From: Prevotellaceae bacterium
Lineage (GTDB): Bacteria; Bacteroidota; Bacteroidia; Bacteroidales; UBA932
Assembly: GCA_031289415.1 (NCBI GenBank)
Contig: JAITPN010000094.1
Coordinates: forward strand, 1-64,000
Length of the DNA: 64,000 bases
Reading direction: 5' to 3'
The translations under genes were made by a program, and so were the position numbers. Shown one piece after another: positions 1-64,000 of the stretch. How positions within the stretch are numbered: the first letter of the stretch is position 1; every line of letters starts with the position of its first letter. Below the pieces are notes generated by a model, which worked only from the letters and a program-made list of their open reading frames with translations, was not told where the DNA came from and ran no database searches.

Positions 1-39
1 CGCTATGAGAGCCACAATAAAAGCAAATTTTTTACCCAT
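1..39 (-). CDS. N-terminal fragment of a secreted or membrane peptide/protein
   Basis: An ATG at 39 on the minus strand opens a frame that runs off the left edge. The 13 visible residues (MGKKFAFIVALIA) are a lysine-rich start followed by a hydrophobic stretch, as in a signal peptide or in the leader of small Bacteroidota export peptides. A TATATTTG box on the minus strand at 55-62 could be its promoter -7 element. It is divergent from the peptide-export genes to the right, so a link is possible, but too little is visible to name the gene. Confidence 0.35.
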   Translation of the reverse strand, partial: MGKKFAFIVALIA

Positions 40-179
40 AAACTTAAAATAGTGCAAATATAATAAAAATCAGTGTATTATATTATTTTTATCATCATTT
101 TTGTCCATTAAGCCAAAAAATACAAGATTTCGGACAGAAAAAATTTACGAATTATGGTATATCTGCTACGCCATATCCC

Positions 180-989
180 TTGTATAAATATGAACAATCT
201 GTGTTTAAGCAATCTGATTTTGATGAATACTATATTTTCGTCAATCCTTACCACAAAATATTTACAAGCAAATATTTTTGGACAAATATTCTTTTCGCCG
301 CAACCACAGAAAACATAGAAAAAGCCAGACCTCATCAATGTATTTATATACAATATTTAGACCTAAATTATTTTTCATATAACTCACTAATGTTTAGCGT
401 TAAATTGTTATATTTTTTTGAAAAATTAAAATCAAAAGAACACAAAATAAAAGAATTTATCAAACAAAGCGAGAAAAGGGAAGATAATACATATTGGAAG
501 ATGATAAAACATCTTGCGACATATGGGTTGGTTTATTTTTCAAAATCGAAAGCCGATTTTATTACACAAGGATCATCAGAAGCATATAGGCAAATGAGAA
601 ATTCAAAAAAACAAATAAGTATATGTCTCAATGATATTTTAATATTTTACAACATTAAAGCTAATGAAAAATTGGTTGCAAAATATGATACACGTAAAAG
701 AGGTGTTTCATTGCAAGACTTTATGGAATTACTACAGAAAATAGGGTTTCAAACAAGGATAGGGCGCATGATATGGGAAAATATAGGCAATGTGCCGTTG
801 CCTGCCGTGGCGCTTTTGAGAATATCTGAAGAGGCGAATATGTATGTAGTGGTTAAAAACATATCGCCTACCGCCATTACATTTTTTAATCCCGAAATCA
901 AAGAAGACGAAACTTACGATAAAACCTCGTTTTTAAACGCATGGGATGGTGTATTGATAGCGTTGTTACCTGATACGAACGAATCATAA
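180..989 (+). CDS. C39-peptidase-like protein lacking the catalytic residues
   Basis: The C-terminal ~115 residues follow the second half of the C39 peptidase domain of the next gene: KRGVSLQDFMELLQKIGFQT matches its REGVSMLGISDAAESIGFRT, and NVPLP and FLNAWDG match NIPLP and FLECWTG. The catalytic positions are gone. No DCGPTC cysteine motif exists, the histidine position is Met (about residue 221, NMYVVV) and the aspartate position is Asn (about 237, FFNPE). The N-terminal ~130 residues are unrecognised. The stop lies one base before the ATG of the exporter, so the two are very likely co-translated. A role in holding or presenting a peptide substrate is inference. The start is uncertain: the frame is open from about 48 with no ATG, and position 180 is a TTG. 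Strongly AT-rich. Confidence 0.7.
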   Translation: MYKYEQSVFKQSDFDEYYIFVNPYHKIFTSKYFWTNILFAATTENIEKARPHQCIYIQYLDLNYFSYNSLMFSVKLLYFFEKLKSKEHKIKEFIKQSEKREDNTYWKMIKHLATYGLVYFSKSKADFITQGSSEAYRQMRNSKKQISICLNDILIFYNIKANEKLVAKYDTRKRGVSLQDFMELLQKIGFQTRIGRMIWENIGNVPLPAVALLRISEEANMYVVVKNISPTAITFFNPEIKEDETYDKTSFLNAWDGVLIALLPDTNES

Positions 990-990
990 T

Positions 991-3198
991 ATGCGTTCCT
1001 TTCCCTTATATACGCAGCTTGATGCCATGGACTGCGGACCTACTTGTCTGCGTATGATTGCCAAATACTATGGACACAATTATACATTACAAAGTCTACG
1101 AGAACAATGTTTCATCACTCGCGAAGGCGTTAGTATGCTAGGAATCAGCGATGCTGCCGAAAGCATAGGATTTCGTACCAGTGGCGTATGCATTACCTTT
1201 GAGCAATTTGTAAGAAATATTCCACTACCATGTATTTTACATTGGAATCAAAACCATTTTGTAGTATGCTATGGCATAAGAAAACGCCGAAAAGGCAAAT
1301 ATATCATAAAGATTGCCGATCCGTCGGGTGAAAAATACAAGATGGATAAAAAGGATTTTTTAGAATGCTGGACTGGCACAAAATCAAATGAAAAAAAAAC
1401 TGGTAATGCTTTACTTTTGGATCCATCACCCGATTTTTATTCATACGAAGACGATACAAATAAGCAACAAAAACATTTGAGTTATTATTTTCGTTATCTG
1501 CTACCCTATAAATCACAGTTTATACAAATAACACTTGGTATGTTTATAGGCAGTATCCTGTCGCTTATATTCCCATTTTTAGCACAAGCAGTAGTTGATC
1601 AAGGCATCGGCAATCAAAATTTAAATTTCATCACACTTGTTCTTATTGCACAAATGATTCTGACCATCACTGGTACTGCAATGGGCTTCATTCAATCATG
1701 GCTTTCACTGCATACAAGCACTCGTATAAGCATTTCGTTAATAGCTGATTTTATCACTAAATTAACCAAATTGCCTCTACGTTTTTTTGATACTAAAAAT
1801 ATTGGTGATATTTTGCAGAGAATCGGAGACCATAATAGAATTCAGAGCTTTATGACTAACGTATCGTTATCGTCTTTATTATCTTTCTTGAACTTTTTTA
1901 TTTTTGCTGGTATTTTAGCATATTATGAAGTTACTATTTTGACAATATTTCTTACGGGTAATGCACTCAATATAGCATGGATATTATTCTTTTTACGCTA
2001 TCGTCGTAAATTAGACCATCGTCGTTTCGCCCAAGCATCTGCGAACCAAAGCAATCTCGTACAATTGGTCACAGGGATGCAAGAAATAAAACTAAATAAT
2101 TACGAAAAGCAGCAACGGTGGAAATGGGAACGTATTCAGGCAAAGCTATTTAAAATCAGTATTAAAAGCGTATCATTGGGACAGTATCAACAAATAGGTT
2201 CTACATTCTTGGGGGGTATCACCTCTCTGTTAGTATCCTTTCTTTCCGCAAAAGCCGTTGTAGAAGGTGAAATCACATTAGGCATGATGATGTCAGTCAG
2301 CTATATCATCGGGCAATTATCTGGTCCCATCGGACAAATAATAAATATTGCACAATCATTTCAGGACGCAAAAATTAGTTTGGAACGACTCAACGAAATT
2401 CATAATAAAGAAGACGAGGATAATATCTTGACAAATAAAATTATGGAGCTTCCTAATAATAAGACAATTAATGTTCAAAATATTTATTTTACATATGACG
2501 GCGCTGAACGCGATTATGTGCTGAATAACGTAACGTTCACTATTCCTCAAAACAAAATTACCGCGATAGTAGGTGCTAGTGGAAGCGGAAAAACCACATT
2601 AATGAAACTTCTCATGGGTTTTTATCAACCTCTAAAAGGTGATATTCATGTGAATAACTTTCGTCTTGATGAAATCAATCCTCACTTGTGGCGACAACAT
2701 AGTGGTGCAGTCATGCAAGATGGTTTTATTTTTTCTGATACCATCTCTAATAATATTACCGTAGGAGATGAACAGCCCGACAAAAAACGCCTCTTACGCT
2801 CCGTAAAAACTGCTAATATTAAAGATTTTATAGAATCATTGCCTTTGAAATATAATACAAAAATAGGCATGGATGGCAACGGACTCAGTCAAGGGCAGAA
2901 GCAACGCATTCTCATTGCCCGCGCGGTGTATAAAAATCCGTCGTTCCTGTTTTTTGACGAAGCTACCAATGCCCTCGACGCCAACAATGAACGAATGATC
3001 ATGGAAAACCTTGAACAGTTTTTTGAAGGTAGAACAGTGGTGGTGGTCGCTCACCGCCTCAGTACCGTAAAAAATGCAGATCAAATTGTGGTGCTCAACA
3101 AAGGAAAAATCACCGAAACCGGTACGCATAATGAACTGACAGCGCTGCGGGGCGAATATTATGAATTAGTAAAAAATCAATTGGAACTTGGAAATTAA
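991..3198 (+). CDS. Peptidase C39 domain ABC exporter (peptide/bacteriocin type)
   Basis: An inner-membrane ABC exporter that cleaves a leader peptide and exports the mature peptide. In order it has an N-terminal C39 protease domain with Cys15 (DCGPTC), His89 (NHFVV) and Asp110 (IADP), a transmembrane region at about 165-440, and a nucleotide-binding domain. The last shows Walker A GASGSGKTT near 527, signature LSQGQKQR near 632, Walker B FLFFDEATNALD near 652 and H-loop VAHRLS near 687. The length of 735 aa is normal for the SunT/NHLM-like class. It follows the C39-like gene by one base and precedes an HlyD-type adaptor by 24 bases. No precursor peptide with a double-glycine leader is visible to the right; the only candidate is the truncated ORF at the left edge. 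Confidence 0.93.
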   Translation: MRSFPLYTQLDAMDCGPTCLRMIAKYYGHNYTLQSLREQCFITREGVSMLGISDAAESIGFRTSGVCITFEQFVRNIPLPCILHWNQNHFVVCYGIRKRRKGKYIIKIADPSGEKYKMDKKDFLECWTGTKSNEKKTGNALLLDPSPDFYSYEDDTNKQQKHLSYYFRYLLPYKSQFIQITLGMFIGSILSLIFPFLAQAVVDQGIGNQNLNFITLVLIAQMILTITGTAMGFIQSWLSLHTSTRISISLIADFITKLTKLPLRFFDTKNIGDILQRIGDHNRIQSFMTNVSLSSLLSFLNFFIFAGILAYYEVTILTIFLTGNALNIAWILFFLRYRRKLDHRRFAQASANQSNLVQLVTGMQEIKLNNYEKQQRWKWERIQAKLFKISIKSVSLGQYQQIGSTFLGGITSLLVSFLSAKAVVEGEITLGMMMSVSYIIGQLSGPIGQIINIAQSFQDAKISLERLNEIHNKEDEDNILTNKIMELPNNKTINVQNIYFTYDGAERDYVLNNVTFTIPQNKITAIVGASGSGKTTLMKLLMGFYQPLKGDIHVNNFRLDEINPHLWRQHSGAVMQDGFIFSDTISNNITVGDEQPDKKRLLRSVKTANIKDFIESLPLKYNTKIGMDGNGLSQGQKQRILIARAVYKNPSFLFFDEATNALDANNERMIMENLEQFFEGRTVVVVAHRLSTVKNADQIVVLNKGKITETGTHNELTALRGEYYELVKNQLELGN

Positions 3199-3222
3199 AA
3201 GCATGGGTAAACTGTAAAATTT

Positions 3223-4536
3223 GTGGAAAAAGAAGAAATAAAAAATATAGAGATTCGTTCGGAAGAAGTGCAGGAAATACTCGGACGCCCGCCGCGGTGG
3301 CTCATCAGGTGGGGCATTACGGTAATTTTTGTAATTATAGCGGGGTTGTTTACAGGCAGTTTTTTCTTCCGCTATCCCGATATTATTGCTGCCCCCATCG
3401 TAATCACTACCGAAAATTTGCCGGTGAATATCGTAGCAAAAATCACAGGACGCATCGACACGTTGTTGGTACAGGAAAAACAGCAGGTAATAAAAAATCA
3501 ATTACTGGCAGTGGTTGAAAATCCGGCGTCTTTTGCCGACATTTCAGCCTTGATGGAATCATTGCATCGTTATCCGCCTGCTGTGTCCGACAGCATCACG
3601 GCAGTATTGCCATGGTCGGCAAGCCTGCAATTAGGCAATGTGCAAAACAGCTACAACAATTTTCTGAAAACCTGCGAAGACTATCGTTATTTTTTACAAA
3701 CCGGTTATCACCAGAAAAAAATCAAGGTTATCGAAAAGCAAATTGCCGTGCAGCAAAATATACTGGCACAAACCCAACGGCAAATTTCGCTAATGAACGA
3801 ACAACTCCTGATTGCCGAAAAACTATTTTATATCGACTCGCTGCAAGCCGCCCAAAAATTAGTAGCTTCCATCGAATACGATAAGGCTAAAAGCGTATAT
3901 CTGCAAAACCGGCAGGCGTATGAAACCGCACAAACCAACCTCGAAAACCAAAAAATGAACATCCTGCAATCGGAACAAACTATTTTTGATTTGACACAAC
4001 AACAGATGGAACAGCGCTCCCAGTTGCGTATGGCGCTTATCACCACTTACGACCAATTGCAGTCGGAACTTAAATTGTGGGAGCAAACCTACTTGTTTCG
4101 CACTCCTGTTGCAGGCGTCGTAACGTTTACCAAATTCCGGCAAAACAACCAACATCTGGAAGCAGGCGAAATTATTCTGACCGTTATTCCCGACAATGCC
4201 GCACATATTACCGGAAAAATCTATCTGCCGCCGCAAGGAGCAGGAAAAGTAAAAGCAGGGCAAACAGTTAATGTGAAATTCGACAATTTCCCATATATGG
4301 AATACGGCATGGTGAAAGTAACCATTAAACATATAGCGCTGGTACCTATGATAGAAAAAGACGGACGTACGTATGTACTGGAAGTGGATTTTCCGTACGA
4401 CCTTACTACCACGTATGGCAAAAAACTCACGTTCAGCCAAGAAATGCAGGGCGTTGCTGAAATCATTACCGACGACCTCCGCCTCTCCGACCGTTTTTTA
4501 AACCCTATCAAGGCATTATTAAAAAAAGGGTTGTAG
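3223..4536 (+). CDS. HlyD-family periplasmic adaptor (membrane fusion protein)
   Basis: This is the adaptor that links a C39 ABC exporter to an outer-membrane channel. A cytoplasmic N-terminus of ~27 residues is followed by one membrane segment (about 28-48), a biotinyl-lipoyl-like strand (PVNIVAKITGRIDTLLV), a long Gln/Lys-rich helical hairpin (about 150-270) and a second lipoyl/beta-barrel part (FRTPVAGVVTF, then GQTVNVKFD). The start is GTG at 3223; an ATG at 3203 is out of frame and closes after four codons. Its length and place behind the exporter fit a type I-like peptide secretion pair. No TolC-like gene is present in the window. Confidence 0.9.
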   Translation: MEKEEIKNIEIRSEEVQEILGRPPRWLIRWGITVIFVIIAGLFTGSFFFRYPDIIAAPIVITTENLPVNIVAKITGRIDTLLVQEKQQVIKNQLLAVVENPASFADISALMESLHRYPPAVSDSITAVLPWSASLQLGNVQNSYNNFLKTCEDYRYFLQTGYHQKKIKVIEKQIAVQQNILAQTQRQISLMNEQLLIAEKLFYIDSLQAAQKLVASIEYDKAKSVYLQNRQAYETAQTNLENQKMNILQSEQTIFDLTQQQMEQRSQLRMALITTYDQLQSELKLWEQTYLFRTPVAGVVTFTKFRQNNQHLEAGEIILTVIPDNAAHITGKIYLPPQGAGKVKAGQTVNVKFDNFPYMEYGMVKVTIKHIALVPMIEKDGRTYVLEVDFPYDLTTTYGKKLTFSQEMQGVAEIITDDLRLSDRFLNPIKALLKKGL

Positions 4537-4562
4537 CGTAAGTGAATATCCCATATTTTTTG

Positions 4563-4570
4563 TAAATTTG
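4563..4570 (+). promoter_or_regulatory. Bacteroidota -7 promoter box for the S41 peptidase
   Basis: TAAATTTG matches TAnnTTTG and lies 42 bases before the ATG at 4613. No TTG is found at the usual ~20-base spacing upstream, so only the -7 half is supported. Confidence 0.45.
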
Positions 4571-4612
4571 CATGTATTAAGAAACGACAGATTTATTTTA
4601 ACCCATTGTAAT

Positions 4613-6046
4613 ATGAAAAAAATATTTATAACAGGAATAGCATTGTGGATGACAGTGCTGATATGCTTTGGCAATACGCCTAATGACAAGACACAATCGC
4701 TCACCAAGCAGGAAAAAGTGTATGCCCTATCGGTGTTGTGGAAAGAATTGCACTACAATTTTGCTTTCCCCGAACGATTGCAGCAAGTAAATATTGACAG
4801 TCTGTATTTAGCATATATTCCAAAGATAGAGCAAGCGGAAAATTATGATTATTATCGTACGCTGCAAGCATTTCTATCTCATTTCAATGACGGACATACA
4901 ACGCTTTTTGATCATCTCGGACGGGACTTTTCACAGTATGATGTTCCCAAATTGAGCGTGCAAGTTTTTGGTGAAAAAATCATCATAGAGAATATGGCTG
5001 AAAGTATGGCTGACAAACTACCGATAGGAAGTGAAATTACCCACATCCAACATATTCCTGTAGCGGAATACATGAGAGACTCCATATTTCCCTACATTGC
5101 TGCCGCTCCTAATAATAAACTTTCCTTTGGAGCATGGGTTGTTTTATTCGGAAAGCCAAATTCACTATTACACATCACGGTAAAAACAATAGAAGGTACT
5201 CAATCGGAGGCTCAATTGATACGTAATATTTGGGCTACTGAAGAAGAAAAAAGAGAAAAATGGGCACACCCATTTAACTCTAATTCTAATGACTATTTGC
5301 CCATAAATATCGAAATTAAACAAGAAAACATCGGCTACATACAACTAAATACTTTTGCTCCGGCATCGGTGATTGATACCATTAATGCGGTATTTGACCA
5401 AATGTTGCCCCAATTACGACAATGCAAGGGTTTAATTATAGACATCCGTAATAATGGAGGCGGCAGCGAACGCGCGTGGTTTAATATAGTCCATCATTTA
5501 GTACTGACTGATACCTTTACGGAAGGAGTAAGTTTTGCCCGTGAACACAGTGCCGAACGTAAAGCGAAAGGGCAGGCTTGCGATTCTATACTTATGAAAT
5601 TGATTGGCGCTACTTTTCACGATACGCCGTATGTCGACTACTATAAAGGAACTGTAATGAACGAAACTTTTTCTTACTCCTTTTCCAATCCTGTGCCCGA
5701 TTCTTTAAAATTACGCCAACCGTTGGTGATTTTATCCGGCTCCGGCGTAGCGTCTGCCGCCGAAGGGTTTTTATTAGTTATGAAAGAAGCCAAACGAGGT
5801 ATTATCATGGGAGAACCCTCGAAGAATAGTTTTGGACAGCCCCTGTTTATACAATTGCCCGGAGATGTGGTGGCTATGATTAATGCCTCACACATAAAAT
5901 CGGTGGACGGCACGGATTTCAGCCAAACCGGTATTCCGCCCGATATTACAGTGCCAATGGATGTAAAAGCCTATTTGGAGGGGCGGGACAATGTGTTGGA
6001 GCGGGCAATAGAAGAGTTGCAAAAAATGATAAAACAGAAAAAATAA
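4613..6046 (+). CDS. S41-family (tail-specific type) periplasmic peptidase
   Basis: The start at ATG 4613 gives a clean signal peptide (MKKIFITGIALWMTVLICFG); an upstream TTG start would add 15 unlikely residues. The N-terminal part holds a helical domain with the HFNDGHTTL motif typical of S41 peptidases, followed by a PDZ-like region. The C-terminal catalytic core contains LIIDIRNNGGGSERAW and the nucleophile motif ILSGSGVASAAEGF, with a later EPSKNSFGQP segment where the general-base lysine is expected. It is probably exported to the periplasm or anchored at the cell surface. It lies behind the peptide-export genes but has its own promoter box, so a role in peptide processing is only a possibility. 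Confidence 0.85.
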   Translation: MKKIFITGIALWMTVLICFGNTPNDKTQSLTKQEKVYALSVLWKELHYNFAFPERLQQVNIDSLYLAYIPKIEQAENYDYYRTLQAFLSHFNDGHTTLFDHLGRDFSQYDVPKLSVQVFGEKIIIENMAESMADKLPIGSEITHIQHIPVAEYMRDSIFPYIAAAPNNKLSFGAWVVLFGKPNSLLHITVKTIEGTQSEAQLIRNIWATEEEKREKWAHPFNSNSNDYLPINIEIKQENIGYIQLNTFAPASVIDTINAVFDQMLPQLRQCKGLIIDIRNNGGGSERAWFNIVHHLVLTDTFTEGVSFAREHSAERKAKGQACDSILMKLIGATFHDTPYVDYYKGTVMNETFSYSFSNPVPDSLKLRQPLVILSGSGVASAAEGFLLVMKEAKRGIIMGEPSKNSFGQPLFIQLPGDVVAMINASHIKSVDGTDFSQTGIPPDITVPMDVKAYLEGRDNVLERAIEELQKMIKQKK

Positions 6047-6063
6047 GGTTTCCTGCGCCCGCC

Positions 6064-7014
6064 TTATTCCACCTTCCCCCTGCACAATTTCCCCTGCCAC
6101 GTACCCCGCTCTTCCAGACGGCGGTCGAGCAGCCGCAACAATTCTACGTTGCGCAATTTACCCCACGACATGGTTTCCAGAAAGCGCGGCGGCACTTCGT
6201 TCACGAAGCGTTCTATGACGATGTCGGGAGACAGCCGTTCCAGAAAGTCCACAAAAAAATCAATGTACGCCTCAAGCGTAAAGGATACAAAACGTTCGGG
6301 ATATGTTTTATATTCACCCTCCATCGCCGTACCTTTCACCATCTGCAACTGGTGGAATTTCACCGACGTCAGCGGCAATGCCGAAATCAACGCCGCTTCA
6401 GCCAGCATATCGTCACGCGTTTCATACGGCAACCCGAAAATAAAATGTGCGCCGGTGCGTATCTTCCGTTTCGCCGTTTCTTCCACCGCCCAACGCGCTT
6501 CGGCAAAAGTATGCCGGCGGTTGATATGCGCCAACGTACGGTCGTAACACGACTCAATGCCGTATTCAATTTGCACGAAATGCGTGTCTGCCAGCGATGC
6601 CAAATAATCCAATTTCGCGCTGTCCACACAATCGGGGCGCGTGCTCACCACAATGCCTTCCACCTGCGGAAAGCGCAACGCCTCGCCGTAAAGCGCCTTC
6701 AGCTTTTCCAGCGGCGCATACGTATTGGAATACGATTGAAAATACGCCAAAAAACGGCGGGCATTGCGATAGCGCCCCCGATGAAACTCAATACCCTCTT
6801 CCAACTGCTGCGTAATGCTCTTTTGCGGATTGCAATACGACGGCGTAAACGCACGGTTGTCGCAATACGAACAACCGCCCTGCGCCTTACTGCCGTCGCG
6901 GTTCGGACATGTGAATCCCGCATCAATGGTTACTTTCTGTATGCGTTCTCCGAAATGCTGCCTGATGTAACCAATGTATGAATTGTAGCGTTGACGCGGC
7001 TCAAGCGCCGACAA
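6064..7014 (-). CDS. YhcC-like radical SAM protein (TIGR01212 family)
   Basis: The N-terminal region has the iron-sulfur motif of this subfamily, CPNRDGSKAQGGCSYC: a first cysteine, an 11-residue loop, then CxxC. Further on, FQSYSNTY, VSTRPDC, IEYGIES and HFIFGLPYET are typical of the radical SAM barrel. The molecular function of the family is not settled. No ATG is available. The frame opens at a TTG at 7062 inside fabD, while a TTG at 7014, just after the fabD stop, puts ~34 residues before the first motif cysteine, as in E. coli YhcC, and is preferred. It is probably co-transcribed with fabD. Confidence 0.85.
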   Translation of the reverse strand: MSALEPRQRYNSYIGYIRQHFGERIQKVTIDAGFTCPNRDGSKAQGGCSYCDNRAFTPSYCNPQKSITQQLEEGIEFHRGRYRNARRFLAYFQSYSNTYAPLEKLKALYGEALRFPQVEGIVVSTRPDCVDSAKLDYLASLADTHFVQIEYGIESCYDRTLAHINRRHTFAEARWAVEETAKRKIRTGAHFIFGLPYETRDDMLAEAALISALPLTSVKFHQLQMVKGTAMEGEYKTYPERFVSFTLEAYIDFFVDFLERLSPDIVIERFVNEVPPRFLETMSWGKLRNVELLRLLDRRLEERGTWQGKLCRGKVE

Positions 7015-7027
7015 AGCCGCCGCGTTT

Positions 7028-7906
7028 TTACTGTTTGCCTTCAACGACAACCTGTGAAGCAATCTTTTTCACCAATCCCTGCAATACCGTGCCGGGACCT
7101 AACTCCACGAACGTATCTGCCCCGTCGGCAACCATATTTTGCACGGTTTGCGTCCAGCGCACAGGCGCAGTAAGCTGCAAAATGAGATTTTGCTTAATGG
7201 TAGCCGCGTCGGTGTAAGGCTTCGCATCTACATTTTGATACACCGGACACACCGGACTGCGCAACGCCGTAGCTTCAATCGCCGCTTCAAGTTCTACACG
7301 CGCCGATTCCATCAACGGAGAATGGAACGCGCCGCCTACAGGCAACACCAAGGCACGCCTTGCACCGGCAGCCTTCAGCCGTTCGCACGCTGTTTCTACG
7401 GCTTGCACCGCGCCCGAAATCACCAATTGCCCCGGACAGTTATAATTGGCAGGCACAACTACGCCGTCCACCGAAGCGCATATCGCTTCCACCGTCGCAT
7501 CGTCCAGCCCGAGTACGGCAGCCATAGTCGAAGGTTGCTGTTCGCAGGCTTTCTGCATCGCCGTAGCGCGGGCAGCCACCAACTTCAACCCGTCTTCAAA
7601 ATTCATTGCGCCGGTAGCCACCAATGCCGAAAATTCGCCCAACGAATGACCCGCCGCCATAGCAGGCGCAAAATCGGGCAACGATTTGGCAAGAATAACG
7701 GAATGTAAAAAAATAGCAGGCTGCGTTACTTTAGTTTGTTTCAAATCGGCTTCAGTACCCGAAAACATAAGGTCTGTAATACGGAATCCGAGAATGTCAT
7801 TCGCTGCCTCGAACAGCTCCTTGGCTTGCGGCACGCTGTCGTAAAGATTTTTACCCATACCCACAAACTGTGCGCCTTGTCCGGGAAATACATAAACTTT
7901 TGTCAT
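7028..7906 (-). CDS. fabD: Malonyl-CoA:ACP transacylase
   Basis: This enzyme transfers malonyl from CoA to acyl carrier protein for fatty acid synthesis in the cytoplasm. It starts MTKVYVFPGQGAQ, the family's opening motif. The nucleophile is Ser88 in GHSLGE, Arg113 binds the malonyl carboxylate, and His195 lies in GAFHSPLM. Its 292 residues are normal for the family. A minus-strand TATCTTTG box at 7934-7941 is a probable promoter -7 element. Its 3' end lies against the start of the radical SAM gene. Confidence 0.97.
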   Translation of the reverse strand: MTKVYVFPGQGAQFVGMGKNLYDSVPQAKELFEAANDILGFRITDLMFSGTEADLKQTKVTQPAIFLHSVILAKSLPDFAPAMAAGHSLGEFSALVATGAMNFEDGLKLVAARATAMQKACEQQPSTMAAVLGLDDATVEAICASVDGVVVPANYNCPGQLVISGAVQAVETACERLKAAGARRALVLPVGGAFHSPLMESARVELEAAIEATALRSPVCPVYQNVDAKPYTDAATIKQNLILQLTAPVRWTQTVQNMVADGADTFVELGPGTVLQGLVKKIASQVVVEGKQ

Positions 7907-8005
7907 GTCAATTTAAAATTATAATTCGAGGCGCAAAGATACGATTTTTTCCCATCTTCCTAATTTTGGAAAAAAAGTGAAGCGTGAAGCGACTTATCCC
8001 CGTTC

Positions 8006-8037
8006 CCGTCATTCTTCCACTTCGCTCGGAATGACGG
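8006..8037. repeat. Imperfectly placed inverted repeat, 9-bp arms
   Basis: CCGTCATTC at 8006-8014 is the exact reverse complement of GAATGACGG at 8029-8037, with a 14-base loop. It lies in the 243-bp gap between the OB-fold-like gene and fabD, both on the minus strand, and resembles a REP-type intergenic palindrome. There is no T-tract, so it is not a typical terminator. Confidence 0.6.
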
Positions 8038-8149
8038 AATGCGGAGTTTTACGAAATTGGTCGTCCCCTCTCCGCCACCCCTCGGCAATCGAAGTGCGTT
8101 GTTTAGGGAGAACGTCCTGTCCGGAGTTGGGGGGCTTTTTGGCTTTCTC

Positions 8150-8860
8150 TTACTCCAGCACCTCATACGCCACCCCCTCCAAGTAGTACGTCGAATAATA
8201 ATCCTTGCCGTGCGCCTTCATCCACTGCTGCATCTTGGAGATGCTGGACAACTCGGCGGCGCAGGTCTCTTCGTGCCCCTCCTTACCTAACCGCTGCTGC
8301 ACGCCGGCTGCCAGATTGCCGATTTCCGCCTGCGTGAGGCGGCGTTCCCTCAACACGCCGGTTACCGACACCTGCGCACCCGTCAACTCGCGGTTGAAGC
8401 CGCCGAGGTCGCCCTTGGCGTCCACGCGGACGGAATACAGCCGCTTGTCGCCCGTCAGGAAACAATGCCTGCCGGAATGTTTGCAGACGTGCGTTACGAC
8501 GCCGTAGACGGTGATGGATTTACCCACATACGCATCGGCTACCGACAGCAACGTGTCCACGTTATACCCCGCCGTCGGGGAGTCCCCCCGCGTCATGGGG
8601 GAGCTCCCCGACGTCATGGGGGAGTTCCCCCGCGTCATGGGGGAGTTCCCCCGCGCCATGGGGGAGTTCCCCCGCGTCATGGGGGAGTTCCCCGACGCCA
8701 TGGGGGAGTTCCCCCGCGCCATGGGGGAACTCCCCGACGTCATGGGGGAGTCCCCCCGCGTCATGGGGGAATCCCCCGACGGCATGGGGGAGAGTCCTGC
8801 TGCCATTTCGGACATCGCGCATAGCGATAATACGGTTAAAAATGTAAGGAATGTTTTCAT
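8150..8860 (-). CDS. Exported OB-fold-like protein with a 7-residue repeat linker
   Basis: An N-terminal signal peptide (MKTFLTFLTVLSLCAM) is followed by about ten copies of a 7-residue repeat of the form SPMTRGN (about residues 24-95), and then a ~140-residue domain. That domain (VGKSITVYGVVTHVCKHSGR, LYSVRV, GAQVSVTGVLRE) looks like a small OB-fold of the kind found in exported Bacteroidota proteins; this assignment is from pattern only. The repeat is encoded by a 21-bp DNA array whose other frames are also open, so the repeat peptide may be a by-product of DNA expansion. It is the last gene of the TonB/ABC operon. Substrate or partner is unknown. Confidence 0.7.
   Translation of the reverse strand: MKTFLTFLTVLSLCAMSEMAAGLSPMPSGDSPMTRGDSPMTSGSSPMARGNSPMASGNSPMTRGNSPMARGNSPMTRGNSPMTSGSSPMTRGDSPTAGYNVDTLLSVADAYVGKSITVYGVVTHVCKHSGRHCFLTGDKRLYSVRVDAKGDLGGFNRELTGAQVSVTGVLRERRLTQAEIGNLAAGVQQRLGKEGHEETCAAELSSISKMQQWMKAHGKDYYSTYYLEGVAYEVLE
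8576..8806. repeat. 21-bp tandem array A, ten full units plus one degenerate
   Basis: Ten units (8576-8785) of the type GGGGGAGTTCCCCCGCGTCAT are followed by a degenerate one. Each unit carries a dyad, GGGGGA nn TCCCCC in the commonest version, then CGCGTCAT or GACGTCAT. Variation among units is at the dyad centre and at CGCG/GACG. The array lies inside the coding region between signal peptide and OB-fold-like domain. Confidence 0.95.
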
Positions 8861-8903
8861 CTATTTAAATGTGTTAAAATTATACTTAAAAGTGATTAGG
8901 GGA

Positions 8904-9000
8904 TTAAGTGAGTAAGAGAGTAAGTAATTCAGGGAGCAAGTGAGTATGGTTGAACGCAGCGAAGCCCTCTTACGCTCGTAATTTCTTACTCGCCTACTTA
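8904..9000. repeat. Imperfect hairpin between operon genes
   Basis: A left arm rich in GAGTAAG/TAAGTAATT (8904-8930) is roughly complementary to AATTTCTTACTCGCCTACTTA (8980-9000), around a loop containing TTGAACGCAGCGAAG. A hairpin at 52306-52339 has a related loop core, TTGAACGTAGCGTAA. It lies between the DUF4857 gene and the OB-fold-like gene and may affect mRNA stability or termination. Confidence 0.45.
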
Positions 9001-10209
9001 CCTCCCCGACGGCGTTAATAAAACGGCAATCAATCCGGCGACGCCTGTAATCAAGATATATGCGCTGTGCAGCCACGCGCTTTTCCGGCGGCGGCGGGCG
9101 AAGGCGGCGAACAGGGCGGCGGCGGCAAGGTGTCCGGCGAACCCCGTCCATGCCGTGCCGTGCCACGCGGGCGCGAGGTAGCTGCTGCTCCGGCTTTCAA
9201 ACGTCAGGTATGCCGGAAAAAGCCACGCCGAGCACGTGCGCCACAGGTCGGGCGCGGCGGCGATGTACAGTTCGTCTACGCGTTGCAGGCTGTCGTTATC
9301 CAGCGCGTAGTAGCGCCGTCCTTCGGGCGTCATGATGCTCACGGTCCAGAAAAACATGTTGCCCATAATCAGCACCTCGTCGGAGGCTATGTCCACGGGC
9401 GGAATGTCGAGTTTGCGCAGCCGGTAGTGGGGCGTTTCGAGGATGTACACCGCGCCGGCGGCGTCGAACAGGACGCCGTAGAAGCGCCGGTCGGCAACGG
9501 GCGTCATGGCAAAATGTACGGGCGCGAGGCTGTCGCTTGCCGCGCGGGTGTTGCGGACGAACGGGCGGTTGTTGACCATTTTGATGTGATACAGTTCGCC
9601 CGCGGCGTCGAGCGAGAAGTAGCCTTCGTCGTACGCCTTGCGGTGGGTCATGATGCCGTGCGACCATTGGGCGGGATAGCGGTAGCCGCGCTTCGCGAGT
9701 TCGGCGGCAAACCGTGCGCTCTTTTCTTCGAGTACGGTGTTGGTGGCGGCGTCGATAAATTCAATCGTATCTTTCAACCGAAATACGTCGCCCGGCGATT
9801 CGAGGTTTACGCGCCGCGGCATCGATTCGTACATGATGTAGAGTCCCACGCCGGGCGTCGACGTTTCTTTGGCATGAATACGGATGGAGAGGCTGCTCGT
9901 CTTGATGTCGGGCACGGCAACGGCGCGTCCGCGCACACTGTCGGGCAGCGCGCCGGTTGCCGACAGTTGGCGGTAGTAGAGCATCGGCATGACGGAGTCG
10001 AACTGCGCTTCGGTGTACGTCCGCCCTGAGGCGTCGCTGCGTACGCCGTCGCTGCTCAGGCAAAATTGCTCGGCGAGGGAGCTGTAGTAGACGAACGGAT
10101 AGCGTTGCGGCGCGGTGGTTGCCAGTTTCGCCAGTGCGGGGATTAGCCACGCGAACGCGAGCGTCCCCGCAAGGATGATGACGGTTCGGATGATTGTCGG
10201 ATGTTTCAT
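8998..10209 (-). CDS. DUF4857-type membrane protein of an ABC transport cluster
   Basis: The 403-residue protein has one N-terminal membrane segment (about 8-28), a ~310-residue extracytoplasmic region with FVYYSSLAEQFC and YTEAQFDSVMPMLYYRQL, and two or three C-terminal membrane segments (about 350-400). The overall pattern is that of the Bacteroidota DUF4857 family, recognised from memory of the family and its usual placement beside an ABC-2-like permease and ATPase. It lies 30 bases after the permease gene. No enzymatic motif is visible. It probably forms part of the same membrane complex. Confidence 0.75.
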   Translation of the reverse strand: MKHPTIIRTVIILAGTLAFAWLIPALAKLATTAPQRYPFVYYSSLAEQFCLSSDGVRSDASGRTYTEAQFDSVMPMLYYRQLSATGALPDSVRGRAVAVPDIKTSSLSIRIHAKETSTPGVGLYIMYESMPRRVNLESPGDVFRLKDTIEFIDAATNTVLEEKSARFAAELAKRGYRYPAQWSHGIMTHRKAYDEGYFSLDAAGELYHIKMVNNRPFVRNTRAASDSLAPVHFAMTPVADRRFYGVLFDAAGAVYILETPHYRLRKLDIPPVDIASDEVLIMGNMFFWTVSIMTPEGRRYYALDNDSLQRVDELYIAAAPDLWRTCSAWLFPAYLTFESRSSSYLAPAWHGTAWTGFAGHLAAAALFAAFARRRRKSAWLHSAYILITGVAGLIAVLLTPSGR

Positions 10210-10239
10210 TTCTTTTACAATTATTTTATTGGTGAATGA

Positions 10240-10905
10240 TTATTGTACGCCTTGTTTGAAGCGTATTGCCGAGTAGAAGGGGAAGGCGAATCCGGCTACC
10301 GTGAGGCTCGCGAGCCAAGGCACGAAGGGAAGGTATGCGCCCGGCAGCGCGTCGAGGTAGAAGAGCGACGTGCAGCCCAGCGCCGGTATGGTGTAGAGCA
10401 CGCGCTGCCGCCACACCGGCTCAAGGCATATCCATGCCGCAAACAGGTAGGCTGCCAGCCCGCCCAGCATCCACGGCAGCATCGCGAGCAGGTTGGCGGA
10501 TACGATTTCGGCAGGGAAGTATACCGTCAATCCTGCCAGCAGTATTGCGCCCGACGCGAGGTACAAGCCGGTGAGCGCGACGATGCCGAACCACAGGATG
10601 CTGCCTACGATTTTCGATTCGTTGAGCGGCAGGTGCAGGGTCAGTTTCAGCCGTTTGTTCTGCATTTCGGGCGCGAGCTGCACGAGGGCAAGCGCGATGC
10701 CTGCGCCCAACGTCAGGTATTTGAGGTAGCCCGCTTGCGCGGCGTTGTTTTGTACGATAAATTCCCACAGCGCCACCGGGTTTGCCTGATACAGTTTGGC
10801 TACGTTCAGCAGGATGTAGGCGACCGTGGCGGCGAATACTGCCGACAGCAGCAGCAACGGTCGCCGCGTTTTTATCCATTCTTTGTAAAATAAGGAGGTG
10901 TACAT
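10240..10905 (-). CDS. ABC-2-like transporter permease
   Basis: The 221-residue protein begins MYTSLFYKEWIKTRRP, a cytoplasmic start typical of ABC-2-type permeases, and has about six hydrophobic segments across its length. It lies directly downstream of the ATPase gene (18-base gap) and upstream of the DUF4857 gene. It most likely forms the membrane channel for that ATPase. The substrate is unknown. Confidence 0.82.
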   Translation of the reverse strand: MYTSLFYKEWIKTRRPLLLLSAVFAATVAYILLNVAKLYQANPVALWEFIVQNNAAQAGYLKYLTLGAGIALALVQLAPEMQNKRLKLTLHLPLNESKIVGSILWFGIVALTGLYLASGAILLAGLTVYFPAEIVSANLLAMLPWMLGGLAAYLFAAWICLEPVWRQRVLYTIPALGCTSLFYLDALPGAYLPFVPWLASLTVAGFAFPFYSAIRFKQGVQ

Positions 10906-10923
10906 TGTTTTTTTAATTAATGG

Positions 10924-11808
10924 TTAATATTTTCCGGTTAATCCGATGAATGCGTCTTCGAGCGACAAGCGTTCTTCGGCTAAGCCGCTGACGGCGGCGC
11001 CGCCGTCGGCGAGCGTCCGCTGCACGTCGGCGGCAGAGGCAAACGAGTAGGTTTCCCAATTGTTGCCTACTTTTTCGGTATGCCAAAGCGTGCCGTCCGC
11101 CGGCGCAATCTCGTCGGCGTCGGACGTGAAGCGGAACCGCCTGAAATGGTTCAGGATGTGCGCCGCCGGTTCGTGCAGCAAGATGCGCCCGTAGTCCATG
11201 ATGATGCAGTCGTCGATGAGCTGTTCCATATCCTGTATGATGTGCGAGGTGAGGAATACGGTTTTGTTTTCGGCGGTGATGTATTCCCGGAGGTATTCGA
11301 CAAACAGGCGGCGGTAGCCCGGGTCAAGCCCCATCGAAAAGTCGTCGAGAATCAGCAGGTCGGGGTCTTGCGCAAAGAGCAGCCCCAGCGCCACCTGCGA
11401 GCGTTGCCCGCACGACATGGCGCTGATTTTTTGCGTCGACGTTACTTGCAGCCTTTTCAGCAGTTCGTAGTATGCCTCGCGTTTCCATTTCGGGAAAAAG
11501 CGGCTGTAGAATTTTTCGATTTGCTCGATGTTGAAGTACGTGTGCTGTATATGCCCTTCGAGCAGCAGCCCGATGCGGCTTTTTGCGGCGGGCGTGAGCC
11601 GCTCCATCGCCTCGCCGAAGATGCGGCACACCCCTGCGCGGGGTTTCAGGAATCCTGTAAGGATGTTGATGATGGTGGTTTTGCCTGTGCCGTTTTTGCC
11701 CAGCAAGCCCAGTATCTTTCCCGGCATGACTTCAAAGTTCAGGTTTTCGTAAATCAACCTGTTTCCATAGTAATGGGTGATGTTTTCACATTGAATGATG
11801 GCGTTCAT
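10924..11808 (-). CDS. ABC transporter ATP-binding protein
   Basis: A cytoplasmic ATPase of 294 residues. Walker A is GLLGKNGTGKTT (about 34-45), the signature is degenerate (MSCGQRSQ, with Cys in place of the usual Ser-Gly start), Walker B is LLILDDFSMGLD and the H-loop is LTSHI. The first ~220 residues form the ATPase and the tail is a small accessory domain. It heads the ABC part of the operon, after a 193-bp gap filled with inverted 21-bp repeats. Confidence 0.92.
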   Translation of the reverse strand: MNAIIQCENITHYYGNRLIYENLNFEVMPGKILGLLGKNGTGKTTIINILTGFLKPRAGVCRIFGEAMERLTPAAKSRIGLLLEGHIQHTYFNIEQIEKFYSRFFPKWKREAYYELLKRLQVTSTQKISAMSCGQRSQVALGLLFAQDPDLLILDDFSMGLDPGYRRLFVEYLREYITAENKTVFLTSHIIQDMEQLIDDCIIMDYGRILLHEPAAHILNHFRRFRFTSDADEIAPADGTLWHTEKVGNNWETYSFASAADVQRTLADGGAAVSGLAEERLSLEDAFIGLTGKY

Positions 11809-11817
11809 ATATTAATG

Positions 11818-11999
11818 TTAAGGGTGAAGTGTTATGTGTTAAGAGTGAAGTGTTATGTGTTAAGGGTGAAGTGTTAGGAGTGAAGAGAAATGAGTTAGGG
11901 GATAAGAGAGATGTCTGTAACACTTCACTCACCACGCTTAACGCTTCACACTTCACTCTTAACGCTTCACACTTCACTCTTAACGTTTCACTCATCACT
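11818..11999. repeat. 21-bp array D: two tandem arrays in inverted orientation
   Basis: Three units of the type TTAAGGGTGAAGTGTTATGTG (11818-11880) are followed by a degenerate spacer and then three units CTTAACGCTTCACACTTCACT (11937-11999), which are close to the reverse complement. RNA across the gap could fold into a long imperfect hairpin. It fills the space between the DUF6850 barrel gene and the ABC ATPase gene on the same strand. Confidence 0.9.
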
Positions 12000-12001
12000 C
12001 T

Positions 12002-13618
12002 TTAAAAATTACATCCTACGGTAAGCGTTGCCGTAGCATATTGTTGTGATTTGAAATATCCGTCGGGTACGCCGGTGAGCGCACCGTCTGCCCGGACGTA
12101 TCCGTGCTTCGCGTAGCGCAGCGGGAAGGCATACTGCAATCCGACGTTTCCGCCGACGTGCGCGGCGGTCAGGTATTCATATTCGCGCTTGAGGTTGGCG
12201 TCGGAGCTTTTGGGCGGGCGTTGGCTTTCCGGCACGGCGACATACGTGCCGTCGTACTTTTCTGTTCCTCTTCCCGAACCGTAGGATACGCCCAGCGTAA
12301 GGCTGTATATGCTGCGCCGCCGCGCGATATTCCTACCGGCAAGCAGGGCGCCCTCGTAGTAGCGCACCTCCTGCATGCGATAGAAAGGATATAGCGACAC
12401 GGTCTGCTGCCGGAGGAGGCTGCCTCCGGCGGCGTGCAGCGTCCACGCGGGATAGCCTCCGGCAGCGCCGAGCTGCGCCGTGTAGGCGGCGCGAAGGCGG
12501 CGCGTTTTTCGGTCCAACACTTTATTGTTGCCGTAGTAGACAATCTCGTGGCGACCTCCGGTGGCGCTGTTCGACTGCTCGAAAATATTTTCAAAGTTGT
12601 CGAGTTGCTCGCGCTCCACGTGCAGTTGCAGCGTATGGCGTTTCTTGAACGACAGCGCTCCCGTGTACGTCCGGTATGTACCTTCGTGCTCTACGTACAC
12701 GGGCGACGTGGTCGAGCGCGTGCCGTAATAACCTTTGCGCGTCTTATACGCAAATTCGTTGAAGAAGCTCCAATGCTTTGCCGGCTTCAGGTTCGCCTGC
12801 ACCGACCATCCGTTGAAGGTATTGACTACCGGAAGCATGCCCGACGAGTTGGTATAGCCCACGCTGGCAGACGTGCTGAACAGTTCGGTGCGTCCATAGA
12901 ACATGCCGAAGTTGATGAGCGACGTATATTGCCGGTCGGTGTTGCCGTAAACGGCGAAGGTAATGCCTTCGATGCTGCGCCGGTAATAATAGCCTGCGCC
13001 CACTTCGGCGACGCTGCCTATCCGGTAGCTCAATCCGGCGGTTGCCGTAAGGTCGAAGAACGTATTGGTGTGGCGCAAATCTTTATATTTGGCGTAATTG
13101 GCGGCGGTATAGTCGAGCTTGCCGCCCAGCGACAGCCCTTTGACAAGGCGCGCGCTGACTGCTCCGACGAGGTGGTAGCGTTCCAGATTCTTTGCGCCCC
13201 GCGTGGTGTCCGAAAATTCTACAATATCAAACGCATTATAATAAGGATTGATGAACGTCGAGCCGCCCATATTCTGCCCTGTGAAGTTGGAATAATGTAC
13301 TTTCCCGTAAAACACGATGCGCGGATTGATGCGGAAAAACGATTCGGTGAGCGCGCCCATCTCGTAGCTGTTGTCCGATTGATGGTAATTGACGTATTCT
13401 CCGTTGTTTTTGACGAAGTATATGCCGGCAGACGATATGTTGGACGCCGCCACGTGCTGCAAGCCCGAAGCATTCTCGCTGTGCAGCCACGCTTCGGATT
13501 GCCGGACGTAGGCAATGTCCTGCCTGTAGGCGCACGAATCTTGTGCCGCAACAAGCGTAGCGGAGCAAAAAATTACCCCGCTACACAGTATTATCCGGTA
13601 GAATACGTTACTCGCCAT
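12002..13618 (-). CDS. DUF6850-type outer-membrane beta-barrel protein
   Basis: A signal peptide (MASNVFYRIILCSGVIFCSA, ending near VAAQ) precedes ~510 residues of alternating aromatic/small-residue strands such as FYGKVHYSNFTGQN, LSYRIGSVAEVGAGYYYRR and TATLTVGCNF. The terminal Phe is typical of proteins inserted by the Bam complex. Length and context after a DUF4876 protein fit the DUF6850 barrel family. It probably acts with the TonB receptor at the outer membrane. Confidence 0.75.
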   Translation of the reverse strand: MASNVFYRIILCSGVIFCSATLVAAQDSCAYRQDIAYVRQSEAWLHSENASGLQHVAASNISSAGIYFVKNNGEYVNYHQSDNSYEMGALTESFFRINPRIVFYGKVHYSNFTGQNMGGSTFINPYYNAFDIVEFSDTTRGAKNLERYHLVGAVSARLVKGLSLGGKLDYTAANYAKYKDLRHTNTFFDLTATAGLSYRIGSVAEVGAGYYYRRSIEGITFAVYGNTDRQYTSLINFGMFYGRTELFSTSASVGYTNSSGMLPVVNTFNGWSVQANLKPAKHWSFFNEFAYKTRKGYYGTRSTTSPVYVEHEGTYRTYTGALSFKKRHTLQLHVEREQLDNFENIFEQSNSATGGRHEIVYYGNNKVLDRKTRRLRAAYTAQLGAAGGYPAWTLHAAGGSLLRQQTVSLYPFYRMQEVRYYEGALLAGRNIARRRSIYSLTLGVSYGSGRGTEKYDGTYVAVPESQRPPKSSDANLKREYEYLTAAHVGGNVGLQYAFPLRYAKHGYVRADGALTGVPDGYFKSQQYATATLTVGCNF

Positions 13619-13627
13619 CGCCGGTCA

Positions 13628-15064
13628 TTATTCTCTCAATGACGATTTGCGCCGCTGGTGGAAGTCGTTGGTCGCGTTGTTGCTGTCTTTGTAGACGATG
13701 CGCGCGCCGTTCTTGATAGAGGCTTCGGCGTCGATGCCGCTTGGGTCGGTTGTGCCGTCTACGCCGTCGATGCCTTCAGTGCCGAGGTTGTAGTTGTACA
13801 CCAGCTTGCCGGTGTTTGCCGTAATCGCTTCGGTGGCTTGTTTGTCCACGTTGCGGTAGAGCGTGTAGCCTTGCGCGTTGGTCAATTCTATATAGCCTGC
13901 ATCCACAGCCGGAGTGAGCCTTTTTTGGTTATTGGCATTTCCTTTATTGAACACTTCAATACCGTCCACTACCCATCCGGTACTAATTTTTTTCCGATGG
14001 TTGGCAGCTGTTTGGTTGTTGTTCATGTAATTTGAATAGGAGGGGTCGGCAGCTATGCCCTCCGAAGTAATCCCTTGCGGAACAAACAGGAAAAATCCGG
14101 GTGAAGTAACGCTGAGCGTCCATGCGTTGCCCGCCCCAAAAAGATACCCTTTCAGCCAGTGCGACGTGGGAATCACTTCGCTTGGCGCGGGATAATAAGA
14201 GAGATTGGGGAACACCGCAATGTCGTAGGTGCAATAATAGTTCGGGTTGGCAAAGTTGATAGACTGCGAGTAAGTAACCGTATTGTCTATCGCGCCGGTG
14301 AGCGCTATCACAATTTGTTCGCCCGGGTTGAGGCTTGCGCTGTCGAGGAAAGTCCAGTAACCCTGTCCGGCAGGCAGCCAGCCTTCCGCTTCGTAGAACA
14401 GTTTGCCGTCCACATAGTCGTAGTTGGAAGCCTGAGAATTGTAGGGGTTCACTATTGCCAGCGTCAAGTCCTTCAGTTGGGCTGTGCCGTTGGAATTGTT
14501 GTACAAAATCACATACTTGTCGAATTGATAACTGCCCGACCCGTCGTCTTTCGGGCAGCCGCCATTGTACAGCTCTTTAATCACCACCCTGCCTATGGGG
14601 TTCGGGTCGCCTTCCACTTCTTTGGCTACGGTCGTCAGGGTGAGGGCGAGGGGCGTTTGCGCTTCGTCGTACTTGTCGTCCACCACAATCCGGCTGATGA
14701 CGCCGTTGAAAATGTAGTTGAAGAACTCATCGCTGCGCGTTTCCGAAGCGACGGCTTCATAAATGCCTTTCACTACTACAAACTGCACTGTGCCGTCGGC
14801 GATGGTGGCGGCTTCGGCTATCGTGCCGGACGTTGAATTTTTCAACGTTACGGGAATCCCTTCCTTGGCGGTAAAGCCTTCGGGATATGCCAACAAGATA
14901 TTCACCTTGTACGTGGAGATGGGCGGCGGCACTACTGTAGTATCCGTCGGGTCTGGTTTTTCGTCGGGGATAAAGTTGTCTTCTTTACATGCCCAACACA
15001 TCATCATGGCGCAAGCCGCGACGAACACTGATGGTCTCAACCATCTTCTTTTTAAATCATTCAT
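13628..15064 (-). CDS. DUF4876-type lipoprotein
   Basis: The start at 15064 (MNDLKRRWLRPSVF) gives a lipoprotein signal ending in MMCWAC; an ATG eight codons upstream is less likely. After the cysteine comes an acidic linker, a carboxypeptidase-regulatory-like beta domain (YKVNILLAYPEGFTAKEG to about residue 130), and then a lamin-tail-like region (GRVVIKELYNGGCPKDDGSG, KYVILYNNSNGTAQLKDLTL) typical of DUF4876. It lies between the receptor and the barrel gene, so a surface ligand-binding role next to the TonB receptor is inferred. Confidence 0.78.
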   Translation of the reverse strand: MNDLKRRWLRPSVFVAACAMMMCWACKEDNFIPDEKPDPTDTTVVPPPISTYKVNILLAYPEGFTAKEGIPVTLKNSTSGTIAEAATIADGTVQFVVVKGIYEAVASETRSDEFFNYIFNGVISRIVVDDKYDEAQTPLALTLTTVAKEVEGDPNPIGRVVIKELYNGGCPKDDGSGSYQFDKYVILYNNSNGTAQLKDLTLAIVNPYNSQASNYDYVDGKLFYEAEGWLPAGQGYWTFLDSASLNPGEQIVIALTGAIDNTVTYSQSINFANPNYYCTYDIAVFPNLSYYPAPSEVIPTSHWLKGYLFGAGNAWTLSVTSPGFFLFVPQGITSEGIAADPSYSNYMNNNQTAANHRKKISTGWVVDGIEVFNKGNANNQKRLTPAVDAGYIELTNAQGYTLYRNVDKQATEAITANTGKLVYNYNLGTEGIDGVDGTTDPSGIDAEASIKNGARIVYKDSNNATNDFHQRRKSSLRE

Positions 15065-15118
15065 TTGATTCGTAATTAAATTATACATATTGTTAAATTT
15101 TAAAAATTAGTTACTTTG

Positions 15119-18088
15119 TTATACTTTAAGTTTTAGCGACAATCCGTAGTAAAACTGCGGAATGTAGGTGGAGCGGTACAGCGTATTTTGCGTATTGTTC
15201 TGCCTGTCTGTAACCAGCTGCATGTTGTTCGTGAAATTGGTGGCGGTGAACGACAGGGTTGCAAAGTCGCCAATCTCTTTCGTTACGCTGATATTGGCTG
15301 AATAATAGCCGGAGATATTGCTGCTGTTGAAATAATACTCGGTCGTTGTTTTCACTACCAATTTCACCAAATCGTTATACAGCGCAGGGTCGTTGTCCTT
15401 TGCCCACGCTAATTTTTCGGCAAACGGAATTTTGGTTTCCATATCGTTCCATGTCGTATAATAGAGCGGATAGTTGGCTACATACCGGTTGCTGTTGTAT
15501 ATGCCGTCGGGGTTGTCGGCGGCGGGGAAAAAGTCGGCGCGGTCAGCCAGCGCAAAGCTGCGCTGCCCCTCGACGGATTCGCTCAGGTTTTGGCTATATT
15601 TATAAAGCGTAGTTTCTATCCGCAGCGATACAATCAACCGTATGGCGGGGATGTGCGTGATAAACGTAATATTCGTGTTCACCTGCTTCGACTCGCTTCC
15701 ATTGGAGCTGAGCTGCCCGCCGGCATAGAAGCCTATGTATTGGTAGGGCGTTGCGCCGTCTGCCATAAATTGGGAACTAAGCATACGGGGAGCGACGGTT
15801 TCGTCCACCCCGCGGTAATAATAATAATTGCCGTCCAAGCGTACCGTGCTCCGTATCGGCTGTATCTTCCCGAAATCCACCGTCCATTCCACGCCTTTCC
15901 GCACCGACGGCGAGCCGTTGACATACGTATTGTTGGATTGAAATACCTGCTGCTCTTTGTACCCCGCTGTTTCGTCGGGATGCTGTCCGGTCTTGTCGTG
16001 TATCGTTACCACGCCCGTGAAGCGGTCGATGTAGTATTGCCTGTCGGCAGAAGGAACGGCAGAACCTTCGAGGTTCGACTGGTCGGTGAGCTTGTAGGCA
16101 AACGGCGTATAGACGGATTTTGTATGATAAGCATCCACCGTTTTGTTGTGGAACAGCGACACGGAAACCGTTACGCCTTTAATCTCGGCTTCCACATTCA
16201 ATTCTTTCAGCCGGTTGTATTGCCACCGCAAATCGGGGTTATACATCGCCGTGCGCGGCTGAATATGGTACGCATAAAAAATAGAACCGTCGGCAAGCGT
16301 GCCGGGCGCAAACGCCAGCTTGTCCGTGTAGGCAGGCGAGGGGTAAAGCACGGCAAACGAAGGCAGCTTCATGGCTTTGCCCCAGCCCGCCCGCACGGCA
16401 AATTTGCCGACAAGCTGCTCCTTGCCGCCGCGGAACGTGTACTTCGCATTGACGCGGGGCGACAGGCTGCTCACCGTGCCGTACGCCGAATGTGCCGCCG
16501 CCGTCATATCCTCGCGGACGCCCGCCACCACCTGCAAACCCGATTGCCCATGCAGGACGACGTCTATCTTCTCTTCGGCATAAAAACCCGCGTTGTTCAT
16601 GAACGGTATTTGGTCGTAGCGATATTCGCGGTACGTAGGCGCATAGCGCGCGTCGGCGTAATACTCGCCCTGCCCTCGATTGCCCGAACGGCTGAAATCG
16701 GCGCCCAGCAACAAGTGGCTGTTGACTGCCCCGAACCGGCGCGTCCATCGGGCTTTTACGTTGGCGGTGAGGTCGAGCGGCTTGCTGTCGTTATACCTCA
16801 CGTGATACCAATATCCGGCAGGTATCAAGACGATGGGCGCATTCGGATTCTCGTCATACATCGTTCCTACAAAATACCCTTCGTCCTTGCCGTGAATGGC
16901 GGCTACGGACGAGGCGGTTGACTTATTCTCTTTCGCCTCCGTCAGGTTATCCGAATAGCTGACCGCGCCCGACGCTTCGAGCGACGTAATCCACGAGCGG
17001 AGCAGCAGCCAGTTGACGTTCAGCCGTCCGCGCAGCGTATTATTTTTATTTTTGACGTAAGTATCCGTAAAAGCATCGGGGTCGTTTTTAGAATCATATC
17101 CGCCGATGTTTCCGGTAACGCCCGATTCTATCCTGACGGATTGCCCGCCCCTTGCGTGCAGCGTATTCGAGTAGTGCGCCGACAAAGAATTCCGGCTGTA
17201 CGACGTGAACGGCGAAGCCAGCTCGGCGATGGACTTGGTATGCTCTGCCCCTATATTCAATACCCCCGTCCGGCGTCCCATATCGAACCCTTTGCTCAGC
17301 GAAAACTGCTTTGCCTGCAGCTTGGTAGACAGCTCCGCCTGCCACGGCGACTTTCCTTTTTTTGTTTCAATCTTTACAATCCCGTTGCTCATATCGCCAT
17401 ACTCTACGGACGGCACGCCGGTGATTACCTCAATCGACGCTACGTGGCTTGCGGCAATGCCGCGGACGTCTGCGCCGGACACGTCGAACGTGCCGTTGTT
17501 CGACAGCCGGACGCCGTCAACTTCTATCGCCGTGCCGAACGTCGGATTTCCGTTTTCGCCGCTCGCGGCGGCGCGGATTGCCAGCGTCTGCGGGGCGCTG
17601 CCGGCAAAGTGGGGGCTGCGCGTCGATTTCCCGCCGGGCAGCAAACTCATGGCGTCAGCCACGTTCAACAACTGCATGTGCTCAAGCCCTGTCCGGTCGA
17701 TGACGTACGAGGTAGCCATTCCGTCCTGCCGTTTTGCGGTTACCACCACCTCGTCCAGCTTCAGGTTGTCTTCCGGCAAATACCATTCAATGCCCGCCGT
17801 ATCTTGGGTTACATGTATTTGGAACGTCGTTTTGACGAATCCGAGGCATGAAACCGTAACGTCGGCAGCGCCCTGCGGTACTTTAAATATGGTAAACGCC
17901 CCTTCGCCGTTCGTCGTTGCCCACAACCCTTTGTCGGCAAGCACTATATTGGCATACCCTACAGGATTTTTACTCGCCTTATGCAGTATTTTTCCTGATA
18001 TGGAATATTGCCCCCGCGCCGTGTGGACGGCACACAGCGCAAGTAAACATATAAAAACAGGCAATAGTTTCGTTGTACCAAAGTTCAT
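15119..18088 (-). CDS. TonB-dependent outer-membrane receptor
   Basis: An energised outer-membrane transporter. A signal peptide (to about residue 26, ARGQ) is followed by a carboxypeptidase-regulatory-like domain (ISGKILHKASKNPVGYANI, about 30-105), a plug domain (LDEVVVTAKRQ, then VASIEVITGVPSVEYGDMSNG, about 110-240) and a ~750-residue barrel ending in YYGLSLKLKV. The ligand is not evident. It is the first gene of the operon. Its ATG lies only four bases after a perfect -7 box, which suggests a leaderless or nearly leaderless mRNA. Confidence 0.93.
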   Translation of the reverse strand: MNFGTTKLLPVFICLLALCAVHTARGQYSISGKILHKASKNPVGYANIVLADKGLWATTNGEGAFTIFKVPQGAADVTVSCLGFVKTTFQIHVTQDTAGIEWYLPEDNLKLDEVVVTAKRQDGMATSYVIDRTGLEHMQLLNVADAMSLLPGGKSTRSPHFAGSAPQTLAIRAAASGENGNPTFGTAIEVDGVRLSNNGTFDVSGADVRGIAASHVASIEVITGVPSVEYGDMSNGIVKIETKKGKSPWQAELSTKLQAKQFSLSKGFDMGRRTGVLNIGAEHTKSIAELASPFTSYSRNSLSAHYSNTLHARGGQSVRIESGVTGNIGGYDSKNDPDAFTDTYVKNKNNTLRGRLNVNWLLLRSWITSLEASGAVSYSDNLTEAKENKSTASSVAAIHGKDEGYFVGTMYDENPNAPIVLIPAGYWYHVRYNDSKPLDLTANVKARWTRRFGAVNSHLLLGADFSRSGNRGQGEYYADARYAPTYREYRYDQIPFMNNAGFYAEEKIDVVLHGQSGLQVVAGVREDMTAAAHSAYGTVSSLSPRVNAKYTFRGGKEQLVGKFAVRAGWGKAMKLPSFAVLYPSPAYTDKLAFAPGTLADGSIFYAYHIQPRTAMYNPDLRWQYNRLKELNVEAEIKGVTVSVSLFHNKTVDAYHTKSVYTPFAYKLTDQSNLEGSAVPSADRQYYIDRFTGVVTIHDKTGQHPDETAGYKEQQVFQSNNTYVNGSPSVRKGVEWTVDFGKIQPIRSTVRLDGNYYYYRGVDETVAPRMLSSQFMADGATPYQYIGFYAGGQLSSNGSESKQVNTNITFITHIPAIRLIVSLRIETTLYKYSQNLSESVEGQRSFALADRADFFPAADNPDGIYNSNRYVANYPLYYTTWNDMETKIPFAEKLAWAKDNDPALYNDLVKLVVKTTTEYYFNSSNISGYYSANISVTKEIGDFATLSFTATNFTNNMQLVTDRQNNTQNTLYRSTYIPQFYYGLSLKLKV

Positions 18089-18092
18089 GATG

Positions 18093-18123
18093 CAAAGGTA
18101 AGGCGCTTTATTCCGCCAATCAA
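18093..18123 (-). promoter_or_regulatory. Bacteroidota promoter for the TonB-receptor operon
   Basis: Read on the minus strand: TTG (18123-18121), 20 bases, then TACCTTTG (18100-18093). This fits the -33/-7 consensus exactly. The ATG of the receptor follows four bases after the box. Confidence 0.8.
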
Positions 18124-18220
18124 TACCACAAATGAGGTATTTTATTGGAAATTAATACCTAAAAAAAGGTATTCATTCTGTGGACATAATATATAAGGTA
18201 TGTGCAGCCGCCAACTTTTC

Positions 18221-18448
18221 GCGGGACTCCGCCAAGCTCCGGCGGGATTCCGCCAAACCTTCGCGGGATTCCGCCAAACCTTCGCGGGATTCCGCCAAGC
18301 TTTCGCGGGATTCCGCCAAACCTTCGCGGGATTCCGCCAAACCTTCGCGGGACTCCGCCAAACTTTCGCGGGACTCCGCCAAACCTTCGCGGGACTCCGC
18401 CAAACCTTCGCGGGATTCCGCCAAACCTTCGCGGAACTCCAAAAACCC
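18221..18448. repeat. 21-bp tandem array B, ten units plus a partial
   Basis: Units of the type GCGGGATTCCGCCAAACCTTC run from 18221 to 18430, with a diverged end to about 18448. Each unit holds a GCGGGA/TTCCGC near-palindrome. Variation is mainly GATTCC/GACTCC and AAACC/AAGCT. All six frames are open through most of it, so short predicted proteins here are by-products. It lies between two divergent promoters and ends 28 bases before the -33 element of the right one. Confidence 0.95.
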
Positions 18449-18476
18449 TACAATATGCCGCCGCCGAACCGCCCTA

Positions 18477-18507
18477 TTGCGCAATCTGAAAAAAATAGCT
18501 ACATTTG
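18477..18507 (+). promoter_or_regulatory. Bacteroidota promoter for the decarboxylase gene
   Basis: TTG (18477-18479), 20 bases, then TACATTTG (18500-18507). The ATG lies 70 bases further on. Array B ends just upstream, so changes in its copy number would alter the upstream region but not the core promoter. Confidence 0.78.
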
Positions 18508-18576
18508 CCGATATTTTATAATTCAGTTGAGTTACATTTATATTTTTTTAACAAAGTAATTAATATACATTCAGAA

Positions 18577-19974
18577 ATGAAAAACAAATACATCGACCTG
18601 ATTGAGCAAAGTTTTGAATTTCCGCAGCCGGAATTTAAGACGGTAGATAGCGAATTGTATTTCCACAACATCCCTTTGATGGAAGTCATTGAACAATACG
18701 GCACGCCGCTCCGCATCTCGTACCTGCCGAAGATAAGCCAGCAGATACAGCGGGCTAAGCGCATGTTTAACGTAGCCATGGCAAAAGTCGATTACCAAGG
18801 CGATTATAATTATTGCTATTGTACAAAAAGCTCGCACTTCCATTTTGTGATGGAAGAGGCGTTGAAGAACGATATTCACCTCGAAACGTCGTCGGCTTAC
18901 GATATTAACCTCATTGAGGCATTGTATGAAAATAAACTCGTCGACAAAGACCGTTTCATTGTCTGCAATGGGTTTAAGAAAGAGCTGTATATCGAAAATA
19001 TTGCGAGCCTTATCAATAGCGGCTGGACCAATACGATTCCGGTGCTCGACAATATGGCTGAATTTGATACGCTGGTAAAATACGTGCACGAGCCTTGTAA
19101 AATAGGCATCCGCATTGCCGCCGAAGAAGAGCCGAAGTTTGATTTTTACACCTCGCGGTTAGGCATACGGTATAGCGATATTCTGAACTTTTACAGGAAT
19201 AAAATTGCTAAAAACAAGATGTTTACCTTGAAGATGCTGCACTTTTTCATCAATACGGGGATTCGCGACAATTCGTACTATTGGAACGAGCTGGCGAAGT
19301 GCGTCAATGTGTATTGCGAGCTGAAAAAACGGTGTCCCGAACTTGATTCCATGAACATCGGAGGCGGCTTCCCCATCAAAAATTCGTTAGGGTTCGATTA
19401 CGATTATGAATATATGACGGAAGAAATCATCAGCCAAATTAAAAGCATTTGTACGCAAAACGACGTGCCTGAACCGAATATATTCAGTGAGTTTGGGAGC
19501 TTCACCGTAGGCGAAAGCGGCGCAATTATCTATTCCATCTTAGGACAGAAGCAGCAAAACGACCGCGAACGGTGGTATATGATCGACAGTTCATTCATGA
19601 CCACACTGCCCGACACGTGGGCGCTGAAACAACGCTTCATTCAACTCCCTATCAATAATTGGGACAGGGAGTATCAGCGGGTCTTCCTCGGCGGGCTTAC
19701 GTGCGACAGCATGGATTACTACAATGCCGACACCCGCGCCAACGCCATTTTCCTCCCGCGCCTGTATGACGACGACGACCAGTCTCAATATATCGGATTT
19801 TTCCACACCGGCGCTTATCAAGATACCATCGGGGGATACGGCGGATTGCAGCATTGCCTGCAACCCGGTCCGAAACACATTATCATTGACGTGGACGAAA
19901 ACGGTGAATACAATACCAAGTTGTTCAGCAAAGAGCAGACTTATAAGTCGATGTTGAAGATATTGGGGTATTGA
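18577..19974 (+). CDS. Arginine-decarboxylase-like PLP enzyme (short Bacteroidota type)
   Basis: A fold-III PLP decarboxylase of the ornithine/DAP/arginine group. Its 465 residues resemble the short arginine decarboxylases of flavobacteria rather than the ~630-residue SpeA form. The PLP lysine is in CYCTKSSHFH (about residue 79). LETSSAYDI, KIGIRIAAEEEPKF, LHFFINTGIRD, MNIGGGFPIKNS, EFGSFTVGESG and GGLTCDSMDYYN mark the barrel and C-terminal active-site segments. It would feed polyamine synthesis from arginine (agmatine). The ATG at 18577 is preferred over an upstream in-frame codon. No other polyamine gene is nearby. Confidence 0.85.
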   Translation: MKNKYIDLIEQSFEFPQPEFKTVDSELYFHNIPLMEVIEQYGTPLRISYLPKISQQIQRAKRMFNVAMAKVDYQGDYNYCYCTKSSHFHFVMEEALKNDIHLETSSAYDINLIEALYENKLVDKDRFIVCNGFKKELYIENIASLINSGWTNTIPVLDNMAEFDTLVKYVHEPCKIGIRIAAEEEPKFDFYTSRLGIRYSDILNFYRNKIAKNKMFTLKMLHFFINTGIRDNSYYWNELAKCVNVYCELKKRCPELDSMNIGGGFPIKNSLGFDYDYEYMTEEIISQIKSICTQNDVPEPNIFSEFGSFTVGESGAIIYSILGQKQQNDRERWYMIDSSFMTTLPDTWALKQRFIQLPINNWDREYQRVFLGGLTCDSMDYYNADTRANAIFLPRLYDDDDQSQYIGFFHTGAYQDTIGGYGGLQHCLQPGPKHIIIDVDENGEYNTKLFSKEQTYKSMLKILGY

Positions 19975-20066
19975 TTAGAAGCATCAAAATTCCCTTCGGG
20001 GGCTTCTCGTCGGTATATTTTATTCAACCGTCGGCTTCGCCTCACCCCTCCCGCTTCACTTCTTAG

Positions 20067-20510
20067 TCATTTTCTTCTGCTTTTAAAAAAATCGACCAGC
20101 AATTGTGCACATTCTTCTTGCAGGACGCCGCTTTCGACGGTGGTTTTGGGATGCAGCAGCGGGGCTTGGAGGAGCGTGAAACCGCGCTTCGCGTCGGGCG
20201 CGCCGTACACGAGTTTCCCGATTTGCGCCCAGAAGAGCGCACCGGCGCACATGACGCAGGGTTCGAGGGTAACGTAGAGCGTACAGTCGGTAAGGTATTT
20301 GCCGCCCACGGCGTATGCGGCTGACGTGATGGCTTGCATTTCGGCATGCGCCGTAGGGTCGTTGAGGCGTTGGGTGAGGTTGTGCGCCCGCGCAATGATG
20401 CGGTTGTTACATTCGACGATTGCGCCTACCGGCACTTCGCCTTCTCCGGCGGCGGCTTGCGCTTCTTTGAGCGCTTCGCGCATGAATTGAGCGGTGCGGT
20501 CGGACGTCAT
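20067..20510 (-). CDS. tadA: tRNA-specific adenosine deaminase
   Basis: It deaminates the wobble adenosine of tRNA to inosine. Zinc ligands are His55 of HAE, with catalytic Glu57, and Cys85 and Cys88 of EPCVMCAGAL. The ATG at 20510 lies four bases after the stop of the beta-CASP hydrolase gene. An ATG at 20552 would overlap that gene and add residues not seen in the family. The 147-residue length is normal. It faces the decarboxylase gene across a 92-bp gap with only a weak hairpin. Confidence 0.93.
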   Translation of the reverse strand: MTSDRTAQFMREALKEAQAAAGEGEVPVGAIVECNNRIIARAHNLTQRLNDPTAHAEMQAITSAAYAVGGKYLTDCTLYVTLEPCVMCAGALFWAQIGKLVYGAPDAKRGFTLLQAPLLHPKTTVESGVLQEECAQLLVDFFKSRRK

Positions 20511-20514
20511 GGCG

Positions 20515-21915
20515 TTAGAGTCCAAATTCTTGATGGCGTTCCGGAATTTCAATGTCGCGGAATCCTTTTTTCAGCAGCCGGCGTTTAAATTCTACTTGCA
20601 CGTCCGGCTCGCCGTGTACGATGAATACACGCTTCACGGCTTGTTGGTTTTGGCACGAGAGGTATTGGCACAGGTCGTGGTAGTCGGCATGGGCGCTCAT
20701 GGAGTTGAGGCTGACGATGCCGGCTTTTACGTTGTAGGGCGTGCCGAAAATGCCGACGGTTTCGGGATGTTTTTTCAGCCGTGCGCCCAGCGAGTTAGGT
20801 TCGCAATAGCCGATAAGCATAATCGTATTGCGCCAGTTTTCGATGCTGTTGGCGATGTGGTGTTTTACGCGTCCGGCTTCCGCCATTCCCGAAGCGGAAA
20901 TGATGACCGCCGGTTTGTAATTGGTGTTCAGCGCTTGCGATTCGCGTTTGTCCGTAATGTATTTCAGCCCTTTGAAGCGGAACGGGTCAGCGTCGGTTTT
21001 CATGAGTTTTTGCATCGAGCGGTTGAAACATTCGGTATGCGTTTTGACAATTTCGGTTACTTTAATCGACATCGGGCTATCCACATAATAGTCGACCGGC
21101 GGAAGTTTTCCGTCGAGTTCCAAATCGTTGAGCGCATAGAGCAGTTCTTGCGTACGCCCCACGCTGAAGGCGGGGATAATCAGTTTTCCTTTTTTCAGGA
21201 TGCAGGTTTCTTCGATGTTTTTCAATAGGTCGGCGGCATACGTTTCAATTTTTTCGTGCAATTTGTTGCCGTAGGTCGATTCGATAATCAGGTAGTCTGC
21301 CTGCGGGAAGGCTTCGGGCGAATGGAGAATCGGGTCGCCGTAGCGCCCTACGTCGCCGCTGAAGGCAAGGGTTTCGGTTTTGCCGCCGTCGGTAATCCAG
21401 ACGAATACGGTGGCGCTGCCGACGATATGTCCGCCGTCGAAAAACTGGAGTTGAATATTTTTGTCGACCTGCACCGTTTCGTGGTATTGCACAGGGTGCA
21501 TGTAATCAAACGTCCGCAGCACGTCTTCTTCCGTATAAATCGGTTCGAGTATTATTTTGTTTTCTTCGCGGCGTTTTTTGTTCATGAAATGAATATCTTG
21601 CCTTTGGATAGCCGCCGAATCGAGCAGCAGCACCCGGATGATGTCAATGGTGGCGGGCGTGGCGTAAATTTTGCCGCGAAAGCCGTCTTTCACCAATTTA
21701 GGCAACAAGCCCGAATGGTCAACGTGGGCGTGCGAAAGGAATACATAGTCCACTTCTGCGGGGTTGAAGCCCCACGTGCGGTTCAGGGCGTCGGTGTCGC
21801 GCCCCATGCCTTGAAACATGCCGCAATCGAGAAGTATTTTCTTACCTGAATGAAGCGTAATCAGGTGTTTGCTGCCGGTAACGGTCTGTGCTGCGCCGTG
21901 AAAAGAAATTTTCAT
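20515..21915 (-). CDS. Metallo-beta-lactamase/beta-CASP RNA-processing type hydrolase
   Basis: The 466-residue protein has HAHVDHSGLLPKL (His62, His64, Asp66, His67), later GGHIVGSATVFVW and FSGDVGRYGDPIL, and a beta-CASP insert with IIPAFSVGRTQELLY, SASGMAEAGRVKHH and FIVHGEP. This is the CPSF73-like group that usually acts as an RNA nuclease in bacteria; the substrate is not known. A TACATTTG box on the minus strand at 21941-21948 is a likely promoter element. It sits just ahead of tadA, so both may be read together. Confidence 0.9.
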   Translation of the reverse strand: MKISFHGAAQTVTGSKHLITLHSGKKILLDCGMFQGMGRDTDALNRTWGFNPAEVDYVFLSHAHVDHSGLLPKLVKDGFRGKIYATPATIDIIRVLLLDSAAIQRQDIHFMNKKRREENKIILEPIYTEEDVLRTFDYMHPVQYHETVQVDKNIQLQFFDGGHIVGSATVFVWITDGGKTETLAFSGDVGRYGDPILHSPEAFPQADYLIIESTYGNKLHEKIETYAADLLKNIEETCILKKGKLIIPAFSVGRTQELLYALNDLELDGKLPPVDYYVDSPMSIKVTEIVKTHTECFNRSMQKLMKTDADPFRFKGLKYITDKRESQALNTNYKPAVIISASGMAEAGRVKHHIANSIENWRNTIMLIGYCEPNSLGARLKKHPETVGIFGTPYNVKAGIVSLNSMSAHADYHDLCQYLSCQNQQAVKRVFIVHGEPDVQVEFKRRLLKKGFRDIEIPERHQEFGL

Positions 21916-22063
21916 GTTAAATATATAGATGATAATAGAACAAATGTAAGACTATTTTTTTGATTCTGCTGCATTTTTGTCGAAAAAAATAAAATAATAT
22001 GGAAAAACAGGCGGTTTATATAGTTAATTCAAGCCTTTTATTTAATAAAGCTTTGTATATTTT

Positions 22064-23305
22064 TCATTCATTATAAATTTTAATGGTTGAATTATCTTTT
22101 TTCTTAATGGTTAACGATTTTGCGGTAGGTGCGAACGAATCTTTAAATAGCGCTTCATAATTCCGCTTGGTTACTTCTATATCATTTACTTTTATCACAT
22201 TGTCATATAGATTTATGCCTAAAGAGTCGGCTTTTGCATTTTTCAATAAAAAACCAACATAAAGCAGATTTTCTATATCATTTATAGTATCTGTGGCTTT
22301 GGTAAAACCAAGTCCTCCCCAAGAGGCTTCACGATCATAAGTAATAGTGTCTTTATCGGAGTGATAATGAAATAGTAATTTGCGATAGTCAATGGCAAAA
22401 TTAAAATGCTTTAAAAAATCTATGCCGATAAGTCCGTCTTCTAAATAATAGGAATATCTGATTTCTGCTTTTGGAAGATACATGTTAAAAGCGCTTATAT
22501 TCACAGATACATCATAAGTTAAGATTCCGGTAGTAGGCTTGTCTTGTATGTGCGTAATTTGATGAAAGTCGTGATAAGGCAATCCTTTTAATTCTTTATG
22601 CAGGAACGCGGCGGGAAGCACAATATCTCCGCCATATCCTAAATCGAGGACGAAATCTACGGAAATTTCAAAACATGTATCCGCAGTAATGATTTGCAAA
22701 GGCATTTTAATAATGGGCGCTCCCGATTCCCCGACCCGAAAAGGTATGGTGTCAGCCGTATAGGTGAGGCTATCTAACAATGCCATATATTTTTCTTTGA
22801 GGTTAATATTGATGATTTTTTCTTTCCCAATGATATTTACAGGGAATAGACTGTGTCCATACGCATGTGTGACTATTGGATTTTTATGAAAAAACACGTT
22901 TTTGCCTATTTGTGTTTTTATCATTGAATTTCCGGTATAATACAAAGTATAGCCCGTGCGTATACCATTGGGCGTGAGAAAGGGGAACGGATATAATAAC
23001 CCGCCGATGTGTAGCTTTTCCTTATTTTCTTCTACAAAAACCGAGTCTACTATCAATTCAGGAGCGCCTGTATCCAACTTCATATCGTACACTATACTAT
23101 CCTCTATTACAACCGGAATATATATACAATTACGATGAGGTTCAATTTTTATAGGTATGGCTACATGTGTAATACTATCGACAAATGAAAAGGGACGGTT
23201 TGAGGCGTTTGATATAGTGTCTTTATTTGAAAAAGTGCACGCCTGCATAATTATGTAAATAACTATGATATATGTTTTGTATGAGTGTTGACAAATACGG
23301 TTCAT
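22064..23305 (-). CDS. Retropepsin-like aspartyl protease lipoprotein with PDZ-like tail
   Basis: With the ATG at 23305 the protein has a lipoprotein-like signal ending in IIMQAC; the longer open frame upstream has no such feature. The first lobe carries MKLDTGAPELIVDS (about residue 85) and the second carries FVLDLGYGGDIVLP (about 220), followed by the flap-like IGIDFLKHFNFAIDYR. The C-terminal ~90 residues (AKADSLGINLYDNVIKVND) look like a PDZ domain. It is probably a surface or periplasmic protease. The gene is AT-rich compared with its neighbours. A TAAATTTG box lies at 23360-23367 on the minus strand. Confidence 0.75.
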   Translation of the reverse strand: MNRICQHSYKTYIIVIYIIMQACTFSNKDTISNASNRPFSFVDSITHVAIPIKIEPHRNCIYIPVVIEDSIVYDMKLDTGAPELIVDSVFVEENKEKLHIGGLLYPFPFLTPNGIRTGYTLYYTGNSMIKTQIGKNVFFHKNPIVTHAYGHSLFPVNIIGKEKIININLKEKYMALLDSLTYTADTIPFRVGESGAPIIKMPLQIITADTCFEISVDFVLDLGYGGDIVLPAAFLHKELKGLPYHDFHQITHIQDKPTTGILTYDVSVNISAFNMYLPKAEIRYSYYLEDGLIGIDFLKHFNFAIDYRKLLFHYHSDKDTITYDREASWGGLGFTKATDTINDIENLLYVGFLLKNAKADSLGINLYDNVIKVNDIEVTKRNYEALFKDSFAPTAKSLTIKKKDNSTIKIYNE

Positions 23306-23547
23306 TACTTTTATTATTTTGTGTAAAATGACATCTAATGATTGTTTCTTAACAAATACAAATTTACAAAAAATAGGGAAATTAGGGGTAATGGACAAAA
23401 ATAAATACTCCACCTTATCTCCTTGAAAAAAATCTCGCCTTATTATCAGCAATTTATGATTACTCTGAAAAATAATATACTTTGTTATGCAAGATACTAA
23501 AGAATTAATACATATATTTGCATTTCCTAAATAATAAAGATAAAAGT

Positions 23548-24138
23548 ATGAAAAAAGTAATTACAGCAAACATCGGTGGATATTGTTTCACCATTGAGGA
23601 AGACGCCTATGCGCGGTTGGACGATTACCTCAATAATTTCAGGGCGTCGATGGCAAACAAGCAGGAGGCGGCTGAAGTCATGGAAGACGTAGAACAGCGC
23701 ATTGCCGAAATTTTTCGCGAACATCTCACCCTCGGGCAACAAGTGGTTGATATGATTTTGGTAGGTAAAGTGATTACCATGCTGGGCATGCCCGAAGAAG
23801 GGGCGGCGTATGACGAAAAAGAGCCGGCGGCTTCGGCTTCGCGCCGGCAAATACGACGGTTTTACCGCAATCCCGACGATACAGCCATTGGCGGCGTATG
23901 CAGCGGATTGGCAGCCTATTTTGGCATCGACAAAGTGCTGGTGCGGTTGCTTTTCCTTATCGGGCTTTGCTTCATGGGCGTTCCGTTTTTTATTTACATT
24001 GTGCTGTGGATTGTAACCCCAAAAGCCAATACTATTGCGGAAAAGTTGGAAATGCAGGGCAAGCCGGTAACCGTGCAAAATATTCTGGATTATGCCAAAT
24101 ACTATTCATCAAAATATTCAAAAAAACAAACCGTATGA
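23548..24138 (+). CDS. PspC-domain envelope protein (short)
   Basis: The ~95-residue N-terminal part (ITANIGGYCFTIEEDAYARL) with an acidic helix is followed by a PspC domain: RRFYRNPDDTAIGGVCSGLA, then two hydrophobic helices (LVRLLFLIGLCFMG, FFIYIVLWIVTP). PspC proteins act in envelope-stress signalling in other bacteria. The ATG at 23548 follows an AAAAGT stretch, and a TATATTTG box lies at 23513-23520. Its stop overlaps the ATG of the PadR gene (ATGA), so the two are translationally coupled. Confidence 0.85.
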   Translation: MKKVITANIGGYCFTIEEDAYARLDDYLNNFRASMANKQEAAEVMEDVEQRIAEIFREHLTLGQQVVDMILVGKVITMLGMPEEGAAYDEKEPAASASRRQIRRFYRNPDDTAIGGVCSGLAAYFGIDKVLVRLLFLIGLCFMGVPFFIYIVLWIVTPKANTIAEKLEMQGKPVTVQNILDYAKYYSSKYSKKQTV

Positions 24139-24491
24139 ATATAGACACTATCAACACCGACAATGTAAAAGCCCAGATGCGCAAAGGTATTTTGGAATAC
24201 TGCATTTTGCTTATTCTGGCAAACAACGATGCGTATGCTACGGCAATCATCAATGAACTGAAAGCGGCAAAAATGATTGTGGTTGAAGGCACGCTGTATC
24301 CGTTGCTTACGCGCCAGAAAAACCAAGGGCTGCTGAACTACCGCTGGGAAGAGTCGCCGCAAGGTCCGCCGCGGAAATACTATATGCTGACCGATAAAGG
24401 CAGGGCATTGCTGACGGAATTAGACGCTTCATGGAACGAACTTGTGAAAACCATTCAATCATTAAACAAAAAAAACAATAACCTTCAATAA
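24135..24491 (+). CDS. PadR-family transcriptional regulator
   Basis: A 118-residue winged-helix protein with the family pattern MRKGILEYCILLILANNDAY, EGTLYPLLTRQKNQGLL and GPPRKYYMLTDKGRALL. It has no large C-terminal domain, so it is the short PadR-s2 type. It lies between two PspC-domain genes, with a 4-base overlap before and a 2-base gap after. It probably represses this operon, and the three genes form a recurrent Bacteroidota unit. Confidence 0.92.
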   Translation: MNIDTINTDNVKAQMRKGILEYCILLILANNDAYATAIINELKAAKMIVVEGTLYPLLTRQKNQGLLNYRWEESPQGPPRKYYMLTDKGRALLTELDASWNELVKTIQSLNKKNNNLQ

Positions 24492-24493
24492 TT

Positions 24494-26044
24494 ATGAAAT
24501 CAACCGTAAAAGTAAGTATCAGCCGTTCGGCTTTTCACCTCGATAGCGACGCCTACGACGTGTTGCACGGCTACCTTGAGAAACTCGGAAAATATTTTGA
24601 ACACAAAGAGGGCGGCAAAGAAATTGTATCGGACATCGAAGAGCGGCTTGCCGAATTGCTCACCGCCCGCATCGCTGCGCCGGAACAAGTGATAACCGCA
24701 TCTATGGTGGACGAAGTGATTCGGATTATGGGCATGCCCGACGATATGGACGACGGCGGCGAAAACAGCGACGCAGCCGACGATGACGCTTCCTTTTTGT
24801 CGGCACAAAACAAGAAAAGACGACTGTATCGCGATACGGACAATAGGATACTTGGCGGCGTATGCAGCGGATTGGCGGCATATTTCAACCAAGATATAGC
24901 TTTTTGGCGGCTTTGCTTTGTGTTGCTCGTTCCTGCGATACATTTCATAGCTTCGGCATTTATTTTTGGACAACACCGCGTACAATCGGCTGTTGTACTG
25001 TCTTTCATCACATACTTCATATCGTGGATAGTTATTCCGCCTATCCGCCATCGTGTTACGATTACCGATATTCAACGGAACGTGGAAGATAAAATAAATA
25101 CCGCACGCCAAAAATGGGAAAAACAAGGAAAAGTATGGACAAGCGGGATGGAAGAAGAGCTATTGGCGATAGAAACAAGGTATAAAGACAGCCTTTTGGT
25201 GCGCGGCTTCAAACTCTTGCTCCGCTTAGTAGCGATGGCTGTAGGCATCGTTCTTCTGATAACGGCAGTGGGTGGGCTTATTGTTGCGCTGACGTTGCTG
25301 TCTAAAATATATATTGTATGGGGTATGTCGTTGTTTAGTCTTCTTGATTATGTAGTTATAGGAATGAATTTCACATTATTAAAATTATTATTGATATTGG
25401 TGTTGTTTTTACCTTTGCTCGGATTGGCATATATAGGCGTCAAAGCTTTTATCGGTTTTCGCGACAAATTCAAAATAGGAGCCACCATGTTTCTGTTGTG
25501 GCTGGCGGCTTTTGCCACGTTAGCCATAACGTCCATCTCGTCCATCATAGCATTCCATCCGCCGCACGTGGACGAAACAGCGCATCTCTACCTCCCTGCG
25601 CAATATGATACATTATATATTAATATACCTGACGAATATAAAAATATAAACCAAACAATCTATACGCCACATTCAACCGGCGTCTTCACCATCGCTTCAT
25701 GGACTGCCGACGCCGGAGATGCGCAGCGCGAATTATTATTTCCCGCCATAATAATCACCGACAGCGAAGGAGCAGATTCTATGAAGATAGCATCCTTTCA
25801 AATAGGCATATCGGAATTGACGCCCTTCGCAGACGATACATTGCGTAAATATTCGGCGCATGATATGCTGTGCGGTGCGCAGCTGACGCTTCATCCTTTC
25901 GCCCACAAGCAAACGAACCTGCTGAACAACAGCATCACGGTAATCTGTATGTCCATTCCAAAAGGCAAAACGGTGAAATTACTGTATAATAATTATGTGG
26001 GTAAATGCGTGGATGCGCCTCCTCCGCAAGAGGCGCGTGATTAA
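24494..26044 (+). CDS. PspC-domain membrane protein (long)
   Basis: The N-terminal region (VSISRSAFHLDSDAYDVL, IVSDIEERLAELL) parallels the short PspC protein. It is followed by RRLYRDTDNRILGGVCSGLA and a PspC helix pair, then three or four further membrane segments (about 230-360) and a ~140-residue extracytoplasmic tail rich in beta-strand-like sequence (FTIASWTADAGD, ITVICMSIPKGKTV). It is likely a sensor or partner in envelope-stress control, together with the PadR regulator. Confidence 0.83.
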   Translation: MKSTVKVSISRSAFHLDSDAYDVLHGYLEKLGKYFEHKEGGKEIVSDIEERLAELLTARIAAPEQVITASMVDEVIRIMGMPDDMDDGGENSDAADDDASFLSAQNKKRRLYRDTDNRILGGVCSGLAAYFNQDIAFWRLCFVLLVPAIHFIASAFIFGQHRVQSAVVLSFITYFISWIVIPPIRHRVTITDIQRNVEDKINTARQKWEKQGKVWTSGMEEELLAIETRYKDSLLVRGFKLLLRLVAMAVGIVLLITAVGGLIVALTLLSKIYIVWGMSLFSLLDYVVIGMNFTLLKLLLILVLFLPLLGLAYIGVKAFIGFRDKFKIGATMFLLWLAAFATLAITSISSIIAFHPPHVDETAHLYLPAQYDTLYINIPDEYKNINQTIYTPHSTGVFTIASWTADAGDAQRELLFPAIIITDSEGADSMKIASFQIGISELTPFADDTLRKYSAHDMLCGAQLTLHPFAHKQTNLLNNSITVICMSIPKGKTVKLLYNNYVGKCVDAPPPQEARD

Positions 26045-26083
26045 ATAAAATGCGCCTCCACCGTCATGGCGGGCTTGCCCCGA

Positions 26084-26102
26084 CAACCGCAGTGCGTTGT
26101 TT
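26084..26102. repeat. Short dispersed motif, second copy
   Basis: CAACCGCAGTGCGTTGTTT matches 17 of 19 bases of CAATCGAAGTGCGTTGTTT at 8086-8104. Both lie in intergenic DNA a short distance from a gene with a 21-bp array. Function unknown. Confidence 0.5.
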
Positions 26103-26166
26103 CGTGGTACTTTTTTTCTTTAAAAAATAATTCCTATCTTTGACCCATGAAATAAACATTTAGAAT

Positions 26167-26661
26167 ATGTACAACCGCCTATACACCCTTTTACCTGCTG
26201 CCGGAAGCCCTCCGGCAAGTGAAAGATTTTTAGGCAGGTTTACCCCCCCCCCCCCCCCCGCTGAAAATCAGCTAATTACAGCAATTTCCCTTTTCGGGAA
26301 TCTCCTTAACGCCGCCGCGGTTGTCCCCGCCTACTCTTATACCTATACATATAATATAGCATCTTCCGCAAAACTTTCAGGGAATTTTTTACAACCTATA
26401 GATAATTCCCTACAACTTATAGGGAACTCCCTACGACCTATAGGGAACTCCCTACGACCCATAGGGAACTCCCTACGACTTATAGGGAACTCCCTACGAC
26501 CCATAGGGAACTCCCTACGACTTATAGGGAACTCCCTACGACCCATAGGGAACACCCTACAACTCATAGGGGACACCCTACGACCCATAGGGGATACCCT
26601 ACGACCCATAGGGAAATACTTTTATAAGAAAATATTCATCCTTAAAATAATTTATTATTAA
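26167..26661 (+). CDS. Doubtful small ORF carrying repeat array C
   Basis: The ORF would encode 164 residues: a Pro-rich start interrupted by a run of 17 C (PPPPP), a weakly hydrophobic middle (LNAAAVVPAYS), about eleven copies of a 7-residue repeat of the type GNSLRPI, and a basic hydrophobic end. A TATCTTTG box lies at 26135-26142, 25 bases before the ATG. No family is recognised. The repeat stays open only because its unit is 21 bp, so this may be non-coding DNA. Confidence 0.3.
   Translation: MYNRLYTLLPAAGSPPASERFLGRFTPPPPPAENQLITAISLFGNLLNAAAVVPAYSYTYTYNIASSAKLSGNFLQPIDNSLQLIGNSLRPIGNSLRPIGNSLRLIGNSLRPIGNSLRLIGNSLRPIGNTLQLIGDTLRPIGDTLRPIGKYFYKKIFILKIIYY
26243..26259. repeat. Homopolymer run of 17 C
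   Basis: A 17-base C run in the 5' part of the small ORF. Such runs are prone to slippage, and a change of one or two bases would shift the frame of everything downstream, including array C. Confidence 0.85.
26379..26609. repeat. 21-bp tandem array C, eleven units
   Basis: Units of the type AGGGAACTCCCTACGACCCAT, with clear decay at both ends. The inner units carry a perfect 12-base AGGGA nn TCCCT dyad. CCCAT alternates with TTAT in the linker from one unit to the next, which suggests expansion by doubling of a two-unit (42-bp) block. Confidence 0.95.
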
Positions 26662-26771
26662 CTAAAAAAATCAATAATTATGAGTGCAGATCTTATTCCC
26701 AAACAAGACCTTCCTTCCTTGGACCGGCTAACCACAGTGGTTAATTATTTAAAAAACAAAACAACGAGTCC

Positions 26772-26800
26772 GAAAGCCCCCACGTGGGGTTTGGGGGCTT
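26772..26800. terminator. Hairpin, nine-base stem, ahead of the lipoprotein
   Basis: AAAGCCCCC and GGGGGCTTT form a perfect stem around an 11-base loop, followed by a short T run and then A. It could be a weak terminator or an attenuator. It lies 18 bases before the lipoprotein ATG. Confidence 0.5.
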
Positions 26801-26817
26801 TTAAAACCATTTTCAAT

Positions 26818-27543
26818 ATGAGAACAAAACATTTTATGACGTGCGCAGCAAGCCTCGCAGTGGGCTTGGCGCTAATGGTCGCCTGTGGCGACTCTGAAGA
26901 ACCGGCAGGCTCAGGCACATCGCCTGCGCTTACGGACGAGAGCGACTTGGAGAAAGCGCTGTATTGTATAAAATATGCCATACAGGTTTCGACGGATTAC
27001 AACGACAAAGGGCTTAGACCGTCATCAATTTCAGGCGTTGCCTCTGTGTCTTATACGGCGAGTACGCTCCTGGATTACATGACGTTCAGCGCAATGAAGA
27101 CCACTACCATTGCCGCTTTCCGAACAGATGTGGGACGCCGACCGGGCGCTATTGGCGAAACGTCGTCGAGCACAGCGGCTATAGCCGCTGCAACGACAGT
27201 ATACAACGGTACATACAAATTCGACGAAGACCCGGCGCATATACTTGTTTATTTCGGAGGATATAGCGGTTCGTCCAAATTTGCAGCTCCGTCATCACTG
27301 AAGGACGTAAGCTTGTTGGATTATTATAAGTTGCTTACAAATGGCGACGCTTTCACGAGTGAAATATCGTCAAGCATGTGGGCGTTTCCGAATAATTGCT
27401 ATAAAATAATTGTGTATGGGAAAAATAAAGCGGGGAAAGTTATTGGCAAATATGTAGGTTATTCTACCGGAAGTTCGTATGAGTATTGGTGTATTAATCC
27501 CGAAAACGGAAATTACGGCAAAAGCGGAACTAAAGCGTTGTAA
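26818..27543 (+). CDS. Lipoprotein of unknown function
   Basis: Starting at the ATG at 26818, the signal peptide MRTKHFMTCAAS runs into a lipobox LMVAC, then a Ser/Gly/Pro linker and a ~200-residue domain. The domain contains STLLDYMTFSAMKTT, ILVYFGGYSGSSKF, NNCYKIIVYGKNKAG and two late cysteines. I do not recognise the family. The frame is open 46 codons further upstream through the hairpin at 26772-26800, but that part has no signal-peptide character. A terminator follows the stop. Confidence 0.6.
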   Translation: MRTKHFMTCAASLAVGLALMVACGDSEEPAGSGTSPALTDESDLEKALYCIKYAIQVSTDYNDKGLRPSSISGVASVSYTASTLLDYMTFSAMKTTTIAAFRTDVGRRPGAIGETSSSTAAIAAATTVYNGTYKFDEDPAHILVYFGGYSGSSKFAAPSSLKDVSLLDYYKLLTNGDAFTSEISSSMWAFPNNCYKIIVYGKNKAGKVIGKYVGYSTGSSYEYWCINPENGNYGKSGTKAL

Positions 27544-27564
27544 TACCGCTATGAATATAGAGGG

Positions 27565-27595
27565 AAGCCAAGGCGACGTGTCTTGGCTTTTTTTG
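27565..27595 (+). terminator. Rho-independent terminator after the lipoprotein
   Basis: AAGCCAAG (27565-27572) pairs with CTTGGCTT (27582-27589), with a 9-base loop and a T run. Confidence 0.8.
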
Positions 27596-27635
27596 TGCGC
27601 CCACGTTTATTCGTGTAAATAATGATAATGTCCAA

Positions 27636-27668
27636 ATAAAAAACCCTCCTGCGGTTATGCGGGAGGGT
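27636..27668 (-). terminator. Rho-independent terminator of rpsT
   Basis: On the minus strand ACCCTCCCGCATAACCGCAG begins a stem closed by GGAGGGT and followed by a T run. It lies 31 bases after the rpsT stop. Confidence 0.82.
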
Positions 27669-27698
27669 GTACTTATAAAAAGCGACCAAGAATAAAAG

Positions 27699-27956
27699 TT
27701 ACGCTGCCAATTTATTCACATGCAGCGACAAACTACTTTTGAGGTTCGCTGCTTTATTTTTGTGAATTACATTAATTTTTGCCAATTTATCAAGCATTGA
27801 CGATACTTTTGGCAACAGCGCTACGGCTGCCGCTTTGTCGGTCGTGTTGCGCAATGCTTTGATAGCGTTACGGGTAGTACGGGCATAATAACGGTTATGC
27901 AACCGGCGTTTTTCGCTTTGCCTGAGACGTTTGTCTGCTGATGCGTGATTTGCCAT
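27699..27956 (-). CDS. rpsT: 30S ribosomal protein S20
   Basis: The 85-residue basic protein begins [18 protein letters not shown] and continues with [12 protein letters not shown] and [15 protein letters not shown], the standard S20 pattern for 16S rRNA binding. It is on the same strand as, and 43 bases downstream of, the tRNA-Glu gene, so both probably come from one transcript with processing between. A terminator follows. Confidence 0.97.
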
Positions 27957-27999
27957 AATTTTATTTTGTTTAATTTCTAAATAAACTCTTTACTCTTTG

Positions 28000-28071
28000 T
28001 AGTCCGTAGGGGATTCGAACCCCTATGACAAGAATGAAAATCTTGTATCCTAACCCTTAGATGAACGGACC
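28000..28071 (-). tRNA. tRNA-Glu (anticodon TTC)
   Basis: The transcript begins GGTCCGTTCATCTAAGGG. The anticodon arm is CAAGA, loop TTTTCAT, TCTTG, giving TTC, and the T-arm is AGGGGTTCGAATCCCCT. The acceptor arm closes with one G-T pair. The 3' CCA is not encoded. It is upstream of rpsT. Confidence 0.95.
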
Positions 28072-28091
28072 ATTATCAAAAAATAGGGCTG

Positions 28092-28121
28092 CAAAGCTAA
28101 TCATAATTTTTATTTCTACAA
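28092..28121 (-). promoter_or_regulatory. Promoter of tRNA-Glu and rpsT
   Basis: On the minus strand TTG (28121-28119), 19 bases, then TAGCTTTG (28099-28092), 20 bases before the tRNA 5' end. It is back to back with the lepA promoter. Confidence 0.75.
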
Positions 28122-28152
28122 AATTTTTCATAAATTCTCTCGAAATAAACAC

Positions 28153-28160
28153 TATATTTG
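28153..28160 (+). promoter_or_regulatory. lepA -7 promoter box, close to the ATG
   Basis: TATATTTG is followed after five bases by the lepA ATG, so transcripts probably start at or next to the start codon. No clear TTG lies at the usual spacing. Confidence 0.55.
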
Positions 28161-28165
28161 CACCC

Positions 28166-29953
28166 ATGAAACAGATTAGGAATTTTTGCATAATAGCTCA
28201 TATTGACCATGGCAAAAGCACATTAGCAGACCGCTTGTTGGAACAAACCCATACTTTGACCTCGCGCGAAATGGAGGCGCAGGTGCTGGATTCGATGGAT
28301 TTGGAAAAAGAAAAGGGGATTACGATTAAAAGTCATGCCATACAAATGAAGTATATATACAAAGGCGAAGAATATACGCTGAATTTGATTGATACGCCGG
28401 GGCATGTGGATTTTTCGTATGAGGTGTCGCGCGCCATTGCGTCGTGCGAGGGCGCATTGCTTGTGGTAGACGCCACACAAGGCATTCAGGCGCAAACTAT
28501 CTCAAATCTCTATTTGGCGTTGGGGCATGACCTTGAAATTATTCCTGTGTTAAATAAAATTGACATGGACGCCGCTATGGTGGAAGAAGTAAAAGACCAA
28601 GTGGTTGATTTGCTGGGTTGCAAAACCGACGACATCCTCTGCGTAAGCGCTAAAACAGGCTTGGGCGTAGAAGAAATCCTGCCTGCCATTATAGAACGCA
28701 TTTCCGCCCCGCAAGGCGACGAAAACGCACCGTTGCAGGCGTTGATATTCGATTCGGTGTTCAATTCATTCCGTGGAATCATCGCCTATTTTAAAATAAT
28801 AAACGGCGTAATCCGCAAGGGCGAAAAAGTGAAATTTTTCAATACAGGCAAGGAATATGAAGCCGACGAGGTTGGTATTTTACAGTTAAAAATGTGTCCG
28901 CGCGATGAAATCCGCACCGGCGATGTGGGCTACATTATTTCGGGCATCAAAACGGCTGCCGAAGTGAAAGTAGGCGACACGATTACCCATGTAGAACGTC
29001 CCAGCGCTACGGCTATTGCCGGATTCGAAGAAGTGAAATCAATGGTGTTTGCCGGTATTTATCCTGTGGAAACCGATGATTATGAAGACTTACGCGCTTC
29101 TATCGAAAAATTGCAGCTAAACGATGCTTCGCTCACCTTCGTACCCGAATCGTCGCTGGCTTTGGGTTTCGGCTTCCGGTGCGGTTTTCTGGGCTTGCTC
29201 CACATGGAAATCATACAGGAACGCTTGTACCGCGAATTTAATATGGACGTCATTACCACCGTGCCTAACGTATCCTATAAAGTATATACGACGCAGGGCG
29301 AGGCGCTGGATGTACACAATCCGTCGGGATTGCCCGCGCCTACGCTCATTGACCATATTGAAGAGCCGTACATTACAGCGCAGATTATTACCAAAACCGA
29401 ATACTACGGCTTGGTGATGAAATTGTGCTTGGATAAGCGCGGCGTACTGAAAAACGAGCACTACCTCACCAGCGAGCGCGTGGAACTGACGTTCACGATG
29501 CCGCTTGCCGAAATTGTATTCGACTTTTACGACAAGCTGAAAAGCGTGTCGCGCGGATATGCTTCGTTTGATTATCATGTAACAGGCTTTGCCAATGCCG
29601 ACTTGGTAAAACTCGACATTCTGCTGAACGGCGAACAGGTCGACGCTCTCTCATGCCTCATTTATCGCGGCAATGCGTACGATTTCGGACGGCGGATGTG
29701 CGAAAAACTGAAAGAATTAATCCCCCGTCAGCAATTCGATATTGCCGTGCAGGCGGCTATCGGCGCAAAAATTATTGCACGCGAAACCATTAAGGCATTG
29801 CGCAAAGACGTAACCTCCAAATGTTATGGCGGCGACATTACCCGCAAACGAAAATTGCTTGAAAAGCAAAAGAAAGGAAAGAAACGCATGAGGCAGGTAG
29901 GCAATGTAGAAGTGCCGCAGCAAGCTTTTCTTGCCGTGCTAAAGTTAGATTAG
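28166..29953 (+). CDS. lepA: Elongation factor 4 (back-translocating GTPase)
   Basis: The true start is the ATG at 28166 ([19 protein letters not shown]). GTPase motifs are [27 protein letters not shown] and NKID. Domain [19 protein letters not shown] in the EF-G V-like domain and the LepA-specific C-terminal domain ([20 protein letters not shown]) are complete. The 595-residue length is normal. It acts on ribosomes during stress. The frame extends upstream through the tRNA but that is not translated sequence. Confidence 0.97.
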
Positions 29954-29977
29954 CGAATAAATACTTACGTAAAGAAT

Positions 29978-29994
29978 AACGCAACCTTTGCGTT
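29978..29994. terminator. Short hairpin between convergent lepA and tkt
   Basis: AACGCAA and TTGCGTT form a perfect 7-base stem with a 3-base loop. It lacks a T run on either strand, so it is at best a weak bidirectional terminator. Confidence 0.4.
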
Positions 29995-30003
29995 CATGGT
30001 TAC

Positions 30004-32037
30004 CTATTTCTTATTCAGAAACGCTTTCACTTTTTGGCTCACCTGTACGCCTGTAAAACCGAGTTTTTCGTCAAGCACCTTATAAGGCGCTGAAAAGCCG
30101 AACGATTCCAAACCCCAGACATAGCCGTCAACGCCTGCCAAGCCTTGCAGCGTTACCGGCAATCCGGCAGTCAAACCGAAACGCTTGACGCCCGCAGGCA
30201 GCACTTGCTCCTGATAGGCAGCAGGCTGGCGGCGGAATAATCCTTCGGAAGGCACTGACACGATGCGCAGCCGCACACCGTCGGCACGGAGCAACGCCGC
30301 GGCTTCTACCAGCGTAGCCACTTCAGAGCCTGAGGCAAACAGCACCACGTCGGGACTACTATCGGTATCTACCACATAAGCGCCCCGCTCGGCTTGCAAC
30401 GCCGCGGCGTAGCGTCCGGTCGGAGCAGGCAGGTCGTTTATATTCTGCCTTGAAAGGATAAGCGCCGTAGGCGTTTTTGTATTTTCGAGCGCCATTTTCC
30501 AAGCCACCGTAGTTTCGTGTACGTCGGCAGGACGCAACACCAATGCGGCGTTGTTCCCTTTGTGGTTTTGCAACTTCTCAAGCAGGCGGATTTGGGCTTC
30601 CTGTTCCACCGGTTCGTGTGTCGGTCCGTCTTCTCCTACGCGGAAAGCGTCGTGTGTCCAGATAAATTTCACGGGCTGCTCCATGAGCGCAGCCATACGC
30701 ACTGCGGGCTTCATATAGTCGGAAAAGACGAAGAATGTAGCGCATGCCGCCACTACGCCGCCGTGGAGCGACATACCGATGCAAAGACATGCCATCGTAA
30801 GTTCTGCTACGCCTGCCTGCAGGAATGCGCCGCTGAAATCGTCTTTCGTAAAGGCTTTTGTTTTTTTCAAAAATCCGTCGGTTTTGTCGGAGTTCGACAA
30901 GTCGGCTGACGCTACAATGAAGTTTTCTACTTTTTCGGCAAGTACGCCCAGTACCGTTGCCGACGCCGCCCGCGTGGCTTGACTTGGCTTTTGCTCAATA
31001 GCTTGCCAGTTGATGTCGGGCGTTTTTCCTGAAAGGAATTGTTCATATTTCGCCGCCAAAGCGGGTTGAGCCTGCTGCCATGCGGCTTTTTCGGCACGAC
31101 GGGCGGCTACTATCGTTTTCAGCTCAGCGCGGCGGCTGGTATACAGCGCGGCGGTTTCGGGGAAAATACGGAACGGCTCGGCAGGGTCGCCGCCAAGGTT
31201 TGTTACGGTATTTTCAAAGTTTGCGCCACATTCGCCTAACGGCATTCCGTGAGTAGCGCATTTGTTCTCAAAGCTTTTGCCGTCGGCGGCTACAGCGCCT
31301 TTACCCATTATGGTTTTTCCGATAATCAGGGTAGGGCGTTGCGTTTCGGCTTTTGCCTCTTTCAGTGCAGCACGGATTTCGACGGCATTATTACCGTTAA
31401 TAGTAATCACGTTCCAACCCCATGCTTCGTATTTTTTCGCTACATCTTCGCTGGTTACGTCTTTCACTTCGGTAGAAAGCTGAATATCATTAGAGTCATA
31501 AAACATAATGAGATTGTCAAGCCCCAAGTGCCCTGCGATGCGTCCTGCGCCCTGCGAGATTTCTTCCTGTACGCCGCCGTCGGAGATGTAAGCGTAAATC
31601 GTATGATTGATAACGTTGCCGAAACGGGCTTTGAGGAATTTTTCGGCGATGGCTGCCCCCACGGCATACGCATGACCCTGCCCTAACGGACCCGACGTAT
31701 TTTCGATACCTCTCCGAACGTCCACTTCGGGATGTCCGGGCGTAGGGCTTTCCCATTGGCGAAACTGTTTGAGTTCGTCCATTGTAAACTTACCGGTGAG
31801 GGCAAGCACGCTGTAGAGCATTGCCGACATGTGTCCGGGGTCGAGGAAGAAACGGTCGCGCCCTTCCCATGCGGGGTTTTCGGGGTCGTGTATCAGAAAT
31901 TCCGAATACAGCACATTTATAAAGTCAGCGCCGCCCATAGCGCCGCCCGGATGCCCCGAACGGGCTTTTTCTACCATGGCAGCCGACAGAATACGGATAT
32001 TATCGGCAGCGCGGTTTAGAATTGTTACATTATTCAT
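30004..32037 (-). CDS. tkt: Transketolase
   Basis: Thiamine-diphosphate enzyme of the pentose phosphate pathway. From the ATG at 32037 (MNNVTILNRAADNIRI) it has ARSGHPGGAMGGA, LDPGHMSAMLYSV, GPLGQGHAYAVG and ISDGGVQEEISQG in the cofactor half, then FIWTHDAFRVGEDGPTHEPV and the C-terminal domain. The 677-residue length is normal. An 11-codon upstream extension is less likely. A TATCTTTG box is at 32068-32075 on the minus strand. Confidence 0.97.
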   Translation of the reverse strand: MNNVTILNRAADNIRILSAAMVEKARSGHPGGAMGGADFINVLYSEFLIHDPENPAWEGRDRFFLDPGHMSAMLYSVLALTGKFTMDELKQFRQWESPTPGHPEVDVRRGIENTSGPLGQGHAYAVGAAIAEKFLKARFGNVINHTIYAYISDGGVQEEISQGAGRIAGHLGLDNLIMFYDSNDIQLSTEVKDVTSEDVAKKYEAWGWNVITINGNNAVEIRAALKEAKAETQRPTLIIGKTIMGKGAVAADGKSFENKCATHGMPLGECGANFENTVTNLGGDPAEPFRIFPETAALYTSRRAELKTIVAARRAEKAAWQQAQPALAAKYEQFLSGKTPDINWQAIEQKPSQATRAASATVLGVLAEKVENFIVASADLSNSDKTDGFLKKTKAFTKDDFSGAFLQAGVAELTMACLCIGMSLHGGVVAACATFFVFSDYMKPAVRMAALMEQPVKFIWTHDAFRVGEDGPTHEPVEQEAQIRLLEKLQNHKGNNAALVLRPADVHETTVAWKMALENTKTPTALILSRQNINDLPAPTGRYAAALQAERGAYVVDTDSSPDVVLFASGSEVATLVEAAALLRADGVRLRIVSVPSEGLFRRQPAAYQEQVLPAGVKRFGLTAGLPVTLQGLAGVDGYVWGLESFGFSAPYKVLDEKLGFTGVQVSQKVKAFLNKK

Positions 32038-32169
32038 TATATAAGAATATTTTACTTTAAAAACGCACAAAGATAGGTATTTTTAGTGAAAAGCGAAAAA
32101 CACGAAAGAAAAAAATGCCCCGCGAAACAATACGAACACCAATAAATTCAATTATGATGAACCATAGCC

Positions 32170-32486
32170 ATAGGGCGGCGCCCTATGCGAATGCGGACGC
32201 CCCGTTGGGGCTATCGGAACAACGCCACATCGGCTTGACGGCGATTTTGATCCCTCCAATCGTAGGGCGGTGCCCTACGCTAATGCGGACGCCCCGTTGG
32301 GGCTATCGGAACAACGCCACATCGGCTTGACGACGATTTTGACCCCTCCAATCGTAGGGCGGTGCCCCACGCAAATGCGGACGCCCCGTTGGGGCTATCG
32401 GGGCAACGCCCCAACGGCTTGACGGCGATTTTGACCCCTCCATAGCCCTGAAAGGGCGCCCGCATTTGCGTAGGGCAACGCCCTAC
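32170..32486. mobile_element. Foldback (MITE-like) element 1 with tandem 92-bp units
   Basis: The left end (TAGGGCGGCGCCCTATGCGA...) is close to the reverse complement of the last 47 bases (32440-32486, ending TAGGGCAACGCCCTAC). Between them a 92-bp unit starting TAGGGCGGTGCCCTA is repeated at 32171, 32263 and 32355. Units hold two palindromes, GGGC/GCCC around GGTG and GCCCCGTTGGGGC. No transposase is encoded. Target-site duplications are not evident. Confidence 0.75.
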
Positions 32487-32537
32487 GAATATAGGATTAA
32501 AATTAACCCACCCACCGCGCAAGCGAACAAGCACAAT

Positions 32538-32792
32538 TTATTTATACACGCTACGGCGGTGGTCTATTTTTACTATTTCGACAATAAGCACATCATCTGC
32601 AATGGAGTAAATAATACGATAAACCCCTACACGTATCCGGTAAGCATTTTCAGAATCTGCCAACTTTACGCTCCCAAAGGGGCGGGGATTTTCAGCAAGA
32701 TGATTGACGGCTTCTTTAATTCTCAGAAGATAATAAATAGGTATTTTGTCTAAAGACTTTAATATTTGTTTATTGACTCTGACTTTATACAT
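32538..32792 (-). CDS. RelE/ParE-family toxin
   Basis: The 84-residue protein shows the RelE pattern: an N-terminal basic helix (VNKQILKSLDKIP), helix ESEAVNHLAENPRPFGS-like segment, then RIRVGVYRIIYSIADD and a basic end HRRSVYK. It would cleave mRNA on the ribosome or inhibit gyrase; subgroup cannot be fixed. Its ATG overlaps the antitoxin stop (TAATG). It lies between two foldback elements. Confidence 0.88.
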   Translation of the reverse strand: MYKVRVNKQILKSLDKIPIYYLLRIKEAVNHLAENPRPFGSVKLADSENAYRIRVGVYRIIYSIADDVLIVEIVKIDHRRSVYK

Positions 32793-32992
32793 TACTGAGC
32801 CAGTTTTTTATCAATATATTGATTAAATACCTCCAAACTTACGGTTTCTTCTCCTTTGCGCGCTTCAATTTCGAGACTGTCTAAAAAATCTTCAAGCAAT
32901 TCATTATTTCCGTATTGCTTTAAATCCACACGAACATAACGGGGATTCCCTTTCAAATCATTGGTATATTTTATGCCGGTTATTTGTGCCAT
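32792..32992 (-). CDS. Antitoxin partner of the RelE-type toxin
   Basis: A 66-residue protein starting MAQITGIKYTNDLKGNPRYV, with a strand-rich start and an acidic C-terminal helix (EDFLDSLEIEARKGEE), directly ahead of the toxin with a one-base overlap. The size, order and acidity fit an antitoxin, although no DNA-binding family is named with certainty. Confidence 0.8.
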   Translation of the reverse strand: MAQITGIKYTNDLKGNPRYVRVDLKQYGNNELLEDFLDSLEIEARKGEETVSLEVFNQYIDKKLAQ

Positions 32993-33127
32993 GACGTTTG
33001 TTGATTGATGATATAATATACAAAGGTAAGAAGTTTTTTTTTACAGCGCAAAAAAAATTTGTCAATTAAAAATTGAATCCGAATGAAATATATTGTATTC
33101 CAACGCTGTAGCTAATTCATAGCCCGC

Positions 33128-33303
33128 GTAGGGCGGTGCCCTACGCAAATGCGGACGCCCCGTTGGGGCTATCGGGGCAACGCCACACCGGCATTAAATT
33201 AGAGGCGAGGCACGGGCACGAGAGGGCAGATGAGAATTTGACGACAAATTTGCCTCCCATAGCCCTGAAAGGGCGCCCGCATTTGCGTAGGGCAACGCCC
33301 TAC
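33128..33303. mobile_element. Foldback (MITE-like) element 2
   Basis: The left end (GTAGGGCGGTGCCCTACGCA) and the right 47 bases (33257-33303) match the ends of element 1 in the same inverted arrangement; the right ends of the two elements are nearly identical. The inner part is single-copy and different. The two elements bracket the toxin-antitoxin pair. Confidence 0.75.
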
Positions 33304-33527
33304 AACCCCCCCCCCAAAAAAAAAGTTATCAACACCCCCCCCCCTACAAACACACAAATTGTTAATAACTAATACGAATTATCAACATCCTAAGAAGAAC
33401 AAAAATTACATATATATACATTTTATTTATACCTTTGCACCGATTTTACAAATAAACAAGTACCAACAAATAAAATAGTTCCAATGAAAGTTGTGCATAA
33501 CTTCTTCATAACATTCTGTGCAAATCC
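33304..33527. other. AT-rich gap with C and A runs and DnaA-box-like words
   Basis: Two runs of about ten C and one of about ten A lie in the first 50 bases. TTATCAACA occurs at 33326 and 33379 and TGTGCATAA (a TTATnCACA match on the minus strand) at 33492. A TACCTTTG box lies at 33430-33437. No gene is supported; a 62-codon frame at 33484 has no gene-like features. Confidence 0.4.
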
Positions 33528-33559
33528 TTGCGTCGTTAAGGAAAAACTGCGTATCTTTG
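33528..33559 (+). promoter_or_regulatory. Promoter for the giant secreted protein
   Basis: TTG (33528-33530), 21 bases, TATCTTTG (33552-33559). It leaves an unusually long leader of about 190 bases before the ATG at 33756. Confidence 0.65.
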
Positions 33560-33755
33560 CGCAGCCTCGCAGCTATAGTAGCATTTCCCTATTTTTCAAA
33601 AATTACACACCCGCTGATTGCCTCACCCTTACAGGTGGGGGCGAAGTTTTCCTTTGCCCCCCACCCGCATAGCCTATCCCCCCTCCCACTCTGTCATATA
33701 AAAAAACAACATACACTAAATAATCTACAACGTTTCACTAAAATTTTTTACTAAT

Positions 33756-36700
33756 ATGAGAACTACAACATGTATTAAAACCACACCCATGCGTACTGGA
33801 AACCGGTACCTGAAAATTTTTAATTTAAAACAACTTCTTGTTGTTGCGCTATGTCTGCTCTTTGCAGGAATGAACACCGCACACGCGCAGTGTACGTACA
33901 CTGGTAGCTACCCTGATGCTGGCTATGGTATCTTTAACCAAGGTACAGTTACCATTAGTGGTGGGCTTAAGTGCGTAGGTGGCGCGACCTCTGACATCAA
34001 GATAATTGTTAATATGCCGATAAGTTTATCATCATACGGATACTCCTGTGGTGGAGCTGTTATGACTTTATTAAATGGGAACAATATATTAATGAAAACT
34101 GAGTTAGATAACATATTGGATATAACTGCTTCGGGCCCTGCATCCTTTACTTCTATTACTGACGGATGGCATATAAACCCCTCCTATCCTGATCTATGTG
34201 TGTCCGGCGCTACAGAAATATTTTTTAATCAGGTAGACCCTTCTAATAATCCTGGTGAAAATGAGGCTTGGTATACGTTTACCCCTTTGGGGTATACTGG
34301 CAGTGTGTATTACTACTTACGTGATGACGGAGACTATGGACAATGGAACAATCCAACCAATCCTATTAAGACCCACTATGAGCATATAAGATTTCCTATT
34401 TTTAAAACCCTGGGGATTCCGGATATGGTTGCTTCTGCTACTACATTAACGTGTGGTCAGAATATACCTAATCTTAAATTACTGATTACATCCATAATTG
34501 CGACGAAAGGAATGTGTCAATTAATTGATGGTGTAAATACGAATCCTGTTACATTAAGTTGGAAAGCCAACGCCGCTATCGGATTGAGCGCAGGCTCTGT
34601 ATCGCTCGGACATAACGCCTCGGGCTTCAACACTGCCAACCTGCCATCATTTACACCCACAGGCAGTTGCGCCGGTGAGACTGTTACCACCATTGAATGG
34701 TCGCTTTCAAACGGATGCTATAATAATAAGGTAGATATTACACAAGACATTACCGTAACTCAATGTACAGACTGTGCAGGCGACGCCACAGTGTCCAGCG
34801 ATGAGGAAACAATATGTTCCGACGGCTCCTTTAGCCCCATCACCTTGGGCGTCGTAAGCGGCACCGGAACTCCTGACAGGTTTCAAATAACACTTTTCAA
34901 AGGCACGGACGTGCTTGCATCTTATTCCTCCATCACCGCAAACTCCGGCGCCGCTACATGGACACCACAAAAAAAAGCCTCCGTCTACGGCACAGGTGTT
35001 TATACAATTACACCGTATAGGAACACTACGCCAGGCGCTGCCGACACCGTCACGCTCACCGTACGTCCGGCGCTCACCGCACCATCGTTTGCTCCCGCCA
35101 CGTATTGCCACGACATAACAGTAGCGGCACAAACCTACACCCCTGCCGCAGGCACATCAGTCTCGTGGGCAGTAACCGCCGGTAGCGTCAACAACCTGGC
35201 TACAGGGGCAGGACCCGGCGTGCACCCCCAGTGGACAACCAACAACCCCGGCACGAGCGACCAAACCGGCACCGTTACGTACACATTAAAATACACCGAC
35301 GGGCTTCCGAGCAGCTCCGGCGGCTGCTCGGTTACATCTACGCAGGGCATCACCGTACGCCCGCAACTCGTCGAGCCGACGCATGCTGCCGCCACCTATT
35401 GCCACAACGAACGAGTGGATGCGCTACCGACCACCTACACCGTGCCGTCAGGCGCAACCCTCACGTGGATTGCCTCCGGCAACGTTGACGGACTGGGCAC
35501 ATCGGGCAACGGCGCACCCGCGTCGTTTACCTCCGCCAACACCACCACGGGCAACCAGAGCAGCACCATCACGTACACATTAAAATACTACAACAATATT
35601 CCCGCCCCCGACGGATGCCAGTCTACATTCACGCAAGTCATCACCGTGCAGCCGCTGTCTGCCTGCGTAACGGCGGAAGCCGTCGCCCCGGCGTCGCAAA
35701 CAATATGCGCCGACGCGAACTTTTCCGCGATCACGTTTACGTCAACGCCCGCGACCATTGCGCCGAGCGCCATTGAATATGTCGTTGAATATGTCTCAGG
35801 CGGCACGAATGTAGTCTCCAATGCGCCTGCCACCATTACCCCCGGCACCGCTACATGGACTCCGGCAAAATCCGGCGCCACCGGCACCGGCACCTACAAG
35901 ATTACACCGTATAACGGAGGTGTAGCCAGCGGCGTCCAAGGCACCGACGCCACCTTCACGCTCACCGTACTTCCGCAACTGACAGGAACGCTCGACAACA
36001 TCACCGCTTGCCACAACGCAACCGTTACGCCGATCACCGGCTTTACCATCCCTGCCGGCGCAGCGCTCTCATGGACGGTGGCTGGCGACAACGTCGGCAT
36101 GTCGTCAGGGTCAGGCACAGATGCCTATTCGTTTACCACAGTCAACACCTCGGCGGTAGATAAAAATACGACCGTAACCTACACGTTGAAATACGATTCG
36201 GAACCCGCATGTGCACACACGTTTACGCAAATCATCACCGTACGTCCGCAACTCACCGGCGCGCTCACGGCAAAAACATATTGCCCCGGCGACATCGCTA
36301 CGCCGGCAGCTGAATTTGCACTACCGACAGGCACCGAAATCTCGTGGACTGCCGCAAACTACGCCAACGTCGGGCTGACGACGGCTTTGGGTAGCGGAAA
36401 ACCCTCGTTTGCCGCTTCGTACACCGCACCGGGAACCGCCACCATCACATATACGTTAAAATACACGACGAGTCCTCCCTGCGAAACTACGTTCACGCAG
36501 GACATCACCGTACGTCCGACACTCACCGGCACCCTCGCGGCGGCAACCTATTGCCACAACGCTACGGTAGAACCGGCATCAGCCTTGAACATACAGCCAG
36601 GCACAAACCTCTCATGGACTGCCAACGGCAACGTGGACGGGCTGAGCGGCGGATCGGGCAGCGGAAAACCCGTGTTTATTACGAACAACACCGGCGGAAC

Positions 36701-39700
36701 AAACCAGACAGCCACCATCACCTATACATTACAGTACGACAATGAGCCTAATTGCCCTGCCACCTTCACGCAGAGCGTTACCGTGCGCCCGCAGCTCACC
36801 GGAGCGCTCCCTGACGTAACCTATTGCCACGGCGAACAGGCTACGCCGGCAGCTGACTTTAATGTAGAAACAGGCACCGAACTGTCGTGGACTGCCGCCG
36901 GCTACAACAACATTGGGCTGACGGATTCGGGAACCGGCAAGCCTTTGTTTACCACCAGTAATACCACTACGGCATACCAGTCAGGCACCATCACGTACAC
37001 ATTAAAATACACGACATCGCCTGAGTGTTCGGCTACGTTCACGCAGGTAGTTACCGTGCGTCCGCAACCGACCATAGCTAACTCCGCCGCGACATATTGC
37101 CACGACGAGAACGTATCGGCGGTAAATCTGCTGGCGCTGTTGCCCGCAGCTTTACAGGCGGACATGAAAGTGGAATGGGCGGCTACCGGCAGCAACATAG
37201 GATTGACGCCGGCGTCGGGAATAAACGTCATACCCTCATTCATCACCGACAACACCTCGCAGGCTGCGCTCACCGCCACCATCACTGGTACGATAAGCTA
37301 CAAGGATGCGCCGGAATGTGCCGCTGCCACCTTCACGCAAACCATCACCGTACGTCCGCAAATAGCCACCTTGAACGACGTAGTCGCGCTGGATGCAAAA
37401 CTCCGCGATACTATCTTCTGCCACGACGAAACCGTAGCAACGGTTAGCTTAGCGTCGCTGGATGCCTCCCTTGCCATTACATGGGCAAACAACAATACCT
37501 CTATCGGGCTGGGCGCATCGGGCAGCACGTCGGTACCCCAGTGGACAGCCGCCAACCTCTCGCAGGCGGACAAAACAGGTATCCTGACCTACACGGTGAA
37601 ATATACGGCGGCGCCCGAATGTACACATACATTCACGCAAAACGTCACCGTACACCCGCGAATCTCCACCCTGGACGACGTGGTGGCGCTGGATGCAAAA
37701 CTCCGCGATACCATCTTCTGCCATGGCGAAACCGTGGCGCCGATAAATCTTATGCCGCTGCCCGACAACATCTCCGTATCATGGGTGAAGACCGACGGCG
37801 GAAATATCGGAACCATACCGTTCTCCGGCGGTGCACAGGTGCCCGCGTGGGTAACTGAGAACACCTCGAACGGCGCCAAAACAATTACCCTGACCTACAC
37901 GGTGAAATACGATGCTAACCCCGAATGTACCTATACGTTCGAGCAAAACATCACCGTACGTCCGCAAATAGCCGTCCTGGATGCTGTGATAGCGCTGGAT
38001 GCCGCGCTTGCCGACACGATCTTCTGCCACGGCGAAACAGTAGCTGCCATAGACCTGCATGCGATAACCTCGCTGTCGGCAGACTTTGAGGTTACGTGGG
38101 TAAATCCGAACACATCCACCGGATTGACCGCCGCAGGGACAAACACCGTACCCGGATATATCGCCTACAACAAGGGCGCGATGAACAATACATCAAGCAT
38201 TACCTACACGGTGAGTTACAGTACCGCACCTGCATGCCGGTTCGACTTTACGCAAAACATCACGGTGCTTCCGGCGCTGGACAGCCTGCTGAAGATGGCT
38301 GACGTTACCTACCGCAACGGCGACTTTGTGCAGAACATACACCTGAACTCCTTAGTGCCCGACAATGTAACCGTGGACTGGACGAACTCGAACACGGATA
38401 TCGGACTGGACGCCGCAGGATCAGGATTTATACCGTCATACATAGCCATCAACACCGGACACGTAGATGTGAAAGCTGTGATAACCTACACCCTGCGGTA
38501 CGCATCGTACCCCAATACGGTGTGCCAGGCTTTAGACAGCAACACCATCACGGTAACCCCGTACACGATAGGCGACCTCGACCTCGCGGTAACGCCCGTA
38601 GAATCGCAAACAATATGTTACGACGACGACTTTGACGACATCACCCTCAATGCCGTACATGCCCACGGATTGATTCCGGCAGGCGACACGGTTACCTATA
38701 TCGTTGAATTTGTAGATGGCGTAAATATCTTAGACCTTAGCGTACCCCTGAATGCCGATACGTCTATCTACCCCAACCCCGTACAGTGGACGCCGACAGT
38801 CATTAGCGGCGCAGCGGGAAAAGGTATATACCGCATAACGCCGAGATGGGACAACAACGAAGGATTATCGGTAATCTTCACGCTTGAAAAACGGCCTGAA
38901 CTGGTAGCATCCGACATACATACAGATACTTTGACCGTATCCAACGGAGACCATGTGCCTGCCTACACGTTTACAGGAACGAATATTCCCGCAGGCGCAT
39001 CTATAGTATGGGCGCTGAAATCGGGCGACAACGTGGGCGCGGTAGCATCGGGGGTAAATATTATCCCTGCATTTACCGCCGTGAATACCACGCCCGACAC
39101 GACGGAAGCCAAATACTACGTATGGTTGGATCTGAACGGATGTACCAGCGACAGCGCAGAATTTATCATCCGGGTAGCCCCGCGCACCATCAGCGACATC
39201 GACCTCTCGGTGCTGCCCGTAGCGTCGGATACAATATGCGAAGGCAGCGCCTTTAGCGCAATGACCTTCACTGCCAAACATGCCCAGGGGTTGATAAAGG
39301 ACGGCGACAAAATTACCTATAAGGTAGAATTTGTAAGCGGCGACAATGTGCTCGACCTGACAAATAACGTCGCTTCGGCAACCGTAACCGGCGGCGTAAC
39401 AAGCGCCACATGGACGCCTGCAACATCCGGCATAACCGGCATAGGTACCTACCGGGTAACCCCGCGCTGGAACAACAACGAAGGACTGGCGACTCTCTTC
39501 ACCCTCGAAGTACTGCCCGCGCTGAGCGGCATGCTGGGCATTGCCGACGCGACCTACCGCAACGGCGACTTTGTGCCCGACGTAGACCTGCAGGCTTTAG
39601 TGCCCGCCGGCATAGCGGTAAGCTGGACTAACTCAGGCGACGCCATCGGATTGCCGGCAGCCGGCACAGGACGGGTACCGTCGTTCGTAGCGTTAAACCC

Positions 39701-42431
39701 CACAACGGCGGATTATAAGGCGGAACTGATATATACGGTAAGCTATACGGGTGGCGCATGTGCCGCAGCCGATACGAGCATCATCACGGTAACCCCGCGG
39801 ACAAATCTTGATCTGGACTTGTACATGAAGCCCGTAACGGCGCTCACCATCTGCAATACGGACGATACCACAGGCTTCGGCGAGGTGAAACTACAAGCGT
39901 TGCGCACCGTAGGCGTACCTCCGCAATTTACTGCAGGCGACAGCGTCGCATACATTATTGAATTTGTGGACGGCGTAGATATTCTGGATTGGACAACCAC
40001 CGCCGGAAATACAAAATCCATCAAGCTGACCTCGTTAGACGCATCCGTCTTCTGGACGCCGTCAATAGGCAAAGACGCCGACGGTAACCTGCTCACAGGA
40101 AAAGGCACGTATCGCGTAACGCCGCGCTGGAACAACAACCAGGGCATAGCCGTACGCTTTACGCTGGAACACTTGCCGGGCGTGAACGCATCGGACATTA
40201 ACGTACAATCTAGGGAATATGCCAACGGCGACCAGGTGCCTGAATATACATTTACAGGCGCGAATATACCGGAATGCGCGTCGATCGTGTGGGCTTGGGT
40301 AGCGGGAGACCGCGTAGGCTCCGACACCGCAGGCGTGAGCCGCATACCCGCATTCCTCGCCACAAACACCGGAAGCGATACCATCACTGCCGTGTACAAG
40401 GCATGGCTCGAGATAGGAATCTGCGAAAGCGCCGACAGCGTATCCTTTACGATTAGCGTAGCGCCACGCACGGTGGATAATACGGACTTGTCCGTAACGC
40501 CGGTAGAAAGCCAAACCGTGTGCTACAACGGAACGTTCGCCGATATTAAACTTACGGCTAACTACCGCTTTAACGCAGGATTTAACGACTCGACAGCGTT
40601 CCGGTGGGATTTAATCGCAGGAACAGACATCCTGGGCTTGGGCACTACTGGACTGCTTGCCGACAATGACAATATAAGTACGTGGGATTTGAGCAGCGCT
40701 GCCGGCGTAACAGGCTCGGCGACCTACCGCGTGGTGCCGATATGGCACAACTACCAGGGATTGTCAACCGTGTTCACCCTGACGCGATTGCCCGAACCCA
40801 TAGTAGATACGGTAAGCGACATCGTAGTCTGCAACAACAGCGAACTGCCGGCAATACACTTCACGGGAACCTCCGGCACGAAGTTCAAATGGACGCTGGT
40901 AGATAACACCGACACACCCATTACCTCCGACTTGGGCATCGCAAGCAGCGGCGAAGACGCCATTTACCTCCCGCGCTTAGTGAACGGGTCTTCGGTTACG
41001 ATAACCGAATACATTAAGATTACGCCGGTAGTTACGGTGGATACGCTGGTGTGCGAAGGCGCTCCTACGAAGTTCGGCATCACCGTGCTGCCGACACCCT
41101 CGGTAGTGCAGCAACCCAACGTGCTTGCCGGAGTAGGTACGCAAGTAAGCGACATTACATTCACCGGCACGGCGACAAAGTTCCGCTGGGTGATCGGGTC
41201 GGCAACCATATTTGCCAACCCCGCAACGCCGACTATAGGTAATGATGTAATTCCGGCATTCATCACGGAAAACATCAGCGTAGATTTGGTTACGAGTCCG
41301 GTTACGGTAACCCCGATATACAGCGCCAACGGATTGACCTGCGAAGGAGAAACGATGACGTTCTACATTATGGTTACGCCCGCATTCCTCATCAAGCCGC
41401 TGGAAGACATCCGCGTATGCGAAGACGAGAAAACAGCGCAAATCGTGGTGGACGGGCTCCCGTCGAATGACAGGTACTCTATCGACTGGACTTGCAGCAA
41501 CCCGCTGGTTGGCTTGACGGCAGCTGGAAGCAGCCTGCGCAGCGTGCCGGGATTGAATCCTGCAACGATAGACCCTGCGAAACTCAGCGAACTGACTACA
41601 GCTACGGTGGAAGTAACACCGAAACTGACCTACGGAACGCCATTCTTTGGAATACCCGTATCGTTCACCATCACGGTAGTGCCGAAAGTACGACTGAACC
41701 CGACGTACGGGGAATCCGACGCACCGTGGCATCTTGAATACTGCGAAGGCACGTCCACAGGCAATGACCTGACCGTAGTGGCTACAGGATACAACCTCTC
41801 CTACCAATGGTATAAAGACGGCGTAATAGTGCCCGGAGCCGATAAGGCAACCTACACGATAGGCGCCATAGAGACCCAGCACATAGGACGCTACCACGTG
41901 GTGGTTACCGGAGAATGTGGCAGTCAGAAGTCATCTTTCTATGATGTACTGATAAAACCCGAAGTCATCTTCCAACGATGGAACGACCTGCTGGTTGTGG
42001 ATACCAAGGTGAACACCAACGGCGGATACAAATTCTCCAACATTCAATGGTACAAGAACGGCATCTCGTTAGGCGAAGACCTTACGTACTACTATGAAGC
42101 CGGAGGATTGGACGTAAACGCAAGCTACCACATTGTGGCTGAAACACAGTACGGCACGTTCATATCATGCGAGTTCCGTCCGGAAATCGTGGCGAAAGAA
42201 GGTATCATGGTGTATCCGAACCCGGTGAAAGTAAGCAACAAAGTAACGATTGAAGGCGCGGCTACAGCGCGGAGCATCCGTCTGTACACCATCACAGGGG
42301 ACTACATATCCAGTGTAACGCCTGAGGTGGACGCGAAAGTCCGTATGCCGAATATTCCGGGAATCTATTTGATTCAGATTACGCTGAATAACGCGCAAAC
42401 GAAAACTTTTACCATAATTGTTGTACAATAA
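33756..42431 (+). CDS. Giant type IX-secreted repeat protein (adhesin-like)
   Basis: The 2,891-residue protein has a signal peptide (LLVVALCLLFAGMNTAHAQ, ending near residue 46; an ATG at 33789 is an alternative start). A unique N-terminal region reaches about residue 270. About eleven repeats of 85-105 residues follow (about 435-1600), built around TYCHxxxV, SWTAxGxNVGL, TITYTLKY and TFTQxITVRPQL. Further related modules run to about 2400, an Ig-like domain (LSYQWYKDG, about 2690) follows, and the end is a type IX sorting tail (VYPNPVKVSNKVTI, GIYLIQITL). It would be exported through the Por system and anchored at the surface or released. It precedes an OmpA-type protein. Confidence 0.88.
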   Translation: MRTTTCIKTTPMRTGNRYLKIFNLKQLLVVALCLLFAGMNTAHAQCTYTGSYPDAGYGIFNQGTVTISGGLKCVGGATSDIKIIVNMPISLSSYGYSCGGAVMTLLNGNNILMKTELDNILDITASGPASFTSITDGWHINPSYPDLCVSGATEIFFNQVDPSNNPGENEAWYTFTPLGYTGSVYYYLRDDGDYGQWNNPTNPIKTHYEHIRFPIFKTLGIPDMVASATTLTCGQNIPNLKLLITSIIATKGMCQLIDGVNTNPVTLSWKANAAIGLSAGSVSLGHNASGFNTANLPSFTPTGSCAGETVTTIEWSLSNGCYNNKVDITQDITVTQCTDCAGDATVSSDEETICSDGSFSPITLGVVSGTGTPDRFQITLFKGTDVLASYSSITANSGAATWTPQKKASVYGTGVYTITPYRNTTPGAADTVTLTVRPALTAPSFAPATYCHDITVAAQTYTPAAGTSVSWAVTAGSVNNLATGAGPGVHPQWTTNNPGTSDQTGTVTYTLKYTDGLPSSSGGCSVTSTQGITVRPQLVEPTHAAATYCHNERVDALPTTYTVPSGATLTWIASGNVDGLGTSGNGAPASFTSANTTTGNQSSTITYTLKYYNNIPAPDGCQSTFTQVITVQPLSACVTAEAVAPASQTICADANFSAITFTSTPATIAPSAIEYVVEYVSGGTNVVSNAPATITPGTATWTPAKSGATGTGTYKITPYNGGVASGVQGTDATFTLTVLPQLTGTLDNITACHNATVTPITGFTIPAGAALSWTVAGDNVGMSSGSGTDAYSFTTVNTSAVDKNTTVTYTLKYDSEPACAHTFTQIITVRPQLTGALTAKTYCPGDIATPAAEFALPTGTEISWTAANYANVGLTTALGSGKPSFAASYTAPGTATITYTLKYTTSPPCETTFTQDITVRPTLTGTLAAATYCHNATVEPASALNIQPGTNLSWTANGNVDGLSGGSGSGKPVFITNNTGGTNQTATITYTLQYDNEPNCPATFTQSVTVRPQLTGALPDVTYCHGEQATPAADFNVETGTELSWTAAGYNNIGLTDSGTGKPLFTTSNTTTAYQSGTITYTLKYTTSPECSATFTQVVTVRPQPTIANSAATYCHDENVSAVNLLALLPAALQADMKVEWAATGSNIGLTPASGINVIPSFITDNTSQAALTATITGTISYKDAPECAAATFTQTITVRPQIATLNDVVALDAKLRDTIFCHDETVATVSLASLDASLAITWANNNTSIGLGASGSTSVPQWTAANLSQADKTGILTYTVKYTAAPECTHTFTQNVTVHPRISTLDDVVALDAKLRDTIFCHGETVAPINLMPLPDNISVSWVKTDGGNIGTIPFSGGAQVPAWVTENTSNGAKTITLTYTVKYDANPECTYTFEQNITVRPQIAVLDAVIALDAALADTIFCHGETVAAIDLHAITSLSADFEVTWVNPNTSTGLTAAGTNTVPGYIAYNKGAMNNTSSITYTVSYSTAPACRFDFTQNITVLPALDSLLKMADVTYRNGDFVQNIHLNSLVPDNVTVDWTNSNTDIGLDAAGSGFIPSYIAINTGHVDVKAVITYTLRYASYPNTVCQALDSNTITVTPYTIGDLDLAVTPVESQTICYDDDFDDITLNAVHAHGLIPAGDTVTYIVEFVDGVNILDLSVPLNADTSIYPNPVQWTPTVISGAAGKGIYRITPRWDNNEGLSVIFTLEKRPELVASDIHTDTLTVSNGDHVPAYTFTGTNIPAGASIVWALKSGDNVGAVASGVNIIPAFTAVNTTPDTTEAKYYVWLDLNGCTSDSAEFIIRVAPRTISDIDLSVLPVASDTICEGSAFSAMTFTAKHAQGLIKDGDKITYKVEFVSGDNVLDLTNNVASATVTGGVTSATWTPATSGITGIGTYRVTPRWNNNEGLATLFTLEVLPALSGMLGIADATYRNGDFVPDVDLQALVPAGIAVSWTNSGDAIGLPAAGTGRVPSFVALNPTTADYKAELIYTVSYTGGACAAADTSIITVTPRTNLDLDLYMKPVTALTICNTDDTTGFGEVKLQALRTVGVPPQFTAGDSVAYIIEFVDGVDILDWTTTAGNTKSIKLTSLDASVFWTPSIGKDADGNLLTGKGTYRVTPRWNNNQGIAVRFTLEHLPGVNASDINVQSREYANGDQVPEYTFTGANIPECASIVWAWVAGDRVGSDTAGVSRIPAFLATNTGSDTITAVYKAWLEIGICESADSVSFTISVAPRTVDNTDLSVTPVESQTVCYNGTFADIKLTANYRFNAGFNDSTAFRWDLIAGTDILGLGTTGLLADNDNISTWDLSSAAGVTGSATYRVVPIWHNYQGLSTVFTLTRLPEPIVDTVSDIVVCNNSELPAIHFTGTSGTKFKWTLVDNTDTPITSDLGIASSGEDAIYLPRLVNGSSVTITEYIKITPVVTVDTLVCEGAPTKFGITVLPTPSVVQQPNVLAGVGTQVSDITFTGTATKFRWVIGSATIFANPATPTIGNDVIPAFITENISVDLVTSPVTVTPIYSANGLTCEGETMTFYIMVTPAFLIKPLEDIRVCEDEKTAQIVVDGLPSNDRYSIDWTCSNPLVGLTAAGSSLRSVPGLNPATIDPAKLSELTTATVEVTPKLTYGTPFFGIPVSFTITVVPKVRLNPTYGESDAPWHLEYCEGTSTGNDLTVVATGYNLSYQWYKDGVIVPGADKATYTIGAIETQHIGRYHVVVTGECGSQKSSFYDVLIKPEVIFQRWNDLLVVDTKVNTNGGYKFSNIQWYKNGISLGEDLTYYYEAGGLDVNASYHIVAETQYGTFISCEFRPEIVAKEGIMVYPNPVKVSNKVTIEGAATARSIRLYTITGDYISSVTPEVDAKVRMPNIPGIYLIQITLNNAQTKTFTIIVVQ

Positions 42432-42515
42432 ATAATAAATTACTCCGTGAGGCGGATGCCGGAAAGCATCCGCCGGACGCGGACTATAGAAAAACAAAAT
42501 TAAAAATTATCAGAT

Positions 42516-44411
42516 ATGAGAAAATTACTACTAATAATCGCCATCTGCTTATCGGCTAACGCTGTCATAGCACAATCTATCGACTCTACAAATAGTCAAA
42601 CAGTACAGACTGCCGACTCTACCGGCATTGAAACTACGCTGCCCGTAGATTCTACCGGCATTGAAACTGCACAGCCCGTGGATTCTACTAATACTGAAAC
42701 TACGCAGCCCGTAGATTCTACCGGCATTGAAACTGCGCAGCCTGTGGATTCTACTAATACTGAAACTACGCAGCCCGTAGATTCTACCAATATTGAAACG
42801 GCGCCTATTGATTCTACGAACATTGAAGTGGTGCAGCCTATTGACTCTATCAATATTGAAACGGCTCAGCCTGTGGATTCTACCAACATTGAAACAGTAC
42901 AGTCTATTGACTCTACCAACATTGAAACGGCGCAGCTTGTGGACTCTACCAACATTAAGACGGCAGAATCTATTGAGATTGTAGAGACATTGGACTATTG
43001 GCAATACACGCATGAGTTGTCTGCATGGGGGGGCATAGGGTTTCCTTCGTTGTGCTACGACCTTTCGTTCGGAGATCACAGCGGAAAAATAGGATTCCTC
43101 GGAGGATTAGGATACAATTATTTCCTGGACTATAACTGGAGCGTGGGCATTGGCGCGGAATTTTCCGCGTTGTACGCCTCGCTTGATATTTCAAATTTCA
43201 ATGACTATTACGTCATCCCGACATTCGGAGGCATGAACGATCCGCTGAACCTGGAAGTGGAAGGACATGAGTATGCGCAGAAATATATAGCGTATTATAT
43301 CAACGTGCCGCTGACGGCTCGATACCAGTTTGACGTCTGGAAACGGCATAAATTTTATGCCGCCGGAGGTTTGAAAATAGGAATTCCCGTCAGCGCCAAA
43401 TTCGCCACACAGGGTAATTATGAAGCACTGGGACATGAACCCGATGAAGATATCATCGGCAATACCGGAGACACCTATGATAATATTTTGAAAGCGCACG
43501 GGTTCGGACACCAGGAAGTGGATTTCAAAAACGGCACGTGGGCTACTAAATGGAACTGGATACTGACCCTCGAAGCCGGTATGAAATGGCGGCTGAACGA
43601 TAAATTGGCGCTCTATTCTGGCGTGTTCGTGGACTACGGGCTCAACGACATTCGCAAAGGAGACCGCGACAAGCATATCATTAACTACATCGAAATGGAT
43701 AACGGGCTGGACTATTACAAAAATAATACGCCGGCGCTAAATGCTGTCTATGCCTCTAAACCCAACGGATCCGTACAAAGCTTTACCGACAGGGTAAGCA
43801 CGTTTGCCGTAGGGCTGAAAGTGCAATTGGCGTTCGGGTTGAAACCTGCCTCTAAGCTCAACGGATCATCCGTACAAAGCTTAACCGACGATAAGGTAAG
43901 TTCGCCAGCCATTCGAAAACGGACTAGAAAAGCAGCGGAAACAACGCCGCCGATACCGGTGCATGTGGTGAACCAGGCTGATCCAAACGCAGAAGAATTG
44001 AGCAAGATTGCAAACACTATCGTCGAAATGCAAAACGCTATAAAAGCCCTCCTGACAAAGGAAGAAGGATACCTCCTGAAATCGGTGTACGGATTCGATC
44101 TGGATAAAACAGCCATATTGGCTACTATGACAACGAATTTGATGAATAACCTGGATGTGATGAGAAAACATCCGAACATCAAAGTCCTGCTGATTGGACA
44201 TACGGATGATTATGCCACGCATGAATACAATATCGACTTGGGGTTGAGACGTGCTCTTGTCATCAGGGATTGGCTGATTGCCAACGGCATCGATGCCGAA
44301 CGTATCAGCATTGCAACAAAAGGAAAAACGCAGCCGGCTATTCCGAATCTCGACGAAAAAAATAGAAGATACAACCGAAGAGTTATTTTTGAAGAAGTAA
44401 AAGAATATTAA
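42516..44411 (+). CDS. OmpA-family outer-membrane protein with a repeat linker
   Basis: Signal peptide (MRKLLLIIAICLSANAVIA), then about twelve 11-residue repeats of the type QPVDSTNIETA (about 20-155), a beta-barrel-like region (HELSAWGGIGFPSLCYDLSF to about 430), and a C-terminal OmpA domain. The last shows YGFDLDKTAI, LLIGHTDDYATHEYNIDLGL, RRALVIRDWL and NRRYNRRVIF, for peptidoglycan binding. The gene follows the giant secreted protein by 84 bases; OmpA/barrel proteins often sit next to such substrates and may help present them at the surface. Confidence 0.87.
   Translation: MRKLLLIIAICLSANAVIAQSIDSTNSQTVQTADSTGIETTLPVDSTGIETAQPVDSTNTETTQPVDSTGIETAQPVDSTNTETTQPVDSTNIETAPIDSTNIEVVQPIDSINIETAQPVDSTNIETVQSIDSTNIETAQLVDSTNIKTAESIEIVETLDYWQYTHELSAWGGIGFPSLCYDLSFGDHSGKIGFLGGLGYNYFLDYNWSVGIGAEFSALYASLDISNFNDYYVIPTFGGMNDPLNLEVEGHEYAQKYIAYYINVPLTARYQFDVWKRHKFYAAGGLKIGIPVSAKFATQGNYEALGHEPDEDIIGNTGDTYDNILKAHGFGHQEVDFKNGTWATKWNWILTLEAGMKWRLNDKLALYSGVFVDYGLNDIRKGDRDKHIINYIEMDNGLDYYKNNTPALNAVYASKPNGSVQSFTDRVSTFAVGLKVQLAFGLKPASKLNGSSVQSLTDDKVSSPAIRKRTRKAAETTPPIPVHVVNQADPNAEELSKIANTIVEMQNAIKALLTKEEGYLLKSVYGFDLDKTAILATMTTNLMNNLDVMRKHPNIKVLLIGHTDDYATHEYNIDLGLRRALVIRDWLIANGIDAERISIATKGKTQPAIPNLDEKNRRYNRRVIFEEVKEY
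42571..42975. repeat. 33-bp tandem repeat in the OmpA-family gene
   Basis: About twelve units, typical form CAGCCCGTAGATTCTACC plus GGCATTGAAACTGCG, encoding 11 residues; one unit lacks a codon. The inner units alternate ACCGGCATT and ACTAATACT. Confidence 0.9.
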
Positions 44412-44641
44412 GTAAACGGACATGGCTATTCTTAAATAGACTCTATGCCATAATATTCTTTTAGCTTCCCCAATTTGACAGACAATGGTCTAAAGCGCAT
44501 CATGGATTGTTTTTTCCCTGTTGCCCTTTAGACCTTTTTCTGTTGATCGTAATACAACAAAAATAAAGGTTTTCGACTGCAAACGTAAGGTTTGCCCTGA
44601 GAAAAAAACAAGAAAAAGATACATACTTAGAAAAAAAGACA

Positions 44642-44649
44642 TACCTTTG
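44642..44649 (+). promoter_or_regulatory. -7 box ahead of the catabolic gene cluster
   Basis: TACCTTTG, 29 bases before the ATG at 44679, with no clear TTG at the right spacing. The rest of the 267-bp gap holds nothing recognised. Confidence 0.5.
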
Positions 44650-44678
44650 TACTCGAATTTCTAATTTTTTTAAAATAT

Positions 44679-45563
44679 ATGATTAAATACATTGCTCCTG
44701 CACTGACGGCTTTACGTAATGCCAATGAAGTGGACATCGAATCGTGTGTAAGGTTGTATGACAACCTGATTAAGAACGGTATTGACGGCATAGCCGTATT
44801 CGGAACTTCCGGCGAATTTCCGCACATCTCTATTGATGAAAAGAAAAAACTGATTAAAGCCGCTGCGCCGGTGATTAAGGGCAAGGCGGAATATATCGTA
44901 GGGACAGGAAGTATGGACATTAACGAGACCATTGCGTTATCCAATTTCTCGTTTGACAACGGCGCTGATGCGGTAATCATAGTAGGTCCTTACTACTATG
45001 GATTGACCGACGACAGTATTTTTGAATACTATTCAAAAGCCGCCGCCGAAATCAAAGGTAACATTTACATTTATAACTTCCCCGACAGGACAAGTTATTC
45101 CATTAAACCGAAAACCTTGCTGGCGCTTGCTAAAAAGCACAAAAACATTATCGGGGTAAAAGATACGCTGCCCGACATGGGACACACGGTGGACTTAATC
45201 AAAACAATAAAAGCGGAACTGCCCGACTTTGCTGTGTTCAGCGCCTACGACAATAACTTTGCATACAACATATTGTCGGGAGGAAACGGCTGTGTGGCAA
45301 TATTGGCAAACATTGCGCCGAAACTCTTCTCAAATTGGGTGAAAGCCGCGCGGGAACACGATTTTGACTCATTAGCAAAAATACAAAAAACCGTTGACCG
45401 GATGATGGACGTACTATGGATTTATTCGCCATTTCTTTCTACTATGAAACTCTTTTTGGTCGATAGGGGGATTTTTGCCAAAGATGTGATGACGTTTCCG
45501 TCGTTGACCGTTCCCGAAGCAAAGAAACAAGAATTAAGAGATTTTTTTAAAACTATACAGTAA
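44679..45563 (+). CDS. Dihydrodipicolinate synthase/N-acetylneuraminate lyase family aldolase
   Basis: The 294-residue class I aldolase forms a Schiff base with 2-oxo acids. Motifs are GTSGEFPHISIDEKK, the catalytic Tyr in IYIYNFPDRT and Lys in IIGVKDT, then NGCVAILANI. It departs from housekeeping DapA (GTSGEF, not GTTGE) and it stands with a 2-hydroxyacid dehydrogenase, an SDR and a cyclase-family protein, so a catabolic sugar-acid or oxo-acid lyase is more likely than lysine synthesis. It lies 3 bases before the next gene. Confidence 0.85.
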   Translation: MIKYIAPALTALRNANEVDIESCVRLYDNLIKNGIDGIAVFGTSGEFPHISIDEKKKLIKAAAPVIKGKAEYIVGTGSMDINETIALSNFSFDNGADAVIIVGPYYYGLTDDSIFEYYSKAAAEIKGNIYIYNFPDRTSYSIKPKTLLALAKKHKNIIGVKDTLPDMGHTVDLIKTIKAELPDFAVFSAYDNNFAYNILSGGNGCVAILANIAPKLFSNWVKAAREHDFDSLAKIQKTVDRMMDVLWIYSPFLSTMKLFLVDRGIFAKDVMTFPSLTVPEAKKQELRDFFKTIQ

Positions 45564-45566
45564 TAC

Positions 45567-46538
45567 ATGAAAATAGTAATTACAGATAGCAACTTAGGCG
45601 CTATCGATCTTGAGCGGAACGTAGCAGCCCGCTATGGTTTTCAGATTGATTTACCCAGACAATGCAAAACCGAAGAAGACGTGCTTGCCGTAGCAAAAGA
45701 CGCTGACGCGCTTATCGTGCAGTATGCGCCTGTTACAAGGCGAGTTATCGAATCGTTGCCCAAGCTCAAAGCAGTGAGCGAATATGGTGTAGGTTATGAC
45801 AGTATTGATGTGGCGGCTTGTACCGAACGGGGAATTGCGGTGAGTAATGTGCCCGACTATTCCTATCAGGAAGTGTCTGACCATGCCGTAGCCCTCGCCT
45901 TGGCATTGAGCCGCGGTATTGTAGCGCTCGACAAACAAATTCGTAGCGGAAATTACGGACTTGCGGCTGTAAAACCCTTACACAGAATTTCCGATATGGT
46001 GTTCGGCGTTATCGGATTGGGGCGCATAGCCCGCTCCGCAGCCCAAAAAGCCCGCGGAATAGGATTTAAAGTTATCGGTACGGACGTTGCCTTTAAACCC
46101 GGCACTACTACCGACGACGACATTCCGGTAGTTACGTTCGAGGAAGTGCTTGCGCAAAGCGACATCGTGTCGCTGCACGTGCCGCTAATGGACAGTACAA
46201 AACACCTGATAAATGCGGCTACGCTGGCAAAAATGAAAACAGGAGCGATATTGGTAAACACTGCCCGCGGCGGCGTAGTGGACACAGAGGCTTTGATTGC
46301 CGCACTCAAAAATAAAACCATCCGAGCGGCAGGGCTTGACGTATTTGAAACAGAACCGTTGCCCAAAGAGCATCCTTTGACGGCATTGGACAATGTGATT
46401 CTAACGCCTCATGCCGGTTATTATTCCGAAGAGTCGCTTTTCGAACTGAAAACGCGCCCTGTGGAAAATGCAGCAGATGTATTAGCCGGTAAAATACCGC
46501 GAAATATTCTTAACCCGCAGGTTTTACCGAAAAAATAA
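45567..46538 (+). CDS. D-2-hydroxyacid dehydrogenase (NAD-dependent)
   Basis: The 323-residue protein has the cofactor motif VIGLGRIARSAAQKARG and the catalytic Arg in VNTARGGVVDTEAL, Glu in FETEPL and His in LTPHAGYYSEES. This matches the C-terminal-binding-protein/phosphoglycerate dehydrogenase group. The substrate is unknown. It probably reduces or oxidises a product of the aldolase next door, with which it is almost fused in translation (3-base gap). Confidence 0.88.
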   Translation: MKIVITDSNLGAIDLERNVAARYGFQIDLPRQCKTEEDVLAVAKDADALIVQYAPVTRRVIESLPKLKAVSEYGVGYDSIDVAACTERGIAVSNVPDYSYQEVSDHAVALALALSRGIVALDKQIRSGNYGLAAVKPLHRISDMVFGVIGLGRIARSAAQKARGIGFKVIGTDVAFKPGTTTDDDIPVVTFEEVLAQSDIVSLHVPLMDSTKHLINAATLAKMKTGAILVNTARGGVVDTEALIAALKNKTIRAAGLDVFETEPLPKEHPLTALDNVILTPHAGYYSEESLFELKTRPVENAADVLAGKIPRNILNPQVLPKK

Positions 46539-46612
46539 TGAATAAACTTAACAAGATTACATAGCGATAATCCTATGTAATAATAAAAAAAACAGATAGG
46601 AGAATAAATACC

Positions 46613-47413
46613 ATGAACGGATTAAAAGGAAAGACCGCTATTGTTACAGGCGGATCGCGAGGAATCGGAAAAGCAACCGTAGCACGTTTGCTCGAAGAAG
46701 GAGTAAGCGTGTTGTTTTGCGGACGTAACAAAGAAACCGGATTGGCTACGCTTGCCGATTTTAAGAAAAAATATGGCGACAAAGTAGCTTTCATCGCTTG
46801 CAACATGGAAGACCGCGATACGCCTGAAATGCTGATTGCAAAAGGGCGGGCGCTCTTCGGCGAATTGGATTTTCTTGTCAATAACGCATTTCCATTTACA
46901 GCAAAAGCCCTTGACGCCAAGTATGAAGACTGGTCGCATGTATTCATGGCAGGACCTGCCGCATATGCCATGATGATTGCCGAATTTGTGAAACAACGCG
47001 AACGGAAAGAAGGCGCAATAGTCTGTATATCAAGTATTTCAGGACATATTGCCCAGCCGAATAGGTGGACATACAACGCCGCCAAGGGTGCAGTAAAACA
47101 GCTTATCCGCTGCGCAGCCCTTGACCTTGCCCCCTATATTCGCGTTAACTGCCTAAGCCCCGCATGGGTTAAGACGGACGAAGTCCTCAAAGCTACTCCT
47201 GATAAAACGTGGGAAAGCACCCCTCAGGCTTGGAATGAATACCACATGCTGGGGCAGCTTCAAGAACCTGAGGAGATTGCCGCATCGGTGGCTTTCCTCT
47301 TGAGCGACGACGCTTGCATCATCACCGGTCACGATTTGGACGCCACTTCCGGCTATCTCGCCATGGGACCCGAAGGATTGGGCAAAACCGCCAGCTTTGC
47401 AGGAAGCGTATAA
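46613..47413 (+). CDS. Short-chain dehydrogenase/reductase
   Basis: The 266-residue Rossmann enzyme has TGGSRGIGKATV, VNNAF in place of the usual NNAG, ISSISG with the catalytic Ser, and YNAAK with Tyr and Lys, then VNCLSPAWVKT. It comes 74 bases after the dehydrogenase and 19 before the cyclase. The substrate cannot be deduced. The insert of ~40 residues before the C-terminal strand (PQAWNEYHMLGQLQEPEEIA) is normal for the classical family. Confidence 0.9.
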   Translation: MNGLKGKTAIVTGGSRGIGKATVARLLEEGVSVLFCGRNKETGLATLADFKKKYGDKVAFIACNMEDRDTPEMLIAKGRALFGELDFLVNNAFPFTAKALDAKYEDWSHVFMAGPAAYAMMIAEFVKQRERKEGAIVCISSISGHIAQPNRWTYNAAKGAVKQLIRCAALDLAPYIRVNCLSPAWVKTDEVLKATPDKTWESTPQAWNEYHMLGQLQEPEEIAASVAFLLSDDACIITGHDLDATSGYLAMGPEGLGKTASFAGSV

Positions 47414-47432
47414 AATTTAAAAGGATATATTT

Positions 47433-48077
47433 ATGGGTAAAATTATTGATTTGACAGCGCCGATGTTTGACGGCGCACCAACCATGCCGATGGATCCAAA
47501 ATTGTCTATTTCGTGGCATTGTACCTTAGATACATTAGGCTACAATCTATCGCGCCTCATCACGTCAACACATCAGGGTACGCACATGGACGCCCCGCGC
47601 CATTTTTTCAAAAACGGCGAGTGCATTGACGAAGTGGCATTGGAACGTTGTATAGTGCGGGCTGTAAAAATCGATTTAACCGCCAAAGAGCCTGATACGC
47701 CGATTACGCCTGTCGATTTAGCGCCTTACGAAAAATGGATAAACCAAGGTTGCTGCATATTGCTACACACCGGCTGGGATAAGCATTTCCCCGAACAGTC
47801 ATTTTTCTCAGGATTTCCGTACGTGTCGAAAGAACTTGCCAATTGGTTTGTAGAGAAAAAAATCGGCATGGTGGGCATGGATATGCCTACTCCAAACGGC
47901 ACGGATTGGGTATATGTCCACGTAAAAATGTTGGGCGCAGGTATTCTCATTGTAGAAGGGCTTGCCAATATGGAACAACTCCCTACCAACAAGCCGTTTA
48001 CTTTCTATTCGCTGCCGCTAAAACTGCAAGGACGCGATGGGTCGCCTGTGCGTGCCGTAGCTATACTGGATGAATAA
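47433..48077 (+). CDS. Cyclase-family (kynurenine formamidase-like) hydrolase
   Basis: The 214-residue protein starts GKIIDLTAPMFDGAP and has the metal-binding motif STHQGTHMDAPRHFF, matching the HxGTHxDxPxH signature, with a second metal region KKIGMVGMDMPTPNG. The family includes kynurenine formamidase and other amide or lactone hydrolases, so ring opening of a lactone or amide intermediate in this pathway is plausible. Confidence 0.88.
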   Translation: MGKIIDLTAPMFDGAPTMPMDPKLSISWHCTLDTLGYNLSRLITSTHQGTHMDAPRHFFKNGECIDEVALERCIVRAVKIDLTAKEPDTPITPVDLAPYEKWINQGCCILLHTGWDKHFPEQSFFSGFPYVSKELANWFVEKKIGMVGMDMPTPNGTDWVYVHVKMLGAGILIVEGLANMEQLPTNKPFTFYSLPLKLQGRDGSPVRAVAILDE

Positions 48078-48113
48078 AAGCCGTTAGTGTTCATGCGTTT
48101 ATCGCATTAGCCG

Positions 48114-49637
48114 CTATATGGCTTCCAAAAATTTAATCAACGCTTCACGGTCTTCGCGCGGCATAGCACGGAATTTTTCTTTCGCTTGCAAGGCTTCGCC
48201 GCCATGCCAAACAATGGCTTCTTCGAAATTACGGGCGCGCAGGTCGTGCATTTTGTCCGTATGTCCCGACACGATTTTTGTCAATCCGCGTCCCCAAAGC
48301 GGCGTAGTGCGGCACACTTGCACACGTCCGGGTTCTTTCAATCCGAGGTCATGCCTCAACAAGTCGGTATAAGGATATATCTTTTGATTGGAAAGCGCAG
48401 GCAGCGGTTTGTAATCGGCGCGGGTAGTCCATGACGGACGGTGGCAAGCCGTACAACCTGCCTCATAGAACAATTCTTTGCCTTGCTGCACCATCGGGTT
48501 GTCGAGGTCGCGGGCGGCAGGCACTGCCAATCCGCGATGCCATACCATAAACGCATCGTAATCGGCAGTAGTCATCTCCGAATTTAGATTTTTCGACATC
48601 AGATACTCATATACCTCTTGTTCCGGTTTGCCTAATGCAGCTTGTACATCGGGGTCTTTCGCCGATACTTGGGCATATTCATCTGTAATGTAATGATAGC
48701 TACGGTCGGGGCGCGTAACGTTAGTGATATTCCAAATGGCGTTTGCGCCGGGTCCATTGTCAAGCGTAGCGCGGGTACATAAATACGTAAAACGTCCCGG
48801 ATGTTTACCCGGATAATACGGATTCAAGCCTGTTTCGTCAATATCTGCGCCGATAATACCCGGACAATAACCGCGAGCCTGCTGACGTTGGTATTCGTCG
48901 CGCAAATCTTCGTCCGAGATGGCGTCAAGCAGTCCTGTTCCGTATATACCGATAGTCGCTTCGATGCTGGCGGTGTATTTACTCATATCAAAATCATTGA
49001 ACAACACCGCACTTTGGTCAATCGTTACGAGGGGATAAATAAGCGTTCCTTCGTAAGGCATGCCGGAACTGTAAGGCGTGCCGTCTTCATATTTGTTGCC
49101 GTGTTCGTCCACATGAGTCCGCCATTCGATGTGAATACCATCTTCATTTATCGGCGCTTTGAACGGCGCTACGGCGCGGGTTTGCGTCATCCCCGTAAAA
49201 TATTTGCTTGCCAATGCCAGCGTGGGCGAAGCGGGGTCGTAAACCATCAACAAGTAGCTGCAACGACTGTCGTTGCTATCGTATTTATCTACACGGTGTC
49301 CGCGCCCGCCGTAACTGGGGTGGCAAGCGATACACGATTTGCGGATATACACAGGTCCCAAGCCCGAATAGCCCATAGAGGTATCGGACACAAAACTTTT
49401 GTCGGCAATGCGTTCGCCGCGCATGAATTGCTTATAGAGCGCAGCGTCTTCATCAATGGCAGGTACAGGTTGCTTGTAAGCAAACGAAGAAGTAATAAAC
49501 ACCGTACCTGCTTTTCCGCCGGCATAATATTCTTCGCCGTATTCTTTACTAACATTAATATTTTCGGTATTATCTTTTTCACATGCAGTAAAAAATACGA
49601 CACAAAGCGTGGTTAAAAAAATATGATATCTCCTCAT
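48114..49637 (-). CDS. Di-heme oxidoreductase (thiol oxidoreductase type) lipoprotein
   Basis: Lipoprotein signal ending in FFTAC, then a ~480-residue protein with two c-type heme sites, CIACH near residue 103 and CTACH near 395, and TPLWGRG near 440. Length and arrangement fit the DHOR family (COG3488). It is the last gene of the porin-imelysin operon, a combination known from iron- or copper-related loci. The heme must be attached in the periplasm. Substrate unknown. Confidence 0.87.
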   Translation of the reverse strand: MRRYHIFLTTLCVVFFTACEKDNTENINVSKEYGEEYYAGGKAGTVFITSSFAYKQPVPAIDEDAALYKQFMRGERIADKSFVSDTSMGYSGLGPVYIRKSCIACHPSYGGRGHRVDKYDSNDSRCSYLLMVYDPASPTLALASKYFTGMTQTRAVAPFKAPINEDGIHIEWRTHVDEHGNKYEDGTPYSSGMPYEGTLIYPLVTIDQSAVLFNDFDMSKYTASIEATIGIYGTGLLDAISDEDLRDEYQRQQARGYCPGIIGADIDETGLNPYYPGKHPGRFTYLCTRATLDNGPGANAIWNITNVTRPDRSYHYITDEYAQVSAKDPDVQAALGKPEQEVYEYLMSKNLNSEMTTADYDAFMVWHRGLAVPAARDLDNPMVQQGKELFYEAGCTACHRPSWTTRADYKPLPALSNQKIYPYTDLLRHDLGLKEPGRVQVCRTTPLWGRGLTKIVSGHTDKMHDLRARNFEEAIVWHGGEALQAKEKFRAMPREDREALIKFLEAI

Positions 49638-49655
49638 TCTCTACTTTTATATTAT

Positions 49656-50831
49656 TTATAAAATTATTCCTGTTTCAACAGAAGCTAACAACGCTTCCAA
49701 TTCGGCGCAGGCGTCCACAGCAGCATCCACTTCCGCTTCATTGCTATGGTCGCGCACTACTTCGTAAAACGATTTTCCACCGTTCCCGATAGCGGCAATT
49801 TTCGTAAGGCAATCTTCAATTTTATTCTTTATATCCTCATCAAGTTTTGCATTTTTCGACGCAACAAAAGCGCTGAGCGAATTGCTGTGCGGCGTTATAC
49901 GGTCAATGCCTCCATAGTAAGCATTTTTGATGCTGATGATATTATTGCCGTAATCGTCGAGCGAATGCCAGCTGTACCATGACTCTACGTTTTCTACTGC
50001 ACCGCTTGCAAACGGTTCGGCTATTTTGGTTTCGCCCACTTCGCCTGCAATATCGGCAGCGCCGTTCGAAATTTCGCTCACGGCGGCAGGCAAATGACCT
50101 TCATAATTACCGGTAGCGTTTTTAAGCATCGAAGCAAAATTTTTGAACGACGATTTGTTGCTCAAGGCAGCTACGACTTCGGGGTTTTCACGGAAAACGC
50201 TGCCTATTTCAGCCGACACGTTTTCTTCGCCAACCCATGCCACGTAAGCCAATACACAATCCCACACCAACGCATCGGTAGCAGCCGTGAGGTATTTCAG
50301 TTCGGCGTCCGTCAAGCTGGCGCGAGCTTTTCCGTCGCGGAACAGCAGGTATTCGGTAACGTGAAACCCGATCACTTCGGCGTCAAGCGTACCCCATGCT
50401 ATTTCGCCGGTCAATCCGGCAGCATCGGTAGCAAGCACTTGGTCGATTTCGCTTTTTTCAAGGGGCCACGAGTCAATGTGTCCGTCGATGTCAAAGCCGT
50501 CGGGACCTACGGGTCCAAATAAGAACGCTTCGCTTTTTTCCCAGAAGACACGCGCTTTCATCCACGCACCGGCAGCGGCTTCGATAGCTGCTTGCGACTG
50601 CCCGTTTTTCAACGCTGCATTTGCCGTCCGCATTTCGAGCGCGGCTTCGGCAAGCGATTTGTAGGTAGGCGCTACCGTGCTTTCTACATATTCGTTCAGA
50701 ATAGCCTTGTACTGGTCGTCTACACCAGCCCCCGACACGGCATTGTTGTCTTTTTCACACGCGGCAAATGTTGCCGGTAAAGTAATGACCATTGCTCCGA
50801 ACAGCCATTTTATTACATGTTTTTTTATCAT
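49656..50831 (-). CDS. Imelysin-family (M75) lipoprotein
   Basis: Lipoprotein signal ending in TFAAC. The GxHxxE-type motif is present as VIGFHVTEYLLF (about residue 160), with WYSWHSLDDYGNNI later; the fold is the two-repeat helical imelysin. Family members are periplasmic proteins for iron or heme uptake (IrpA-like), usually not peptidases. The ATG at 50831 gives the best signal peptide; an ATG three codons upstream (50840) is also possible. It lies between porin and di-heme genes. Confidence 0.87.
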   Translation of the reverse strand: MIKKHVIKWLFGAMVITLPATFAACEKDNNAVSGAGVDDQYKAILNEYVESTVAPTYKSLAEAALEMRTANAALKNGQSQAAIEAAAGAWMKARVFWEKSEAFLFGPVGPDGFDIDGHIDSWPLEKSEIDQVLATDAAGLTGEIAWGTLDAEVIGFHVTEYLLFRDGKARASLTDAELKYLTAATDALVWDCVLAYVAWVGEENVSAEIGSVFRENPEVVAALSNKSSFKNFASMLKNATGNYEGHLPAAVSEISNGAADIAGEVGETKIAEPFASGAVENVESWYSWHSLDDYGNNIISIKNAYYGGIDRITPHSNSLSAFVASKNAKLDEDIKNKIEDCLTKIAAIGNGGKSFYEVVRDHSNEAEVDAAVDACAELEALLASVETGIIL

Positions 50832-50855
50832 AATTCCCAAGTATTAAATTGTTTT

Positions 50856-52145
50856 CTAATTAAAAAATCCGGCATACGCAATACCGAGCGACACCGCCGG
50901 TTCGTTGTTGTAAGGCGCTTGAAATTTACGCAGCATATATTCGGCTTTCAACACCAATCCTTTCATCGGGAAATAATTGATGCCTGCGCTGATAATGTTT
51001 TTCCCGCACCATGCTTTGTCGGCAATGCCGTCAGCCGTGCTGTACATCGAATCGTAGAAGCCGTAATGGACATAGGCATACAATTTCGTGTCGTTGTAAC
51101 GGAGATTGGCGAACGACAATATATCGTAGCCTGCCTCAATATACCAACTCAACGCCGAAGCGCCCACATCGGTGCGGGGCGACGGACTTGCCGATGGCAA
51201 CCGTTTGTTGATAATCGAAATATCATACGAACCGCCCAGATTGCCATATACCACATTGGCTCGCGCCAATACGTTATGTTTATCATACACGGCGTCAAAC
51301 GTACCTATCGCCACGATGCCTTTTACGTTGCGGGCAGCGTAGCGTTCGGGTTTCAGCGTATTGGCTGCGCTGTAGCCGTAATAACCGCTCAGCCCAACCC
51401 GCAACCCCGGTACGGAATAATTGTCGAGCCGGAAAGCGCCCGCATAGTTGTTGGCGATTTTAAACTCATAGGGCGATGTTGCGCCGCCCGAAATCCATCC
51501 GGCGTTGTCAAAACGCTCGGCGTCCAAGCCGGCAACAAACAACGCTTCGTAGCGCCAATGGGCTACGCGCCCCCAAAAACTCACGCCTGTTTCGTGCCAC
51601 GTACACGGCAGAATTGCCGATTCTTCTTCGGGACGCAATACCGAGAAAAATTCCACCGGCAGGTGGTATTGGTTGGTAAGCCCTACGGGTACGATAATAT
51701 GTCCCATTCTCAAATTGGCGTAAGGCGTAAACGTTTTTTCAATCCAAAACTGCTCCAATGCTACTTCGCCGCCTTTTTCAATTTCAGTTTCATATTCTCC
51801 TGCTTCGGTTTTTTCAATTTCATACGCCGAGCCTGCACCGCTGTGTTCAAATTCTATTTCGGTAGCAAACCGCCAGCCGCGACCAAATTCATATCCCAAG
51901 TAAATAACGGCATGCGGCAAATCTACACGCCCATGCGTAGCTCCGGCGTAGGTGTCGGGATACGCATAACGCGACGGATTGTCGCTGTAGAACATCCGTT
52001 GCGCCACCACTTCGCCGTAGCCGCCCACTTGCAACCGCCCTAACATTGACGGGATTGTCCGGCGCACAACTACCGTATCAGCCGGTTGCGCCGCGGCAGG
52101 CAATACCGCTATAAGTAAAAGCACAATGATAATGTATGGTTTCAT
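50856..52145 (-). CDS. Outer-membrane porin
   Basis: Signal peptide MKPYIIIVLLLIAVLPAAAQ followed by ~410 residues of barrel strands with a phosphate-selective-porin-like pattern (GGYGEVVAQRM, FGRGWRFATEIEFEHSG, QFWIEKTFTPYANLRMGHII, KGLVLKAEYMLRKF) and a terminal Phe-Asn. The ATG at 52145 is taken because the promoter at 52169-52199 lies just upstream. It is first in the operon with imelysin and di-heme protein, and may admit the same metal or ligand. Confidence 0.8.
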   Translation of the reverse strand: MKPYIIIVLLLIAVLPAAAQPADTVVVRRTIPSMLGRLQVGGYGEVVAQRMFYSDNPSRYAYPDTYAGATHGRVDLPHAVIYLGYEFGRGWRFATEIEFEHSGAGSAYEIEKTEAGEYETEIEKGGEVALEQFWIEKTFTPYANLRMGHIIVPVGLTNQYHLPVEFFSVLRPEEESAILPCTWHETGVSFWGRVAHWRYEALFVAGLDAERFDNAGWISGGATSPYEFKIANNYAGAFRLDNYSVPGLRVGLSGYYGYSAANTLKPERYAARNVKGIVAIGTFDAVYDKHNVLARANVVYGNLGGSYDISIINKRLPSASPSPRTDVGASALSWYIEAGYDILSFANLRYNDTKLYAYVHYGFYDSMYSTADGIADKAWCGKNIISAGINYFPMKGLVLKAEYMLRKFQAPYNNEPAVSLGIAYAGFFN

Positions 52146-52168
52146 ATTCAACATTTTCTTTGAGGCTG

Positions 52169-52199
52169 CAAAGGTACGCCGTTGCATAATGACCGGCAA
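52169..52199 (-). promoter_or_regulatory. Promoter of the porin-imelysin-di-heme operon
   Basis: On the minus strand TTG (52199-52197), 20 bases, TACCTTTG (52176-52169), 23 bases before the ATG. This is a perfect match to the Bacteroidota consensus. No Fur box is obvious by eye. Confidence 0.8.
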
Positions 52200-52266
52200 T
52201 ACCTATTTATGGGGATATTTGCAGTCCGGCGTCATTATAAATAGGTAAAAGATTCTCAAGCAAGTC

Positions 52267-52301
52267 AAAAAAACCAAAGCCCCCCAATTCCTTTCGGGGG
52301 G
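52267..52301 (-). terminator. Rho-independent terminator after uvrB
   Basis: On the minus strand CCCCCC pairs with GGGGGG across an AT-rich loop (52301-52280), followed by CTTTGG and seven T. A second stem, GATTAAGA/TCTTAATC at 52306-52339, lies between it and the uvrB stop. Confidence 0.75.
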
Positions 52302-52341
52302 AAGGGATTAAGATTGAACGTAGCGTAACTTTCTTAATCTC

Positions 52342-54357
<2,016 letters not shown>

Positions 54358-54362
54358 GAACT

Positions 54363-55652
54363 TTACAGTTCAGTATATTTTTCTTTGTAAAATTCATATT
54401 TTTCCAACTTTTCGGGACTTTGCTCGCGCAAGCGGAAATAAATGTTCCGCAATGATTCTACTACTGCTTTTTCTTTACTATTTATCTGATAGGCGCGTTC
54501 AAACACCGGAAGCGCTACTTCAAATTGCGCATCGGCTTCTTTCGACATCTCTTCTGCTTTTTTGTAGTCGTTTTCCAAGTTCGCTTCGTTATGTAATTTC
54601 GCCGCTTTATTGAAATATAATACCGCTAATGAGTACACAGACCAGAAATTATCGGCGTCAAGCGCTATTGCTTTTTTATACGCAATTTCAGCGTTTACAT
54701 AGTTGTTGAGTTGTTCGTGAATACCGCCTTCTACGCGATACAGTTCAGGATTTTTCGGGTCGTTCTGTTGCGCAGTTTCAATGTAAGGTAATATTTTTCC
54801 CGGATCTTCGCCGCGTTTCAAGTAGAGGTTAATTAATGCAATAATAATTTGCTGATTGGTCGGATATTTTTCCAATCCGCCGGTGAGGGTTGAAATAGCG
54901 CCTAACGTGTCGCCTGCAATTTGCTGCGTTTCAGCGTAGGCTGCTTGTATGTCGCCTTGTTGGTCGTAGCCAATGGAGATAGTTTTCGCGAAATATGTCA
55001 GCGCTTTGGGATTGTCATTGGACAAACGCGCCGTAAGCCCCGCATAATAAGTAATCAACGAATCGGTTTGTCCGACTATGGGATTGCCCGAAGAAGCCAG
55101 CGAGCCTTCGAAATAGCGCAACGCATCGGGATATTTTTGCAACGTGTATGCCGCCAACGCATCGGTTTTAAAATTATTTTTCAAATTTTCCAACGCTGTT
55201 TTTATTTTTTTTGTACTTGCCCCTTTTGTATCCAGCGCAATGGCTTTTTCGTATGCTTCCAGCGCAGTAAACAGCGGTTTTTCTACGGGGTAAGCAACCT
55301 GCCAGAATATAAGAACGCCGCTTTCGTTGTAGTACAGTTTTTTATCGGCATACACATTTACATCATATTGTGCATTACCCACTGTTTCCTGCGAACTTTC
55401 TATGATTTTTTCGGACGCCAACAGCGTTTTTACCTGAATTTGGGACATTCCCGGCATTACAAACTTCACAGGTTGCGACCAAATGTCGGAAAACAACTCT
55501 GCACGCGCTATCCACGTTTTTACCAGCGCCGATTTTTTTTCATCTCGAATGTCGGCGTCGCTTTTGGCAATTTTTGATAACCACGCGGCGTTGTCTTGCG
55601 CCGTCAGTTGCACGGCTACCATGCAACATACTATGACTATAATCTTTTTCAT
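54363..55652 (-). CDS. TPR-repeat periplasmic protein
   Basis: Signal peptide (MKKIIVIVCCMVAVQLTAQ) and then ~410 residues of tetratricopeptide helices; ALEAYEKAIALDTKG and EIAYKKAIALDADNFWSVYSL are clear units. No catalytic motif. The gene lies between gyrA and uvrB. It probably scaffolds an envelope complex; the partner is not evident. Confidence 0.85.
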   Translation of the reverse strand: MKKIIVIVCCMVAVQLTAQDNAAWLSKIAKSDADIRDEKKSALVKTWIARAELFSDIWSQPVKFVMPGMSQIQVKTLLASEKIIESSQETVGNAQYDVNVYADKKLYYNESGVLIFWQVAYPVEKPLFTALEAYEKAIALDTKGASTKKIKTALENLKNNFKTDALAAYTLQKYPDALRYFEGSLASSGNPIVGQTDSLITYYAGLTARLSNDNPKALTYFAKTISIGYDQQGDIQAAYAETQQIAGDTLGAISTLTGGLEKYPTNQQIIIALINLYLKRGEDPGKILPYIETAQQNDPKNPELYRVEGGIHEQLNNYVNAEIAYKKAIALDADNFWSVYSLAVLYFNKAAKLHNEANLENDYKKAEEMSKEADAQFEVALPVFERAYQINSKEKAVVESLRNIYFRLREQSPEKLEKYEFYKEKYTEL

Positions 55653-55683
55653 ATCAACATATTTTTAATTATCTATATACCCG

Positions 55684-55712
55684 CAAATATACGAATTAAT
55701 TTTCAGATTCAA
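55684..55712 (-). promoter_or_regulatory. Possible promoter of the TPR-uvrB pair
   Basis: On the minus strand TTG (55712-55710), 18 bases, TATATTTG (55691-55684), overlapping the end of gyrA. The spacing is one base shorter than usual. Confidence 0.45.
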
Positions 55713-58215
55713 CAGATTCTTCACTTTTTTCTGCCTGATTATCGTCCTCGTCGCTTTTAGTAACCTTACATACAGCGGCTATGCTGTCTTTTCCTTTGAG
55801 GTTAATCAACCGAACCCCTTGGGTTACACGTCCCGTAATACGCATATTGGCAACCGCCAGACGTATGGTAATACCCGACTTATTGATAATCATCAAGTCA
55901 TTATCGTCGGTAACATCTTTTATGGCAATCAGCGAGCCTGTTTTTTCGGTGATATTAATGGTTTTTACTCCTTTCCCTTTCCGGTTGGTGGTTCGATAAT
56001 CGTCCAAATCCGAGCGTTTCCCAAACCCGTTTTCGCTTACTACCATGATGTTGATTTTGTCGTTGTCGGGCAACGACGCATCTACGCAAACCATGCCGAT
56101 GACGTCCTGCCCTTCGCCGAGCGTGATGCCTTGCACACCGGCGCCTGTACGACCGATAGACCGGACTTTGCTTTCGTTGAAGCGCACACATCTTCCGCCG
56201 CGCGATGCGAGCAGAATATCGCACTTCCCATTGGTAAGGATGGCTTCGAGCAGTCCGTCGCCCTCCTTAATGGTGATGGCGTTGATGCCTTTGGTTCGCG
56301 GATTCGAGTATGCTTTGAGCGACGTTTTTTTCACGATGCCGTCTTTCGTACACATCACAATATAATTGCTATTGATATATTCGTCATCGTTCAGCGATTT
56401 TACGTTGATGTAGGCGCACACTTTGTCGTCGGGTTCAATGTTAATCACGTTTTGGATGGCGCGACCTTTCGACGCTTTCGTTCCTTCAGGCACATCGTAC
56501 ACTTTCAGCCAGAAACAACGTCCTTTTTGGGTGAAAAAGAGTATCGTGCTGTGCATGTTTGCTACATAAATATGTTCGAGGAAATCTTCGTCGCGGGTGT
56601 TGCTGCCTTTAGCCCCTACGCCGCCGCGGTGTTGCAGGCGGTATTCAGCCAACGACGTGCGTTTGAGGTATCCCATGTGTGAAATGGTAATAACCATGTC
56701 TTCGTCGGCATAAAAATCTTCGGGATTAAATTCGCCGGCAGCCATTACAATGTCGGTACGGCGTTCGTCGCCATATTTTTCGCGCACGGCGGTGGTTTCA
56801 TCCTTTACAATTTGCAACTGCAATTGTTCGTCGCCGAGAATGGTATTCAGGCGGGTAATCAGTTTTTGCAATTCGGCATATTCGTCTTTAATTTTGTCGT
56901 GTTCCAGCCCTGTGAGTTGGCGGAGGCGCATTTCAATAATGGCGTTGGCTTGTATTTCCGACAGTCCGAACGTTTCCATTAATCCTTTGCGGGCGTCGTC
57001 GGGTGTTTTGGACGCGCGTATCAGGGCGATTACCTCATCGAGGTGGTCTAACGCTATCAGCAAGCCGGCAAGAATATGGGCGCGTTTTTCGGCTTGTTCC
57101 AATTCGTGGCGCGTACGGCGCACCACTACTTCATGGCGGTGGTCTACAAAGTACTTGATGAGCTGTTTGAGGTTCAGCAACCGCGGGCGACCGTCGACCA
57201 ACGCAATGTTATTAATAGAAAACGACGTTTGCAGTGCGGTATGTTTAAAAAGGTTGTTGAGTACCACGTTGGCAACCGCGCCTTGTTTAAGTTTCACCAC
57301 TACGCGCATCCCGTTACGGTCGCTTTCGTCGTTCACGTACGAAATACCTTCCAGCCGTTTCTCTTCAACCAACGCGGCGATTTTTTCGATAAGTTCCTTG
57401 CGGTTGACCAAATATGGAATTTCGGTAGCCACGATGGTTTCGCGCCCGCTTGCCGACACTTCTATTTCGGTTTTTGCACGGATTACCACGCGTCCCCGTC
57501 CGGTTTCGTAGGCTTCCTTAATCCCTTGCAGTCCGTAAATCGTACCGCCTGTCGGAAAATCGGGCGCTTTCACGTAGTGCAGCAACTCTTCGGTCGTAAT
57601 GTCTTTATTATCTATGTACGCGCAAATGGCATTGCATACTTCGGTGAGGTTGTGGGGCGCCATGTTGGTAGCCATACCCACCGCAATCCCCGACGCGCCG
57701 TTCACCAGCAGCAGGGGGATTTTCGTTGCCAGCACCGTAGGTTCTACATACTCGTCGCTGTAATTGGGGCGGAAATCCACGGTGTTCTTGTCAAGGTCGG
57801 CAAGCACTTCTTCCGAAATCCGTTGCAGGCGGGCTTCCGTATAACGCATAGCCGCCGCGCTGTCGCCGTCAATCGAGCCGAAGTTTCCCTGCCCGTCCAC
57901 GAGGAGATAGCGCAAACTCCATTCTTGCGCCATGCGCACCATGGATTCATACAACGCCGAGTCGCCATGCGGGTGGTATTTCCCCATGACGTCCCCCACG
58001 ATACGCGCCGACTTCTTATAAGGCTTTCCGGGCGCCAATCCCAATTCCGACATACCGTAAAGGATACGCCGATGTACGGGTTTCATACCGTCGCGCACAT
58101 CGGGAAGCGCTCTGGAAACAATCACTGACATCGAATAGTCAATATACGAGGTTTTCATTTCCTCTTCAATGTTCACTTTGATAATCCGCTCAGTGTTTTC
58201 AAAATTTTCTGTCAT
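55696..58215 (-). CDS. gyrA: DNA gyrase subunit A
   Basis: Breaks and rejoins DNA for negative supercoiling. The catalytic Tyr125 is in MRYTEARL. The quinolone-resistance region reads [10 protein letters not shown], with Ser86 and Glu90 at the positions of E. coli Ser83 and Asp87, so no common resistance change at the serine. The C-terminal domain contains beta-pinwheel repeats and a gyrase box-like QGVRLI region near the end, then an acidic Glu/Ser tail. The 839-residue length is normal. Confidence 0.97.
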
Positions 58216-58346
58216 AATGTGTAATAAGTTTACAAAAGAACCGCTAAGTTACGAAAAATTATTAAATTTTAAAAATAATTTCTTTCTTCATTTTTCTTTT
58301 CCAGTTATTATTTTTACCTTTGTAACACTTAATCAAAAGCAAAACG

Positions 58347-58589
58347 ATGAGCGTCGGACAACACTTTTTCATAAATATCACGTCGATTCCTTGCACCGAA
58401 GGGGATAAAGTCCGGCTTTCGTATTGTATGCCGCGTATTGCGCTATTTTCTAAAAAAATCGTCCCGACAGTTGCCGTAGCAGAAATACACGGTGTGATTT
58501 CGTCCCTGCAACTTGCGGCGGAAGAGATACACGGTGTAATCTATGTTCCGACATCTTCAAATAAAGAAAGAATGGCGGTTGTATTTTAA
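58347..58589 (+). CDS. Small hypothetical ORF between gyrA and metH
   Basis: An 80-residue ORF with a TACCTTTG box at 58315-58322, 25 bases ahead of the ATG. The protein contains a short internal repeat (AEIHGVI and EEIHGVIY), with an Ile-rich first half. It matches no family known to me. The remaining gap (58216-58346 and 58590-58615) holds nothing else recognised. Confidence 0.4.
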   Translation: MSVGQHFFINITSIPCTEGDKVRLSYCMPRIALFSKKIVPTVAVAEIHGVISSLQLAAEEIHGVIYVPTSSNKERMAVVF

Positions 58590-58615
58590 AGAAGAAAATA
58601 TAATCGGGAAAGAAC

Positions 58616-58659
58616 CCTTAACGCTTAATCCTTCACACGTTACACATCACGCTTCACGT
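58616..58659. repeat. TTAAnGCTTCAC-type repeat overlapping the 3' end of metH
   Basis: CTTAACGCTTAATCCTTCAC and following bases belong to the same family as the arms of array D at 11937-11999, and overlap the last codons of metH. Confidence 0.6.
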
Positions 58660-61378
58660 ATGAATTTTTCCGCGCGTCGGCGAGGCTTATGTACGCGCGT
58701 TTGGCTTCGCCCTCGCGGTTGAGGTCGCGCAGGCGTTGCTGCTGCAGCCGCAGGTTTTCCAGATAGGCGCGGCGTGCGTCGGCGTGCCGGAGTTCGCCCA
58801 AGATGCGGACGGCTTCGGACGTGTCGCGCACATAAATCACAGGCGCGGCGTATTCGGGCGCTATCTTCACCGCCGTATGAATGGCGCTTGTGCCGGCTCC
58901 TCCAATGAGCAGCGGGATACAGATGCGGCGTTCCTGCATCGTGCGGGCTACGGTAATCATTTCTTCGAGCGAGGGGGTTATCAGACCGCTCAGCCCAACG
59001 ACGTCGGGCTTTTCGCGCTCGATGGCGGCGATAATCGTTTCGCAGGGCGTCATCACGCCGAGGTCGACAATCCGGTAGCCATTGCATCCGAGCACTACGG
59101 ATACAATGTTTTTTCCGATGTCGTGTACGTCGCCTTTTACGGTAGCCAGTATGATAGCGCCGGACTTCGGCATTTCGGCGGCGGCGAGGTCTTCCACCGT
59201 CAGTTTATCTACGGCTTTGCGCATGACGCGGGCTGTTTTCACCACTTGGGGCAGAAACATTTTGCCCTCGCCGAACAGTGCGCCTACGCGGTTCATGCCG
59301 TCCATCAACGGACCTTCAATCACTTTAAGGCTGCTGCCGAATTGCCGGAAGGCTTCCATCGCGTCGTCTTCCACGTAGTCGGCAAGCCCTTTCAGCAGCG
59401 CATGCGACAAGCGTTGCTCGACCGGCAGATTGCGCCATTCGTCGGGCTTCGCGTCGGGTTTGTCCGCGTTTGCTTTTGTTTGCAAGGCGTATGCCGACAT
59501 CCTTTCCGTAGCGTCGGCGCGGCGGTTCAGCACAAGGTCTTCGGCAAGGGTCAGCAGGTCGGGCGCTATATCGGTGTACGCAGGCAGCGCGCCGGCGTTG
59601 ACGATGCCCATGTCCAGTCCCGCCTTGACGGCGTGGTAGAGGAAGACGGCATGAATGGCTTCGCGCACCGTGTTGTTGCCGCGGAACGAGAACGACAGAT
59701 TGCTCACGCCCGCGCTGATTTTTGCATACGGACAATGGGTTTTAATCCACCGGCAGGCTTCGATAAAGTCTACGGCGTAGTGGCGGTGTACGTCCATGCC
59801 TGTGCCGATAGCCAACACGTTTGGATCGAAAATAATATCTTCGGGCGCAAAGCCTGCTTTCTCCGTCAGCAGTCGGTAAGCGCGGGCGGCTACTTCGGTT
59901 TTCCGGCGGCAGGTGTCGGCTTGCCCTGTTTCGTCAAACAGCATGACGATGGCGGCGGCGGCGTACTTTTTCAGCGCGGTGGCTTTGCGGAGGAAGTCGT
60001 CTTCGCCCTCTTTGAGCGAAATGGAATTGACGATACACTTGCCTTGCACGCATTGCAGCCCTGCCTCAAGCACGTCCCATTTCGACGAGTCGACGATGAA
60101 CGGCACGCGGGCAATGTCGGGTTCAGACGCCATCAGGTTTAGGAAATTCCGCATTTCCGTTTTGCCGTCGAGCATCGCATCGTCCATACATATATCAATG
60201 GCTTGCGCGCCGTTTTCTACTTGTTGGCGGGCGATGCTGAGGGCTTCTTCGTATTTTTTTTCGCGGATGAGGCGGGCAAACTTCGCCGAGCCTGCCACGT
60301 TGGTGCGTTCTCCTATGTTGACGAAGTTTATTTCGGGCGAAATGTGCAGCGTTTCCAAGCCCGCCACGATGGTGCGGTGCAGTTCTTCGACGGATTTTCG
60401 CGGCGGGTATTTCTCCGCCGCGGCGGCTATCGCGGCGATGTGGGCAGGCGTCGTACCGCAGCATCCCCCTATGATATTCAGCAGTCCTTTTTCTAATGCC
60501 GGAATAATTTTCGCAGCCATCGAAGCAGGCGTTTCGTCATAGCTGCCAAACTGGTTGGGCAAACCGGCATTGGGGTGCATGCTCAGGCGGCAGGTGGCAA
60601 TTTTAGACAGCGCTTCGAGGTAGGGCAACATTTTTTCTGCGCCGAACGAGCAGTTCAGTCCTATGCTGAACGGTTGCGCTTGTTTTACGGATTGATAAAA
60701 TGCTTCTATCGTTTGTCCCGACAGCGTCCGTCCGCCTTCGGTGAGCGTGAACGAGAGCATCACAGGCAGGCGTTGCCGCCGCCGTTCAAATACGGTTTCG
60801 ATGGCAAACAGCGCCGCTTTGGCATTGAGCGTATCGAAGACGGTTTCGATGAGCAAGAGGTCAACGCCGCCGTCGAGAAGTCCTTCCGTTTGCGTGGCGT
60901 AAGCATCGGAGAGTTGCGAGAATGTGGTGGCGCGGAATCCCGGATTGTGCATGTCGGGCGACATAGACGCCGTTTTTGAAGTAGGTCCTATCGAGCCTGC
61001 CGCAAAACGAGGCTTCGCAGGCGTTTGCGCCGTGTATTTGTCAGCCGCTTTGCGGGCAAGTTGCGCCGCCGCCCGGTTTATTTCGTACACCGGCATCTCC
61101 GTACCGTAATCGGCTTGCGACACGGCATTCGCATTAAACGTGTTGGTGGATACGATGTCTGCTCCTGCCGCAAAGTATTGTTCGTGGATTTGTTGAATCA
61201 CGTCGGGGCGGGTAAGCGACAGCAAATCGTTGTTCCCCTTCAGCGGAATGGCGGATGCGGCAAACTGCGAGCCGCGAAAGTCGGCTTCCGTCAGTCCGAA
61301 CGTTTGAATAAGGCTACCCATAGCGCCGTCGAGTATCAGAATACGCGCTGCGGCTATTTGTTCAATAGGGTGGTACAT
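58640..61378 (-). CDS. metH: Cobalamin-dependent methionine synthase, without reactivation domain
   Basis: Transfers methyl from methyltetrahydrofolate to homocysteine. The homocysteine domain has zinc ligands in GLNCSFG and GGCCGTT, the folate domain [11 protein letters not shown] and [10 protein letters not shown], and the cobalamin domain GDVHDIGKN and [10 protein letters not shown]. The protein stops at 912 residues, ~300 short of E. coli MetH, and the AdoMet-binding activation domain is absent. The last codons lie in a repeat at 58616-58659. Some Bacteroidota have short MetH forms, so this may be normal for the group; a separate reactivation gene is not in the window. Confidence 0.93.
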
Positions 61379-61385
61379 CGTTTTT

Positions 61386-63137
61386 TTACACTTTTAATCC
61401 CAGTTCTTTGAGTTGCGCTTCATCAATTTTCGACGGCGCATCCAACATCACATCGCGCCCTGCGTTGTTTTTTGGGAAAGCAATGAAATCCCGTATCGTT
61501 TCCTGTCCGCCGAACAACGCGCACCACCGGTCGAATCCGAATGCAATGCCTCCATGTGGCGGAGCGCCGTATTTAAAGGCGTTAATGATGAATCCGAATT
61601 TATAGTTTGCCTCTTCGGGCGAAAAGCCTAACACTTCAAACATACGTTGCTGCACTTTCGAGTCGTGAATACGAATAGAGCCGCCGCCGATTTCCGTACC
61701 ATTCAGCACAAAATCGTAGGCGTTGGCGTTCACTTGCGCCAACAGGTTTTTATCGTTGGAATTGAATTTCTCCAAATCTTCGGGCTTTGGCGATGTAAAC
61801 GGATGGTGCATGGCATAGAAACGCTGTGTTTCATTGTCCCATTCGAGTAACGGAAAATCATACACCCACAGGGGTGCAAACGTACCGCTCTTGCGCAATC
61901 CCAATCGCGTTCCCATTTCGATGCGCAATGTACCCAATGCTTCCTGCGTTTTCTTTTTTTCGCCGCACAAAAGCAGTATCAAATCGCCTTGTTTTGCGCC
62001 GTGCCGTGCCGCAATGCGCGTCAAATCATCCGGCGTATAGAATTTATCGACGCTTGATTTCAAGCCCTCGTCCGTCCACCGGATATACACCAAGCCTTTT
62101 GCGCCTACTTGCGGGCGTTTTACCCATTCTGTCAATTCGTCAAGTTGTTTGCGGGTATATCCGGCGCAATTTTGCACACAAATGCCGCCGGTGTATTCGG
62201 CATCGTCAAACACTGCGAAATTTTTGCCTTTTACCACATCGGTTACTTCTGCTATGCGCATATCAAAACGAATGTCGGGTTTATCGCTGCCATAATACTG
62301 CATGGCATCGGCATAGCTCATGCGCGGAAAAGCATCCGTAAATTCAACGTCCAGTACATTTTTAAATAAATATTTTGCCAATTCTTCAAATGTTTGCAAA
62401 ATATCTTCGCGTTCTACAAATGCCATTTCGCAGTCTATTTGTGTAAACTCAGGCTGCCGGTCGGCGCGAAGGTCTTCGTCGCGAAAGCAGCGTACAATCT
62501 GGAAATAACGGTCGTAGCCACTGACCATGAGCAGTTGTTTAAACGTCTGCGGACTTTGCGGCAAGGCATAAAACTCACCTTGATTCATACGCGAAGGTAC
62601 TACAAAGTCGCGCGCCCCTTCGGGTGTTGATTTAATTAAAAAAGGGGTTTCTATCTCAAGAAAATGTTGGCTATCGAGGTATTTACGCACTTCCTGAGCC
62701 ATACGGTGGCGGAGTTTCAGCGCAGATTGCAACGGATTGCGGCGCAAATCAAGGTAACGGAATCGTGCACGAAGATCTTCGCCTCCGTCGCTTTCGTCTT
62801 CTATAGTAAAAGGAGGCGTATCTGCCGCGTTCAGTATGCGACAAGTACTAATGGCTATTTCAATATCGCCTGTCGGCATTTTTGCATTTTTGCTGCTGCG
62901 TTCCATTACCGTACCGGCGACTTGAATAACAAATTCGCGCCCCAACGTGTGGGCTATGGCTTTCACGTCAGCGGGGCTATCTTCGTTTACCGTTAGCTGC
63001 GTGATGCCATACCTGTCGCGCAAGTCAATAAATGTCATTCCGCCGAGGTTGCGTATGCGCTGTATCCAGCCCGCAAGCGTTACTTGTTCTCCTTTGTGTG
63101 TCAGGCGCAATTCGCCACAAGTGTGAGTCCTATACAT
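61386..63137 (-). CDS. aspS: Aspartyl-tRNA synthetase
   Basis: Class II synthetase. The ATG at 63137 ([16 protein letters not shown]) begins the usual anticodon-binding OB-fold; a longer frame upstream is not supported. Motif 2 is [14 protein letters not shown], the GAD insertion follows, and motif 3 is [15 protein letters not shown]. The 583-residue length is normal for bacterial AspRS. It lies 7 bases upstream of metH. A TACTTTTG box is at 63160-63167 on the minus strand. Confidence 0.96.
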
Positions 63138-63223
63138 AAGTGGTCTGTAATAATTTTTGCAAAAGTAAGGATTTTTATTGGATTTTATCCGTTTCAATCC
63201 ACAGATATTTTTCTTTTTCCCAT

Positions 63224-63254
63224 AAAAAAAGACATTCCCTCGCAAGAGAATGTC
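63224..63254 (-). terminator. Rho-independent terminator of rplU-rpmA
   Basis: On the minus strand GACATTC pairs with GAATGTC through a short loop, followed by seven T. It lies 48 bases after the rpmA stop. Confidence 0.82.
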
Positions 63255-63301
63255 CTTAGACTGTGTATTATCTACCTTAAATTATTGGTAAATCTGTGTA
63301 C

Positions 63302-63562
63302 TTACGATGCCTGTGGCAATATCGATACGTACGAACGGTTGTTGCGCTTTTTGCAAAAAGCGACCACGCCGTCTATGAGGGCAAACAAAGTATGATCTTT
63401 GCCGATACCTACATTTTGCCCCGGATAATGTACCGTGCCTCGTTGGCGTACAATAATGTTGCCGGCTTTGGCAACTTGTCCGCCAAATAATTTAACACCA
63501 AGTCGTTTGCTATGCGATTCACGTCCGTTCTTCGAACTACCGACGCCTTTCTTATGTGCCAT
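63302..63562 (-). CDS. rpmA: 50S ribosomal protein L27
   Basis: The 86-residue protein starts [20 protein letters not shown] and contains [17 protein letters not shown], the family hallmark at the peptidyl transferase centre. It lies 24 bases after rplU, the standard pair, and ends before a terminator. Confidence 0.97.
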
Positions 63563-63586
63563 ATCTTTTTATACTTTTAATAATTA

Positions 63587-63892
63587 CTAAACTGATTCAA
63601 TTCTAATCTGTGTCATATATTGCCGATGACCTTGTGTTTTCTTATAACCTTTACGGCGTTTCTTCTTAAACACAATCACTTTGTCGGCTTTTACATGTTT
63701 TAGGATAGTAGCTTCTACTACAGCTCCTTCTATTGTTGGAGCGCCTATGGTTACCGCACCATCGGCGTCTTTAAGGAATACTTTGTCAAAAGTAACTTTT
63801 TCTCCTTCTTCTCCTTTCAAGCGGTTAACAAATATTGTTCGTCCGGCTTCTACTTTAAATTGCAGCCCTGCAATGTCAACAATGGCGTACAT
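63587..63892 (-). CDS. rplU: 50S ribosomal protein L21
   Basis: The 101-residue protein begins [20 protein letters not shown] and ends in the family segment [20 protein letters not shown]. It is the first gene of the L21-L27 operon; its promoter lies at or beyond the right edge, where TTTGCAC on the minus strand at 63994-64000 could be the end of a -7 box. Confidence 0.97.
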
Positions 63893-64000
63893 AACTTTTT
63901 TATTTTTAAATTTCGACAGTAAGCGGATGGAACAACCATCTCTTTTTCTTTAGCTTAGGTGTCATATAATCATCTTTTCCCGTAAAAAACGGAGTGCAAA

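Follow-up and report, generated by a model that had tools for sequence, protein, structure and literature searches.

A C39-like protein without catalytic residues encoded one base ahead of a C39 exporter in a Prevotellaceae bacterium, and recurrent non-cutting C39 proteins beside related exporters

We confirmed that the gene directly upstream of a peptidase-containing exporter, in the 64,000-nucleotide stretch of Prevotellaceae DNA analysed here (the window), encodes a genuine C39 homologue that has lost all of its catalytic residues (Table 1). The pair is a singleton. Non-cutting C39 proteins that are separate from the exporter polypeptide nevertheless recur beside this exporter type in Bacteroidota, and we regard that recurrence as a more valuable result than the singleton pair.

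Table 1. Features at the left end of the window, in window positions
Feature	Position	Strand	Basis or remark
Right-hand end of multi-copy insertion sequence	1..114	.	Terminal repeat 86-114 (inverse of GGCTTAATGGACAAAAATGATGATAAAAA)
Target-site duplication AAAAAATAC	115..123	.	On contig C86 the left flank ends in these 9 bases, just before the left end of the insertion sequence
Window-side remainder of rhamnosyltransferase-like frame (position mod 3 = 1)	124..318	+	Stop 316-318; gene interrupted by the insertion sequence on contig C86
ORF of dead C39-like protein	180..989	+	269 aa if read from TTG; true start probably ATG 390 (199 aa)
N-terminal helical segment, residues 71-144	390..611	+	AF2 helices, low to fair confidence
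C39-like domain without catalytic residues (Gln145, Met221, Asn237)	612..974	+	PF03412, alignment, fold match
C39 peptidase-containing ABC exporter (PCAT), 735 aa	991..3198	+	PF03412, PF00664, PF00005
HlyD-type periplasmic adaptor, 437 aa	3223..4536	+	PF13437 E=1.4e-12, TIGR01843 E=1.2e-21
S41 family peptidase, 492 aa; may be the last of the unit	4568..6046	+	PF03572 E=1.9e-24

The original prediction, made from the letters alone, held that the upstream protein aligns with C39 but has no cysteine motif and carries Met and Asn in place of the catalytic His and Asp, and it proposed a profile search of residues ~140-265. That search agreed with it: hmmscan placed PF03412 (Peptidase_C39) on residues 147-264 with E=4.5e-12 and 46.4 bits, above the curated cutoff of 22 bits for membership of the fold. 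In a 21-row alignment Gln145 occupies the column of the exporter's Cys15, Met221 stands at the position of His89 and Asn237 at that of Asp110, the last by pairing FFNPE with IADPS, where automatic MAFFT instead puts Pro238, one column off. As the oxyanion Gln is missing too, none of the four residues of an active C39 peptidase (Cys, His, Asp and oxyanion Gln) is present, and the protein has the makeup of a C39-like domain, a C39 fold without the nucleophilic Cys. The losses are not noise, because 126 aligned exporters from related loci show no substitution at Gln, Cys, His or Asp, only gaps. The core conserved residues of the domain are retained, and AlphaFold, given the 21-row alignment, modelled it with pLDDT mostly 74-98 and >90 over most of residues 190-260. 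Foldseek against the PDB matched the model to the PCAT1 peptidase (6v9z, E=9e-7) and the C39-like domain of HlyB (3zua, E=2e-6), and also to ComA and LahT. The C39 rows in the input alignment aid the predicted fold, whereas the PF03412 sequence match is independent of it. A search of the whole genome for PF03412 gave two hits only, this protein and its exporter, and the E-value, the fold and the whole-genome search together exclude a chance resemblance to C39. The ORF contains no stop and no frameshift, the frame as a whole being open for 313 codons at 31% GC, and over the C39 part the strongest codon signal lies in this frame (z=5.4). The genes are one base apart, as had been noticed at the outset: TAA at 987-989 is followed by a single base and then the exporter ATG.

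The exporter is ordinary by comparison. Cys15, His89 and Asp110 had been reported for it and were all found, together with Gln9; its residues 4-130 match PF03412 at 4e-34, and Walker A (528), LSQGQ (632) and Walker B (652) follow. It thus combines an intact C39 triad with the transmembrane and nucleotide-binding domains of a peptidase-containing ABC transporter. Its relatives in other Bacteroidales, many of them Dysgonomonadaceae, are 71-72% identical, and S41 homologues also occur near some other exporters (e.g., at locus L058). Further along the window, a protein encoded on the minus strand at 8150-8860 carries near-identical SPM(T/A)xG(D/N/S) repeats in succession close to its N-terminus.

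The window starts at the end of a contig, inside an insertion sequence (IS). Positions 1-114 equal positions 5-118 of contig C47 of the same genome at 100% identity and diverge exactly after 114; the other end of the element, with the inverse terminal sequence, starts it at seven other contig ends, which identifies a multi-copy IS. The assembly is broken by this IS at window 1-114 and at contigs C86, C79, C55, C26, C16, C61, C62, C47 and C36. A degenerate copy on C36 (9602-10660), if representative, puts the length of the IS at about 1.06 kb, and the target-site duplications are 8-9 bases long, C16 and C47 sharing eight much as the window and C86 share nine. Since the nine bases after the IS in the window equal the nine before it in C86, C86 is the probable left neighbour of the window. 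C55 was rejected in that place, having no target-site duplication in common with the window. On C86, the IS interrupts the 3' end of a rhamnosyltransferase-like gene (L289:14967-15842), the C86 part of which scores 98.9 bits against TIGR01556 over profile positions 1-277 of 281; a lysS-like gene precedes it. We rejected the idea that the insertion truncated the first gene, because its frame meets a stop shortly upstream and has no start codon before TTG 180, even with the pre-insertion sequence included.

The start of the first protein is less certain than its C39 part. The first in-frame ATG, at 390, corresponds to M71, and the first 46 codons (138 bases) of the ORF are overlapped by the glycosyltransferase frame. 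Codon statistics over 180-321 gave z=3.3 in the frame of the first gene against 2.1 in the glycosyltransferase frame, which does not by itself settle the start. AlphaFold gave residues 1-71 a pLDDT <50 and built residues 72-140 as helices of low to fair confidence. Since residues 1-71 are unmodelled and the ORF would otherwise overlap the other gene, we favour ATG 390, which gives a probable length of about 199 aa for the real protein. The original prediction had described an unfamiliar N-terminal part of ~130 residues; a helical segment without relatives in Pfam, NCBIfam or phmmer searches does exist, but about half of the proposed part is probably an artefact and ~70 residues are likelier. 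Kinship of this segment with the N-terminal domain of the radical-SAM maturase family found next to the stand-alone C39-like protein of locus L120 was rejected, as it scored 2.1 bits against a 16-member profile, several shuffled sequences scored higher and hhalign gave a probability of 0.4%. Partial matches to it in genomes G039 and G830 were due to chance, the matched proteins being RecF-like.

It had been suggested that recurrence of the pair in other Bacteroidota be checked, and here the outcome was negative. We searched about 1,190 Bacteroidota genomes whole (399 from the family, 393 from the order and 395 from the class) and found no relative of the first protein with the same N-terminal segment; scans of genome contigs, viral contigs and plasmids gave no relative either, and the confirmed hits were C39 domains of other proteins. 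None of the 40 family loci and 80 named loci that we read has the first gene upstream of the exporter. Occurrence in this genome only, with frameshifts in the first gene, had been named as evidence against the prediction; the first half holds, but the gene has no frameshift. Because no orthologue was found, there is no way to show that the pair, or a binding surface on the protein, is conserved.

Many of those loci are RiPP regions that carry genes of the LanB-like, LanC-like and radical-SAM kinds as well as double-glycine (GG) precursors. An iterated profile search brought up other C39-like proteins outside ABC transporters, in 15 of the 80 named loci (9 of the 31 longer than 18 kb) and also at L060, L219 and L261. 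By length, position and profile match, 14 of the 15 hits in the named loci are of a C39-VKOR-thioredoxin type, although one is a fragment and one is cut by a contig end, and the domains were checked with Pfam at L060 and L122 only; all 14 are codirectional with the exporter. The type, without the triad and codirectional with the exporter, was noted at L110, L119, L122, L124, L137, L141, L144, L150, L152, L156, L167, L175, L178 and L060. Its genes usually lie 2-9 kb upstream of the exporter, and downstream of it at L060. As recurrent accessories, these proteins merit a study of their own. Smaller forms exist as well: at L120, from Bacteroides sp. MO.1_1, the gene of a stand-alone protein of 134 aa is flanked by those of a radical-SAM enzyme and a GG precursor, and at L261 a protein of 146 aa follows LanC-like, LanB-like and glycosyltransferase-like genes, HlyD and the exporter being convergent. 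L219 has a 389-aa non-cutting C39 protein with hydrophobic segments. In the nucleophile column, all 17 C39-like proteins examined, counting that of the window, lack Cys. None of the dead C39 proteins elsewhere directly adjoins its exporter in the arrangement of the window, and none has the N-terminal segment. Short C39-only ORFs with an intact Cys motif at L228 (8350-8775 and 11284-11565), L149 (9992-10288) and L221 (4402-4824) were rejected as members of this set; they are apparently exporter fragments, which are a possible source of stand-alone C39 proteins.

In a tree of 47 rows, the VKOR-type C39 domains formed one clade (92/87) with L261 beside it, L120 and L219 paired (100/100) near the exporters, and the window protein stood alone on a long branch of 1.98 changes per site, the placement of which is unsure. 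The window protein scored 65.7 bits against the profile of the other exporter subfamily and 19.3 against that of its own. These placements, in at least three lineages, make at least three losses of C39 catalysis likely, and the window protein is no fresh tandem copy; from the tree and the profile scores we rejected a recent duplication of the C39 domain of its own exporter.

No GG-leader precursor was recognised in window positions 1-6100 and no maturase near the exporter. The single TIGR04149 GG-leader precursor of the genome lies on contig C55, where genes for a CPBP protease and a DUF6734 protein come next. The unit spans L264:10739-13216, the protease being CPBP/Rce1-like and the DUF6734 gene running into the left end of an IS. 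Three SPASM proteins are encoded in the genome, none adjoining the precursor or the exporter, and LanC was not found in it. As the only C39 exporter found in the 93%-complete assembly, the window exporter is the natural candidate for the C55 peptide, which would probably be its orphan substrate.

We propose, as a reading that comes near to an even chance without reaching it, that the first protein is a C39-like domain in its own right, which binds GG leaders but does not cut them and serves the coupled exporter. The first gene would yield a cytoplasmic, separately made domain in which the nucleophile, His and Asp are lost while the fold that forms the groove, in LahT lying between helices 1-3 and the sheet, is kept. 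Such a domain may bind the double-glycine leader of the peptide substrate or substrates of the exporter without cleavage, and would then hold the precursor or pass it to the active C39 domain of the exporter; alternatively, it might shield the precursor until modification is complete. Leader binding, the partnership with the exporter and a protein that is made and useful are what we infer; the recurrence of dead C39 proteins beside these exporters makes a non-cutting, leader-binding helper role plausible, and a kept fold with a lost triad fits such a role. In its favour, we counted the homology, the triad loss, the C39 fold, the gene spacing, the recurrence of dead C39 domains and the C55 precursor, as well as a frame left uninterrupted despite a branch of about 2 changes per site. 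Against it, we counted that no orthologue, no dead C39 in the same arrangement and no precursor or maturase near the exporter were recognised.

A rival reading is decay. The first protein could be a functionless remnant of a former C39 protein or of an exporter fragment, open only through its recent age, and this stretch of the window may indeed be decaying, since the IS disrupts the gene next door. Restriction to one genome, the long branch and the uncertain start codon also point that way, but the open frame, the in-frame codon signal of the C39 part, the conserved core residues with a confident fold and a sequence not copied from its own exporter speak against a remnant, which we consider unlikely, if the most serious of the alternatives. 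Near these exporters, most of the dead C39 domains that recur belong to the VKOR-thioredoxin type, and the small ones at L120 and L261 sit among maturases, which would suit an accessory to peptide modification instead of export, docking the leader in an RRE-like manner for a modifying or disulfide-forming enzyme as in the VKOR-thioredoxin fusions. That role appears somewhat less probable still for the window protein, whose gene is coupled to the exporter itself in a stretch with no adjacent modifying enzyme and in a genome with no LanC. The last alternative is a decoy or regulator: the first gene would be translated immediately before the exporter, and its product, having the exporter's type of domain but no catalytic residues, might occupy leaders or the exporter's C39 domain and so limit premature cleavage or export; we hold this improbable, although sequence cannot tell it from the binding model.

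Toxin exporters are known to carry C39-like domains that lack catalysis and serve, as a built-in part of the exporter, to recruit the substrate. That of the type I secretion exporter HlyB recruits its substrate without cutting (PMC8277102, PMC6363468), and in LahT, leader residues -4, -7 and -12 are held in a groove about 20 A away from the active site (PMC6363468). Leader binding by the window protein would resemble the HlyB case in its C39 fold, the replaced nucleophile (Tyr in HlyB), the lack of cleavage and the place at an exporter. The HlyB domain, however, keeps its His where the window protein has Met, and it is the N-terminus of the exporter itself in place of a peptidase; the first protein is separate from an exporter that keeps an active C39 domain, and is therefore not the N-terminal domain of an RTX-protein ABC exporter. 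It shares the fold and groove-forming helices of the PCAT/AMS peptidase domains (PCAT1, LahT and ComA), of which the window exporter is an ordinary member, but has none of their active-site Gln, Cys, His and Asp. The C39-VKOR-thioredoxin proteins of Bacteroidota RiPP loci (e.g., L060 and L122) are likewise non-cutting, outside ABC transporters and near the same exporter type, but form a separate clade with fused domains that the first protein lacks. The proteins of L120 and L261 are also separate, triad-less C39-like domains, and their GG-peptide or lanthipeptide loci include a C39 exporter; they differ in having no common N-terminal segment, in belonging to other lineages and in not lying directly upstream of the exporter. 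A limited literature search found no description of separate dead C39 proteins in RiPP loci, which is not proof of novelty.

More broadly, and more tentatively than for the window protein itself, separate cutting-dead C39 domains may have arisen repeatedly as a general class of proteins that bind leaders, as an alternative to the RRE domain, and that work with exporters whose own C39 is active in the RiPP loci of Bacteroidota; the window protein would be one independent lineage. Their recurrence beside these exporters could serve as a marker for finding peptide loci. With a separate dead C39 protein beside an active-C39 exporter, leader recognition and leader cutting would fall to two different proteins, and the recurrence of stand-alone, membrane-linked and VKOR-fused forms makes this division testable in cultured Bacteroides.
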